From Paraphysoderma sedebokerense (taxonomy: Eukaryota; Blastocladiomycota; Physodermatomycetes; Physodermatales; Physodermataceae): 62,383 bases of DNA. The position numbers and the translations under genes are program-made. Of the stretch, positions 1-62,383 are shown piece by piece; the first letter of the stretch is position 1; each line of letters begins with the position of its first letter. Location of the stretch: positions 1 through 62,383 of the forward strand of contig JAHLJZ010000119.1 in the NCBI GenBank assembly GCA_025602915.1, read 5' to 3'. The notes beneath the pieces were generated by a model. It saw only the letters and a list, made by a program, of their open reading frames with translations, had not been told where the DNA came from and did no database searches.

Positions 1-1
1 C

Positions 2-241
2 CTTGACCCTTCTTATCTCCTGCCGCTACTTCAGAGCTGTCCCAACATCGAGACATTCACTACGTTTGAACGGGTAGAAAAGTCGGTTCAAATTTTAGAT
101 AAAATGGTCAAAAATCATTCTAATCTCCGTCTACCGATCTTTCGGCTCAACGGCCTTCATAGTTTCAAGATAAAGGATCTTGAAGACTACTTACGGATAT
201 TTCCTCGTTTGGCTAACCACGTAAAGTTTAGCTACTTGTGA
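2..241 (+). CDS. C-terminal end of an LRR/F-box-like protein (5' end outside window)
   Basis: An open frame enters from the left edge and runs 79 codons to TGA at 239-241. It reads like the tail of a leucine-rich-repeat protein of the F-box type common in fungi: spaced leucines and phrases such as LRLPIFRLNGLHSFKIKDLE and FPRLANHVKF. No start codon or F-box is visible because the gene begins outside the window. The assignment is by general character only; any leucine-rich helical protein could look similar. It is convergent with UTP21 downstream. Confidence 0.45.
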   Translation, partial: LDPSYLLPLLQSCPNIETFTTFERVEKSVQILDKMVKNHSNLRLPIFRLNGLHSFKIKDLEDYLRIFPRLANHVKFSYL

Positions 242-839
242 TTCGAAGTGATGATGCCTATTGCGAACAATTGTATACATGTGGACTTCGTGTAATACGT
301 TGATACTGTCCTCTTTCAGATTTTTGTATATATACATCATCTGCTCGGTGTCCGGCAATGTTCTCTAGTCAATGAAATTAAGAAAAATCAACTTATCTAG
401 CTGATCCACTCATCCACTCGGTTGTTACATTTAACATGTTTACGCTACTGTAAAGATCGACCATCCACCCCTTGATGACAAGATATCTCCTTGCGTTCAA
501 GATGTCTTAAAAAATAGAGGTCACTTCAAGTCCTAGATAAAATTGTTGAAACTGAACTTAAGAGTGCTCTATTCAAAATTGGCTTGGAGGGGGTGAATTG
601 GCAGGATTAGCGAAGATATTTCAATGACCTTGTGGACATGTTGCCTTTAGTTATTCGCACATCTTTCTCAGGACCGACTGTTTTGTATGAAAAATATAAT
701 CCAGTTGTTTCGGACATTTGCTACGCAATGCTGACGCTGCCTATCCACAGACCAAAGCTGTAATGCTTAGAGCATTGGCAATAAACCAGCATGTAGGAGG
801 ATACAAAGAAAGAGATGCATTAGTTCTAATTTTAATTTA
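242..839. other. Intergenic stretch between convergent genes, with a possible gene relic
   Basis: About 600 bp of AT-rich sequence separates the stop of the LRR/F-box-like gene from the stop of UTP21. A short plus-strand frame at about 633-764 reads VDMLPLVIRTSFSGP and VSDICYAMLTLP before a stop. It has no convincing start or splice partner and could be a decayed exon. No RNA gene is evident. Confidence 0.3.
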
Positions 840-3800
840 TCATTCCTTAACACCACTTCGCACAAATTCAACCATGCAGTCACACCATCGACACAATTCT
901 TCTAGCGTATTCCACTTTTCCTTATGAACCGTCAACACTTCGTTTAGCAATTCCTTCGGGCTTTCTTCTCCGTCTAGTTTACTTATCAGTTCACCGTGGA
1001 TTTTAAGAAAGACATTTAGCCATGATTGTAGAAGTTCAAAATATTTGTTGCTGGTGAGAACTGTTAAAGTCATGTTCAAGAAAGGTGAATACTCGGAAAC
1101 GGAGAGCGATCGTATTTGGAGGTCAATTTGGGAAGGTGATAGATTTAGAGCATGCGAGAGGAAGGAATCGTCTGCGATGGAGGAGAGTTTAACTTGTTAA
1201 TTGACCAAAGTCTGACAACCAGATTTAAACGAAGTTTGAACACATACAATCATTACCCGCTTGACCCAGCTTTAAGAAACGTATAAATTCCGATTCACTC
1301 CCAATGTCGCCTAAATTTATTATTCTCTCGTTATTCTTAGATGCTTCGTTTTCTATTGTTTCAGCGACGGGGACAAAGGAAGGGGTCAACCCGGGTAGGG
1401 TTGGCAAAAAGAACGGCGCCTTCTCAGGTGCCTTTGGAGGTTCTTTGGGCTTATTTCGTTTCTGATGGATATTAGAAGGTTATCAGTATACCGTCAATTC
1501 ATTATTCAACGAAGTTATCACACACACCTTGATAGTGTCCAAATTCAACAGATTTTGCCAACGCATCTTCGGCAAAGCTGAAAGCGTAATTATGTCATCA
1601 GCAAGTTGCTCCGGAGTTGTGTATTCTGTGCCCAAATCTAAGGCGTCTTTAGATAGGATGAAAAAGGAGAATTTTAGCATTGCCACATAGTTCATCCAAT
1701 TTAAATAATGGCCGACACATACCAATTTCTATTGGGTCCGCAATATCTCCAGCTTCACTATCGTCCAAACCAGCAGAGGTGGGCAAGTCCACCGTCACGA
1801 CAACATCGTCATCGGTAATGGCTTTTAAGGAAACATTTGAGAATTGGGCCCGGTTGCTCCACAACATCACCCCTAAATCGTCAACATGCGTAGAGGCAAG
1901 AAAGTCGCCGACCGGAGAGAAGGCTAAACTAGTAGCTATGCGATCTACTTTGAAATGATCAACTAGACATCCAGAAGCCAGATCCCAAGTCTTAATTGTT
2001 GAATCTAATGATGAGGAAACTAGCCATCGACCGTCGGGGGAGAATGCCTAGAAGAAGAAATCAAAAATCAATCGCAGACTCGCCAACTGCTCCATAAAAT
2101 GAATACTTACGATATCTGTAATTCTGTTTCTATGTCCCCAAAACTCACGGACCACTCTCCTCGTCTCAACATCTAATACACGAAGACACAAGTCGTCACC
2201 GACAACAGCCACGAGTTCATTGTCACTGTGATGAATAAGATGGGTGATCGCAGTGGGAAAACTGAATGTATGGATATCATTGCCTGTCTTAAAATCCCAT
2301 ATCTAGCAACGACAAAAGTTTAGTATGAAGTTCGTCAATTTCAAATATTTGTCCAACCGCGCACCTTAACGGTCTTATCTAAGGATGAAGAGATGACACA
2401 TTTGTTCAACCTATCAACCACAATGCCGGTGATACCTTTCGTATGCCCAATAAACTGCCTTCTATGTATACCGGACTGAATATTGAACATATCGATTCTA
2501 CCACTGGCTGCTCCAACCAAGGCAAAATTACCACAGTTTGTAATCGCGACAGACTTCGCCGGGGTTTGATCTTTCGTGATCAGAGTATGATCTCCAATCG
2601 CCTTTCGTTGATAAGACCATGTTCGCACGCTGCAATCATTTGAGTGCGCCGTAATGATGTTGTCCCAATTGCGTTGTTTCAGTTCGCCTACATAAAATAA
2701 TTTTTGTGAGACTACCAAAACGAGTATCAGAAGATGATTATACTGAACATACATGATGCGAGACTCACAATCGGCGGAAGCTTCAACTCGTCGACGTGTA
2801 CGCCTGTTATCTTAGATTGCCGGTTTAGAGAACCTAAAATCATCCGTAAATTCAATTGATAGTCTTAAATGCTGGTACGAACATGAGGTTCCGTACCTTG
2901 GGATAGTTCCACACTCTGTGCATCCCGAATAACAGAAAACATTCTCAGCGCTTTATCTCTTCCACTGGTTAACAGATATTTTCCCTCGCTGTCATAATAT
3001 CTCACAGTACTCGGAGGTGCATGATGACCGCTTCTCATTTTAAGCAATCGCGGCAATCCATCCAATGTATCAAAGATCCATTGCTTAAGAGCATTATCTG
3101 AACCCGAAGTGAGAAGGATAGGTTGATTATTGAGAAATTGGATAGACGAAATGGATCCATCGTGTGCGTCTTTCATCGTATGAACAATTCTGCGATTGTC
3201 GAGATCCCAGAGTGCAATGTCCCCTTGACAATTTGCAGTCGCCATTATGTGATGGTCATCTACGAAAGGAACAATAGTCAAATTCGTATATTCAAATTGA
3301 CGCAGGCAAAGAAAGTATGAGTCAACCTGTTCGGAAAGAAACAGCTGTAGCTCTTCCTTCTTGTTGCAGAGTCATAATGGACTCGTCAAGTTTTATGTTG
3401 TGTAGAGTGATCGATCCATCTAATTGACCGATCGCAATGACGTCTACGACTGGAGACTGAGCCAAAGCTGTTATACCCGACGGAAAAGCTTGAAACTCGT
3501 ATATCAAGTTACTAGATAATAGAACGAATAAGTCAATGCCGCCATCCATTTTGGCTGTTTAAAGCGATACAAACTTCGTTCGAATATTCCAAATTTGCAT
3601 TTTCCCTTGCGAACTACCGACTAATATCTTGTTTAAATATGTACTGGGATGGACGAAAGTGGTAGCTGTAAACTGATCTCCAAATTCGATTTCGCTGTAA
3701 AGCTCTAGAGATATCTGTTAGTACATTCGAAAACACATAGAAAGTCTAAAGAGCGCGAACTAACCTTCCGTCTTAAAATTAAAGCTGACCATACAATTAT

Positions 3801-4501
3801 CATCTGTCAACCCTACCAAAAAATCTCCGAATACGTCCAATTGTAAGAATGTTCTTTTGTTGCCGGACTCGAGCCTTGAAACCTACAGAATGACATTTTG
3901 TCAAATCATGACAAAAGAGAAGAGGTAAAACAGTCATGCAATTCGATAATACTTACTTCCTTTGCTCTTTTGTATACAATAATGACATTTCCACTAGCGG
4001 CGAAAGTAAAATCGCCGTGAGATGCCAGAGCAGTAATCGACTCGTCGCTTTGAGGACCTGTCGTTGACAAAATAATGGCGAATATCAATATAAATTAGTA
4101 TTACTAGGTTAAACGGGCTACGCACCAGCAAACAATAATCCCATCTTTTGGACCTAATAACGGAAAAGAAGACAAAGTTAAGGAATCCCGATATGCAAAC
4201 TCGGCCGGAGAAGAGAGGCCGATCACTTCATCATGCATTATGTCAAACTGAGTTAAACTTAAAAGGATACATCATAGATATGGAAGCTTCTTCCTACACA
4301 GGTAGTAACAAAGAAAGCTTGTCCACGGGCTTGCACAGAAAATGGAACATCATTGGTGACATAACCGATTGCTCGAAACGGTTGAAATAATTTAGGTTGA
4401 ACTAGTTGTCGATGCTTTGACCGGATCTGAGACTTAACACTATTATGACCAGTCAATTTGCTCTTCTTCGCTAAAGGTGGTGTAGGAACAATCGGCGCCA
4501 T
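840..4501 (-). CDS. UTP21: UTP21/WDR36, WD40 subunit of the small-subunit processome
   Basis: A nucleolar WD40 protein of the UTP-B module of the 90S pre-ribosome, needed for 18S rRNA processing. The gene starts at ATG 4499-4501 (MAPIVPTPPLAKKSKLTG) and ends at TGA 840-842, with about a dozen short introns. Successive exons give WD40 blades, for example ITALASHGDFTFAASGN, ITGIVVDRLNKCVISSSLD and ILLTSGSDNALKQWIFDTLDG. The C-terminus is diagnostic of the Utp21 domain: LSALPKMRWQNLLNLDTIK, then PTLPGLTPSFVP, then a final helix with LLQSWLNVFLKIHGELI. Estimated length, about 900-950 residues, matches the family. Exon borders inside the propeller were not all resolved. Confidence 0.9.
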
Positions 4502-5000
4502 TAGAGTTATATGAGGTCTTGACTATTTCCAAAATCATTCATCTTCAGAAGTCGATATTGATTACATCGCTCGCGTGACCGTTGTCACGAGTAACCCCCT
4601 CTGCCTGCCCGTGTTCGCGGCAAGCGGCTGGAACGAATTTTTCATTGATGACTTATTTACTTTCTATGAACTGACTACATACATACCGATTGTCATCAAA
4701 TGTTTTGTTAGATTGATAACTGATAATTCCCCACTGGTTTTTCTCGATGAATTTTCGTTCATCGCATTTGCACAAGAAAGAAATATTATGCGGAGTTGGA
4801 TGACAGGAGTAGTACGGAGGGAATGAAGATAGCATGGGCAGTGGTATAGGATCGGGGCTTCAACGTCAGCTTAACGAGGGAATTTAAAACTCTTCGGAAA
4901 ACTGGACTTGAATCAGAGCAATTATACACGTAGTACAATATCCAAACCTCCAATCCGAGTCATTATAAACATTAAACACTTCAATTAAATAGTCAATACA
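4502..5000. other. Intergenic: UTP21 upstream region and 3' flank of the PNGase gene
   Basis: About 500 bp between two minus-strand genes. It should hold the UTP21 promoter and 5' leader. I see no convincing ORF (the 84-codon plus frame here begins with GTG), no RNA gene and no repeat. Confidence 0.4.
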
Positions 5001-7870
5001 TCATTTTTCTACAATACCCAGCTTTACCCAGAACACATCATGTTTTTGACACAATCCTCCCGTGGAAGCTGTAAATCCTATCCACATGTTCCGTCCCGTC
5101 AGGGTACTATCTTCCCCGCTGCCAGTCATTACTGATTTCAGATCTAAAAAGCACGAAAGGACCTCCACAAACTCCGACTCTGTAGTCGAATCGGAGAGAA
5201 AAATACGGAAATTCGACGGCTTGCCATTGTTTACTGTATTCGACGGTAAAGTCGAAGTGGAACAAGACCCCGATTCAGTGGAATTGCTTGGTGGAATGTA
5301 AACTAATTTAACGAAATAATGCTTGGCACTGTTCAATTCCGGTAGGCGGGATGTACAGGCGATTGAATATCGATGATGGGATGAATTCGGGTTGGTGTAA
5401 CGAGTTTGGATACTAAATTTAACATAAAGATAAAGAAAAATTAATGATTCATCTATAGCCCCAAAATATCCTGGAATACATATAGAGAGTTGTGAATGCT
5501 TGAATAAGCGAAATATTACCTGATATGATTTGCATCAGGGTCAGATTTGTCAGAGCTATAGTAAGTATCAAATTCAATGGCAACAGATTTTGGGATACCT
5601 CTAATTTATTGAAAAAAATTAGTGACCGGTAGCTTCACAAGTCTGTAGCATGGGAAGCTGCATGAGAGGAATGATACGCACTCATATCCTAGGCCAGATC
5701 CGCCACCACTCAAACCAATAGCGGTTTCATTATCCCCTTGTAGTACCACCGCGAATCCGTCGGCCCCATTGCTCGCTCTTGAACCATCTTCATTTGATAT
5801 TTTAAACCCAAACTCGAACACCCAACCATTTGTTATATCAATCTGGGGTTTCAGCCAGACTGCACCCTTTTGATCTGTTTTAGCAGGGGTTAATGTGATA
5901 CAAGGTGTAGGTGTTGACAAAAGTGATGAACTCGAAGCGGATGTGAGGTTTTGGGGCAGATGGATTGTTTCGACATGGGACGATGAAATAAGACTGAGAG
6001 ATGATGCTAGCGATGCATGGAAAGTGCTCGTGGAAGATGGAAAGGTTGTCGGAAGTGAGAAGGTCGTCGTCGCTGGTAGAAAATTTCAAAACGTCAGTAC
6101 CTAAATTTGACAACAATTAAGTGACGAAGTGACAACTTTTGTATTCTGGAAATCCAACTTTCTTTCCAGATGTTTCAGCTGATTGCCCTACTTCACCCCT
6201 CTGTATTCTCCATTCGAGAGAGCCCGATTGTCTTCCCATCATTTCCTCGTGCTTCAATGTTCGGTCTTTCGCGATATTGTCTAACTCTTCAAGTTCCTTT
6301 TGGCGAAGTTGTACAATCCGACGTCTTTCTGGCTCTGCGAATTCTAATAATTTGACTTCGTTGATTCCTCTTATAATCTAGAATGCTGCATTGTAAATGA
6401 CCAATAATGATGACTTGTCGACCAGAAAGAACCTTACATTCTTTACCCAGATTTCTGATGCTAAATTTCTTCTTGGTTTAACTTCCTCAAAATTTTTAAC
6501 GTATCGCTTAATAACATCTACTGCGTCCGTAGCTAACAACGGAGATTGAAGAAAAAGATCAATCAATGTTAGCCAGACTGTCCGCCTCGAGAAGCTTAAT
6601 TGATTGTATGATGTCACGGTTGCCAGGGACTCAGCAAACAATCATATCAAAAATCGACAAGGAATCAAGAAGTTTGAACCGAAAGGAATGAATGAATTGA
6701 CTTACAAGAGAACGCAAATATATATGTCAATTTCTTCCCCCAACCCAAATCATACATCAAGGGTGCATCAAACGCATTTTCACAGGGATCACAGTGAACC
6801 CATCGGGAGAGTTTATCACTGTAAACCTTTCGTGCGCGTTTAAGTATGAAGTAAGCATGTAGAATCACACAACTAAGATTCCGCAGAAGAACGGAATAAC
6901 ATACCTCAGTCCAAACATGATCGGTAAAGTCGAGGACGTAACGCGCTTTCAATCCCACTGCTTTACAACACAACGTAAAACACTTCTTAACCACGTCAAT
7001 TATCTGATAAATGAATCAAAGGAAGATCAAGATAAAAGTTATATCTACGTTTGCCCATTCCCCACATCGCCCGCGTCGTGTCTCGAGCAATTTTCCGGGA
7101 TCACTGTTACCGAAAAATCATTTAATAAGATCCAATTATGATTAAGAATCGAGCATACAAAATTGACGCACTTGTATCGATAAAATACAGTCTGTTGATA
7201 GCAATTCGGACAATTATACATTTCAACGCGGATACCGTTCTCCAGTCGTTGTCCAGCATTTTGTGTTTTGGACTCGCAGAATCGGCAGGGAGGTTCGTTA
7301 ACCCATGTAAAGAATTCACTTTTGAACCAGTTTAGCAACTTGAAGGTGGTAGGAGTTAGGTGTTATTCGCTGACTCTGGCGAGTTGGTTGAACTCATAAA
7401 CAGTACCTCTTTACATAGTTCGTCCTCAAATGACGATTCGGGCTGGTTTTTGCACGTCTGAGTGGCTGCATTTTTTAAGCGTTCTAACGGTATCACTGAT
7501 AATGCCTTTCTCTACGCAACGGTAAGAATATGATTGAATCAGCTTTTCTAATAAGATAGCCTCCTATTAAGAGCGTATAACGCGGAAAGTGTATATAGGA
7601 GGTCCGAACCTGTAAATCCACATTATCGTATACAAGCACTCTCTTTAATTCATTTTTAAGTCTCTGTGCCAATTGAGATTCATTTTGTGATAAGGGTCTC
7701 GTAACAGAAGCGACGAATTGCGAAAAAAGGGCGGAATGCTGAATTAGAGCGAAGGGGTTTAGCTGGTTCTGCGGTAGAGGGGAGGGCAGTCTGCGGAGAG
7801 ATTGTAGCTTCCTAATCCAAGCGTGGGTGAGGTTGTCGGCAATGATCCTAATCTGGTCTTGTGTCAGCAT
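5001..7870 (-). CDS. PNG1: Peptide:N-glycanase (PNG1/NGLY1) with a C-terminal L-type lectin-like domain
   Basis: A cytosolic deglycosylase that removes N-glycans from misfolded ERAD glycoproteins. Starts at ATG 7868-7870 and ends at TGA 5001-5003. Order of parts: N-terminal helical region, four zinc-ligand cysteines (PPCRFCESK and YNCPNC), and the transglutaminase-fold triad, with Cys in [20 protein letters not shown], His in TDHVWTEV and Asp in [10 protein letters not shown]. The family linker [17 protein letters not shown] follows; in animals it leads into the mannose-binding PAW domain. Here a 64-nt intron (6073-6136, branch TACTGAC) leads instead to an L-type lectin-like fold, with [33 protein letters not shown] and a last strand HDVFWVKLG. 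The intron removes the only stop between the two halves and restores frame. Its GTTGTC donor is weak, so two adjacent genes remain the alternative. Confidence 0.85.
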
Positions 7871-8052
7871 ACTTATTGTGATGGACCGGTTGTATCTGTT
7901 CTAACGTATTGGAGTGGGTGGCGAAATGAAAACCTCTCCTCTTCACGCTTCCACTTTCCATCCGCCATTCTCTCCACTGCCATTATATAATATAAATTGC
8001 TAAAATCAAAGGACTTCAACCTACTCCCAAATCTCACGCTCACTCTTTATCA

Positions 8053-9027
8053 ATGCATAGACCTTGCCCTCTTGAATTTCCGAGCACGAGGTTGCTCCTC
8101 ATTGAGGGAAAGGTGACGCAGGTTTCCATCAAATTAGGACCAACGTATGTTACATCGTTAATGCTCAGTCGATTTCATTTTCGCTTCTATCGATTGTGCT
8201 ACATCTTAACTTTAAGACCACACAGTACCTCTATTGAGCACATCAATGAATGCATCGCGGATCCGGGTTTGAATGACACCATTTTCCAATATATCCTGGC
8301 GTATCTGAAAGTCATCGACATCTTGAACGAGGATTTCTTAGCTCATGATGGATACACAGATGGGGTTATTATTATTTTTCCAGGTAATAAATCAATCCGA
8401 TCAGTAGTTTGAACGAATGCATTTGTGGCTTTACTGATGCTCGCTATTTTGCTATGCTAATCTTCCATATAGAACGGAAACCTTGGGCGCTTTACCAAGA
8501 ATACAGTTTTTACCAAAGCGGAATAGAGTTACAGCAAAACGAATACAAATATTCCTTCCAGATTGACTTTGTACAGGACGCCAAAGAGTAATTTTAAATA
8601 TTTTTTCATATTTCAAATATCCACTGCACTAACATTGCCGCATTAGTGCATTCAAAAATATCTCTAAAACAGAAGTTGTAGCAGAAGACATTGGTACAAT
8701 CTTTATTCTTGATCTTGTTTCCTTACTGTCTTTCAACGCCGCAGATTTAGGACTCAACTAATTAGTGTCTCGTCTTCATTACCAGATGTTCGTCCACGGA
8801 CGCCATCGCCTGTAAGAAATCGAAAAGGGAGTCCGCCCGAACCTAAACTTCCGCCCCAAGTCAATAACCACGACGACAGCGGGAATACTTCCGATACAAG
8901 CGACATCGATAGCGAATTCGGTGAGCCCCAAACTTATAGAAAGAAAGTCAAACTTGATGCCCATGTCCCAGCCGATTCCGCCTCTTCTGGGTTTCTGGGC
9001 GGGGTTTTTAATATAATGACAAGGTAA
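8053..9027 (+). CDS. Unrecognised multi-exon protein with a Ser/Pro-rich tail
   Basis: Starts at ATG 8053 and is divergent from the PNGase gene 180 bp away. A possible 72-nt in-frame intron lies at about 8144-8215. Further introns begin at GTAATAA (about 8382), GTAATTTT (about 8588) and GTACAATC (about 8691, acceptor ATTACCAG, branch ACTAAT). The globular part contains FQYILAYLKVIDILNEDFL and YKYSFQIDFVQDAK and looks alpha/beta. The tail is disordered and proline/serine/acid-rich: RPRTPSPVRNRKGSPPEPK, then TSDTSDIDSEFGEP, ending GGVFNIMTR. I considered HORMA-type proteins (Mad2, Rev7, Atg101) but found no diagnostic motif, so no function is assigned. The last intron was placed to keep the tail in frame. 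Confidence 0.55.
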
Positions 9028-9729
9028 CGATAGTGTTTTGGGCATCAATGATATTAAGTATGAAACTAAGACAATATTCATATCCCGTATACGGTTTAGT
9101 GTAATTACCACACCGATGCGACGCTTGAAAGGAAGCATGGCGAAGAAAACTTAATGCAACATTTACGACATTAGAAAATAGCCGAACTTGTAATTTATCA
9201 TCTTAATTTAATTGACATACTTGAAATAGAAGCCGTAGTATAATATCAGCTTATGAGTTACTGTATTGATGAATCTATTGTATGCTCTCCTGACCTCAAC
9301 CGTGAGCAAATAAGATGTCTTCTCTTACTCTATATTTCTTGTGTCTAGAGACTTATAGTAATTAGTTTATTATTTTTAGTAGTAATTTGAATGCATGTGT
9401 ATTGGCAGAGATTAGTGGGCCAGAACCACAAGGCCTGTCAGGAAAGGGGTAGAATCAGTTTTCTCAAACGAAGCAAAATAGCAGTGTGTCGCCGTCATCG
9501 CTGGATAATTGAATCAACTTTACTATTGTACTAGATTTTATCTTGTTAGTCGCGCTGTTGAAGTTTCACTGACTCTAATTACAAAATTGGAGAGTTGCCC
9601 GATTGATAGTAGAAGGGAAGGCGCGGATTTGCACTCAAGACGGACTTGGACAGCCAACACCCCGGCTTTTGCGGTTGGTAAAAGTCTTTGGTATCAAAGT
9701 ATGACTTCACTCTCACCTCTTCTGTAACA
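9028..9729. other. Intergenic, AT-rich, no gene seen
   Basis: About 700 bp between two plus-strand genes: 3' flank of the unrecognised gene and promoter of the F-box/WD40 gene. Short frames here are antisense or interrupted. No repeat or RNA gene was noticed. Confidence 0.35.
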
Positions 9730-11371
9730 ATGGAATATCGAGATAGCGCAAGTATACCCACTCTTCCCCATGAGATATGGTTTCAAATCATTTCTCTTTT
9801 GGATGGTGACGACGTAGTCCATTTGGTCAAAGTCAATCGATTTTTTGGTGGGTGCGTAGGATTTAGGAACGAAGAAGATAGTGGTTGTCATACTTATAAC
9901 AGTACTTACCCTCCGTCGACACATTTTGTAGATTGTGCAAAGAAAATACGACTTGGTTTAATGTATACAAAAACAGTAGGCCTCGACTTTCCCGTCATTA
10001 CGAGTATTCCGCAGTGTACGTTTTAATGATAGACTTGTATTGCGACCCACCAAAGCTGATAGTATCTTCTATAGGGAGAATTGGTGTGGAAAATACAAAA
10101 GTGAGGAGATCTATAAGAGTTGGTTCAAATCGCCACAGGTTGCGGAGGTTAACTTGGATGTCGATTCCAATGAGGAGATTTTGTGTGTTAATGAAACTGT
10201 ATGACTCCAGATTATGCCGTTGTCATTATTGAATATTAATCATGTGATTTTCTTTTCAACAGTATAGTGATATCAATGATCGAAACGAAGGAGTTGTTGG
10301 TGCCTTATTTCACCTTGCCCGCTCGCTTCGAATAACACTCCATGAGTTCCCTGGTTACAAGGTTATCCGGACATTCGATTTTGAACATCGAGAACACGAA
10401 TTCGACGTTATGGTGTGTGTAAATTATGAGCGAAAATTATTAGTGACTGCTCGACTCTCTATTGAGGAACTTGAGGACGTGTGCACAGAGTTGCAATTTT
10501 TTCATTACGGAACCGACGAACTCATCGCTACCTTACGATTCGATGGCCGGTTTTTATTTCGATTTATTGTTGATTTTGTACCTCCGAATGCGCCAGATGA
10601 TGAAGACAGGTACGGATCTTCATTCTCATTGGAAGCCTGCATATCACCTAACGATAGATCATCATGACTAGCGTTGTACTTATTTGCCAAGCTACCGACG
10701 AATCCGCTAAATGCGAAGTCTTGACCTACACTTTTCCAGATATGAGTTTAACATCTGCTGTAAATATCTCTGTCCCGGAGTCAAATATAACCGCCATATT
10801 TTATGAGGGAAAGTACGACAAAGATGTTCTCATCACAGGACATAGTGACGGATACCTTCGACTGTGGAATCCAGTTTCAGGAGACCAACTTCACACTATT
10901 CATTTTGGCAACGATGCGTATATAGAGTACCTCGTCATTCGAGAGTTTGAAGATGCGTTGGGTTTTGCAGGTTTTTGTGATAGAAAATCTGTCAGACAGT
11001 ACGTTGTGGGGATTGCTGGCCGACCAATAGCTGACGTAGCGTATGAAGATCAATCGTTGTTAACGTTGAAAGTAGTTCAAGCGATTCGCGGTAAAACTTT
11101 GATGGAAGAACAAGAACTGAAGACTCTTAATATGTTTGACGCGGTTACATTTGGAGTATATCATAATCTGTTGTTTTATGTCACGCGAGGAGGCTTCTTT
11201 AAGGTTTTGGATCTCGAGACGGACGAGGAAGTTTACAGTTTAGAGATTCCTAGTGAAGAACGGATGAAGATAAAATGCTTAATGTTTGCTGGAAATAGTT
11301 TCGAAGAAGTACTGTTGTGTGCAGGAAAGTCAATTATTCGTGTGGGAAATTTGGTACAGTCGAAGAGTTAG
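9730..11371 (+). CDS. F-box protein with a WD40-like C-terminal region
   Basis: A likely substrate receptor for an SCF ubiquitin ligase. Starts at ATG 9730-9732. The N-terminal F-box is clear (IPTLPHEIWFQIISLLDG, then VVHLVKVNRFF), followed by the usual LCKENTTWFNVYK segment in the next exon. Later exons include ENWCGKYKSEEIYKSWFKS, then LFHLARSLRITLHEFPGYKV. A 64-nt intron (10611-10674) joins these to a long last exon with WD40-like repeats, such as VLITGHSDGYLRLWNPVSGD. TAG is at 11369-11371. At least five exons. The middle introns were placed by frame and splice signals and could be off. The target is unknown. Confidence 0.72.
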
Positions 11372-11841
11372 CTAGCGATTAATGTACAATTACGACATAG
11401 CGCATATATGCGTGCCGGGCTGCGTAACTCGTCACTCGACCAAGAATCTATGGCTTCTAATTTAACATGTGATTGTGAAATTGCATAATAATTGTTTTGT
11501 CATTCTGTCTCTCTGGATCCACTCAAAGAATTGAATCCTGCTGTCAGTGGATTAATATTTGTTGGAGAGTGTAGTGAAGGAATTTTGCTTCGGGCTGCAT
11601 GGCTTATCTATGGCATTGAGAAGTCTGCTCTTCCGCCGTTACTGTGCTTATGCATATGGTGCACCCAATAGTAAATGTCCCTGAATGCGAACTGCCTGAT
11701 TAAGACGTATCCTATTATCCCAAGTATTAGATAATAATCACTGAGACTTCTACTATATACATGTTCAGTCGCACTTCCTCCTCTCAATAATTTAATGTCT
11801 TATATCCGCTAGGCCTTTACCGAATGAAAATTCAACACGCC
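11372..11841. other. Intergenic between convergent genes
   Basis: 470 bp between the F-box/WD40 stop and the ULP1 stop. No coding frame, RNA gene or notable repeat is visible; probably two 3' UTRs. Confidence 0.4.
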
Positions 11842-14518
11842 TTACTTCCGAACCAACAATTGTTGAGTGGCAATCTCATATATCATACGCTTCCGCAAAT
11901 ACGGCATATGTTCTTGGTTGAAACAGAAAGGTTCATCTCTACTAAGAAATTCAGCAAACATGCTAGCAAATACACCGCAATCGTATCCATTCTGTTGGGC
12001 GGGAATATCCTGTAGACACAAGGTAGGTACTTTGTTAAGGACGTCGAATCCTACGTGAATATGTTAAGTTAACATACCAACGGAGCATAATCCTCCCAAT
12101 CCGACAGGTCGATGTCAGACTTCTTTTTGTCTCGGTGTTCTTCCGTCAAGTACAATCGCATTAACTTTGAAGAGGGGTGGTTAGGAGCGAATGTATACAT
12201 TTGATATTAGGGGATAACAGCAGAAAGCCAACCTTGAAGAACTGAGGATTTTGACCATGTAATGAATCATAGTATTCGAAACGTTTCTTTTTTAAATTAA
12301 TCATTCCACAGCACCAATGGACATGGAGATGCACCGGAAAAATTACATAATCGAGAGAAAATAAATCGAACTTACAACAAGAAATGTACATATCTTTAGT
12401 CAAAATGAGGCGGTGAACGATTAAATAGCAAATATTGATGTACCTTTTTAGTCCATCGACGGACTTTGGCATATCCAACATCTCGTAAGGATGTATAGAA
12501 GAAGGAATTGAAGAAATGCAACTTTGGGTATACTTCTGGTTGTGAATTTGACCGCTGTAGGATTAGTTGACCATAAAAGTTTATAACCTATAGAAATTAT
12601 GTGAGACAGATCCCGTCGACGCTTTATGACTTATCATATACCTCATCGTTTAACCACGTGCAGTCTTTCAATGTGAAGATATCGTTTTTAGTGATAGCGA
12701 CTTTAAAACCTTGTACGATAACATCGGATAAACTTCCTGGTCGCAGAGCCCATGTTATCTTGGCCAAAGCTTCCTGCGTTAGCGATGGAAAGTTTAACGC
12801 AGTGCGATCAATTGGCGGGATGATCGGTTTGTCACGGAGTTCGTCAATCTGTTCAGTTAATTGAAAAATAAATTAATAAGTTTCGCCATCGCGAATACTC
12901 AAGAGCTAACAGTTCCTACTTTCTCGCTTAATTTTTGATTTTCTTGAGTAAGTAACGCATGTACAGTAGAAGTTTTCGGCGGCGGTAGTTTTCTAATGAA
13001 CAGATGTCAGACTTACGAACGCCAAAAAAAAAAGGATTGAATATATGGAACATGCATTGAACATGATTCTTCTATCGCAGCTCTCAATTTTGCAAGCCAG
13101 CCTTCCTCTTTTCGGACCAATCGCGCTGGAGGGGGATTACTACAGGACAAATTAGAATATACACATCTCATCAATCCTTACAGTTACCGAAATAGGGGAC
13201 TCACATTTCGTAGGGTTTAAAAGATATGTCCGCTAGAATGGATGTCGACTCCACAGCTGGAGATCGATCGTTCGGTGTTGAAGGAACGAATGAATCAAGG
13301 GACGACTCATCCAGGATACATATTGAGGGCTTGCTTTTCTGAATGGTTCCCGGTTGTTCGAATTGTTTTAAAAGCGGGGACAATACTGCTTCGGCGTATT
13401 CAACGAAGTCTCGGTATTGGCTTTCATTTCCTCGATAACCTTACATGAGGAGTAAGAATATACGATTGAGATTTTAATACACTTAATAAAATTGAGAAAT
13501 ATTACCGTTGTGTGTGGCTTCTTTGAAAGTGAATAGTTCACTAATTGGCCGTCCATATTTCTGCAGGTAAGGTCCAAGAGAATTTTTGTCCGCCTTTTCG
13601 TGGAAGAGAATGCACATGTCAGCAACTGGCAGCCGGAAGACCGGGACGTGACATACAACGGACACTCACAAGAATTTTCTTTCGCTTGAGGATAGTTGAT
13701 GATCGTCTCTTGCTTAGACTCGGCCTCTTACTGCCACTCATTCTACTGATTGAATTGGATCGCAACAAACTGGTAAACCCAAAACTAACATTCCCAGAGT
13801 TCTGGCGACGTAATATCTGAGGAGGCGGCGGTATTTCTGCCGTGGATGTAAAGGAAAATGGCGACGTTGGTTGAGTTGTATGACCGAAGGCGGGTGAATC
13901 GTTAGGTGAATGAGATTTGGATGAAGCGGGAATTTGATATGATTCTGATCGGCGAGAGCTCATAAGTAAGTAATCTGATTATTTCCAATGTAAAATCAAC
14001 TATCATTATAACGTACTATGTTCGTTGTCATGATCTTGATCTAATTGCGGACAACACAAAACATTATTTTCAGTCCAACAATAACATAACACCGTGCAGG
14101 CCAGCCTAAATTTCTAGATCCATACCTTCATCGTTTTCAAGTCGTTCAATATGTTTATTTATATGCTCTGAAGGTCTTATCTCGTCTTCCTCCAGCCACT
14201 TTCCAGGGATGTCGCTCGGTCTGCGTCCTATGGTGAAATAAAGTAGTATTAGAATCATTATTACCTTGCCACCCATTCTCACACTATACATTGCAAACCT
14301 GGTGGTAAAACATATTGATGTACTTCGCTCTGCGTGCTTCTGCTTGTTTGGCTGTTCCCATATGAACTTCCAGAGTCATTATTGGGCCCGAAACCGAAGA
14401 AGTTAGACACCCAGGATGTGAATCGAACGTGCAATGAGGGTTCCTGTTGTCGTTTGTGTCTTTGCGAACCTTCGTCTTCGTCATCCCATTCACTTCGACG
14501 CCTCTTTCGGGCATCCAT
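11842..14518 (-). CDS. ULP1: ULP1/SENP-type SUMO protease
   Basis: A C48 cysteine protease that matures SUMO and removes it from targets. Starts at ATG 14516-14518 (MDARKRRRSEWDDEDEG) and ends at TAA 11842-11844, with many short introns. The N-terminal half is basic and serine-rich, probably disordered and localising (SLSKRRSSTILKRKK). The protease domain is at the C-terminus: FTLKDCTWLNDEVINFY, catalytic His in FPVHLHVHWCCGMI, Asp in FEYYDSLHG and Cys in NGYDCGVFASMFAEF. The usual SDCG is YDCG here, with the catalytic Cys kept. The ending IATQQLL is family-like. Upstream exons were linked by phase: the ...ERLENDE exon, a small DQDHDNEH exon, then SSRRSESYQ. Confidence 0.85.
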
Positions 14519-14815
14519 TTAAAAGTTCTTTTGGTGCTCGAACGAAGGAATGAATATAAATTGATTTATCGAGATTAAGAACTCAAACGACAAATTCCAA
14601 GGCTGTGAACCTGGTGAACCCTCTACCGCGAATTGGTGAACCAAACAGATTCTCTATTGCTTGTATTATCGTACAAACCAAATCAAAATAAAACAATGTC
14701 TATAACAAACAATTTCTATGTATATAACAGAAAGGTATAAAAACAAAAGGCATTTACGATTGAGAATCAAATAGCAATAAAACCAGACATCATTAATTAT
14801 CTGCAAATCCGATTA

Positions 14816-16019
14816 TTATTTTTGAGATTGGGCTATATTTCCGCCAAGCCTTTCATATTCCTTTCGACATTTCTCATTCTTGTTGTAGTGTCTCAGAAGT
14901 GCGTCCTGTAGAAGTGCAGAATGTGAGATTGTGTTCAACTGAATGGATAGTAAAGGCGCACACAAAACCGACCTGCCGAGTAAAACATCCTTCAGCTTCA
15001 TCCAAGGTGGAACACAAACAGCATTTGTATGGTCGTTCCTTAGTATGCAGTCTTTGGTGCCTTATGCAATCACTCTTCCTCTTAAATACTTTGTTGCAAA
15101 ATAAACACTTGAAACCGGTTTTGACAGTTTCAATCATCTTATCTTCCGCACGTACATATACTTTTCGTTGCAACTTGAATGTCGACAATTTTGGTTCGGC
15201 CTTCAGTGGCAGTTTTGACTGATGACAGGGTAACGGAGCATGATTCGGTGCTGGAATGATGATTGTAGCACCGTTGAAAGCGTTCGCGACCTCCCCGCTG
15301 CATCCATTGAAGGCCGACACTGAACCCGCAGGAGAGGGCGGAGGTGTCAATTCGACAGGGGATCCAGGGAGGGGAACATTACAAGCCAGGGCAAAAGTGG
15401 GAGAGAATGGAGGGTTGGATGTATGTACTGTGGATTCCACTGTGGCGATTTCGATGGTTTGAGGCCGTAAGCGATTACTGGCGTTTAACTCTTGCTCGAC
15501 AGGTGCTGGGGTTGCTTCTGCTACTTCCGTCGTTATCGTTGAAAACGACGGCATAAAAGGGAAGGCTACGTATGGCATGTGCTGAGGTGAAAGGGATGGG
15601 GAAATATATGATTGGGAAGGTTCAAAGTTTGGCGGAAGATGAATTGGAGTTTGATGCTGCGATCCATGATGTATAGCATTGATAGCATTCGCAGAGAAAA
15701 TATTGAAATAATCTAGATTTACATTGCTGGTGATTGTTGATAGTATTGGATTAACAGTGTCTAATGTAGTAGAGCTCGGCGGATTTGAGGAGGAAAGTTT
15801 TTCGGGTGAAGCACTACCGAAGAATTGAACATGATCGATCAGAAGATTCGTGTCCGTTATGTTGTTGTTGCAATGATCGGCTTCGGTGACTGCGGTGCCA
15901 AAATCCCCTGACAGCCGAATTATTTCTTCAAAAATATCTTGATAGACTGTTGACGACGTTAGGTCTAGCTCTTCAGACTCCGCTAAGAAAAGTGAACTCG
16001 ATGCTTCTGACCCGCACAT
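14816..16019 (-). CDS. C2H2 zinc-finger transcription factor
   Basis: A long low-complexity N-terminal region rich in Ser, Pro, Thr and Asn (for example SPVELTPPPSPAGSVSAFNG) is followed by one clear finger, FKCLFCNKVFKRKSDCIRHQ, with the linker LHTKERP. A second, irregular finger begins YKCCLCSTLDEAEGCFTRQ and is completed by a final exon after a GTCGGT intron: DALLRHYNKNEKC. Its ligand pattern is C2HC, with Cys as last ligand. TAA is at 14816-14818. The start shown is ATG 16017-16019. A GTAAGT...TTCAG intron just upstream could instead join it in frame to an ATG at 16112-16114, adding about eight residues. DNA target is unknown; the layout resembles fungal stress and nutrient regulators. 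Confidence 0.75.
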
Positions 16020-17737
16020 TCTGAGGTTTAGTCCAGCAATCTGAATTGCCGAAGAAGAATTGGTCAGAACAAGGATGGCTTGATTACTTGGATCACTCGT
16101 TGCAAACTTACCATCCGTTGGAAATACCTGGGGTTCAAAGGAAGGTCAAAGTCTGCCGCTGGGGTAAATCAACATCTTGATGAGAGGGAATCTTGGAAAC
16201 ACCCTCTAATTATATACGAGATTTAGGCTAGTCTTTGCATTAAAACGATAGGTCGACGCATCTGTATGACAATCACATTCCTGGACACGTTATAGATCAT
16301 GGGCAACGACGGCCGCGTGCGTGTTCTCCCAGTGTTCTAACAGGGCATTATCAGGGCAGATTAGCAATATATTAATGCGTGAAACGCCGGGCCACCATGA
16401 ATGCACAATACTGGGCGGTGGACATTGGCAGATATGGTGTTCGGTGTTTGGAGCTTTTTGACGTTTTTGGAATCATCCGAGCTCAACGCCGCCAGAGCCA
16501 TCTGCCAGGTACTTGTGCACCTCAGTGCCGGCGCGGCGATCCTTACTCTAAGGAGTTGTGATTGATTCACAAAGATATACAACGATATATCGACCTAAAG
16601 TCAAACGCATGACCAAAGACGCATGTGAAGGGCATGCGGTTGTTCAGAAACGGAATTGAAAACAGTTCATCAAATGGTTTTATCTATGGAGATCTGCCAA
16701 CTTCAGTTCAATCCATGAGATGTTCTTGCAATACACCTGCCCATTCCATGCCAAGGGTGGTGAGTTAGTGCTTAAGTGTTAGCTCACTGCATCTCTTGGC
16801 GTAAGCCTGGCGCAAGGGAATGGCTGCTTCTAGATGCTTTTGCTTATATGTTGGGAAATAGGATTATCGCACAATGTGTATTATGATATTAATTTGTAGC
16901 CAACGGATGGAATTGATAACTATTGTGTGATACAAGTGAAGAAACACAGAACAGCTTTGAAATTATTACCACAGTCAGATTGTTAATATAAATTATCAAG
17001 GTTTCAATTCTTGCTGATGCCTCAATTGCAAAAGGCTTCAACTAATAATTTGTATCGTTTAGTGAATTTTCTGTGTTTCTGAGTTAATGACGTCCTCATT
17101 AATGTTGTTTTAATCCGAAAGCTTCGCTTTTTCTCTCAATAAAGGCAATACCGAATGATTACAATCTGAGGATCTCTACTTAAATGACTGAAATCTGAAA
17201 AAACTTTATCAAATACTAATAGTTTCGTCATCAGAAAAATTGTAAATTGTTACATTGTTGAATGGATGGAGCAATTCAATTTGGGTATTGATGGTGAGTA
17301 ACAAAAATAAAAGGGTTGCACGAAATAAATTTTGTTTTGCCCGTTACAAGCTTCTGCTAAAGCTGTGCTCTAATTCTATAGTTAAACATACTGCGATTTA
17401 GTGTAAAAAAATGCAGTCAAGTGCCGACATATCTTTGAATTTAACTTGCAGAATTCACACAGTTTTTGCAAGGAGTGACGGCCCAAAATCTGCGTTAAGA
17501 GGTTGAGGTATCTGCTATATTTTTAGATTCATGTCCCTATACGAGTATCTGGTTGCGAGTTACTCTGTCTAAAGCAATAATGACATATCGGCGCCAGCTG
17601 GACGGGTAATGTAACGACAGCCGTGGCGCCAGAAAATCATTTGCCGGGGGCCGACCGAGCGGCATCGATACCCCAAACCCTACATAGCGGATCGCAGCCA
17701 AAGAAACACAATTATAGTCTCCATTCAAGTCTAACTT
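16020..17737. other. Long intergenic region (1.7 kb)
   Basis: The longest gap in the left half, between the divergent zinc-finger and TTC36 genes. Frames of about 60-73 codons at 16.36-16.58 kb exist on both strands but have no family character or splice context. It contains the hairpin at 16741-16823. A large regulatory region for the transcription factor or an unannotated non-coding RNA is possible. Confidence 0.35.
16741..16823. repeat. Three-part stem hairpin, possible structured RNA
   Basis: Three nested stems share one axis: CCATTCC (16741-16747) with GGAATGG (16817-16823); GCCAAGG (16750-16756) with TCTTGGC (16794-16800, one G-T pair); and GTGAGTTA (16760-16767) with TAGCTCAC (16780-16787, one G-T pair). 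The apical loop is 12 nt. It is too short and lacks arms for a tRNA. Function unknown. Confidence 0.35.
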
Positions 17738-18706
17738 ATGTTCCCCACTAAAGAAACAGCCGACGCAAATATTTCAATTAGGGATCAGCAAGTCCTCAAT
17801 TTGCTCTTACACCCAGGTTAGTCGGAGTTGCGCTATTTGCACTAGAAAGCGAGCGCCTGCTGTTAGGTTTCATATATATATTCTTCTTTGATAATCCAAC
17901 CTAAATTCTGCTTCTGGAAATGTAAAGATTCCTCATTCCCTTCGACTTCTCTGGGTTGCTCAGAAACGAAGAAAGGTACCCCTAATTTTATCTGAAATCT
18001 CTACCTGCTGACCCCAAATGTTTCGTTAGAATTGTTAATTAAAGAACTTGCTTTTCTGTTTCAATCCGATTGGACAGTGTCGATTCCCCCCGAAATTCTA
18101 TCAACACTTCAAAAAACAGAATTGGAGGGAGTCAAAGCCGCTGAAGAGAAAGATCTGACAAAAGCCATTGAAATCTTTACAGAATGTATTAAGCTGTGCC
18201 CGGAGTACGCTTCTGCCTACAACAATCGGTAAGGAATCATCGATATTTAGAATAGCTACACTCCAACTTCAATGAAGGATAGATTGGTTGTTGACACTGA
18301 TGGGTTCACCTTACTAGTGCTCAGACCTACCGACTACAAGGCCATGATGATTTGGCAATGGAGGATTTGAACAAGGCGATAGAATATGCAGCAGGAGACG
18401 CTGAAATACTCAAGCAGGTAATTAAATCAAATTTTCAATGCTTTAGTTCGGAATATCTGCCTTTGCGCACTTGCGATGATCCGTTGAGAACCTTTCTGAC
18501 GCCTATCCTATGAGTAGTCTTACACGCAGCGCGGTATCATACATAAAAAGCTCAATAATCCAGAGGCAGCACTAGCAGATTTTCAAAAAGGGGCACAGTT
18601 TGGAAATGAAATAGCCAGGATGGCCAGTGTACAGGAGAATCCTTACGCCCAATTGTGTGGGGCTACTCTGCAAGAAGTGATGAAAAATTTAGGGGCACCC
18701 AAGTAG
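17738..18706 (+). CDS. TTC36: TTC36-like tetratricopeptide repeat protein
   Basis: A small TPR protein matching TTC36 along its length. Starts at ATG 17738-17740 (MFPTKETADANISI), first exon ending at 17816, TAG at 18704-18706. Features: an N-terminal segment with VLNLLLHP and DSSFPSTSLG, then TPR helices with EGVKAAEEKDLTKAIEIF, LCPEYASAYNNR, YRLQGHDDLAMEDLNKAIEY and KLNNPEAALADFQKGAQFG. It ends with the family phrase ENPYAQLCGATLQEVM. Five or more exons; every junction examined keeps frame. The family is poorly understood; an Hsp70 co-chaperone role has been proposed for animal members. Confidence 0.8.
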
Positions 18707-18890
18707 TCTACTTAAATATTTAAATAACTCTGCTTCTTGTATAGTCTATCGGCGTTAACAATAATTCGATAGGCAGGGTAAGTAGTCGTACACTGAGTAT
18801 CGTTGTCGTGATTGGCAACGTGTCATGCTTGCTTTGTAAATAAAGGCACATCTTCACATCTGGTTAGATCACACCTTATATCGCACAAAC

Positions 18891-19473
18891 ATGAATTCAA
18901 TGAGGCCTCTGTCAGTTTTAACAGCCATCTCTCACTCTTTGAGAATCCCGCGAAGATTTAACTCAACATCGGCTCAGTTGCCCCCGAAAGGTGAGTGACC
19001 TCCGATCTATAGCGTGACATGTTCGAAGTAATCTAAACGACAATCTCAATTCAATTTATAGACATACTGCCTTACGAAGTTAAACGGACAACTCTAGGAA
19101 AATGCCTGCCGGTGTACTCTGAATTTAAGAATGGAGGCAACAGGATATTAACTATCATACGGAGGATTGAAGGAGATCGTCAGGTAATCCATATTTCTAT
19201 CTTCCTTTATTTGTGTATTGTTATTTGATTAAATGAAAGATTATAAATGACTAGTATTAGTAGTATTAATTCTATTATTGTATGCACTCAGTTGATGTAC
19301 TTCATATATTAATTTCTTATATTTTCTTTGTCTAGGCACTAATGAAAGACTTAATCGACTTTGCCCAAATACCGAAAGAGCGAGTCAGCTTACAGCCTAC
19401 AACCGGCCACGTCATTATTAAAGGAAAATATGTTAAAACAGTGAGGGCGACGTTAAAGAAGCTTGGTTTCTAA
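18891..19473 (+). CDS. IMG2: Mitochondrial large-subunit ribosomal protein mL49 (IMG2/MRPL49)
   Basis: Exons 18891-18990, 19062-19183 and 19336-19473, TAA at 19471-19473. The start [14 protein letters not shown], with Arg/Ser-rich [11 protein letters not shown], is a typical mitochondrial targeting peptide. The core [20 protein letters not shown], then [20 protein letters not shown], matches the mL49/Img2 fold, which has a conserved C-terminal glycine-phenylalanine. Length about 119 residues. The second intron (152 nt) is longer than most here. Confidence 0.88.
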
Positions 19474-20295
19474 ATTATGAATTGCTTTACTGCTGAGCTG
19501 CGATGTCCCATGCTAAATTTCAAATTAGCAACATAATCGGCTCACAACCGGGACAGATCTCCTTTAAATTTTTAACATCATGATCAAGATGCTGCAATTG
19601 TACATTGTTTGAATGGAGGGTGGGACTCAATCGAGGATGTAATATATAATAAAAGAGGAGCAAGTGATATCTGAACCTGTCTGTCACCTTGTGGTGGATG
19701 CTAATCTTTCGCGTTAATATTACGAGTTGGAACTCTATTTCAAGTTCAATCTTCCATCAAAACTATAATTTAATTAATCCATAATTGTCCTTGGAGAAGT
19801 CTCGCTCTTTAGATAGAGTCGCGGATTCGGCCGGTTGGAAGTTGCCATAGGAACGTAAAGCACGTGATAGCTTTCGGACCCATGAGCGTGCAAGACAACA
19901 AAACATAGAACATCACAGTATAGCTCCCTCTTTTTTCGTTGGTCATTCACAGAATATAAAAGGTGAGGTTTTAATTTACGGTATTCTCATTCTTGTAGGA
20001 GATTGATAGCTGCACGCTGAGATCAAGATGAATCGTTGAATCATCAAAGTCGAAAAAAATCTTATGGGGACATCTTTTCTATTATTGTGCTCGACTTAAT
20101 TGAATATACAGCGGAAGGAACTTCTGATGTTCTTTGGGATTTTAATATCATTTTTTCATGCGGAGTTGGCTTTTCGTTTTACAAATATTCAAATGTTTAA
20201 CGTATATGGGATGCTTTGGAGCGAACGAAATTTTTTTGTTGTTCGTGAATTCAACTGACCACTTCTATTATAATTTTCTCTTGCACGTTCCTTAG
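19474..20295 (+). promoter_or_regulatory. RPS19 promoter and 5' UTR intron
   Basis: 822 bp with no coding frame. The RPS19 ATG follows directly on an acceptor (CTTAG at 20291-20295), so the leader is spliced. The best donor is GTGAGG at 19963, giving a 333-nt 5' UTR intron, common in fungal ribosomal protein genes. A pyrimidine run (CTCCCTCTTTTTT near 19924) suits a transcription start. A CACGTG site lies at 19861-19866. Confidence 0.55.
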
Positions 20296-20904
20296 ATGAC
20301 TGTAAAAGACGTTAACTCCCACGCTTTCGTCAAAGCCTATGCTGCTCACCTTAAGAGATCCGGTAAACTCGAAGTCCCTAAGTGGGTTGATCTTGTAAAG
20401 ACTGCTACATTCAAAGAATTGGCTCCGTATGATCCCGATTGGTTCTATGTCAGATGCGGTATGTATTCTTCTATTTGTTGTAGCGCCAATTTTCAATTTT
20501 GTCTGACCTCGCCTTTCATACTATTTCTTATTGGGGACATTCTATTGCGTATGCGATGTTGAATAATTTTTAGCTGCCGTCGCCCGTCACCTCTACCTCC
20601 GCAAAGGAGTCGGTGTTGGTGCTTTGACAAAAGTTCACGGTGGTCGCCTACGAAGAGGTGTTCGCCCCAACAAATCTGCTTATGGTTCTGCATCCGTCAA
20701 CCGAAAGGCTCTCCAAGCTTTGGAAAAGCTTAAGGTTTTGGAGAAAAACGCTGATGGGTATGTTTGTTCATATGATACTCGATGAATAGCATTGGCGAGT
20801 TATTAACACATTTCTTATTTATTCTCGTCTGCAGTGGTCGCAAAATCACTCAACACGGTCAAAGAGAACTTGATCGTATTGCTGCCCAAGTTGCTAAGCA
20901 ATAA
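20296..20904 (+). CDS. RPS19: 40S ribosomal protein S19 (eS19)
   Basis: Exons 20296-20458, 20574-20757 and 20835-20904, TAA at 20902-20904. The protein is about 138 residues, normal for eS19. Conserved segments: [38 protein letters not shown], then [20 protein letters not shown] and [19 protein letters not shown]. It is a component of the small-subunit head needed for 18S maturation. All junctions keep frame. Confidence 0.96.
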
Positions 20905-21208
20905 ATGACAATCTAATGTAGTCATACCGATCTTATACATATAAAATAAAAAACTCTTGAATATTTCATAACTGTTTTAAGCGCAGTCTTATACGCACAA
21001 AACCGTACTGATTGCACCTTTCGGTCGTCTTCCTCGATCATTACAGACGTCCATCTTGAATGGAAAGTGTGCTTTGTGCCACGCGTCAATCACCATGGAG
21101 ATCTGGCCAACACAAAAAGAGATCTTGCCGTAATACAAGATCGATACGTCGCTTTTAATAAGGCTATAAGTTTGCTGTCTCCTGTCAACCAAAGTCATTC
21201 AGAGAAAA

Positions 21209-21814
21209 ATGTATTCTCTTCGTCACCTTTCCAAGAAAATTGTCTCCAAATCTTTTATCACACCTCAGACATCAGTTGCTCTCTCTCGAACTGCTGCACC
21301 TGCAGTTTTCACCCGTTTGTTTGCTTCCGCTGCTGGACTTTCTCGCACTGATGTCGAAACAAGAATTCTGGATTTATTGAAAGGATTCGATAAAGTAGAT
21401 GCTGGCAAAGTATGTTTTACATAGACGATGGATTTAGGTTTATTCATTTGTTTGTTCTGCAACCATCTTCCTTCGCACTTCGTCGCTTCAGATGAAGTTA
21501 GCTGCTGGAAACCGTTTAAAAGTAGAGTACAATCCCACATAGAGCATTTTTTTGCAATTCCTATATTCAGAAAGCAACGAACTGGATTTCTGACATAATT
21601 ATTGATCTGTTCTGTTGAAATTTTCGTCGATCCTTAGGTTTCCTCAACGTCTCATTTCACGAACGATCTCGGTCTGGATAGTCTCGATACAGTAGAAGTA
21701 GTGATGGCCATTGAAGATGAATTCAGCATTGAAATACCCGATAAAGATGCTGATGAGATTATCACCGTGAAGCAAGCTGTCGATTACATCTCAAAGCGAG
21801 AGGATGCAGTGTAG
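21209..21814 (+). CDS. ACP1: Mitochondrial acyl carrier protein (complex I subunit NDUFAB1/ACP1)
   Basis: Exons 21209-21409 and 21638-21814, TAG at 21812-21814. An Arg/Ser-rich mitochondrial presequence ([16 protein letters not shown]) is followed by the acyl carrier domain: [35 protein letters not shown] and [13 protein letters not shown]. The serine in LGLDSLD is the phosphopantetheine attachment site. It serves mitochondrial type II fatty acid and lipoate synthesis, complex I and iron-sulfur assembly. The intron is 228 nt, long for this window. Confidence 0.95.
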
Positions 21815-22463
21815 ACCTGGTTATGACCAAAAAGTACAAACTCTGTGTAGATAATGGAAAATGTGTTGGGTGAGAATAGTCTCAACTGCTGAAAGGAATG
21901 GAGTGACGAAATTTGCCGTGATGAGTAAATCACTTGCGAAAACACGGAACAGAAAATGTATCCATCTGTGTTTGGGATAATATAACCTATTTTACATTTT
22001 CATATCTTATTTTAGTCAGACCTTTTATGTTCATGTTGACATACCCTTACACTATCTCAACAATTGGGATTACGTTTCCGAGGCATCTCCCTTCCACTGG
22101 ATTCTGATTTCAGATGTTCAGTTGAATCATTTGATACTGCATTTGTCTAACCGCTAGTACCGTTCCTTGTTCCACGAATTGTTGCTACTTTCCGCTCTTG
22201 ACCGTAAACTGGACACACATTAATTCGACTTTTCGCTAAGTTCCTCCGTGCTGCATCCTAATTCGAGAATCGAATGTGGTCTCGAAGTACATATCAATTT
22301 GAAAATGCTCATTTGGTCATGTCAAGGCGGCAAGAAAGATTTAAGATGCTGAACGAATATCGGAAAAGGCATGTGCTTAATGGAAATCTACGCGATTTTC
22401 GCTTTGATTTCCTTTCCACATTCACGGTATCAACTCAGATTGCAGATATCCACTGCCAATGCA
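21815..22463. other. Intergenic region upstream of the DRC8 gene
   Basis: About 650 bp. Plus-strand frames at 22.27-22.46 kb run into the next gene and may be extra 5' coding sequence or a short upstream exon: an in-frame ATG exists at 22371, and a possible 12-nt intron-like GTATCAACTCAG precedes the chosen start. Nothing else is recognisable. Confidence 0.3.
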
Positions 22464-23517
22464 ATGATGATACCAGATACAGATCCAGCAGAAACAAACT
22501 CAGCAGACATTATATCTGATGCTGTAACATCTCAACCTGAAGAAGCAATTCTGCTGCCTGATTCTGTCGGAACGGTCGTTGCCGACAATCCCACGATCCC
22601 TTCCTCCATCTTATCCTCTGATGCAAACACTAAAAGCCAGATACAAATTAATGAAGAATATGTGACTGCTTCTTCACCTGTTACGGAACTTCCCACTAAT
22701 TCTGCTGTCCCTCAACCAACGGTACATCCTCAGACTGCACAGCATCGATTGGCTTTCGAAACTTTTAACATTTTTGATACTGATAAAAGCGGATGTTGCG
22801 ATGGTAATGTTCTCTTGAAAGGGACTGCGGATACTTCATTTATGGTTTTTCACAGTTATTCTATCTTTTGCTAGTTCGAGAAGTTGGAACAATATTACGA
22901 GCAATGAATTTGTTTCCTTCAGAAGTACAATTAAAAGAATTAATCACTCGAGTGAGTTCCTATTCCCTTTAAATATACCAACAATAGTTGTATTTACAGA
23001 GAGTGAACAATAGATGACAGAACCGGAAGCACCAATAGGACGAATCAGATACACGAAGTTTCAAGAAGTCGTGACGCCTCTACTTATCAATAATACAATG
23101 GCAAGGGATGACGAAGACACATTACATCAAGCATTTTTGGTAATTTCAGATTGGTTAATCATTCCATATGTGGAATCAATTGTAGCTTATGTTGCCACAG
23201 GTTCTCGACAAAGATAAGAAAGGCTACTTAACCGGCGACGAATTGAAAGATGTGCTAACCCAAATCGGTGAACAATTCAACGCAGCAGAGATGGAAGAAA
23301 TGCTGATGGTACGTTGAGAGTCTATTTCTTTCAAATGAAACAGATTTTTTAGCATCTTAACGAATTTCTCGAAGGCATGTCCGGATTCGAAGGATGGCAA
23401 ATTTTATTATGGTAACGATGAACATTAGGTCTGCGAATATCCTGTTTCAGAACTGACATTTTCTTCCCTTTATAACAATCGGTCGGATTTACAGAAGATT
23501 ATGTCATGCGGAATTGA
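22464..23517 (+). CDS. DRC8: EF-hand protein DRC8/EFCAB2, dynein regulatory complex subunit
   Basis: A calmodulin-like subunit of the nexin-dynein regulatory complex between axonemal doublets. Chosen start ATG 22464 (MMIPDTDPAETN); in-frame ATG 22371 is an alternative. After a roughly 90-residue acidic Thr/Pro/Ser-rich leader come the EF-hand repeats: AFETFNIFDTDKSGCCD, spliced to VREVGTILRAMNLFPSE, then GRIRYTKFQEVVTP, then VLDKDKKGYLTGDELKDVLT and EMEEMLMACPDSKDGKF. The first exon ends at 22803 and the last exon ends EDYVMRN, TGA 23515-23517. VREVGTI and the EEMLM phrase point to EFCAB2 rather than centrin or calmodulin. The long leader is unusual for the family. Confidence 0.8.
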
Positions 23518-23622
23518 GGCATCAAAATCATTCAATAAATTCAGAATTCCGTTTTATTATGAACCAAATTCACCCATGTGATCGTCATTATCCGACTATC
23601 ATCGACCCAATAGTAAAGCACT

Positions 23623-26600
23623 CTAAAATCTTCTCTTGAGTTGTCGCTGCACTTCTTGAAAACTATTGACTAAACTTTGAGTGCTTGCTGTTTTGAGATT
23701 ATCAAGATATTTCGTGATAGCTTCGTCCACTGATTTTGCCGGGAATCGAGCACTGCAAGATAAAATTCAATTTAGAAAAACCTCCCAGTGATCAAACTGT
23801 GGAATCGCAATGTAAAATGAATGTACCGCTCAATGGGATCTGCTGTTGGTTGAGTCACGTAATCAAACCAGTCTTGTAGCAGTATCAAAATATCACTCAA
23901 TAAGAACACTTGCGCATCTTTTGAATTCCAGGGTGCAGTCTGTGACATATCACACGGTCAGACAACGGTTAAAGAAATACCTTACTATTACAGCGGTTAT
24001 GCGGCTTACCTTTGAGTCGTACATTGTGTCAAAGACGTCAAACATAACGTCATATGACACTCCAACGCTTTTCAACGTTTTCACCACCCATCCTTGAACA
24101 CCGCCTTGAGAAGCATACTTCAGGGAAACGGTCTCAAGTTTTGGAATGATCATGCCTAAAAGTTTGACGGTTCAATTTCAATTTAATTTCATACTCAATT
24201 TCACAAAAATCAATATGGTCGAATACGCACTCATTGAAAATACATATTCTGATGGATGAAATCTACCACCCAATTCCGCAATTTTAAGTGGCAATGTATC
24301 GATAGGTCGTCCTTCCGTCGAAGTCATCACTGTTGAAGTACACATGAGTTAACTCTTTGAAACCTCAAAACTACAAATTTTAAACCGCCGTACCTTCGTT
24401 GATGATTTTATCCCAAATACCAGACACTGTAGGTTCATCTTTGTAGCTTGCAGAGTTTATAATCACCAGCTGCAGTTCAAGCAAATTATACCTCAGCGCA
24501 TAGTCGTTGTACAACTAGAGAATAATTAGGATCAGACGTCAAATCCGATGGACGTGCAGAACAAAGAGCAGTACCTCAGACATGACAAAAAGCCTTTCAT
24601 TTAACGCTTTTACAGCTTCGGTTTGGTCGGGCATATTCTTCATACTGCTTAAAACTTCCAACTGTATGTTGGCAACATCCAATTTATCTTTTATCAAACT
24701 CAATCTTTGGGCGTCGGAAGCAGCGCCGGTTAAGACACTTTGCATTTGAACGAAAGCCTGGCTGAGATACTCTATCCTCTTTGATAAATCAAAGTCATCT
24801 TTGAACCTACATGGATGATCATAGGTAAATATAAAACTTGGAAATTCATGAATACCCGAGAAAGAAAACAGATACGGCACCGAGTTGAATCAGCCAGTGA
24901 ACTCAACACTTCCGCAGCTTGTGCAAATTGATTATTACGGGCATAGAATTGCCAAAGCAGCTCCGCTCTCTCAATAGGGCCGGTTTCAAATTCGGTTTTC
25001 AGGAAGGCTTCTATATATGTAGATTTGATCTATACGAGGATAAAGCAAACTGAGTTAATTGCACAAACCTAGTCAGGTTTGATAACATGGGGTTTACCTC
25101 AAGGAGCGGTTGTATAAGACCCTGCGAAAGATACCATTCATACAAGAATGTATGAAAGAGAGCATCTTCCGATGACAGTGCTCTGTCAAAAATGGTGTCG
25201 CGATAGCGTTCAACATCATCTGCAAACACGTGAAAAATCAGACTATGATGGTCAAACGCAACGACCAAGAAGATTATTGCACATACCGGCAAAGTGTCTA
25301 CCGTTTCTCAAATCAAACTGCATTTCCGATTGATTCAATTGCTGGTTAACATCTCCAAGTATGTCAAGTGCAATCTCGTAGCATCTTTCACGTCTGGTAA
25401 AAAATTCGATTCGCGGATCCTAAACACCACACCAGCAAAGTAGATTAGTTCATAACGGTTAGCTACCACAAACCAGCTATGTTAGAAGCATATGCATACA
25501 TTGGGTGGACAACGGTCTTGATAATATGCTAACCCAGCATTCGTAGGATCACTCTCATTAGCGCAACATAATGCTAACTCAATTGCTCCTATATGAAAGT
25601 TGAGGTTCTTAAATTGATCGCACCATGTAGCTATCTGCTCAATGGACGTCGATCCTGCAACTCGGCAGAAGAATTTCAGACATTCTCTCAGATAATGTTC
25701 ACGATCCGATGGGGTAGGCGTGTCGCCGGCCTGACGGAGCAGCTCAATGGCCTTATAAAGGATAACGTCATCTGGTGTGCAGAATGTGGGGCAACGTTTT
25801 TCCAAAACCGTGGAGAGTGAATCGGCCTAATGATGCCGAACTAGAAATTAGCCGGCTGCGCCAATGTATTGAAAAGCCAGAAGATCTTACAGTGGTTAAA
25901 TGAGGACCCAAAATCTGCTCTTGGATCACCAAAGAAACTAGTTCACGGCACAACGTCCGTCCTTTGGGCGTCGTAATCAGATGTTCATAAGTTAAATCCG
26001 ATACGTCTGATTGAACATGATATGGAAGTCTAAGGTTTTAATGTGTTAGCATCATCATTAAATTACAACGAAATATAGATGTAAGCAAACCTCTCGACCA
26101 ATTCCGGCAGACGGTAATCAATCATCAACAAAACAAAAGAAATGGCTTCAATTGTCTGCGTCAAGAGTTGTGATACTCCGTACAATGACGCCCTTTCGGC
26201 TTGAAGTGCCTCTATTTCTTCCCGGGCAACTGGAACTCGGGCGAAATCAATCTCTGACGACGAAGAAACTAATTGCGGGTTGCTACATGAGACGATAGTT
26301 AATTTCTTCCCATATTCAGACTACATAGGAGAGTGTTCAAACCTGTCGATAAACTTTCTGAGTTCCTGAAGAGTTTGTTGGACAGCCATGAGCGTAATGT
26401 CTGTCACATTCAATTTTGTACCAGCTCGAGCAGCTCCTCTGCAATCATACCATATTTAATACATAACTGAAGACGTCGAAGAGCTGAAGATCAAATAAAG
26501 TGCGTACCGCAATACTAATTTTTCTCGCCAAATCGGTCTAACTAAACGGCCAATATATAATGCCAATCCATTATGTTTTCCGCTAAAATGTATTTCGGGT

Positions 26601-29256
26601 GGATTTACAGGCCTCGCAATATCGCTTCTTGATGATTGAGATGAAGATGTGTGTAGTGTTGGACGGCCACCAAATTCGAAGAAGAGACGTTTGGCGCCAG
26701 CTACCACGGGAGCAGAAACAGGCGGGGCATTAGGAATAGCTAAATTCATCACCAGAGTCAATCATTGCAATCCGTCACAAAGCGATGCTATATAGACACT
26801 TACTCCCAGAGGCCATTGATTGGACATTGAGTGTCGAGTATGGGTTGTTGCATGCAATGGCGAGACACATTGCACACGCTTGATCGACTCCGTAACTGAC
26901 GTTTAAAGCTCAACTAAGTATAAAGACATAATCAAGAACTCAGACTATACATACTGTTCAAAGAACTTTCTAATGTCAGAACTATCAGCATTTGGAGCAT
27001 CCATAATCAATTGTCTAAGCAAATCAACCGGTCTTTGCTTGACAAATAGAGCTAAAGAGCTATTGCTAAGCACCAGGAAACTACGGGCGGGCTTAGTGAC
27101 TTGAGTAGCTAATTCATTCATTTCAAGAAAATCACTTTGAGCGGTTGACGCATCACCAGGAATTCCAACTAATCCACCCCCTGGAGATTTCACGGCTGTC
27201 GCAGTACGGGATCTGGAGCGAGTCATAGGGGTGGTAGGGGAAATCTCGGCAATTGCCCAGGCTTTTCCATCGATTTGAGTGACATTTACCATTTCCCGAA
27301 ACTGATTTCTCATCAACACAGAAGGGGTAGCAGATTGAATGACACCCCCGACGTCAAGTGACACCCCAATTAAGGCATCGTTGTCTTCTGCAATTGAATT
27401 GACCATCAGACTGGAACCAGTAGAATAGTACATGTCGTCAATCGTAAGGGGCGGTGCCTGTTGATATTGTAATTGTTGATATCGGTAAGGTGAGGTAGCA
27501 GCATTTTGAAGTTGAGCCGGTGGTAGACGAACGTATCGAAGTGAGAGATGGCCGTGGGCAATAGAAAAATATAAACGATTTCCTACAATGAATGTACGCA
27601 TTAGATCCATGCTTCGTTGAAACTGATAAGAGAATAGAGGGAGGCCTCACCTGTTGTTGTGACAGCAACTAAACCGATTGATTTGCTTTCCTTCGTACTC
27701 ACTCCAAAAATTTTTGTAATTTTGAATTCCCTCCCTTGAGCAGAAGGTGCTATAGTTTCTACACTTTTTTTGATATCGTCAATTTTGCCAATTTTATCAA
27801 ACTTAGTTCCGTCAGATCCCAAACTAATAATTTGAATAGCGGAAGATACATGTAACAGAAAGAGCAGATTCCTTTCGCAATCGACGTAAATCTGAGCAAT
27901 TTTATCTACATTATATCGAGTCAGAATGTGATTATACTCAAAGACAGGACGAGAATGGATTTTCATTAAAATAGCCCCATTACCTTCTTGCCCGAATTGT
28001 AGAAATGTTGGAATGAAGTACGATTGAATACTCTGCGTAAGATTCACCTTCCGCCGTTTGTTTCGAAGAATTGAAGTCCAGCTACTACCCGACTGCATAA
28101 ATATAGAAGTCAATACATGTTTAACGTGACAAAGATATTTTGGAATTAGAACAAGCGATAAAACCTCATAGACAATCTCATGCAGATGACCATCATTCCC
28201 ACACATAAAGATCCTTCCATTTGGAGTCCCGACAATACTAGTCATTGTTATGCCCTCAGTTGAAAAAGTCATTCCGAATTCGAACATTTCAAGATCAGTT
28301 TCATCCGGTTTAAACGCTGCACGGGCAGACGATGGAGATAGCGGCGCAATATTCGGCTGAGAGCTATATGACACTGCCAGGATATGTATAAGTGAGGGTG
28401 TAGAAAAGACGAGCAGATGTGTGATTTTTTCGAGAAAAACGTTGGATTTTGGCTTGACTAGAGCCACCGCGGTAATAATTTCGTCTTGTTTATCGTAGCA
28501 GTAGGAATCGGACCTGTTTCTTACGTTAATCTACAGTTCTTTTTTAATAACAGAAATAATAACGAGTTACCCATGAACGTAATTCCATAAATACAATCGA
28601 TTGTCAAAAGTTATCCAAGCTCTATTGATTTCCGGGAATAATCCCATATATACGGTGCATTGCGATACTAAATTTGAAATACAAAAGGACAGTTAAGGAA
28701 GAAATCTGAAGTCAAAATCGTAAGATTCCTGGCATTCATAGAATAGCTAAAAGGATACAGTCATATTGGCTGTATAACGAATCGGGGATAGGGACTACTT
28801 TCTGCTTTAAATAAACTGGCGCCCGATCTGGAATTGTTGGAATATATTCGCTAGACGCCGTCGTAGCTGATATATTGGAGTAGAAGGATCTGGTTAGCGA
28901 ATAAAATTCTGAGCAAATTAGGTTCATAGCTAATGCAACCGGTGGCCACACTTCGTCTTTCGCCACTTCAACCAGTTTTTATTCTGATAGACAAATTGAA
29001 ATATACCTCCAAACAAGTCGGCTAGATCTGGAAACTTTGCGTCTTTAACAAGCTGATCATCAAGGACAGTAGACGCTGTCTTTAAGGTGTTCAACAAAAC
29101 CTCGGGATTTTGGGGTAAATCCCTAGCTCTCTTTTGTTGAGATAACGGGGAGATTAGACTCGGATTTTTGGTTAATGGTGAGATCGGAGACGATAGAATA
29201 GGCGGTTGATTCGATGGAGCAGATTGATCGCTGTATCCAAACGAAGGTTGAATCAT
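23623..29256 (-). CDS. NUP155: Nucleoporin NUP155/NUP170, inner-ring scaffold
   Basis: A nuclear pore inner-ring protein: N-terminal beta-propeller plus C-terminal alpha-solenoid. Starts at ATG 29254-29256 (MIQPSFGYSDQ), TAG at 23623-23625. The N-terminus carries ASTVLDDQLVKDAKFPDLAD and the family phrase VALVKPKSNVFLEKITHLLV, then GTPNGRIFMCGNDGHLHEIV, SSWTSILRNKRRKVNLTQSI and SLRYVRLPPAQ. The solenoid contains PARSFLVLSNSSLALFVKQR, KRFFFEFGGRP-type and LALYIGRLVRPIWREK segments, and AENDPTNAGLAYYQDR-type helices further on. Many introns of about 60-80 nt. About 1,350 residues estimated, as expected. Not every intron was resolved. Confidence 0.9.
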
Positions 29257-29594
29257 GATTTGATATAACAAATGACTTAGTATAGAAGGATAACTTGTTT
29301 ATGTCGTTTGTTTTGATCGACGAGGAGACGAGGAAAATTGAGGGGGAAAAGATAATATGAGTATGCACTCAAAGATAATCTAATATGCAATTTATAACAA
29401 AAAAAAAACAGGGAACGTATGATATAAACTCTTGTGAAACTAAAAGTGTTGGAAGGCCGCTACCAATGAAGGCCGAAAATGTGCAAGATGAACTCAAAAC
29501 GGGAATCGCGTCCTCGCTCATTCTTTCTCTGATCAGATCATCAGACATCGTCTTTCCAGATATGAATATATTTTATTTTACAACAAAGCAATCA
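29257..29594. other. Intergenic between NUP155 start and VPS16 stop
   Basis: About 340 bp holding the NUP155 promoter and the VPS16 3' UTR, with a short poly-A run near 29400. Frames here read through into antisense of VPS16 and are not genes. Confidence 0.35.
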
Positions 29595-32500
29595 TTATCG
29601 TCCACGCAGTTGTCCGATCATACCGTCAATTTCTCTTGCCAGCTCTACATCCTGCGCACACCGGCTCCGAAGCTGAACTAGAGATTGCATATCTTTAAGC
29701 TGCAGCATGGTCTCTGCAGCTAATTTAAATGCACTGATGCGTAAGTACAGTTCCGGTCGACTCTTGATGTCGCATTTCTGTATATACTTGATTGATTCTT
29801 CGATTGCCCCTGAACTAATACAAACTTCGACGAACGGCTGTATTATCATTGAACGCAGTCAGTTATGAACCCAAGAGAAGGCAATTCGATTTACAGATGT
29901 CAGCGAAATTACGAGAGTATAACATACGAGGTACCCAATTGGTGACTTCTTTGCTTTGGCCAGTTTCTCCAACTCAGCCCAGTTCCTCGCCGATCCTAGC
30001 GCCCTCACACAAATCCACCAATACCTAAGGGCAAAGTCGTCAAACAGCTGTAGTTACGTACAAAAAGGTAATGGTAGAAACACATAATCAACTGCATTAT
30101 AATACAAACCGCTTATCTGGAACTTTGAATTCAGATTTAATTTTGGCAGCTTTAGTCATTTCGTTTAGCGTGACCAATTTAAAAATAGTCTCAGACTGTG
30201 AAAGATCGAGGAATGTCTGATTAGAAATCTCTGATTCGAAGGATTGTTGCATTTGGAAGAGCTTGATGTGGGAGTCAAGACACTGGAAAATAGAGTGAAT
30301 GTTAAGTACAAACATTTGCAGTGTAAGAAAACTTAAGCGAACACACCTTTGCATCAAAAATGCATTCTTTATCCTCTTGGAACAACTTCAATGCGTCTCG
30401 GAATTTTTCTAAACGTTGCGGCGGATCCGTATCCTTTTCAAATAACAATAAAAAATAAGTAGAAAATGTTATGCCATTGAAACAATTCAGAGCCCAATTC
30501 ATTTAGCAAGAGCCATATCGCACAAAGCAAACTAATGTCCATACCTTATCAAATCCTTCCATGACACTCCATCGTCCTCTCTCACCCCGTTTATCGTCCT
30601 GGTACCAAAAATCCTTTAACAGTTGGTAATCCCTTTCTTGCTTCGCAAACTTCTCAAGATAACTCTTTGCTACAGGTTTTGTGTTGAGGAGACGAAACAA
30701 TTCTCCAAGGGGAAGTTTTCGACGAAGGTGAAGTAGTGTCAGATGAACTATCGGTTTGTGCGTTATGATTTTAATATTGCCCGTAAGCAAAGAAGAGAGC
30801 ACAGGAAGGGGGATTGAAGAGGATTTTTAATATGGTGCAGGTACAATACTCAAGAACAGAAATCATACCAAGATCGGTATCCACACTTTCGATGGCTTTG
30901 ATCAGGGCTAATTCGTCTTCTTGCATGCTAAGTAAGAGAGGAACTTGATCTCCCGCGTTTTTCTCGTAGTCAAGTAGCTGGAATAGTAATAAAAGAGGTC
31001 AGGTCTCGTTCTTATGTACTTTCGATCTACATAGTTTGTGTTTTCTTTTCGCATCCAGAGGAAAGAAACAAAGAGAAATAAGAAGACCCATCAGATGATT
31101 AAATGGCACAACTCACCTTTGTTGCCAGTCTAGGATGACCGACTTGATAAGCAGTCTTTGCTATTTCTGCGTACGATATATCAACGGCATGTGTAGACAT
31201 GATTCTAGATACAATAAGTCGGCAAAGCGTGTCGTCATCCTCCGTTGAATTTTTGATCTAATTTCAAAATGATTTGTTACTTCTATGACTATCATGGAAA
31301 TAATAGGGCAGACCGGGCGGGAATGATGAAGATGACATAAGCTGATGGAAATATTATATTACCTTAGTCTTTGCCCAATGAACCAAAATTTTATCGCTTT
31401 CAAGTCCTAAATACTCCGCTATCTTAAACGCCAATAGATGCTCATGACGATTAACTATTCGATTCAATACCACAGTCGGACTGAGTTCTCGATACCTATA
31501 ACATTCGTGAATTAATTATTTTTTCCCAAAGTAGAAAGCCGCATATTTACTGTTGATAACTGAGCGGGATTCCAATTTCATAAAACCTTATCGCGTTCAG
31601 GACTCTCAAAGTTTCGCACATGTCGTGGAAAGATTGGATCATTGCGGTCTGGGAATGGTGATTCGATTCAAGCGGGTTCGTTAGTCCTTGCAAAAACGTT
31701 TTTCCAAAAGAGGCTGCCTATTTAGCCCATGAGATAGTAGAATCTATATGTTATGTTTCTGACTGCTTAAGTGTGGTTCGAAGCACACTACATTCATTTT
31801 TGAAAAAGAATACCTTCAACGCTCCTTGTTGCCATTTTACATCCCATTCTTCTCCAGCCGCTTTAATACAATTTTCAACGGCTTCTATCAATTGCCCTGA
31901 ACTCATTAAGGATCTGATAAGTTCATCCGCGTGGGGTGACTTATTCTCGTAATGATCCATTGCATCGTACAAGACAGCAGACGGGTACGTCGACCCAGGT
32001 AAAAACGTTTGAAGCGATGGATCTACCTCCGCAATGGGTAATGAGTACCGACGACCGACGCATAGACAAATGGACGAACATACCGCTCACTTTACCAATC
32101 CAATCACAGTGGGTAGCAGAAAGAACTCGGACGCCATCGATCTCAGGTATTAAATGCACAAATGAGTCGTACGCGTAGGATTTGTGGTCACCAAACGGGG
32201 CGACCATTACGACAGTTGAGCATGCCGATTGCGGATGGTAAATTGACAGCAACAAGGAATCTATTCCGCACCTGTAGGACAACAAATCAATTTGGCGCCA
32301 TTTTTACAGCCTGCGATACATTGTTTAACATACCACACCAGTTGTGAGATTTCCCAATCATCAGGACTTATGTATTCCGGAAATAAACTGGTGGTGATTG
32401 GGAACTCTGATAGATTCTTCTGAAAGTCTGACGATACGACCCATAATTTGCCCCCTGATTTTGTCGTTGGTGCGTTCCCTTGCGAGGAAGGAACATACAT

Positions 32501-33632
32501 CGCTAGGAATTTGTAATGGGGTGAAAGTGTAAGATGCGCTAGGGACGGTTGGGCGAGAAGCTTGAGCAGAATTGGTTAGTCACGAATAGTACATAAAGCA
32601 GAAGGCAATCGGATTGCACCTGATCTTGGACTTCTCTTTGATCAACTACGAGAATTGTAGAGCCTGTCGAAAGTAAAACCTCCGGATGCCGCGACAAACT
32701 GAACTGAGGAGGTATGACTGTCCAACTATGAGGTGGAACAGACAGCTCTGTTCATGACATTATTAACTAGTTCCGCGCTGCTGCAAATTAACATATTTAT
32801 AAAATCCTATACTTACCAGGATCTGCCATCATTTTCGGTCTTGGTTCATCCCAGTTCGAAATGGAGATGAGCTTAAAGTTACCAGTCATGGCAACCATCC
32901 CGGAACCGAATATCTCGGCTGATATAATATTAAAGTCTTTTGCTTCCTAACGGTTTGACTTGCGTCAGTGAGGTCAAAATACTGAGAGAACACCTAAATC
33001 AAACCTTTCCCAAAGATAATTGAGTGTACTCTCCATAAAGTTGATACAGTCGAACGAAACCATTTTCTAGAACAGTTACCAATCGTTCGTCTTCTGTCCA
33101 TCCCAATGAAACAATTCGCTCCCGATCCCACTGCATTGACGACGCAAAAGTTAGTATAAATGGCGATTTGAACCGGCTTCGGATTGAGGCGAGAACAGAG
33201 GAATACCACCTCGAGTCGCTGTATTAGCCTGCCAGCTGAGGTAAAAGTGTATAGATAAGGATGCAATGAGTCGGCAGATTCGATAGGCGATGTCCTTTGC
33301 GAGTCGTCCCTTATCATTGCTATCATATTACGTTGTTAGTCAAGCTTATCCTCACATCCGCGCTAATTCAGCCCGAGCTTGAATTCTTTGTATATTCAGA
33401 TTCAAAATCATTCGCATAGCAACCTACCCACTGGGCCACCATATTTTGCGCCGGATACCAAATAATTTGATAAATCGACGCTTTTCCATAACATTGTGTA
33501 GACTTCGTGCTTCCTAAATGAAAGTAGATGGTCAAAACAAAACGGTTCGAGTAAGATTTAATTACGAGGCGAAAGGCAAAACCTATAGTATTTGTCTCTT
33601 AGCAGAGACCAGTCTGACGTTGGGTGGGCCAT
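29595..33632 (-). CDS. VPS16: VPS16, core subunit of the HOPS/CORVET tethering complexes
   Basis: Starts at ATG 33630-33632 ([17 protein letters not shown]); stop at 29595-29597. The N-terminal beta-propeller lies in exons at 33.6-32.0 kb. A signature follows: [34 protein letters not shown], then [20 protein letters not shown]. The C-terminal Vps16_C solenoid contains [39 protein letters not shown] and finally [20 protein letters not shown] with [19 protein letters not shown]. The product tethers vacuolar and endosomal membranes with Vps11, Vps18 and Vps33. Roughly 20 short introns. Domain order and ends match the family. Confidence 0.9.
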
Positions 33633-34175
33633 TATATCGTCTATGTGACTTCGCAGGGACGGGGACGGTGGAGAGAAAGGCTGATATCGCCTAGTGCAAC
33701 TGTGGATGGATTTCGTGCGGCCATTGGAGCCTGCAAGGCCTGCAAGGCCCCTTACACTCGAGTCGCGATTCCAGTCAAGCTACATACATGATACATCTGT
33801 CAGTCCATTCTTTTGTGTCAGACACATATAATCATGTTTAATTTTTTCATATTTATGTATTTGAGCACCGATACGGGTATTGAGCCTTAATAATCAATGA
33901 CATTGTAGACCCGGCCTTTAACAGCGTAGGTTGATCCAATGGCCGAAGATCATATCAATATTACAGATAAAAGAATAACAATAAAGAGGTTCACAATGAA
34001 ACATACTGGAGATGGCGAATGGGAACAAAACGTGGAAAACTCCGTTTTTGGTATTTTCGAATGATCCCATTCGCGTGCAGTTCTGAGAGTTGAAATGGTG
34101 TTGTGCCTCTTATCTTGCTCGCTAGCTTTCTCCAACACCAGACAATCTCATAGTTTTCTGCCGTGTCAAGAGAAA
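33633..34175. promoter_or_regulatory. Bidirectional upstream region VPS16 / DNAAF3
   Basis: 543 bp between divergent starts. It includes a GC-rich patch with a small tandem of GCCTGCAAG (about 33730-33750). A plus frame beginning near 34095 opens into the first DNAAF3 exon but was not taken as coding, because the conserved N-terminus starts at MEGAGSVTHWGF. Confidence 0.4.
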
Positions 34176-36566
34176 ATGGAAGGGGCAGGATCAGTCACTC
34201 ATTGGGGCTTCTCCAGAGCTATCGACTTTCAGGATTTAGGTAATTTGGTTGATCATACTTCCCTCACAGTCGCTTTTCGTGTTTATTTACATATCCTCTG
34301 CAGATCATATCGACGGTGACCAAAATATCTACAACATTAAAGATTCAAAAGCATCAATTCTAGGTATAATAGTATCTTTTTAACAGAAGGTCGATGAATA
34401 TAACAGGTTGATAGAAATCTTACACCCTCCAACCCTAGAATTGGACAGTACCATTCCTCCCCTCGACATTCTCCTTCTGGGAGCCGGAGACCCTCGACAC
34501 ATAATCACCACCATATCGAGGGCATGGAGAACTCAAAGAAATCGTAAAATTAATGTACTGTGTGCCGTAACTTTCAAATCTCATCGTCGAACAATATTCT
34601 GACAACCCCTTGTCGCAGTTTTACGTCATCGAGGGGCAGGCCACCATCCTGGCCAGAATCATGCTACTGCTTTCTATTTTTCTTGATAAGGATTGTGAAT
34701 TATCAAATCAAGGTAATTATATCATTGAAGAGACTCATTAATCACCTTGATACACTGCTCATGCTTAGGTACAGAACGCGTCCATATGTGGTTAGAGTTG
34801 TATGGAAACAGTTTGTTACGAGAGAAAACGGTCCAATATCTATCGAAACATATTGATGAGCTAATCAGGTGAGTTCACCGGCCGAAATTACAGCTCTTTT
34901 TAAAACCCAAAGAGTGTATATTAATTTTTCCAGCGCAGAACTGTCACAGATGAATCTGGCCCATTGAGTAGCACCTTGGACTTATCCGCACTCAAGCATC
35001 GGGAGAAAGATGATTTAGAATTCACATACAAATTCTGGAAATCTGAAAAAAAGCCATTCGATATTGAAAAGTTGCGGTATTTATTAGATTATTTGATGTT
35101 CATACATTTACTCTAGTTTCCTCGTCTTGTCAAGCTTTGGCCCCCAGTGAGAAAGTGAATGAAATAATCTGATGTCAATGATCGCAGAGATTACCGGTTG
35201 CGAAGATTATACACTACTCGCTACGACAGTCGCGAAAATCTTATCGATTGGGATTACCATATGAAGCTGAAGGAGAAGGTAGATAGACTTTCATTTGATT
35301 AAGTTCAGTCTCTGGATCGCTTAAGTCTCGACATTTTTGTTTGTTCGGCCCTCTGTTAAATGCACTCTCGATACATATTTGCTGAATCTGAATCATAAAC
35401 TTTGAAATTTCTCTGGGATTTCGAATAGTTCTCTACTCTGACAAAGCAGGAGTATCTGCGATGGCGACAGTGCGGTTTAGCATTTGAAGTTCGCGATTCC
35501 GTTTATGTCAAACCCAACCGTACGTTGGCTAGCGTAGATGGACTAAAACAGGTAGTAACTTCTAGTGCTTGGTTCTTTCAGTTTGCCCCCTTTGCGGCAC
35601 AGTTAATTGCAGTCGAAACTAAAATGGCAATGCCACTTTTCGCATATGTCATCATTTAGGACGGACTAACCGTCACAAAATGGGGATATTTCAGCGACAT
35701 TGTCACTGGTCCATTTTTAGCATTTGGATCTGATAGCGAAGACAAAGATATGCTGAAGAAGAAGAACGATATGGCTGTTTATGTTCGTTATTCTCTCCTT
35801 ACTCTAAACGATTTCACTTCCACACTGTTTCTTAACAAACCCCTGAATTTCTATATTGAAACATGTAATTCATTAACAATCGGTTGAATCACCCTAGACG
35901 ACGCAAGAGATATGTATGCATAATCTAAGTTCGCTTCTGTATGAATATCAGCATCACGGAACCTATAGACCAAATGACCCGTCATGGGTTCCCACTACAT
36001 CTTTGATATCATCGTCTTCTTCATCTACCGACCCTCCCCGCCGCACGACAGACTTTTTTAAAATTCACTTCTTACCTTGTGATCCTCATATTACAATCAA
36101 TACACGCAAGGACAGATACAATGGGAAATTTGATATCGTTTTTATTGGTAGCGGCTTTGGGCATAGAGTACATGATGTCGAAAGATTACTTAAAGACCAA
36201 TCTGGTGAAGATGAGAAGAGCACAGCCATAGTTGAGACTGCAAAGTATGAATTTCCTTGATATGTCTTCGAATATTCACTTCAATCCTGACTTCTCGCCC
36301 ACCTTGCTGAGTAAAGATTCCTTCTCGATTTAACAATGGAGCAAAAAACAGCATTCCTTCAAAAACTACACGACCTCGCGGGCGATGGCGGACTCTCCCT
36401 TTGTACCAAACAAGTAAAAAGAATGAAAAAGTTGGATGGTAAATTCGATACAGACTGGGAGTTTATGATTTTCGAGAGAAAAATGAAGGGGTTTGCAACA
36501 CAAGAAAAGGAAGATGAAAAAGTAGGGAAGCTACGAGTGATCGAAGGCAGCAATATCGATATTTGA
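34176..36566 (+). CDS. DNAAF3: DNAAF3/PF22-like dynein axonemal assembly factor
   Basis: A cytoplasmic factor for preassembly of axonemal dynein arms. Starts at ATG 34176-34178 (MEGAGSVTHWGFSRAIDF), TGA 36564-36566, about a dozen exons. Family landmarks in order: LDILLLGAGDPRHIITTISR, FYVIEGQATILARIMLLLS, WLELYGNSLLREKTVQYL, LSALKHREKDDLEF, DYRLRRLYTTRYDSRENLID, LRWRQCGLAFEVRDSVYVKP, NRTLASVDGL, WGYFSDIVTGPFLAFGSDS, FKIHFLPCDPH and YNGKFDIVFIGSGFGHRV. The last exon continues VETAKFLLDLTMEQKTAF and ends GSNIDI. The methyltransferase-like fold lacks an obvious catalytic motif, as in the family. It marks a flagellated organism. Confidence 0.9.
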
Positions 36567-36881
36567 AGTGGAAAATGTAAGAAAATCAATAGGACGCGTA
36601 CATGGAGAGAGATGGCCCGCTTCACGTTGAAGTCCTTGAGGAGAATCCACTGTCGATAATCGGAGCATAATGTGCTTTGTAGCTGTTTGAAGGGCATAAA
36701 TGTTGAAGCGAAGTAGGTTGTTTGTAATCCACTGCTGATTTGATAATGAATTCCCAGTTGGAATACAATTGTCAATTGTGAATACTACGCTACAGGTCAA
36801 TAATCCTTAAATTTTCACTTTTATTTTTACACAGTCCATTCTTCGCATTCCTTTCAGTCTTCTTTCATTCTGTATTTTCCA
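36567..36881. other. Convergent 3' ends of DNAAF3 and uL13m
   Basis: 315 bp of apparent 3' UTR sequence. The antisense ORFs crossing it overlap real exons. Nothing else was seen. Confidence 0.35.
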
Positions 36882-37860
36882 TTACTTCTCCACAGAATTC
36901 CGGCTCCTTTTCACCATCAGCCTATCCATGTCGCCACCTTCTAAACTACTAGTCGTCAGATTCGAGAATCCATTCAGTTTTGAATCGTAAACTTTAAATA
37001 TATTTTTTTCATAAGGGTGTTCTTCGTCTGGAAATATTAGAAGCCGGTTTAATCTGACGGCGCGGAGTCGATTTTTAGGGAGCATGCCCGATACCGACTT
37101 TTTCACAATCTGATAACGAGGAATGAAAAAAATTAGCGCGGTCAAGGATTATTATTCTATATAGATTAAACGAATGAATCGCAGAGAGACACAGGTAGAA
37201 TTGTAAGCTCTAATGTGCAGATTCATCTACTTACTTCGTCCGGATGTTTCATCATCATCCTACTAAATGGTATCTCTTTTAAACCACCCACATAACCGGT
37301 ATGATATCTATACAGTTTTTGGTCATATTTTTTGCCCGTGACTGCGACATGTCGAGCATTAATCACTACAACGTAATCTCCGCAATCAGCTAATTAAAGG
37401 TATTTTCGGTTCATTGGTGACGTAAAAGTGTAGCGTTGAATTGATTCAATTATCGGTGAATTAAAGGAAAATCAATTGACATATATGATTCCAACAAAAG
37501 ATGATCATCAGAAATGAACGTAATCATATAACATATTTGAGTTGAATTGAACAAGATGAATAGATGTCCAAAAGGTAAATGGAGGAGAACTCGATTGTAA
37601 CTCGATTAGAAAAAAAAAACATACCACCGGGATCATATATCGGCTTGTGTTTTCCCATTAACAATTTGGCTATATCTGTTGAAACTCGGCCTAAAACTTT
37701 ATTCTTCACATCTACTAGGTGCCACAGACGGGCGTACGCTAGAGCAGTCTTTTCGTGGTGAAAGTAATAGATAAATATAATGCATTTGTTAATCAAAGAA
37801 AGCAGTTAATAATCCAGCTGATGTAAATTTACTACTCACATTGCCTATAGCTCCTGACAT
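36882..37860 (-). CDS. MRPL13: Mitochondrial ribosomal protein uL13m
   Basis: Starts at ATG 37858-37860 (MSGAIGN) and is spliced to [20 protein letters not shown] with [20 protein letters not shown]. The next exon has [20 protein letters not shown] and [20 protein letters not shown], and the last [20 protein letters not shown], ending SRNSVEK with TAA 36882-36884. These are the uL13 core motifs, including the MLPKN and R-LNRL signature. The C-terminal extension after FPDEEHPY is family-like for fungal forms. The first exon is only seven codons. Confidence 0.88.
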
Positions 37861-38035
37861 CTTATGTAAATATAACTGTGGTGAATTTAATTCAAGTCGG
37901 TCTACAAGTATGAACGGATCTAGGTAAGTGTTTACGGTTGCTATGGTTACGCCCGCGCAAATTCGGTAATTCACTCCTCGTATTCAAGTGCGTCTAACCA
38001 TAGAATTACCATTCAGAATTGCAATACAGACAGCT
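37861..38035. promoter_or_regulatory. Short bidirectional promoter uL13m / mL59
   Basis: 175 bp separate the start codons of two mitoribosomal protein genes transcribed outward. Shared control is likely by position. No specific factor site was identified. Confidence 0.4.
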
Positions 38036-38689
38036 ATGGCATCATCAGCAACGGCTGTATCGCCCAAGATGCAAAAAATACTATCGGCTGTCGCTCAAAA
38101 AGGCCAAAACATGTCCATCACATCAATTAACCAACTGTTGCGAAATGCCGAACGTCCTAGCTGGCATCACCTTCCACAAAGAAATCCGATATTGCATTGG
38201 GATAAACCCAAAGTTTCGCTAAGAACTCAAGCTGATCTAAGGAAAACTGCAGTATTGCTAGGATTAGATCCAGTCAGCGATATTGGTTTACCAAGTCTTC
38301 CGGAGAAGAAACCGCTGAGAGTTAAACTACCGAAGATGGTGAAGGCTGACAGACAGAAAGGAAAGAGGTATGTGACTTTGGCAGTGTCATTGATGGAACA
38401 TCTGTGTATGTTGAATTATATGTCGATTAATTCTTTTTTGTTAAAACTCGTTTCGCTTTTGTTCTTTGTCATTGTAGGGAAGCGAAAATTGCCAGCAATT
38501 TGCAACGAATGCCGGAGATTATTGAAAAGTGGCGAGAGGTAATTTTTCATTTAACGTCAAGATAGGTACTCTTTGTCAGTTTCGTTAACCGCTAACTCAT
38601 TATGTTCCGATCTCTCCTTTGAATTTCAATACTTTGTGTAGACCAAGAGACAGGAAAAGATAAAGAACAAACCCGATATTCCCTTCTAA
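38036..38689 (+). CDS. Fungal mitochondrial ribosomal protein mL59 (L25-like)
   Basis: Starts at ATG 38036-38038 (MASSATAVSPKMQKILSAVA). The first exon carries RNPILHWDKPKVSLRTQADL and RKTAVLLGLDPVSD, like the Y-S-L-R-R-Q-A-D-L block of fungal mL59. The second exon gives EAKIASNLQRMPEIIEKWRE, matching the C-terminal M-P-E-L-I-x-x-W helix, and the third ends TKRQEKIKNKPDIPF with TAA 38687-38689. Length about 140 residues fits. mL59 is a fungal mitoribosome component, which fits the divergent uL13m neighbour. Recognition rests on two short blocks. Confidence 0.65.
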
Positions 38690-39116
38690 AATATATATGT
38701 GGAGTTATGTATTTGTTAAGGGGAGACCTTATATGAGCCGATGTGCAATAACGGCTGGCCTTCTACCGATATTGTCATAGCTAGCTCGTAAATCTCAACA
38801 TGTAAATTACTTGAATTAATAGTATCATTTCAGCTATTATTGACGAAGATTGCCGACATTGAAAATTAATTTGAACTTTGAGAGAGTGAGAGGAGTTTAG
38901 TTGGTATTCGTGCAAATTATGCTAAGAGCTTCATCGAGAGTATCGAAGCAAGAAGAGAGTGCCTAATTCGTAGACGAAGTTGTGACATTGAAAGGTCGAC
39001 ACTATAAAATAATTAAAAAAATAGCAATTGCGAATATGTGCTGTTTTGAGACGATATGCTGCTTTTTATTGTTTTAATATTTTAACGAACTTTGGTGGTT
39101 CAGTTTGGCGCCAAAA
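38690..39116. other. Intergenic region upstream of TTI2
   Basis: 427 bp, AT-rich near the TTI2 start. No coding frame, RNA gene or repeat was found. Confidence 0.35.
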
Positions 39117-42100
39117 ATGGAGTCGCTCGTTTCGTCCACCTATTTCCCTACTCAGAGAAACCGATTTTATCTCGCTCATACAAGGATAATGACACAACTC
39201 ATTTCATCGACTCTCACCGCATTGTTCGATTCAGATGCACCCTTAAATTCATTTGATTTTTTCCTACAGCAACAGTTATTTTCTCTCCTTTCGGATCTCG
39301 CCACGGACGCCAATGAAACTGCTCACCTTCACCAATCTACCGCCTCATTCATATCCTATGTCTGCACTTGTGAGCAGAGGAACGATAAACTAGCCCAATT
39401 GAATAAACGCACTATAGAATACCTTTCTCCGCCGGCCTCAACGGAATCGGCAGAATGTGCTAGCTACTTGAACAAATTCCACGGACATGATTTGACCGTA
39501 CTTTCCGGACTTGTAAAACTCGGGCTGAAAGCGCTTGATGATGATGATTTTATTATTTCTTGGTTGAAGGATACAGTGATTTTTATAGCAAAGTTCTGCG
39601 CTTGGTACCGAGTTGCTTCCCCACCGATGAGCGGAATTATCGAATTGTGGCAGGATCGATTGATTCAAATGTATGAGAGCGTAAAGTACGTTGCTACGGG
39701 CTCATTACTTAATTCTCAAATCGGACAGCTAAATGAGAATACTTCTTTAGGTCACTGTACCGCCATATTGTCACAGAGGAAAGAGTATTCAGGTGTTTGT
39801 TACCAATGGTAGATCAACTCCTATCCGCGACCGCTCCGGTTTGTATCCGATACCCTTAATTCAAATAGTCAAAAAGTAGCTACCTATATCTTAAGAAACT
39901 TTCAACATAATGCAGGTATTCGATGTTCTCGATCAAGCATCCAACATCCTAAAGGTAGCGAGCCAATTCGAATCCCCATCAGTTTGGCCTATTTCCAGTG
40001 GGTTGCCTATCATCTCCAATGTTTTGCGATATCAAATCTCCATACAGAAATCCCAGGTATCAGAGTATAACTGGAATCAATTTAATGATTCCGTACCGGA
40101 TGCCGCCAACACCTCTATTCAAGCTTTGCGATCACGATTCCAGTCCGTCCTCAGTATCGTTGAGAGCTTGTTGAAGTTCTCAGTACGGTCCCCATCTGGC
40201 AGCACATCATCAAAATTCGATTCGTACGCTACCGAGCTCTCTATCATTACTGCCCATCTTTTTGTGTTACACAACCCCACTACATTTTGGTCATCCCAAG
40301 CTCTGAAAGAATATTCAACAATCATATTGACAAATATATCTGAACTTATTAATGCATCTGTAAAGGAGATGCTATCTTTTGTCGCGCGAGATATTGTGAC
40401 ACGATATGTTAAGCCATTTTTCATGCAGAAAATATGTATGACGAAGGGCGTAGACTTTGATTCGTTTCATGAAGAACCAATATGGAAGTCTGATCGACCA
40501 GAATGCATTTCAATCTTGGAAGGTGTCATTGATTATGTCGAGGTACGGAAAATATTTTATTATACCGTTTCATGAAATTTTCTTGACTTAATTTATCTAT
40601 TTGATAGTTCCCTCATATGTCTGATTTGGTGCCCCTCGTAATACCGCCAATAATTTCACTAATTGAATATTATGACGTGGCCATAAAGTTGCGGGGCGTC
40701 ATATGCCTGGCGCATGTGCTTAACGAATCTGATAAATCAGTGCTTCGAAGAACAGGCTTAGCTGCAGTTTTCCTCGACGTATGTAACCGGCGTCTGTTAG
40801 TTCTCTACATCTGCGCCTCGCCTCCCGTAGCCAATTCAAAGGCATACTATTCAAGCATTAGCTAATCGTTCCTTTTTCATTAATATTAATAGCGTCTCTT
40901 CATGACTCTAACTTTCCGAACCGACAGTTCTCACATCCCTCTTCTGAAGGCTACCCTCCCGGTTACAATCAGTGCGATATCCGCAGCCTATATAAAGGAT
41001 TCGAAGGAGTGGCTTCAAGAATTGGAAAAGCTGATGAATGAAGTGATAAAGAGTTTAGAAATTGGGCTGGGGTCTGACAACGTGGAGGCTAAAACGGTTT
41101 GCTATCTCGGTATTCTCTGGACAAGAGTCATCATTTGTCGTAATTTAACCACCTGCTCGCTTTGTCTCTATTACTCATTCTGGCTTTTCTGACATTTTTG
41201 GAAACGACGGCACTCAGATGTATCTCAATACATGCAATACACTGATAGAATTGCTCGGTTTAGTCGGTGTGAAGTATTTAACTGTAAGTTTTCCTTCCTT
41301 GATCTTTTTGGTTTCTCCACATCTTCGCAACTCTTGCTCATAATCTTTGACTTGCAACTCGCGGGTAATTGTTTTCTTCCCATTCATTTGTCAACCAATA
41401 ATTTCAGAAAATACTGCCCGCTCTTCTCGAGACATTATCGTATCCGGTGTATGGAACCTTTCATCATTCAATGAAAAATGACAGCAATATTATAATATTA
41501 CTGAACTGTTCTGCGGATGTTTTGGGCAAAACGTTGGGAATGGCGTATTGGACACGGTTATTACTATTTTCGCCTTCTATCTGAATATTGTATATTCTCG
41601 GGGCTTTTCTGCTTTATGAATGTAGTTGAACTTACTTTGTTCCGATGTTTTATAGACTAGCCACTCATTCACCGGATATACTCCGAGCCATCGCAACGTG
41701 TTGGTATCGGTATATTCAATCTCCCACCCCGTCGTCTTCACTATCTAATGCCGAAACCGAAAAACAATTGCTAGAACTGAAAGGAAAATTATTGCTCATA
41801 GCAAGAGAGTTGGGAGTTAAGTTTGAGAATGAGATCAAAGTGCGTGTCTTTTTAGTTTCTTCCATATTTCATTTTTAATCTAACAACTTTTATGGCTTGA
41901 ATTGTATGTTCATAGGATGCTTGTGATATGTTATCAGCCACTGACAACGAGACATTCAGAGATCTTATTATAAGTAAAGGTAGACCGACAGAATCGAACA
42001 TTAAAATTCCTTTGAAATAGTTACCTTTGTATTATGTATATAATAATTTGCAGGGAATCTGTTCTACATTAATGAGGAACAATATCTTAAATTTATTTGA
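39117..42100 (+). CDS. TTI2: TTI2-like subunit of the TELO2-TTI1-TTI2 (TTT) complex
   Basis: An Hsp90 co-chaperone subunit that stabilises PIKK kinases such as TOR, ATM and ATR. Starts at ATG 39117-39119 (MESLVSSTYFPTQRNRF), TGA 42098-42100. It is an all-helical HEAT-like protein of roughly 750 residues with about ten exons. The most diagnostic stretch is LVPLVIPPIISLIEYYDVAI with KLRGVICLAHVLN, VLRRTGLAAVFLD and TFRTDSSHIPLLKATLPVTI. C-terminal exons include LATHSPDILRAIATCWYRYI and LELKGKLLLIARELGVKF, ending QYLKFI. Recognition is from the LIDDY-KG-LRRTGL-VF block; the rest is weakly conserved. It overlaps no neighbour, but its stop is only 36 bp from the mS45 stop. Confidence 0.68.
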
Positions 42101-42136
42101 TCGACCATTTCTATGCGCTATGATACTACAAAAGAT

Positions 42137-43511
42137 TTATTGTTTATACAATGGTCTCTCCCTAGGCTGCTGCATCTGATCCAAGCGTAGTCTTTTTTCA
42201 GCAATTTGCGCTGTTCGCAGAGTTCCATCCGTTTCTCGAACTAAGACGTCAGGATTCTACGGATAGAGATGATTAGAATTGGTATAATCACAGCTAAGAT
42301 CATTTTACAAGGAGCAAAAGTGAAGTTTTGAGAATAAGGCTATAATGTAAAACTCCCACGAACCTTCTCTCCCTTTGTAGTATCTGTAAACATAAATTTG
42401 AATCGCCGATTTACTTCGTCTAAATCTTTGGACACGACACGATTTTCTTCTTCCGCGTCTTTTCGAGATCTTTCACGTTCCTGCGGTGTCATAGCAGCTA
42501 CTGATTTATTTTTGGACTGTTTCTTTCGCTGAGGCAATCCGAGGAGTTGAATCGCATCCTTAATGTAATGAAATTTTTGGTTATTCAGAATCAACGGAGA
42601 GCCACAGTAATACAGAAAAAAGGAGATCTTTGAAAATTAAAACTTACTTGATGTCGGAAAACTGTATTCTCTTCAACAGTCATTAAGTAAGGTGGTTCCG
42701 CTCCTGTTGCTTCGGTGGAAGTTGCCTCCGTGATGGGTTGTAATCTATTGGCGCACAGCAATCGTTCCATACCAGCTTGAAAATCCGTTTGAAGAACAGC
42801 ACCCTATATCGACAAATTAATTTACAAAATAACGATGATCAGTAAAGCTCATGTAAATTAATTTTTAAATTGAACCAAGGGCAGGTAACTGCGAAATCAA
42901 AATTGAACGAGATCGGCCAAGACGAGAAAGACACCGACCCTATTTAACAAATCTCTCTCTAGATTTTTCGACTTTAGAATGGCTTCAACTCTTGCGATGG
43001 ATATATTGTACTTCATTGCTAATTTCCTCGCAGTATTGGTTTTAGGATCTGATATATGCTGCTTGTAGATTTGTTCTTTTGTTACGTCTTTGATGGGCGC
43101 CGATGGTCGGAACAGTGGATTCATAGGGAACGGCTGGAGTTTTGGACAATTTTCATAAAGAAATGGCCACATTTAACGTTATCAAGGGTTCGTGAGTAGC
43201 GAGTCATAGATTTCAGTTTTCATCAAGATCATCAGACGTACCTGATCACTTCGACCAACATAGCGAGTCTCATACGGTGCTGTCTCTCGATAAAATTTCC
43301 CTTCAGAGTTAATCCATTGCAAACTTTTACGCGGCCTCTTTTTAGATTTTCGTTTTCGCCCGCCGGACGGAGTAGATGAAGAGGAGCTTGAAGTAGCGTA
43401 TGACTTATTGAAGGAGAGCGATATTGAAGGAGCAACTCTTAATGAGCATGATATAGAAGAAGAAAGCCGAGGTTTTATGGTGTTCGAAATGGGGGTAAGG
43501 GATATCATCAT
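42137..43511 (-). CDS. Mitochondrial small-subunit ribosomal protein mS45 (Bot1p-like)
   Basis: Starts at ATG 43509-43511 (MMISLTPISNTIKPR). A serine/arginine presequence is followed by a basic block (SGGRKRKSKKRPRK). The core has FPMNPLFRPSAPIKDVTKEQ and ARKLAMKYNISIARVEAILK, a helix-turn-helix-like block seen in fungal mS45/Bot1 proteins, then EEPPYLM-type and DAIQLLGLPQRKK segments. The C-terminal helix includes ENRVVSKDLDEVNRRFKFMF and the end is MQQPRERPLYKQ, TAA 42137-42139. The role would be structural in the mitochondrial 37S subunit. Other regulators with similar helices cannot be excluded. Confidence 0.62.
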
Positions 43512-44193
43512 AATATGTGTTTGATGTTGGCCATCACCTGGATGTCGATATTTAAAATTGACACGGACAATAAACTTTGTTTACAGCTATGCCTGACAGT
43601 TACGGTCACGTGTTATTTTGCCAAATATATGTCGTGTGTACTAAAAATACATGCCCTTCCGGTCCGGATCATGATACATCAAATATATGTATCTGTGCAC
43701 ACTGCACAGACAGCACGCTATATGGAATTGTATCAAATCAAGCATTACAATGGTGGCTGTTGAGAGCGTGAATTGAAGAGCAGGCCCACTAAAGGCGTCC
43801 ACACTGACAACGAAACATAAATATTGAATCGGAAGATATATAAGTTGCTGTAGCTGTCTCATGAAAGAGTTGATTGTACCCAAGGTTTAAGAATTATACT
43901 GTTGCCGGTTAACGTGTAAATCACAATAGGAACAACCACAGCATATTCAAATTCAGGACCCCTTCACAATTACTTAGGTCGATGGTGTGTATTTCAACAT
44001 TATCTTATCAATATATACATCACTTATGCACGGATGTTGATTGTGTATCATCAGTGTTGAAAATTTGAGCACTAAATGTATTAGCAGCTGATGCCACACG
44101 TGGACAACTTTTCTCCGACTGTAGGGGCAGTGGGGTGAAAATTCTTGCAATTTCCCGAGTGACCGACGTCCTTTGTCCACTACATTCCTGACG
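43512..44193. promoter_or_regulatory. Bidirectional upstream region mS45 / acyltransferase with a GGTCACGTG site
   Basis: 682 bp between divergent starts. GGTCACGTG at 43604-43612 lies about 95 bp upstream of the mS45 ATG. It is identical to the motif found three times upstream of the GT2 and GH26 genes and fits bHLH-type (Cbf1-like) E-boxes. Remaining frames are unsupported. Confidence 0.45.
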
Positions 44194-45777
44194 ATGGTTG
44201 TCAAGATACTCAAAGCTGTAGCATATACCGCAGGCTTATTTGGGTAAGTTCGCCTTTTGTTTTCGGACAGTTTCAGAAGTGCTAGTCGCTAACTTTAACC
44301 TTCCGGCCTTAACTGCGTTACCTTTCGCGGACCGATGTTTAAACTGAACATTGCTCGATTCACGACAAATAAGCCTTGCATTCACATTTAATGTCGTTCA
44401 GATATTGTCTTCATTATGCATCCCATTCAATCGACGACTAGTATTTAGGTTGAACTCTCAAATGTGCGGATTTGTGTGGTCCGTCATACAAACGACCTTC
44501 GAGGTAAATATTAGGAACCCGCTTTCCCTCTTCACTATTCTATCCGGATACCAGTTCCACACACGAAAGGAAGATAATGATTAACTTAATTCATTAATAT
44601 GTTTTCACTCTTGACTATTGACAAACAGAAACGACATGGTGCAAAATTAACTTTCAGTGGTAACATCAATTCGATACCAAAGTATATAGAGTCCTCTAAT
44701 AAACCACCAGAATCGGCCATCCTCGTGTATGTAGTTCAATATCAATGTCCTGTTGCACAGTTCCCTATTCTTTTGAGTACGGTCTGCGGAAAAATAATTC
44801 AATCATTGAGCGCTACCTAACATGATTCCCGTTTTTCTGGCATTGCTTAGATCCAACCATGTAGGATTTGTGGACTGGATATTGTTGCACTCTGTAGCGA
44901 AACGAAAAGGAATGTTGGATAACTGTAAGGTAAGTCGAGTTCTACAGCTGTCGATTTATCCATTCTCAAAGACTGATGCCTTTCGGATGCTTGCATTGAT
45001 AGTACTTCGTGAAAGATTCGGTCAAGTATATTCCGGGATTTGGCTGGGGAATGTGGGGTGCCGGATTTCTATTTTTAAAGCGAAATTGGTTAAGGGTATG
45101 TGTCACCACTCCGCTGCGTATTTACCCATAGTAGATTGTCCGTGACAGGTTCGATTCTGACTTTATTAAAGGATCAAGAAAAGATTCAAGCCACATTCAA
45201 TACATTAAAATCATACAAATTGCCTGTCTGGATAGTTTCCTTCATCGAAGGGAGTCGAGTTACTCCCAAAAAATTACAAGACGTATGTATAAGTTCTAAT
45301 TTTCACTTTTCGTCTGTTCCGACTATATTGCCTTGTTAAATGATTCATGTTTGCTTTTCCTCTCAACCTTCCCTACTCCAGTGCCAAAATTTCTGTAAAT
45401 CTCGGGATCTGCCCGTGCTTCATCACACCCTATTTCCGCGGACTAAAGGTATTGTTGCAACGATTCAGTCTCTTCGTGACTCTCACATCCGCTATCTCTA
45501 CGATTTCACGATCGGATATCTTCATGTTCCGAGCAACTCGTTGAATTCTCAAACTCCGTCCTTGCTGCGCATCCATTCTCATTCTTTGGCGCCCGAATGG
45601 AAATTCCATGTTCATGTCGAAAGGTACAATTTGGACGACTTACCCCGGGACGACGAAGAATTGAGTAATTGGATCATTCAACTTTGGGTGGAAAAGGATA
45701 AGCGACTGGGCGAATGGAAGAATAAATGGCCAACTGTCGGAGTGAAAGGTTGTGTGCAGCCAGAGAAATTCTGGTGA
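44194..45777 (+). CDS. Lysophospholipid (1-acylglycerol-3-phosphate) acyltransferase, PlsC/LCLAT1 family
   Basis: An integral membrane acyltransferase of phospholipid synthesis or remodelling. Starts at ATG 44194-44196 (MVVKILKAVAYTAG), TGA 45775-45777, about eight exons. The HX4D catalytic motif is NHVGFVDWILLH, and the substrate-binding EGSR motif is VSFIEGSRVTPKK. A family phrase between them is spread over small exons (VFGWGMWGAGFLFLKRNW-like frame at about 45.0 kb). The C-terminal exon has LPVLHHTLFPRTKGIVATIQ followed by the Acyltransf_C region, with VHVERYNLDDLPRDDEELSN and LWVEKDKRL. Acyl and head-group specificity cannot be read from the sequence. A stretch near 44.6 kb is hard to splice with confidence. 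Confidence 0.82.
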
Positions 45778-46080
45778 AGTTGAACGAGCTGATTTGAGTG
45801 TGTTTTATTCTCATTCTGATGATTGAATGGGTCTTGAGTTGAGCTGTTTGATGATCTCGGACAGTATTTACTTTTTATAAGAGCCAATCTGTTGTAGAAT
45901 ACATAATTCTTATGAAGATAACCAGTTTTGACCAAATTAGGTATATTAGAATGAATAATAATTCGAGGATCTGATTACAATTATAAAGCTCCGCCAGTCC
46001 ACAGTTTAACTGCTAGTCTTACTTAGTAATAAGCTCTAATGATATTTCTGTATTAATCAACGATTACTCCTGTGAATCCT
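45778..46080. other. Convergent 3' flanks of acyltransferase and homocysteine methyltransferase
   Basis: About 300 bp, AT-rich, with no coding frame that stands up. Probably UTRs and polyadenylation signals. Confidence 0.35.
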
Positions 46081-47398
46081 TTACTCTTTCAGAGTGTTTC
46101 TAAGATTTTCTCGAATAGCTTTAATAGTATTGGGAGTTGTTCTATAATTTAAGAATGATTAATAAAAGAAAATGACTTCTCAAATCGCTTCCAAAAAACA
46201 AAAAATGAATGGGTATCCAATCAAACAGTACTCACCGACAACATCCACCGACCACTTCGACACCCCAGTGAGCTACTAACTCCAACATCAACTTTGAGAA
46301 TTCCTCATCACTCATGCCGCTTCCTTCAACCCAGCAGCGCCTTTGAGTGTCATATCGCTCGCCTTGATTTGGGTAAACTATAACACTCAAACCAGACTGC
46401 TCAATTACGGTTTTGACGGCATTTTGCAAAGCCACGTCAAAGACCTTGTCCTCGCTATCAGGCGACCGAGAAATAGATCCAGAAGAACCGGGAGCAAGGG
46501 AAGCTAAGAGAGACCTAATATAACTTGGATGGGTACAATTAATGCCAACTCCGGCGATATCGACTTTCGGGGTATCATTCGAATCGTTTGGCGAGGAACT
46601 TGGGGAAGCTACGGAGGAGATATATTGAAAGCACTCCAAAAACTTGTCACCGTAGCTTGTGTTATATGAGTCTCCGCAACTAAAAGCGATCAGCGTCGGT
46701 GGCAGGTTTGCAGGGCTATCCATAGTTGGTACAGTTTTGGAATTAGGAGAAGTACGAGATTGAAGGTGCAATTCCGAAATGGATGTTGCGAGAGCTCGAA
46801 GAGCAGTGACAATCGCTTTTGCTTCAGTGAGGGCGGGAATGGTTTCGAAAAGAATGATATCAGGATGTGGTGCATGATCTCCCTGTCCAGCTGCTTGAGG
46901 GGTCTGCTGTACTGGAAGAAAGAATGTTCTTAATCGAGATAAATGGAACTCGACCAGTTCATCGAAGGATACTCTGTCAACGTAAGATCCATTGTATTCA
47001 CTTCCGTCACATAACACAGCGCCGTAAGGTCCTAGACTGAGCGCAACAAGTAGGTTTCGCTTTCTTTGAGCTTTTTCTGCACTAGAATCGGAGAAGTCAT
47101 CGACAGCTTTCTTTGCAATTCCAACTGCACATCTCATCGCCTTTTCCCCTTCGGCGCGGCTTAGTCCTTGCTCTAGGAACCCATCAATAGAGGACTGATA
47201 AGAAGCTGTTGAAATAATATCAGTCCCCGCTTCTAAATACGATAAATGAGTTTTATAGATTGATTCTGGGGATGTAATGAGTGGTTGAGACGACCATAGT
47301 TTGGTGGAAGTCGTAATATCGTGACTTTTCGACTCGAGGACAGTCGCGAGCGCCCCGTCAAGAACGTATGGCGGATTCAAAAGAATTGGGTGAGGCAT
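46081..47398 (-). CDS. Homocysteine S-methyltransferase (MHT1/SAM4 type)
   Basis: Transfers a methyl group from S-methylmethionine or S-adenosylmethionine to homocysteine, giving methionine. Starts at ATG 47396-47398; a large first exon to about 46240 (MPHPILLNPPYVLDGALATV) and a last exon TTPNTIKAIRENLRNTLKE with TAA 46081-46083. Motifs: YLEAGTDIISTASYQSS, ALSLGPYGAVLCDGSEY, DIILFETIPALTEAKAI, VGINCTHP with the first zinc Cys, and VGGCCR completing the paired zinc cysteines before TTP. Two serine-rich insertions (near ASPSSSPNDSND and GSSGSISRSPDSE) lengthen it relative to yeast. One intron of about 80 nt. Confidence 0.92.
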
Positions 47399-48181
47399 CC
47401 TATGGTTTTTTGGAATCTTGCGTTCGAGGAATGCAGTTATCTACATGTCGTCGAGGTGGGTAGGTATTTAACAGATAACAAGAGATTGTTCCCTTGATTC
47501 AGTTTAAGTGTAGTTTTCAAATCAACTTGAATTAAGGGTATTGATGTTTGTTTGGAAATAGGGCGTCAGTGGACCACACTACAGTGAAACAGTACAGTTC
47601 AGATGTTTGATTTAGAGTGATTGCATACATAATTGGGGACAAAAATATGAGTGCTAGTAAGAACAATGTTTCTAGACATAATGCAAAACCGGTTACCGGA
47701 GTTACAGAGAGAGACGGAGGATCAAGCGTAACAAGAAGGGGCGAACAGCTATGACGCATCTTTTATTTGTTTCTACATATATGCACACTCCAAATGACAT
47801 GGAAGATCTATGTAACATGAAAAGCCTTTGTTTAATGTTGTCATTGTAACTGAGAATGCGAATATTCTCATCTTCAGACAGTTAACTCATTTATTAGGTG
47901 ACCGAAGTCCAATCTTCTTCTCAATGCCAGCTCAAATTGATGATCCAGTTGAATAGATGGTTTATGGTTAATTTTGATTATACATATATTTCAGTATAGA
48001 GACTGCGTCCAAATCTCTAAAAAGTAATCTACAGGCTCTTTATAATTGTCAATATATTGTACAATAAACTGGCGAAAGCCAAAGAAAGTGCGGTTTTAAA
48101 TATTCTACGTCATGACTAAAATCTTTGGCGCACGTAATGATAACTTTAAATCTTAATAATGAGGTATTCGTGACGGGGGGA
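47399..48181. other. Intergenic region, no gene supported
   Basis: 783 bp holding the methyltransferase promoter and the receptor 3' flank. A 75-codon minus-strand frame (47532-47759) is hydrophobic but isolated. AT-rich toward the receptor. Confidence 0.35.
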
Positions 48182-49843
48182 TTAATGGAATGGCGCAATG
48201 GGTCGAGGAACGGGAAGATCTAATCTTGACATTCGAGCTATATTTCCGCTGCGAGTCATATCATTGTAATCCTCCCCCCTAAAGTAATTTATAAAGGTGC
48301 TAACAAGGGCTCGATCGGTCACAAAAATAATCATATTAAAAAATCCCTGTAAAGTAAAATAACAGAAATCTGAGAGTAAATACCGAAATTCAAATTTGGT
48401 TAGAAGGGAAATATAGGGCGAACAAACCTGAAGGCCAGTGATAGTGTACTCGTAGGCGTACGGTAGAAAGCGGTACTGACCGCTCACGATTGCTTCGGTC
48501 TAGAGTTACAAAAACAAAGGCGGGTTAACAAATTGAAGGAATGAATTTTTGAACGAAGATAAACAGTAGTACTTCAACCGCGAGTAATGACCCCTGCGTT
48601 AAGATAAGCAAAAGTGGATATAAAACTAATCGTTGCGCAATCTTGATGGTTTTATCGTTGGGTTTGCTTAAGTGACTTTTGGAAGTTGCGGCTTTTAGAT
48701 CCGCACCTCCCGAGGTCGCTCCAAAAGCCTCGCTATTTGTATCGCCTTTAACAGATGACTTTTGCCTGTTGTCGTTAGATCTGGCTTTGCTGAAGGACAA
48801 GTGGGTGGCTGCATCCATATCGTGATTGAAGAGCTTCAAGATTACGGCGCCAGCAACATAAGTACACCAGATGACTCCGAGCAAAGACCATCCGTATAGG
48901 GATACTATATTTGTATTGTCCGTCAGTTTAAACACGATAAGCTTTCGCCTTCATGCGGTAATCTTATACGTACCCCATTGCAGGACAAGAGATTTTGTTG
49001 GGTCATCATTCATATACCAGCAAGTCAGTTCATCTGTTGGCGCGAGCAAAGCAAGTTATAGGCGTTAAGTATCATAAGCAGGCGACGCGACTAGTTTTCG
49101 GAATTGAATACCTTCAAGCCAACCATATCCGTTTGCAAAAAGTGGAATACATGAAGCTAACAAAGCAACAAAGACACTGCCTACGGTCCATCGTTTGACG
49201 TCTACTCCTTTACTCACACTTCCGTCTTTTCTGATGAAAATTAAAAACAAATGCTAGATAGATTTGACGCATCAAATGTGAGAGACTGGAGGGATAAATT
49301 TACAAATTGAAGGTCGTCGGAAATTCTCACCATTGTAATACCACATGTAAAACAAGTTGATAGAACACAGCCAAACACATAACCTGTGAGAAGATAGAAT
49401 AAAATTAAACATAGTTCCAGACTCTTCGCGAATAGTATACTCACCCCAAGTGACAAGCTCACACACTCCGGGAGCTGGAGGTGACGATATCTGTGTGGTA
49501 GCCCCATTGAAAAAAGCATACACTCCATCCGCCAGCACATTGAACAAACTGAATATATAAAATAGAAATATCCGTTAATTAAACTGTTTTTGCTCTCTCG
49601 CTCATCCACAGCATTCGTAATTATCCGGTTTCCAAACCTCAGCAAAAAAATACGCCGCTTCCCCACTGGAGGGTTGAGTTTGTATCTGACAACTAAATAT
49701 ATTATAAGGGCAATTACGGCAGCTCCAAGTGTTATAGAACAGCTGTAAAGAAGACAGTCGCTCATAACCGCTGCCTGTTCGTCAGTGATAACCACCTCCT
49801 CCGGCGGGACTTCGGGGAGCGGAGTCGGGGTGACTTCAGACAT
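48182..49843 (-). CDS. Seven-transmembrane receptor-like protein (Git3/cAMP-receptor-like)
   Basis: Starts at ATG 49841-49843 (MSEVTPTPLPEVPPEEVV), TAA 48182-48184, about eight exons. A short acidic N-terminus precedes helix 1 (CSITLGAAVIALIIYLVV). Further hydrophobic segments: LFNVLADGVYAFFNG, YVFGCVLSTCFTCGI, VGSVFVALLASCIPLFANGY, YGWSLLGVIWCTYVAGAVI, LVLYPLLLILTQGSLLAVEV, and a last one with LQGFFNMIIFVTDRAL. The L-Q-G-F-F-N phrase at helix 7 and the layout fit class E/Git3-type fungal receptors. The third cytoplasmic loop is long, Ser/Lys-rich and phosphorylatable (FSKARSNDNRQKSSVKG). Ligand unknown; helix count assumes my exon joins. Confidence 0.6.
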
Positions 49844-50487
49844 AGTAATTTCGTGTAATATGTAAGCTTATTAAAAAGCTATACAGACAAACGGCTGGAT
49901 ACGGCTGGAATGTTTGCCCAAAATTCGTATGGAACAGAGCGAAGAATTTTAGGAAGAAGGAATGCTGTCGGGTTCGGTCGGTGAGGTTGTACCAGTCGGG
50001 CCAAAATAGACATGCTTTGACTGTGGGCCTGACATTGACTACACTCTTTACCATTCCGACAAACGCGAAATTAGAGGTTTACACAAACTGAAATCTTTGT
50101 ATGGCTTTTGATTCTCATAAGTCATTGATACAAAGTTTGACACAAAATATTGAATAGTGGTGTTCACCATCGCGTTTGGCGTTCGATTCGCCTGAAACAA
50201 AATGCACTCGCATAAAAGAGATAAATGTAATGTTCATTTTTACAGCCCAATTTGTACTCAGCACAATCATACAAGCCTGTAATTCCCAGTCTGTCTGTGT
50301 ATCAACTCGACCTGTCGTATGCTCTTTTTCGTCCGGCGTCCATGGACGTGCAGGAGTCGTTCAGGCGGCAGGCCGACAAAACAAAATCCCGCCGCAAAAG
50401 AAACCAAGAATCTGTGTATCCTCATCCAACGCCAACTATTTTTTCAACACATTATTTTTATTTAATCAATCGGAGTGACCCACAAAG
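49844..50487. promoter_or_regulatory. Upstream region between the receptor and QTRT1 genes
   Basis: 644 bp between divergent starts. A plus-strand frame at 50252-50488 (with SMDVQESFRRQADKTKSRRK) abuts the QTRT1 start but has no visible splice link or homologue, so it was left out. No other feature. Confidence 0.35.
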
Positions 50488-52616
<2,129 letters not shown>

Positions 52617-53179
52617 GCCCGTTGATACAACTGTTTAATTATCGTGATTGAACGACTATTTGGGAAAAGACTATTTTATATGAATTTGTTTAATTATGGT
52701 CACTGGTGCATTACAAGTAGATTAAATAATGAAAATAGAAGAGACGGTTTATATAAAAGTCACAACAGCTTGGTTTTTATATCTTCCGTATGGAATTGTC
52801 GCGTTGACCTTCAAACACCCGGAAAAAAACCAAACGTTCGAAAAACCGGTACGAAATAATTGACGTTTTTTCTCAATTTCTTCAGATTCTCTTGACTTTT
52901 TCAACCGAAGAATAATGGACTGAATGTGCTAAACGTGCGAAAATGGGCCAATACAGTTATCAAAAAGAAAAAAAAAATGATTTTGAAGTTTCCGAAATGA
53001 CAAAGTCTCCAACCCGATATTTGTGGGGTAAAAATCCCACACGAATCTCCTGATAGATACAGTGACTGTAACTGTTATAAATCAGCCAACGATTACTTTT
53101 CATACCATACGAAAATTAGTTCAGTCTTTGAATGACTTTGTTCCCGTTTTTCATGTATACACGTTGTAACAAGAAAATA
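52617..53179. promoter_or_regulatory. Upstream region of the C1q-like gene with TATA element
   Basis: 563 bp. TATATAAAAGTC at about 52751 is followed by TTTTTATATC, a pattern repeated at about 53940 and 54232. A 71-codon ORF (52644-52859) is not supported as a gene. The stretch belongs to the duplicated unit described under findings. Confidence 0.4.
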
Positions 53180-53908
53180 ATGGATTACATTAAAGTGTTG
53201 ATAATTTTGATTAGTTATTTCGCGTTGACGTATGTACCCGCCCAATTACGTCTTATTCAGTCTCAATATTAAATTCCGTTTTATCTAACCTTTTCTAATC
53301 ACAACAGTTCACCACAACGACTGAGTAATACACCCGACGGTGATATCAATATAGTCACAAACAACAATGTATTCATTGAAACAGGTAACTCTCCAAACAA
53401 AACAAGATACGATATCATGTCAGTTTTGAATCCAGTGGCAGCTAGATACATCATCACCAATCAAAGACCTATCCCGGGTGCAATGTCTATCGTTAACTTT
53501 GATTGACAAATTTTCGATACCCATCGTTCCGTTACAACGGGGGTAAACTGGACTTTTAGAGCTCCAAGAAAGGGAATTTATCATGTCAACGTACAGATTG
53601 GGCAATACGATACCGCTATGCCGTTTCAGGCGTATTTCTCGGTGTTACTCGTCAAGGGTACATTACTTGATGCAGATTTAAATTGTAGTCTTGCCCCAAT
53701 GGATAGTAGGATGATTGTGCTTTCCAGTAAACGGTTTTACCAGGGTGAAGATTTCCCGGTCCATAAAGGATCTACCTTGGTATCATTGGATGTAAACGAG
53801 ACGATTGCAGTCTATACTAGCCATAACGTTGGTAGGAACTTATCGTATCAGATTCCTTGCGGACAGTATAATTTTATTGAGGTATTCCAGATTTCGGGAT
53901 TTTATTAA
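53180..53908 (+). CDS. Secreted C1q/TNF-like protein, interrupted by an in-frame TGA
   Basis: Exons 53180-53229, 53308-53384 and 53436-53908; TAA at 53906-53908. The start MDYIKVLIILISYFALT is a signal peptide. A short linker (PQRLSNTPDGDINIVTNNN) leads to a C1q jelly-roll: ARYIITNQRPIPGAMSIVNF, then IFDTHRSVTTGVNWTFRAP, RKGIYHVNVQIGQYD, QAYFSVLLVKG and IEVFQISGFY, all in one frame except TGA at 53504-53506 inside the first strands. No alternative splice bypasses it without deleting conserved strands. It may be a recent pseudogene, a readthrough gene or a base error. C1q-fold proteins bind ligands as trimers; the ligand here is unknown. C1q domains appear unusual in fungi. Confidence 0.6.
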
Positions 53909-53957
53909 AATCGATATAGTTTTGCGTCAAGGCGAGTTCATAAAAGTCATGGCTTAA

Positions 53958-54039
53958 TTTTTATATCAACTCAATTTTATTCATTCGGTTGATTAGATAG
54001 ACCAGTTATATTGTATCATATATAATAAACTACACTTGA
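53958..54039. repeat. Direct repeat, copy 1, at the 3' end of the C1q-like gene
   Basis: About 82 bp starting TTTTTATATCAACTCAATTT and ending AATAAACTACACTTGA. It matches 54266-54351 with few substitutions and a small indel, and contains AATAAA-like polyadenylation signals. Probably the old 3' UTR of a duplicated gene. Confidence 0.8.
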
Positions 54040-54044
54040 AGGAG

Positions 54045-54080
54045 AAGTGGGTGCGGGATGCATTGGGTAGTGTCGGTGTG
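54045..54080 (+). pseudogene. Isolated second copy of the QTRT1 C-terminal tail
   Basis: Twelve codons match QTRT1 52572-52607 ([12 protein letters not shown]). The four nucleotide differences (AGA/CGG, GCG/GCA, GGA/GGT) are all synonymous. The frame then diverges to SYF and stops. No other QTRT1 sequence lies upstream, so this is a remnant of a duplicated gene end. Confidence 0.75.
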
Positions 54081-54265
54081 AGTTATTTTTAATCACGTAT
54101 ATGCGGGGGTCAAGACGGGTCAAGACTATTTTGCTTGAATTATGTTTAATTGTGTTTACTTGTGAACGGTACGATTAAATTAAAATATAAAGTAAAAATG
54201 AAAACAGAAAAGACATATTGAACCGCTCCTATAAAACGCACGACAACTCGGACTTCGTTTGTGTA

Positions 54266-54351
54266 TTTTTATATCAACTCAATTTTATTCATTTGGTTGA
54301 TTCAAGAGACCAGTTATATTACATCATGTATAAATAATAAACTACAGTTGA
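54266..54351. repeat. Direct repeat, copy 2
   Basis: Second copy of the 53958-54039 sequence (TTTTTATATCAACTCAATTT at its start). It lies directly downstream of a promoter-like TATAAAACGCACGACAACTC (about 54232) with no C1q-like gene between, as if the gene had been lost from this unit. Confidence 0.8.
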
Positions 54352-54595
54352 GTTTCTTTCACCCCCATTTTTGATTCACAGATTCACATTTTTTCGTTGA
54401 GACAATAATACACATAACTTTTTCAAAGTATCACTCATTTAGTTTACCAATGTGATACGGATTATTAATCTACACGGGTTTCGGTTTTTTTTGATGGTTT
54501 GATGGGGGGTTTTGGAATGTCGAGGGGGTTATCGTTACAAAGAAGGTTTTTTTCTTGCGTGGGGTATGAATGTTCAAGATGGGTACAAGAATGAT
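54352..54595. other. Intergenic between the duplication and the GT2 stop
   Basis: About 240 bp with T-rich and G-rich runs. No gene seen; it probably includes the 3' UTR of the minus-strand glycosyltransferase. Confidence 0.35.
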
Positions 54596-56963
54596 TTATT
54601 GACCGAAACGAGTGTTTCTCAACCTATTGAAGAGAAGGGTAAGAGAGTCAGTACGTTGTTTGGATGAGAGAGTAAGAGAAAGGAAGCATCAAGTAACATA
54701 CCAGTCACTCAAAGTACCGGTAAAGTACAATCTACAACCGAAATTGTAGTTGAACAAGAACCCGATAGCAATGATCAAGTACATAATACCCCAGAGAGCA
54801 GGGATCAATTCCAAAAAGACAGTCAATCTGCTAGTTCTAGGTCTCACTTTTTCCATATCAATGACTGGGACACCGTATTTGTTGTAGCTCAATCTGCTCT
54901 TTCTGTCAACTTCCTTTTCGTCGAATAAGACGTAAATGACTGGTGCCATCATGGATTGCATGTTGAGGAGAACATAGAGAACTTGTGAGTAGTATTGGAA
55001 AGTGTTGACACAATCGTTTGGTTGCCATTGTAAGCCACGGTAAACGATAGCGGCGACACCGAGAGCAAGGTAGAGGATGTGGAACCAGCAAAGGAAAAGG
55101 GAGGAGAAGTTGGCGAGGCAAGAGTTTCGGTTCTTGGAGGCGTTGGTGACTTTGAATTTAGCAGGCATGATGCCAGAAGTCAAGAATTTGAAGAGAGCGA
55201 CACAGAGATAAGGAGCCATCCAAAGGAATTGCTGGAAATCTCGGTTTCGGGACATGGTGGGGGATTCGACGTTCCAGTACATGACGTAGATGACGAGACG
55301 AGTGGCGAAAAGATAAGGGACAAGGAGGAACATGAGAGTGCGAATATCACCAGCAATTGGCATGATGGGCTAAAAAGAAAGAGACAAGGTTGTTAGCAAA
55401 CTGTCTTCACATGTCATGAGACGAAAGTAGAAGAATCAACATACCCAGTCGAACAAGAGAGTCAAAAGAGGGATGACAGTGAACAAGACGATACCGATGG
55501 GCAAGATGTAAGAAACACCACAGCTGAAATACATAATTCTTTCGTGGAAGCTCATTTTGCTACGGCAGAAGAGAGGATTGCGTTTAAATAAAATTTGCAA
55601 GGTACCAATAGCCCATCGTTCACGTTGACGGATAGCGGAAGGCAAATCAGTGGGAACAAGACCGAATTGAAGTTTGGAGTTGATGTAAACAGTTTTATAT
55701 CCGAGACCGTGGAGTTTCATGGAAGTGTCAAAGTCTTCAGTAAGAGTACCAGTACTAGAGATGGTGAATGTGGCGTTAGTTTCATCTGATTTGATTCAGA
55801 GAGAGTTGTCACAACGGTTGCCCTTACCTAATACCACCAATGGATTCCAAAGCAGTGCGTCTAAAGATCACACCAGTACCAACACTAGGAGCGGAATTTC
55901 TGGTATCTCTTTGAGGCATGATGACATCGTAGAAGAAACTGCAAACTTGACCCAATGGATCACCATCCGGAACATTGTAATAGTATTGAGGGCATTGAAC
56001 GAAAGCAATATCATCGGTGACGAATTGAGCCAACATGGATCTCAAGAATTCAGGTTTTACAAGCATATCAGCGTCAAGGATACAGACGAATTGACCAGTA
56101 GTGATTCCGAGGGCGTGGTTGATATTACCGGCTTTAGCATGGTGAGGAACGTTGGGGAGTTTGTGACGGCGGATGTAACGGATATTGGTTCCGTTGACTG
56201 CTTGTTCGGTTTCAACCCATTCACGGAGGGCGTCATCTTTACCATCATCGAGGATGTAAATCTATTATTAATAAAGGAAAGAACAAAGAGTTAGCGTCCG
56301 TTGCTCCACTTCACGACGCCACAAAACTAAAAAGTTGGTGTGGCCAAGGAGTAGAGTGGGCCGCATAGCCGATATGATCGAAGAACTGCGATGCAATTGA
56401 GCCAACATATAAAAATTGTAGTTGGAGTAAAAGATGGAAAAACGGCAGAGGGGTGGCTCATCGAAAGACAGAAATCATGTCTCGAGAGCCGGGACCAAGT
56501 TGACAGACAATTGCCCAGTGTCAAGTTGGGGACTTTTTTAAAAAAAAAGAGGAATGGCACAGAAAAAAAGTGAGAAGAAGACTCTGTTTTAATATACGAC
56601 AATTACCATGAATTTATCGACTGGGTAGTCCTGCCACAAGGCGGTGAGGGCGGTGTCTTTGACGAGTTCAGTTGGTTCTTTACAGCAAGGAATGAATACA
56701 TCGACTGAAGGCCAGTCAAAGTGGGTTTGAACCGGCAAGATTTTAGGATTTCGTCTGCGGTCGTAGGTCCACAACATGTCGACGAACCACAGGACGGAGG
56801 AGAGGTAGAGGGCGAGTTCGAGGGAAACGAATATGTAAGGGATGACATTTGGAGATTGGACGAGGTATAATTGATAAATTCTCCAAGAGATGTAGGAAGC
56901 ACCTACGCCCGTGACGACGAGGGCCACGGCGCACTGCAACCAAAAGTTGAAGGTGAGGATCAT
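54596..56963 (-). CDS. Cellulose-synthase-like processive glycosyltransferase (GT2, BcsA type)
   Basis: A membrane synthase that would extend a beta-glucan from a UDP-sugar and export it. Start taken at ATG 56961-56963 (MILTFNFWLQCAVALVVTG). Two helices lead to DWPSVDVFIPCCKEP, then YILDDGKDD (first catalytic Asp), VCILDADML (DxD), LTEDFD (TED) and IRQRERWAIG (QxxRW). The C-terminal half has at least five more hydrophobic segments, including YILPIGIVLFTVIPLLTLLF and LVPYLFATRLVIYVMYW. The last intron (GTATGT donor, branch TACTGAC) adds LRNTRFGQ and TAA 54596-54598. About 670 residues. No PilZ-like domain was seen. Product could be cellulose, mixed-linkage glucan or mannan. The frame stays open upstream to 57512, so a longer start is possible. 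Confidence 0.85.
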
Positions 56964-57187
56964 GTAAGAGGGAGGGGGCGGAGGTAGATGATGGAGGAGA
57001 GATGGGGGAGGAGAGAGTTTATAAGAAGATGAAATGAAATAAGATAGAGTGACAGATGAGGAGCGGATGACGATGGAGGGAGAGAATAGAGAATGGTTGA
57101 ATAGTTTCCTGAAAGAGTAACGGAGAGGGAATTGCGGGGAATGGAGCTTGTCGTATGAAGATTCTCTGGCCATCCCCGTCCACTCCG

Positions 57188-57196
57188 GGTCACGTG
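57188..57196. promoter_or_regulatory. E-box GGTCACGTG, site 1
   Basis: GGTCACGTG followed by C. Palindromic core CACGTG, bound by bHLH factors such as Cbf1/Pho4/USF types. Confidence 0.55.
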
Positions 57197-57227
57197 CTGT
57201 AGCCCAAAATAGCCAAGGCAGCGGGCA

Positions 57228-57236
57228 GGTCACGTG
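57228..57236. promoter_or_regulatory. E-box GGTCACGTG, site 2
   Basis: GGTCACGTG followed by A, giving the fully palindromic TCACGTGA core. Located 40 bp from site 1. Confidence 0.6.
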
Positions 57237-57295
57237 AGCAGCTGACTGATGGGATGTGGTGGATCGGGCGGGAGAGAGTGGTGTGGATGACGGCG

Positions 57296-57304
57296 GGTCA
57301 CGTG
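57296..57304. promoter_or_regulatory. E-box GGTCACGTG, site 3
   Basis: GGTCACGTG followed by A, 68 bp from site 2. All three share the GG before TCACGTG, so the flanks as well as the core are conserved. Confidence 0.6.
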
Positions 57305-57577
57305 AGATGCTATTTTCAGGCAGGGATGACAATCGGATGGGCAGCAGACGGGCCAGCGTGTTGCTAAAAAAAGGCACAGCAGAGTTGCCCTGGTCTGTCT
57401 GGCCTGGGGATTGCCTGGATCGAAATTCCCTTCCCTCTTGCCAGTTGCCAGTCGCCAATTGGAATAGCTCATTCCGCTGTCCATCTGCCCTCCTGTCCTT
57501 CGCTACCATCACTTCATTAGACTCGCTCGCCCTCTCTTAAAGCCTCCACTCCCTCCTCTCTCAACACCCTCTCTCAC

Positions 57578-57610
57578 CCACAACTACTCACCCACAACTA
57601 CCACAACTAC
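57578..57610 (+). repeat. CCACAACTAC short tandem in the GH26 leader
   Basis: CCACAACTAC occurs three times in 33 bp (57578, 57592 and 57601), within a CT/CA-rich leader that ends 20 bp before the GH26 ATG. Unpaired leaders of this type suit strongly expressed genes. Confidence 0.6.
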
Positions 57611-57629
57611 TCACCCCTCTCACTAACAA

Positions 57630-59125
57630 ATGGGCAAGAAGGCCGCTCAAAAGACCCTCTTTGTCCTCTCCCTCTGCCTCGTCGCCCTCTCCATCGTCCT
57701 CCTCAACCTCGTCCTCTTCTACCAACCCCTCAGAGCAAAACTATTTCCTCCCCCTCCCGAAAACAATGGCAAGTTTCTTCCTTTCCTATCAGTCACTCAG
57801 TCACAAGCAAGCTACCTATAAATTTAATAAATGACTAATCTCATTTCATCCTTTTACTTTTTATAGTCGAAAACCCTGTTTTGCGAAAAGTTCTAAACCC
57901 CCAGAATATATCTGGTGTCTATTTCGGTGTCTCCCTAGACTGGACGGCCGGCGATACCCCCGTTCAGTTCAACGCTCGATTCGGTCGTCCCGCCGCCGTC
58001 TTTCAGTTCTTCGCTGAAATCCATGACCAAATTCAAAACATGACTGATCTCAAATACGTTGTGGACATGATCGCAAAGACCGATGGCATCCTCGCCTTGA
58101 CCATCATGCCCAAAAAGGGCTTTGAAGTCTTGACCGATGCCACTATTGATCAAACTGTTCGAACAATGGCCGAAATCAACCGCATAGGCATACCGGTGCT
58201 CCTTCGTTTCGGTCACGAAATGAACGGTAATTGGTATCCCTATGGTCAAAAACCACTGTTGTATGTTGAATGGTTTAGAAGATTTGCCGATGCAATCCAC
58301 AAAGGTGCTCCCCTTACTTATATGGTCTGGGCTCCAAACGTCGGTAAAGGTATGTAAAACTCGGGGCTCCTCTTAACATGTCAGATGTCATAGGCAGAAA
58401 CTAACATTCCTCAACTATAGGTTATCCTTGGTTTGGTCCCAACAACGGCAATCAACCACAACCTGGCTCTGCGGATTACCGTGCCATGGACACCAATTCT
58501 GATGGTGTCGTCAACAACGAAGACTCTCCATTTGCTCCATTCTGGCCCGGGGAACAATACGTTGACTGGATTGGTTACTCGACTTTCCACTTTGGTACCG
58601 CCGACAACCTTGCCGTCAACGCTTTATCTCCCGCCAGAGAATTCGAAGCCGCCATCGTCAACCCAACTGAGCGTGGTAGACAGTACAACATCTATACCGA
58701 CTACTCCCAAAGATTCAACAAGCCTTTTGCCCTCATGGAAACTGTAAGTACCTCGCCTTCATTCCTCGAATCCATTGACATTAGAACTCATCTGTACTTC
58801 TTATCACTATTGACAGGCCGCCGCCTACTATCCAAGATCTGTCACTCTCTCTTCTGATCCCAGCAACCTCGACATTAAGCGATCATGGTGGGGACAAATC
58901 TTCTCGACCACCACTCTCCGTCAGTATCCTCTCCTCAAGATAATATGTTGGTTCGACGTCGTCAAAGAAGAAGTCGTAAACGCCGGTGCTAGAGGAGAAC
59001 AAACCCTAGTACTGAGAGATTTCTCCGTCACGAGGGACCCCTCCATCCTAAAAGAATTCAAGGCCGACCTGGAACGAGCGCGCGTGTGGTTCGCTGATAC
59101 ACCTTTGGATCAAATTGAAAACTAG
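57630..59125 (+). CDS. Membrane-anchored GH26-type endo-glycanase
   Basis: Exons 57630-57768, 57867-58349, 58421-58743 and 58817-59125; TAG 59123-59125. The first exon encodes a short basic N-terminus and one helix (LFVLSLCLVALSIVLLNLVL), so a type II anchor with the enzyme outside or in the secretory lumen. The GH26 barrel shows ISGVYFGVSLDW, VLLRFGHEMNGNWYPYG (acid/base Glu), TYMVWAPNVG, YVDWIGYSTFHFG and KPFALMET (nucleophile Glu). An EF/dockerin-like loop, DTNSDGVVNNED, may bind calcium. GH26 members cut beta-mannan or mixed-linkage glucan. Intron 1 uses a GC donor (GCAAGT); it is the only donor that keeps frame. Confidence 0.85.
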
Positions 59126-60014
59126 AACACTTTTTTTATTTATCTATATGAAAAAAAGTTTTTCGTTTTTCAAGATGTGACAAAAGGACACAGCGGGAAA
59201 CGGAAAAAAACCTATTTGAAAGAAACCAAATATCCTTATCCTTCTTAATAATTTTCATTATTTACCCACACGCCCCCGCTTCTCGTCTCTGAGAGCCAAT
59301 TTTATTTGCCACATTGTTTGCATCATTTGTACATTACCCTCGAGAAAAAGCAGATCTTTATTATATTTGTCACACTCTAATCCCTGGATCTTTGGAAACC
59401 GTAGGGCGGGGTGGTCGAATGATTACGTGAAAAATGAATCATTGAATCGTGTAGTGTTTTTCGGAATGACATGTTGTAGTATTTTGTACCATCTTTGTTG
59501 ATCTTTATAAATAGAATTTGAGTTAATCCGATTTACAGATTACATTTCAATTACCAATCAGAAGACTTATAAAACTCCATCTCCCCCTACAGTGGCCAGG
59601 AGTAAATTTGGGCCGATTTGTGAGGACATCACCTCAGCGATTGGATGCCCTTAAGAGTGATTTCCTCGCTGACTTTGAACATGAGGAATCTTCTAACCAT
59701 ATAGAAAGTGGAATTCGTCCAAAGGGTGATGTTCAAAGTCAGCGAGAAGTCTGAAAGCGGGAATACTTGTGAAGTTCATAAGATTATTTAGATGATGACT
59801 TAGGTTAAAATGACATTTTCAATAATTGGCAATAGTTAACATATTTAGATTTGTCTCAAAACACGAGCTTTTTATGTAGGTCATGTAGCTTGGATCGAAA
59901 TACAATGTATTGATATTAGTTCCTAGTTACATCCCTTGTCTCATTGTTAGTTAAAAAATTAGTGCTTTGTGTGTCTATGAAAGGAGCCGAGGGAAGTTCC
60001 TAGATGCTGTTGAC
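59126..60014. other. Intergenic region with an inverted repeat
   Basis: About 890 bp, AT-rich, 3' flank of GH26. Apart from the 59665-59746 inverted repeat no gene or element is recognisable. Confidence 0.35.
59665..59746. repeat. Perfect 18-bp inverted repeat
   Basis: CTCGCTGACTTTGAACAT (59665-59682) and its exact complement (59729-59746) flank a 46-nt spacer. The match fades just outside. It could be a small MITE-like remnant or a stem-loop. Confidence 0.8.
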
Positions 60015-60340
60015 TTAATCGGGATATTCGGTTGAATCGAAAAAAATCCTTTCAATGCGCGCAACGAGCATTGGTTTGTGGCTTGTAGCAACGACGGGCG
60101 TTCCAACTTTGAATGTCGGCATTGTGTTTTCATAAAACTGTTAATTAAAATCTGGCTACTTTTTTTGTACTCTGAAAATGTACTGACGCGGCATAGAATC
60201 AAAATGACCCGAGGGTAAGAAGAATATACTTACTAGTAACTACAGATGAAGTGAGCAATCGCCGGTGCGCCATACCTTAAACGTACCCAAACGAGATCAG
60301 ACACAAGACCGTCTTTACGAAAGCAGTACTTGGGTGACAT
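60015..60340 (-). CDS. Possible small two-exon gene or gene fragment, unrecognised
   Basis: Exon MSPKYCFRKDGLVSDLVW (ATG 60338-60340) ends at a strong GTACGT donor. A 149-nt intron (60138-60286) with a TTAATTAAC branch leads in phase to FYENTMPTFKVGTPVV, then MLVARIERIFFDSTEYPD and TAA 60015-60017. About 55 residues. The second exon faintly recalls the first strands of a BAH-like fold, but that is a guess. It may be the remnant of a larger gene broken near the repeats. Confidence 0.25.
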
Positions 60341-60584
60341 TGAATTCGGATGTCTCTTTCCCAAGAAATTAAAATATTATCAAAATGATCAATATATCCA
60401 TTATTTCAACTGAAAGACCGTTAAAGTTCAAGAATGAATTCTCGTTTATTTTGGTTTTTTTGCATAATATTGTACTAATGTCAATGCCTACGGTCTGCTA
60501 CGATAGCACTATCTGATTCTTATAATTCTGAAAAATTGTTCTAAACAGTGTGGATAATATCTATACTCATAGGCCTAGAGGAAG

Positions 60585-61036
60585 TTATTCTGCCAAAGTT
60601 TGTTCCGTAGAAACATCAGGAGTAGAAGTAGCCTTTTTCCCCTCCCAATTACCTTTTCCAAACAAAATATCGGGGTCTTGAACCGTTTCGTCTGGCTGAT
60701 GGTCGATTTTACGAGGCCCCAATTCTTGAGGGCACGGAATAACTCTATATTGCATATTGATGATACCGGCGTCGATATTCGCAATTTGTTTGAACGCTGC
60801 AAGATTTAAATCGACGTGGTTTAGGTTATCGGCACACCAAGGTTGTTCACGATTGTACTGTGTTTTTTGTTCCTCATTAATTTTATGTCCGACGCCCGGG
60901 CAAGCTGGAAAAGAGTTTTGGTGAGATCTTCACAATTGTATTATACAAGACAGTGAATTCGCTGAACATACCATCAACAACTTGAATGACCACACTGGTC
61001 TCGGGTTTGCAAGTCGGGTCGCCGCCGTGGAAAATT
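60585..61036 (-). CDS. Expansin-like double-psi beta-barrel protein, 5' end missing
   Basis: Two exons, 60972-61036 and 60585-60904, joined by a 67-nt intron; TAA 60585-60587. They read IFHGGDPTCKPETSVVIQVV, DACPGVGHKI, CADNLNHVDLNLAAFKQIAN and IINMQYRVIPCPQELGPRK. D-x-C-P...H-x-D-L...A-F-x-x-I...G-I-I-N...Y-R-V-x-P-C is the expansin/RlpA-type barrel with its catalytic-site Asp. These proteins loosen cellulose-containing walls. Signal peptide and first barrel strands are not found upstream, where the interleaved repeats and the retroelement lie. The gene is therefore truncated or continues over a long intron. The C-terminal tail is Lys/Thr-rich. Confidence 0.62.
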
Positions 61037-61120
61037 CTGCAGCAACAAAGATTACGGTAGAAGTGTAAAAAGAAGTTTTACATCCAAAACTTGACATCCT
61101 GACTCAACGCTCTACAGTGG

Positions 61121-61312
61121 TAATCGCTTTATTGGATTTGCGAATATCATTCTCATGAATTTGTTTAGAGGATTAACCTTCCAAAAGAGTGAAGTTTTTC
61201 CCTAGTGAACTTCACGAGAATGATATTTGCAACTCCAATAAAGCGATTATCATTCCGCCAACTTCCTAGCAATCCATCTGAACCGTTCACTAGGGAGGAA
61301 CTTCACTCTTTT
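61121..61312. repeat. Two interleaved inverted repeats (A-B-A'-B')
   Basis: A (61121-61154, starts TAATCGCTTTATTGGA) pairs with A' (61216-61249); 34 bp with two mismatches. B (61183-61210, starts AAAAGAGTGAAGTTTTTCCC) pairs with B' (61285-61312); 28 bp with two mismatches. The pairs interleave, not nest, so both stems can form together only as a pseudoknot. Confidence 0.85.
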
Positions 61313-61440
61313 AAACACAGCTAACTGATTAGAACTTATCACATTAAGGAATGACTGAAACTAGGAACTAATAATATTACGATACGATCTACATCTAAGC
61401 TATATCTAAAACTCACTTTCTTACTGATGTAATATCCTTA

Positions 61441-62353
61441 ATTATTGCAAAATATTATCCAACTCCTAGATCGCCATCCTGAATTGTCAGATTTAATTAC
61501 ATTTATTTGGGCAAAGTTTTTTTGCAATGCAGTCGCACGAGGGCTGCTTACAACCAAGACAATTGGACTACCCTACTTCCATTCGCAGAATTCTCCTACA
61601 ACTCAAGCCTTCACTCCTCTACAAACCTCACCCCATTCGAAGTCAACTATGGTTTCAACCCAACTTTTGATCCCCGGCTCCTTCCTTCAAATCACTCACC
61701 GCATGCCAACGACTTCCACGAACAAATCAGAAAAACTCAACTTTTAGTGGTCCGTCGCTAATTAAGATCAGGCGCGTACTCAAAAGTTGTTCGCCGACAA
61801 GAAACGTCTTACAGCACCTCAATTCAAACCCGGCGACAAAGTCTGGTTACTCCGCAACAATATTCCAACTGACCGACCATCATCTAAACTGGATTATCGC
61901 CGCCTGGGACCCTACAAGATTCTCCAACAAATCAATCCAGTCGCCTTCAAACTCGAATTACCACCCAACGTCAAACTCCACCCTGTTTTTCACACTTCAC
62001 TTCTTCAACCATATCACCAAAACACCTTCAAAAACCGAAATCCCGAACCACCGCCCACAGTTTTCATCAACGGCGAAACACGTTACATCGTGAAAGACCT
62101 ACTCGACACAAAAATTGTCCGCAACAAACGGTATTTCCTTGTCGACTGGGAAGGTTACACACCCAATGATCGAACCTGGGAACCCGAATCCAACATTCCA
62201 AGCCCACTCCGACGCGAATTCCTTTCAACACACAAAGAGCGCCGAGGACGTCGCTCAAAGAGGAGGGCGTAATGTAAGGAATCAAGTGGAACAAGTAAAC
62301 CTCGTTAAGGAAAGTGTAAAACGGTTGTCATAATCTTTCTGTGACAAAAAGGT
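61441..62353 (+). mobile_element. Fossil Ty3/gypsy chromovirus, 3' part of pol plus LTR start
   Basis: The 3' end of a Ty3/gypsy LTR retrotransposon. Parts seen: the end of the integrase core (NWTTLLPFAEFSYNSS, LTPFEVNYGF), the GPY-type region (PGDKVWLLRNN, LDYRRLGPYKIL, LHPVFHTSLLQPY) and a C-terminal chromodomain (YFLVDWEGYTPNDRTWEPES), which places it among chromoviruses. A purine-rich stretch (AAAGAGGAGGGCG) precedes what looks like the start of the 3' LTR at about 62273 (TGTAAGGAATC). Gag, protease, reverse transcriptase and RNase H are absent. The copy is broken, with a few breaks; readable motifs suggest moderate age. Confidence 0.85.
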
Positions 62354-62357
62354 AGAG

Positions 62358-62383
62358 CCGTCGCTAATTAAGATCAGGCGCGT
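62358..62383 (+). repeat. 26-bp direct repeat reaching the window end
   Basis: Identical to 61752-61777 inside the retroelement (starts CCGTCGCTAATTAAGATC). The window ends exactly within this second copy, as at a contig boundary in repetitive DNA. Confidence 0.8.

Follow-up and report, generated by a model that had tools for sequence, protein, structure and literature searches.

The window, a 62,383-nucleotide stretch of DNA from Paraphysoderma sedebokerense (Blastocladiomycota, Physodermatomycetes; NCBI taxonomy), contains two genes that are arranged head to head. One encodes a GT2 resembling cellulose synthases and the other a GH26 hydrolase. The features of the locus are as follows.

54689..55369, minus strand: GT2 exon 4, C-terminal transmembrane part, stop codon at 54689-54691 (splice model and homologue alignment)
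55445..55754, minus strand: GT2 exon 3, TED at 55733-55741 and QRERW at 55613-55627 (splice model and motif residues)
55828..56261, minus strand: GT2 exon 2, DDG at 56241-56249 and DAD at 56067-56075 (splice model and motif residues)
56607..56963, minus strand: GT2 exon 1, ATG at 56963-56961, N-terminal transmembrane helices (splice model; start as in P0102-P0108)
56964..57629, no strand: intergenic region, 666 bp from ATG to ATG (both splice models)
57189..57304, plus strand: GTCACGTG at 57189, 57229 and 57297, three intergenic copies (motif count against shuffles)
57630..57768, plus strand: GH26 exon 1, GC splice donor, predicted N-terminal anchor at residues 9-25 (57654-57704) (splice model and hydropathy)
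57867..58349, plus strand: GH26 exon 2, presumed acid/base Glu164 at 58217-58219 (splice model and homologue alignment)
58421..58743, plus strand: GH26 exon 3, EF-hand-like loop at residues 231-242 (58489-58524) (splice model) and presumed nucleophile Glu314 at 58738-58740 (splice model and homologue alignment)
58817..59125, plus strand: GH26 exon 4, stop codon at 59123-59125 (open reading frame and splice model)

Splicing of the four minus-strand exons gives an intact GT2 of 593 amino acids whose start (MILTFNFW) and C-terminus match those of the homologues P0102-P0108. The four plus-strand exons give an intact GH26 of 417 amino acids, and this model is identical over its full length to a P. 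sedebokerense database protein (P0001). The initial annotation had described a head-to-head pair sharing a 666-bp spacer, complete D, DxD, TED and QxxRW motifs in the synthase, and both catalytic glutamates in the GH26. All of this is confirmed: the start codons flank 56964-57629, and the motifs and glutamates are present in the spliced proteins. Two details required correction. The feature begins at 54689 and not at 54596 because the GT2 stop codon lies there, and the host, which had been grouped with chytrids, is a blastocladiomycete outside Chytridiomycota (NCBI taxonomy).

The GT2 fits the cellulose-synthase superfamily. Its GT-A domain is flanked by transmembrane helices and carries DDG (residues 124-126), DAD (182-184), TED (269-271) and QRERW (307-311), and its Pfam matches are PF13632 (E 1.3e-27) and PF03552 (E 2.3e-27). 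The 16 PDB sequence matches listed comprise 14 cellulose synthases or CslF6 and two archaeal GT2 chains, with no chitin or hyaluronan synthase among them. Structure matches to the predicted model were, in Z order, BcsA, CesA, CslF6, HAS and Chs1. In other words, sequence and fold matches place the GT2 closer to cellulose and glucan synthases than to chitin and hyaluronan synthases. A chitin or hyaluronan synthase is not favoured, as both families rank lower in the comparison of the predicted structure. The GT2 is the single gene of its kind detected in the 27.3-Mb P. sedebokerense assembly, of which the window is one contig (C119). It is not the only beta-glucan synthase of the species, because an FKS locus is present in the genome. 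An archaeal GT2 among the PDB matches is a mannosyltransferase according to its structure title.

Where does the GT2 sit among its relatives? Two trees were built, both without chitin or hyaluronan synthases. The quick tree held 97 of 139 rows and had long branches, and the careful tree held 58 of those 97 rows, leaving out P0113 and unnamed rows as well as 14 partner GT2s from bacteria (12 other loci and L042). In the 58-row tree, nine GT2s, six of them from named Blastocladiomycota, formed one clade (100/99). Its sister group (100/98) consisted of one Mesotaenium, two Closterium and two metagenomic proteins. An ascomycete clade with A. fumigatus P0172 branched next, giving a 33-row group (100/99). 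Thus, the subfamily phylogeny called for in the initial annotation places the GT2 beside zygnematophyte proteins and then the Tft1 lineage. It shares a wider lineage with the fungal GT2s Tft1 and CelA but does not group exclusively with these ascomycete synthases, and a clade of Blastocladiomycota and ascomycetes alone was rejected (p-AU 5e-8, for groups picked after the quick tree). We infer that P0172 is Tft1 because it is the sole A. fumigatus-named protein among the 120 matches listed of 2161, and because a single protein resembling CslF/CslH has been reported in A. fumigatus (PMC4344333). The 1,3;1,4-glucan of this species requires Tft1 (PMC4344333; PMC5519750). CelA and Tft1 had both been attributed to A. 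fumigatus; they are in fact orthologues, celA belonging to A. nidulans (PMC5519750). A study of zygnematophyte genomes describes a streptophyte clade, CslO, near the fungal Tft1 clade, and a possible fungus-derived transfer (PMC9915684).

Membership of the second protein in GH26 follows from a PF02156 match (E 8.5e-8, 32.3 bits against a cut-off of 20.2), an HE motif, and Glu164 and Glu314, which are invariant across 17 homologues. A simple hydropathy window detects a hydrophobic segment at residues 9-25, probably a membrane anchor; a cleaved signal peptide is a possible alternative. The fold of the predicted model is matched best by a beta-1,3-xylanase, and lichenase and beta-1,3/mixed-linkage xylanases score slightly above mannanases. 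In the profile comparison, mannanase follows close behind lichenase. Identity to CtLic26A, the GH26 lichenase of Clostridium thermocellum, is ~21 percent. The fungal protein differs from CtLic26A by its predicted anchor and by an EF-hand-like loop within the domain. At least ten distinct GH26 genes are present in P. sedebokerense. The tree of these proteins, likewise proposed at the outset, unites the linked GH26s of three genera and the environmental protein P0004 in one clade (100/99) that excludes nine other P. sedebokerense copies. Two Synchytrium homologues bear the database name mannan endo-1,4-beta-mannosidase.

The linkage is conserved in relatives, as the initial annotation had expected of a functional pair. 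The best homologues in Blastocladiella emersonii (GH26 H9P43_007395, GT2 H9P43_007394) share a contig of 1,742,282 bases, and those in Sorochytrium milnesiophthora (GH26 RI367_002159, GT2 RI367_002158) share one of 636,351 bases. The locus tags are consecutive in both relatives, so the genes are neighbours; linkage there was read from these tags, and the head-to-head layout in P. sedebokerense alone. The pair is therefore adjacent in three genera. It spans both named classes of Blastocladiomycota because the two relatives are Blastocladiomycetes and the window species belongs to Physodermatomycetes (taxonomy). Persistence of this adjacency in two other genera points to a wall polymer made by one protein and trimmed by the other. 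The linkage is visible in three of the six named Blastocladiomycota with the GT2, window species included. In Allomyces, Catenaria and B. britannica the GT2 is present, but neither homologue search gave a GH26 match. A review table seems to assign two GH26 genes to Allomyces (PMC6690862), so its GH26 may be a different one or badly annotated.

The pairing is not confined to a eukaryote, since bacteria also show GT2-GH26 neighbours and fusions. A GH26 profile scan of bacterial and archaeal genomes gave at least 309 confirmed relatives, of which the best 80 were used. A cellulose-synthase-like GT2 (E below 1e-30) lay near the GH26 in 22 of these 80 loci, and 58 had no GT2 in the stretch examined. 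Of the 22 GT2s, 21 were within 1.5 kb of a GH26 domain, against a mean of 5.0 and a maximum of 12 in 5000 runs of random placement. Some loci carry more than one GH26-like domain; when the strongest domain alone was counted, 16 of 22 were within 1.5 kb (random mean 4.2, maximum 12) and 20 of 22 within 3.5 kb. Within the near clade, nine of 39 best-80 loci had such a neighbour, six by the stricter count. Eighty genomes sampled separately from the family to which one such bacterium belongs yielded 15 GH26 matches in 11 genomes, and three of the 15 matches, the seed itself included, had a GT2 in a 4-kb stretch. Single-frame GT2-GH26 fusions occur at locus L078 and in proteins P0225, P0230, P0239 and P0257; the L066 GT2 frame matches GT2 families alone in Pfam. 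These recurrent neighbours and fusions support a functional coupling of GT2 with GH26. Like the fungal pair, they place a cellulose-synthase-like GT2 beside or in one protein with a GH26. Unlike it, the bacterial GT2s fall in clades separate from the fungal GT2 in both trees. For this reason the pair was probably assembled more than once, and acquisition of an already assembled pair from bacteria is not supported. No published function for the bacterial neighbours or fusions was found in the literature search.

Our main reading, at a probability of roughly 0.55, is that the GT2 and GH26 form a wall-polymer module of Blastocladiomycota in which a beta-1,3;1,4- or beta-1,4-glucan is made and then cut by the anchored GH26. 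This reading is favoured because the linkage is conserved and the sequence and fold matches of the GT2 are cellulose and glucan synthases. It is also favoured because the GT2 lies near the Tft1 lineage and the GH26 fold is slightly nearer to lichenase and xylanases than to mannanases. The GT2, a putatively processive enzyme of cellulose-synthase fold, would consume a UDP-sugar, most likely UDP-glucose, and extrude the glucan across the plasma membrane via its own channel. The N-terminal anchor would keep the GH26 in the same membrane with the catalytic domain outside. There it could cleave the emerging chain, either setting its length or freeing stalled chains, much as BcsZ does beside BcsA. 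The shared spacer may place both genes under common regulation. It is likely that the two proteins act on one polymer, and the chance that this polymer is a mixed-linkage glucan is somewhat below even. The leaning towards it arises because the GT2 lineage contains a mixed-linkage synthase and because the GH26 is closest in fold to enzymes for mixed-linkage or beta-1,3 polymers, which are two independent indications rather than proof. Thus, the original proposal of a synthesis-and-trimming pair for a glucan of beta-1,4 or mixed linkage is partly supported. More tentatively, GT2 with GH26 could be a synthesis-editing module invented several times, occurring in bacteria as neighbours or fused in one protein and retained as a pair throughout Blastocladiomycota. 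In the fungi it would make and edit mixed-linkage glucan by means of a dedicated, anchored lichenase from a new GH26 subfamily with an EF-hand-like loop.

BcsA is the bacterial cellulose synthase, and BcsZ is its GH8 endoglucanase partner. The fungal pair resembles this system in having a processive-type GT2 with the same four motifs, a predicted BcsA fold, and a genetic tie to a hydrolase that presumably works outside. It differs in that the partner is a GH26 with a predicted anchor, the GT2 shows no PilZ match (Pfam matches to E 0.1), and the GT2 groups with eukaryotic proteins in the 58-row tree. The earlier description of a eukaryotic analogue of BcsA/BcsZ is therefore apt as an analogy built on a different hydrolase family, but the pair, with neither GH8 nor PilZ, is not a member of the operon type, in which family-8 cellulases occur (PMC5070118). 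A linked GH26 goes unmentioned in the available parts of the literature on Tft1 and CelA (PMC4344333; PMC5519750). The wps-1 cluster of Actinoplanes missouriensis also holds GT2 and GH26 genes, but it is a Wzx/Wzy-dependent exopolysaccharide cluster and not a lone processive synthase with a hydrolase (PMC13390465). According to this 2026 paper, no Wzx/Wzy cluster involving GH26 had previously been characterised (PMC13390465).

Could the pair cooperate on a different polymer? If the GH26 were a mannanase or xylanase, the product could be beta-mannan, glucomannan or beta-1,3-xylan. In a published GH26 tree, characterised mannanases fill two large branches and other activities small ones (PMC6556568). 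The names of the two Synchytrium homologues, the close profile score of mannanase and the beta-1,3-xylanase as best match of the predicted fold point the same way. However, the fold and tree of the GT2 favour glucan synthases, and the GH26 model scores mannanases below lichenase and xylanases, which makes this explanation unlikely.

Another explanation is that the GH26 digests host or substrate walls and that its adjacency to the GT2 is ancient but without functional meaning. P. sedebokerense is a parasite of green microalgae (PMC7912770) with at least nine other GH26 genes, and the 58 loci, among the best 80 bacterial ones of at least 309, with no GT2 in the stretch examined fit such a role. 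This explanation is rather improbable, because the linked GH26 has a predicted anchor, is orthologous across P. sedebokerense, B. emersonii and Sorochytrium, and alone among the P. sedebokerense GH26s adjoins the single GT2. Clustering and fusion of GT2 with GH26 in bacteria also exceed chance.

Least probable is a GT2 that makes plain cellulose needed solely in cysts or resting stages. The GH26 would then have a quality-control role like that of the plant endoglucanase KORRIGAN. The top matches of the GT2 model are BcsA and CesA and P. sedebokerense produces resting cysts with thick walls (PMC10537327), but the GT2 falls within the wider ascomycete-protein lineage and the fold matches listed for the GH26 model are xylanases, lichenase and mannanases, not a cellulose-specific GH26.

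We know of no described processive synthase whose cognate hydrolase is a GH26, and a literature search of open-licence papers turned up no account of either the fungal pair or a GT2-GH26 synthase module. The wall glucan of blastocladiomycetes is poorly known. According to a review, the only wall analysis, of Allomyces, found glucan of unconfirmed linkage (PMC7389562), and the studies covered by a second review turned up no wall-modifying beta-glucanase in Blastocladiomycota (PMC6690862). The pair supplies a candidate for the synthase and another for a remodelling enzyme, and the neighbouring and fused genes of bacteria open the GT2-GH26 idea to checking in easily grown organisms.

The intergenic motif GTCACGTG occurs four times in the window, three of them between the genes; shuffled sequences averaged 1.22 copies and 4 of 100 reached four. 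Spaced pairs of the motif gave 33 matches genome-wide and a reversed control none; some of the 33 overlap or recur on other contigs. The motif thus appears to be a general element here, and a promoter motif specific to the pair was rejected because spaced pairs lie at many other genome sites. Scans of the window for tRNA and Rfam families gave no match. Twenty other open frames of the 58 listed, the remaining 38 including parts of the pair, were compared with Pfam. Seven had no match and none of the 20 showed a glycosyltransferase or glycoside hydrolase family, so a larger wall-gene cluster was rejected. Matches above the cut-off were to a nucleoporin, homocysteine S-methyltransferase, queuine tRNA-ribosyltransferase (two frames), WDR36/Utp21 (two frames), an acyltransferase C-terminus, and a Tf2-type SH3 with chromo domain; weaker ones include an L-type lectin.

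Proteins that combine a GT2 synthase and a GH26 domain on one chain are encoded in a bacterial locus (L078:12126-14963) and are represented by four database entries (P0225, P0230, P0239, and P0257). The GH26 domain encoded in the window carries an additional feature that is also present in homologues:

58489-58524, + strand, EF-hand-like loop within the GH26 domain

The loop was found in 15 of the 17 top GH26 matches vs none of the 84 others. Judging from these sequences, it is a marker of a GH26 group common to zoosporic fungi and mostly Actinomycetota. In the P. sedebokerense assembly, one GH26 match is found twice, on contigs C129 and C154 and on opposite strands; the second copy may be an allele or stem from a segment duplicated in the assembly.

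As for the GT2, the 58-row tree places zygnematophyte algal proteins (P0111, P0114, and P0115) nearer to those of Blastocladiomycota (P0103-P0109) than the ascomycete Tft1-type proteins are. This kinship suggests that gene transfer may have occurred between algae and an early fungus.

The region between the two start codons contains GTCACGTG, with its copies spanning 57189-57304. Genome-wide, spaced pairs of this motif gave 33 matches, including overlapping and contig-repeated ones, and were far commoner than pairs of the reversed control. Because of this excess, GTCACGTG appears to be a widespread regulatory site in P. sedebokerense.

Downstream of the GT2 gene lies a 69-bp direct repeat (53957-54025 and 54265-54333) whose copies are 308 bp apart and 90 percent identical. 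At the window's end, 61766-62269 encodes an SH3 and a chromo domain of Tf2 type, and from this domain content the segment resembles the integrase end of a retrotransposon.
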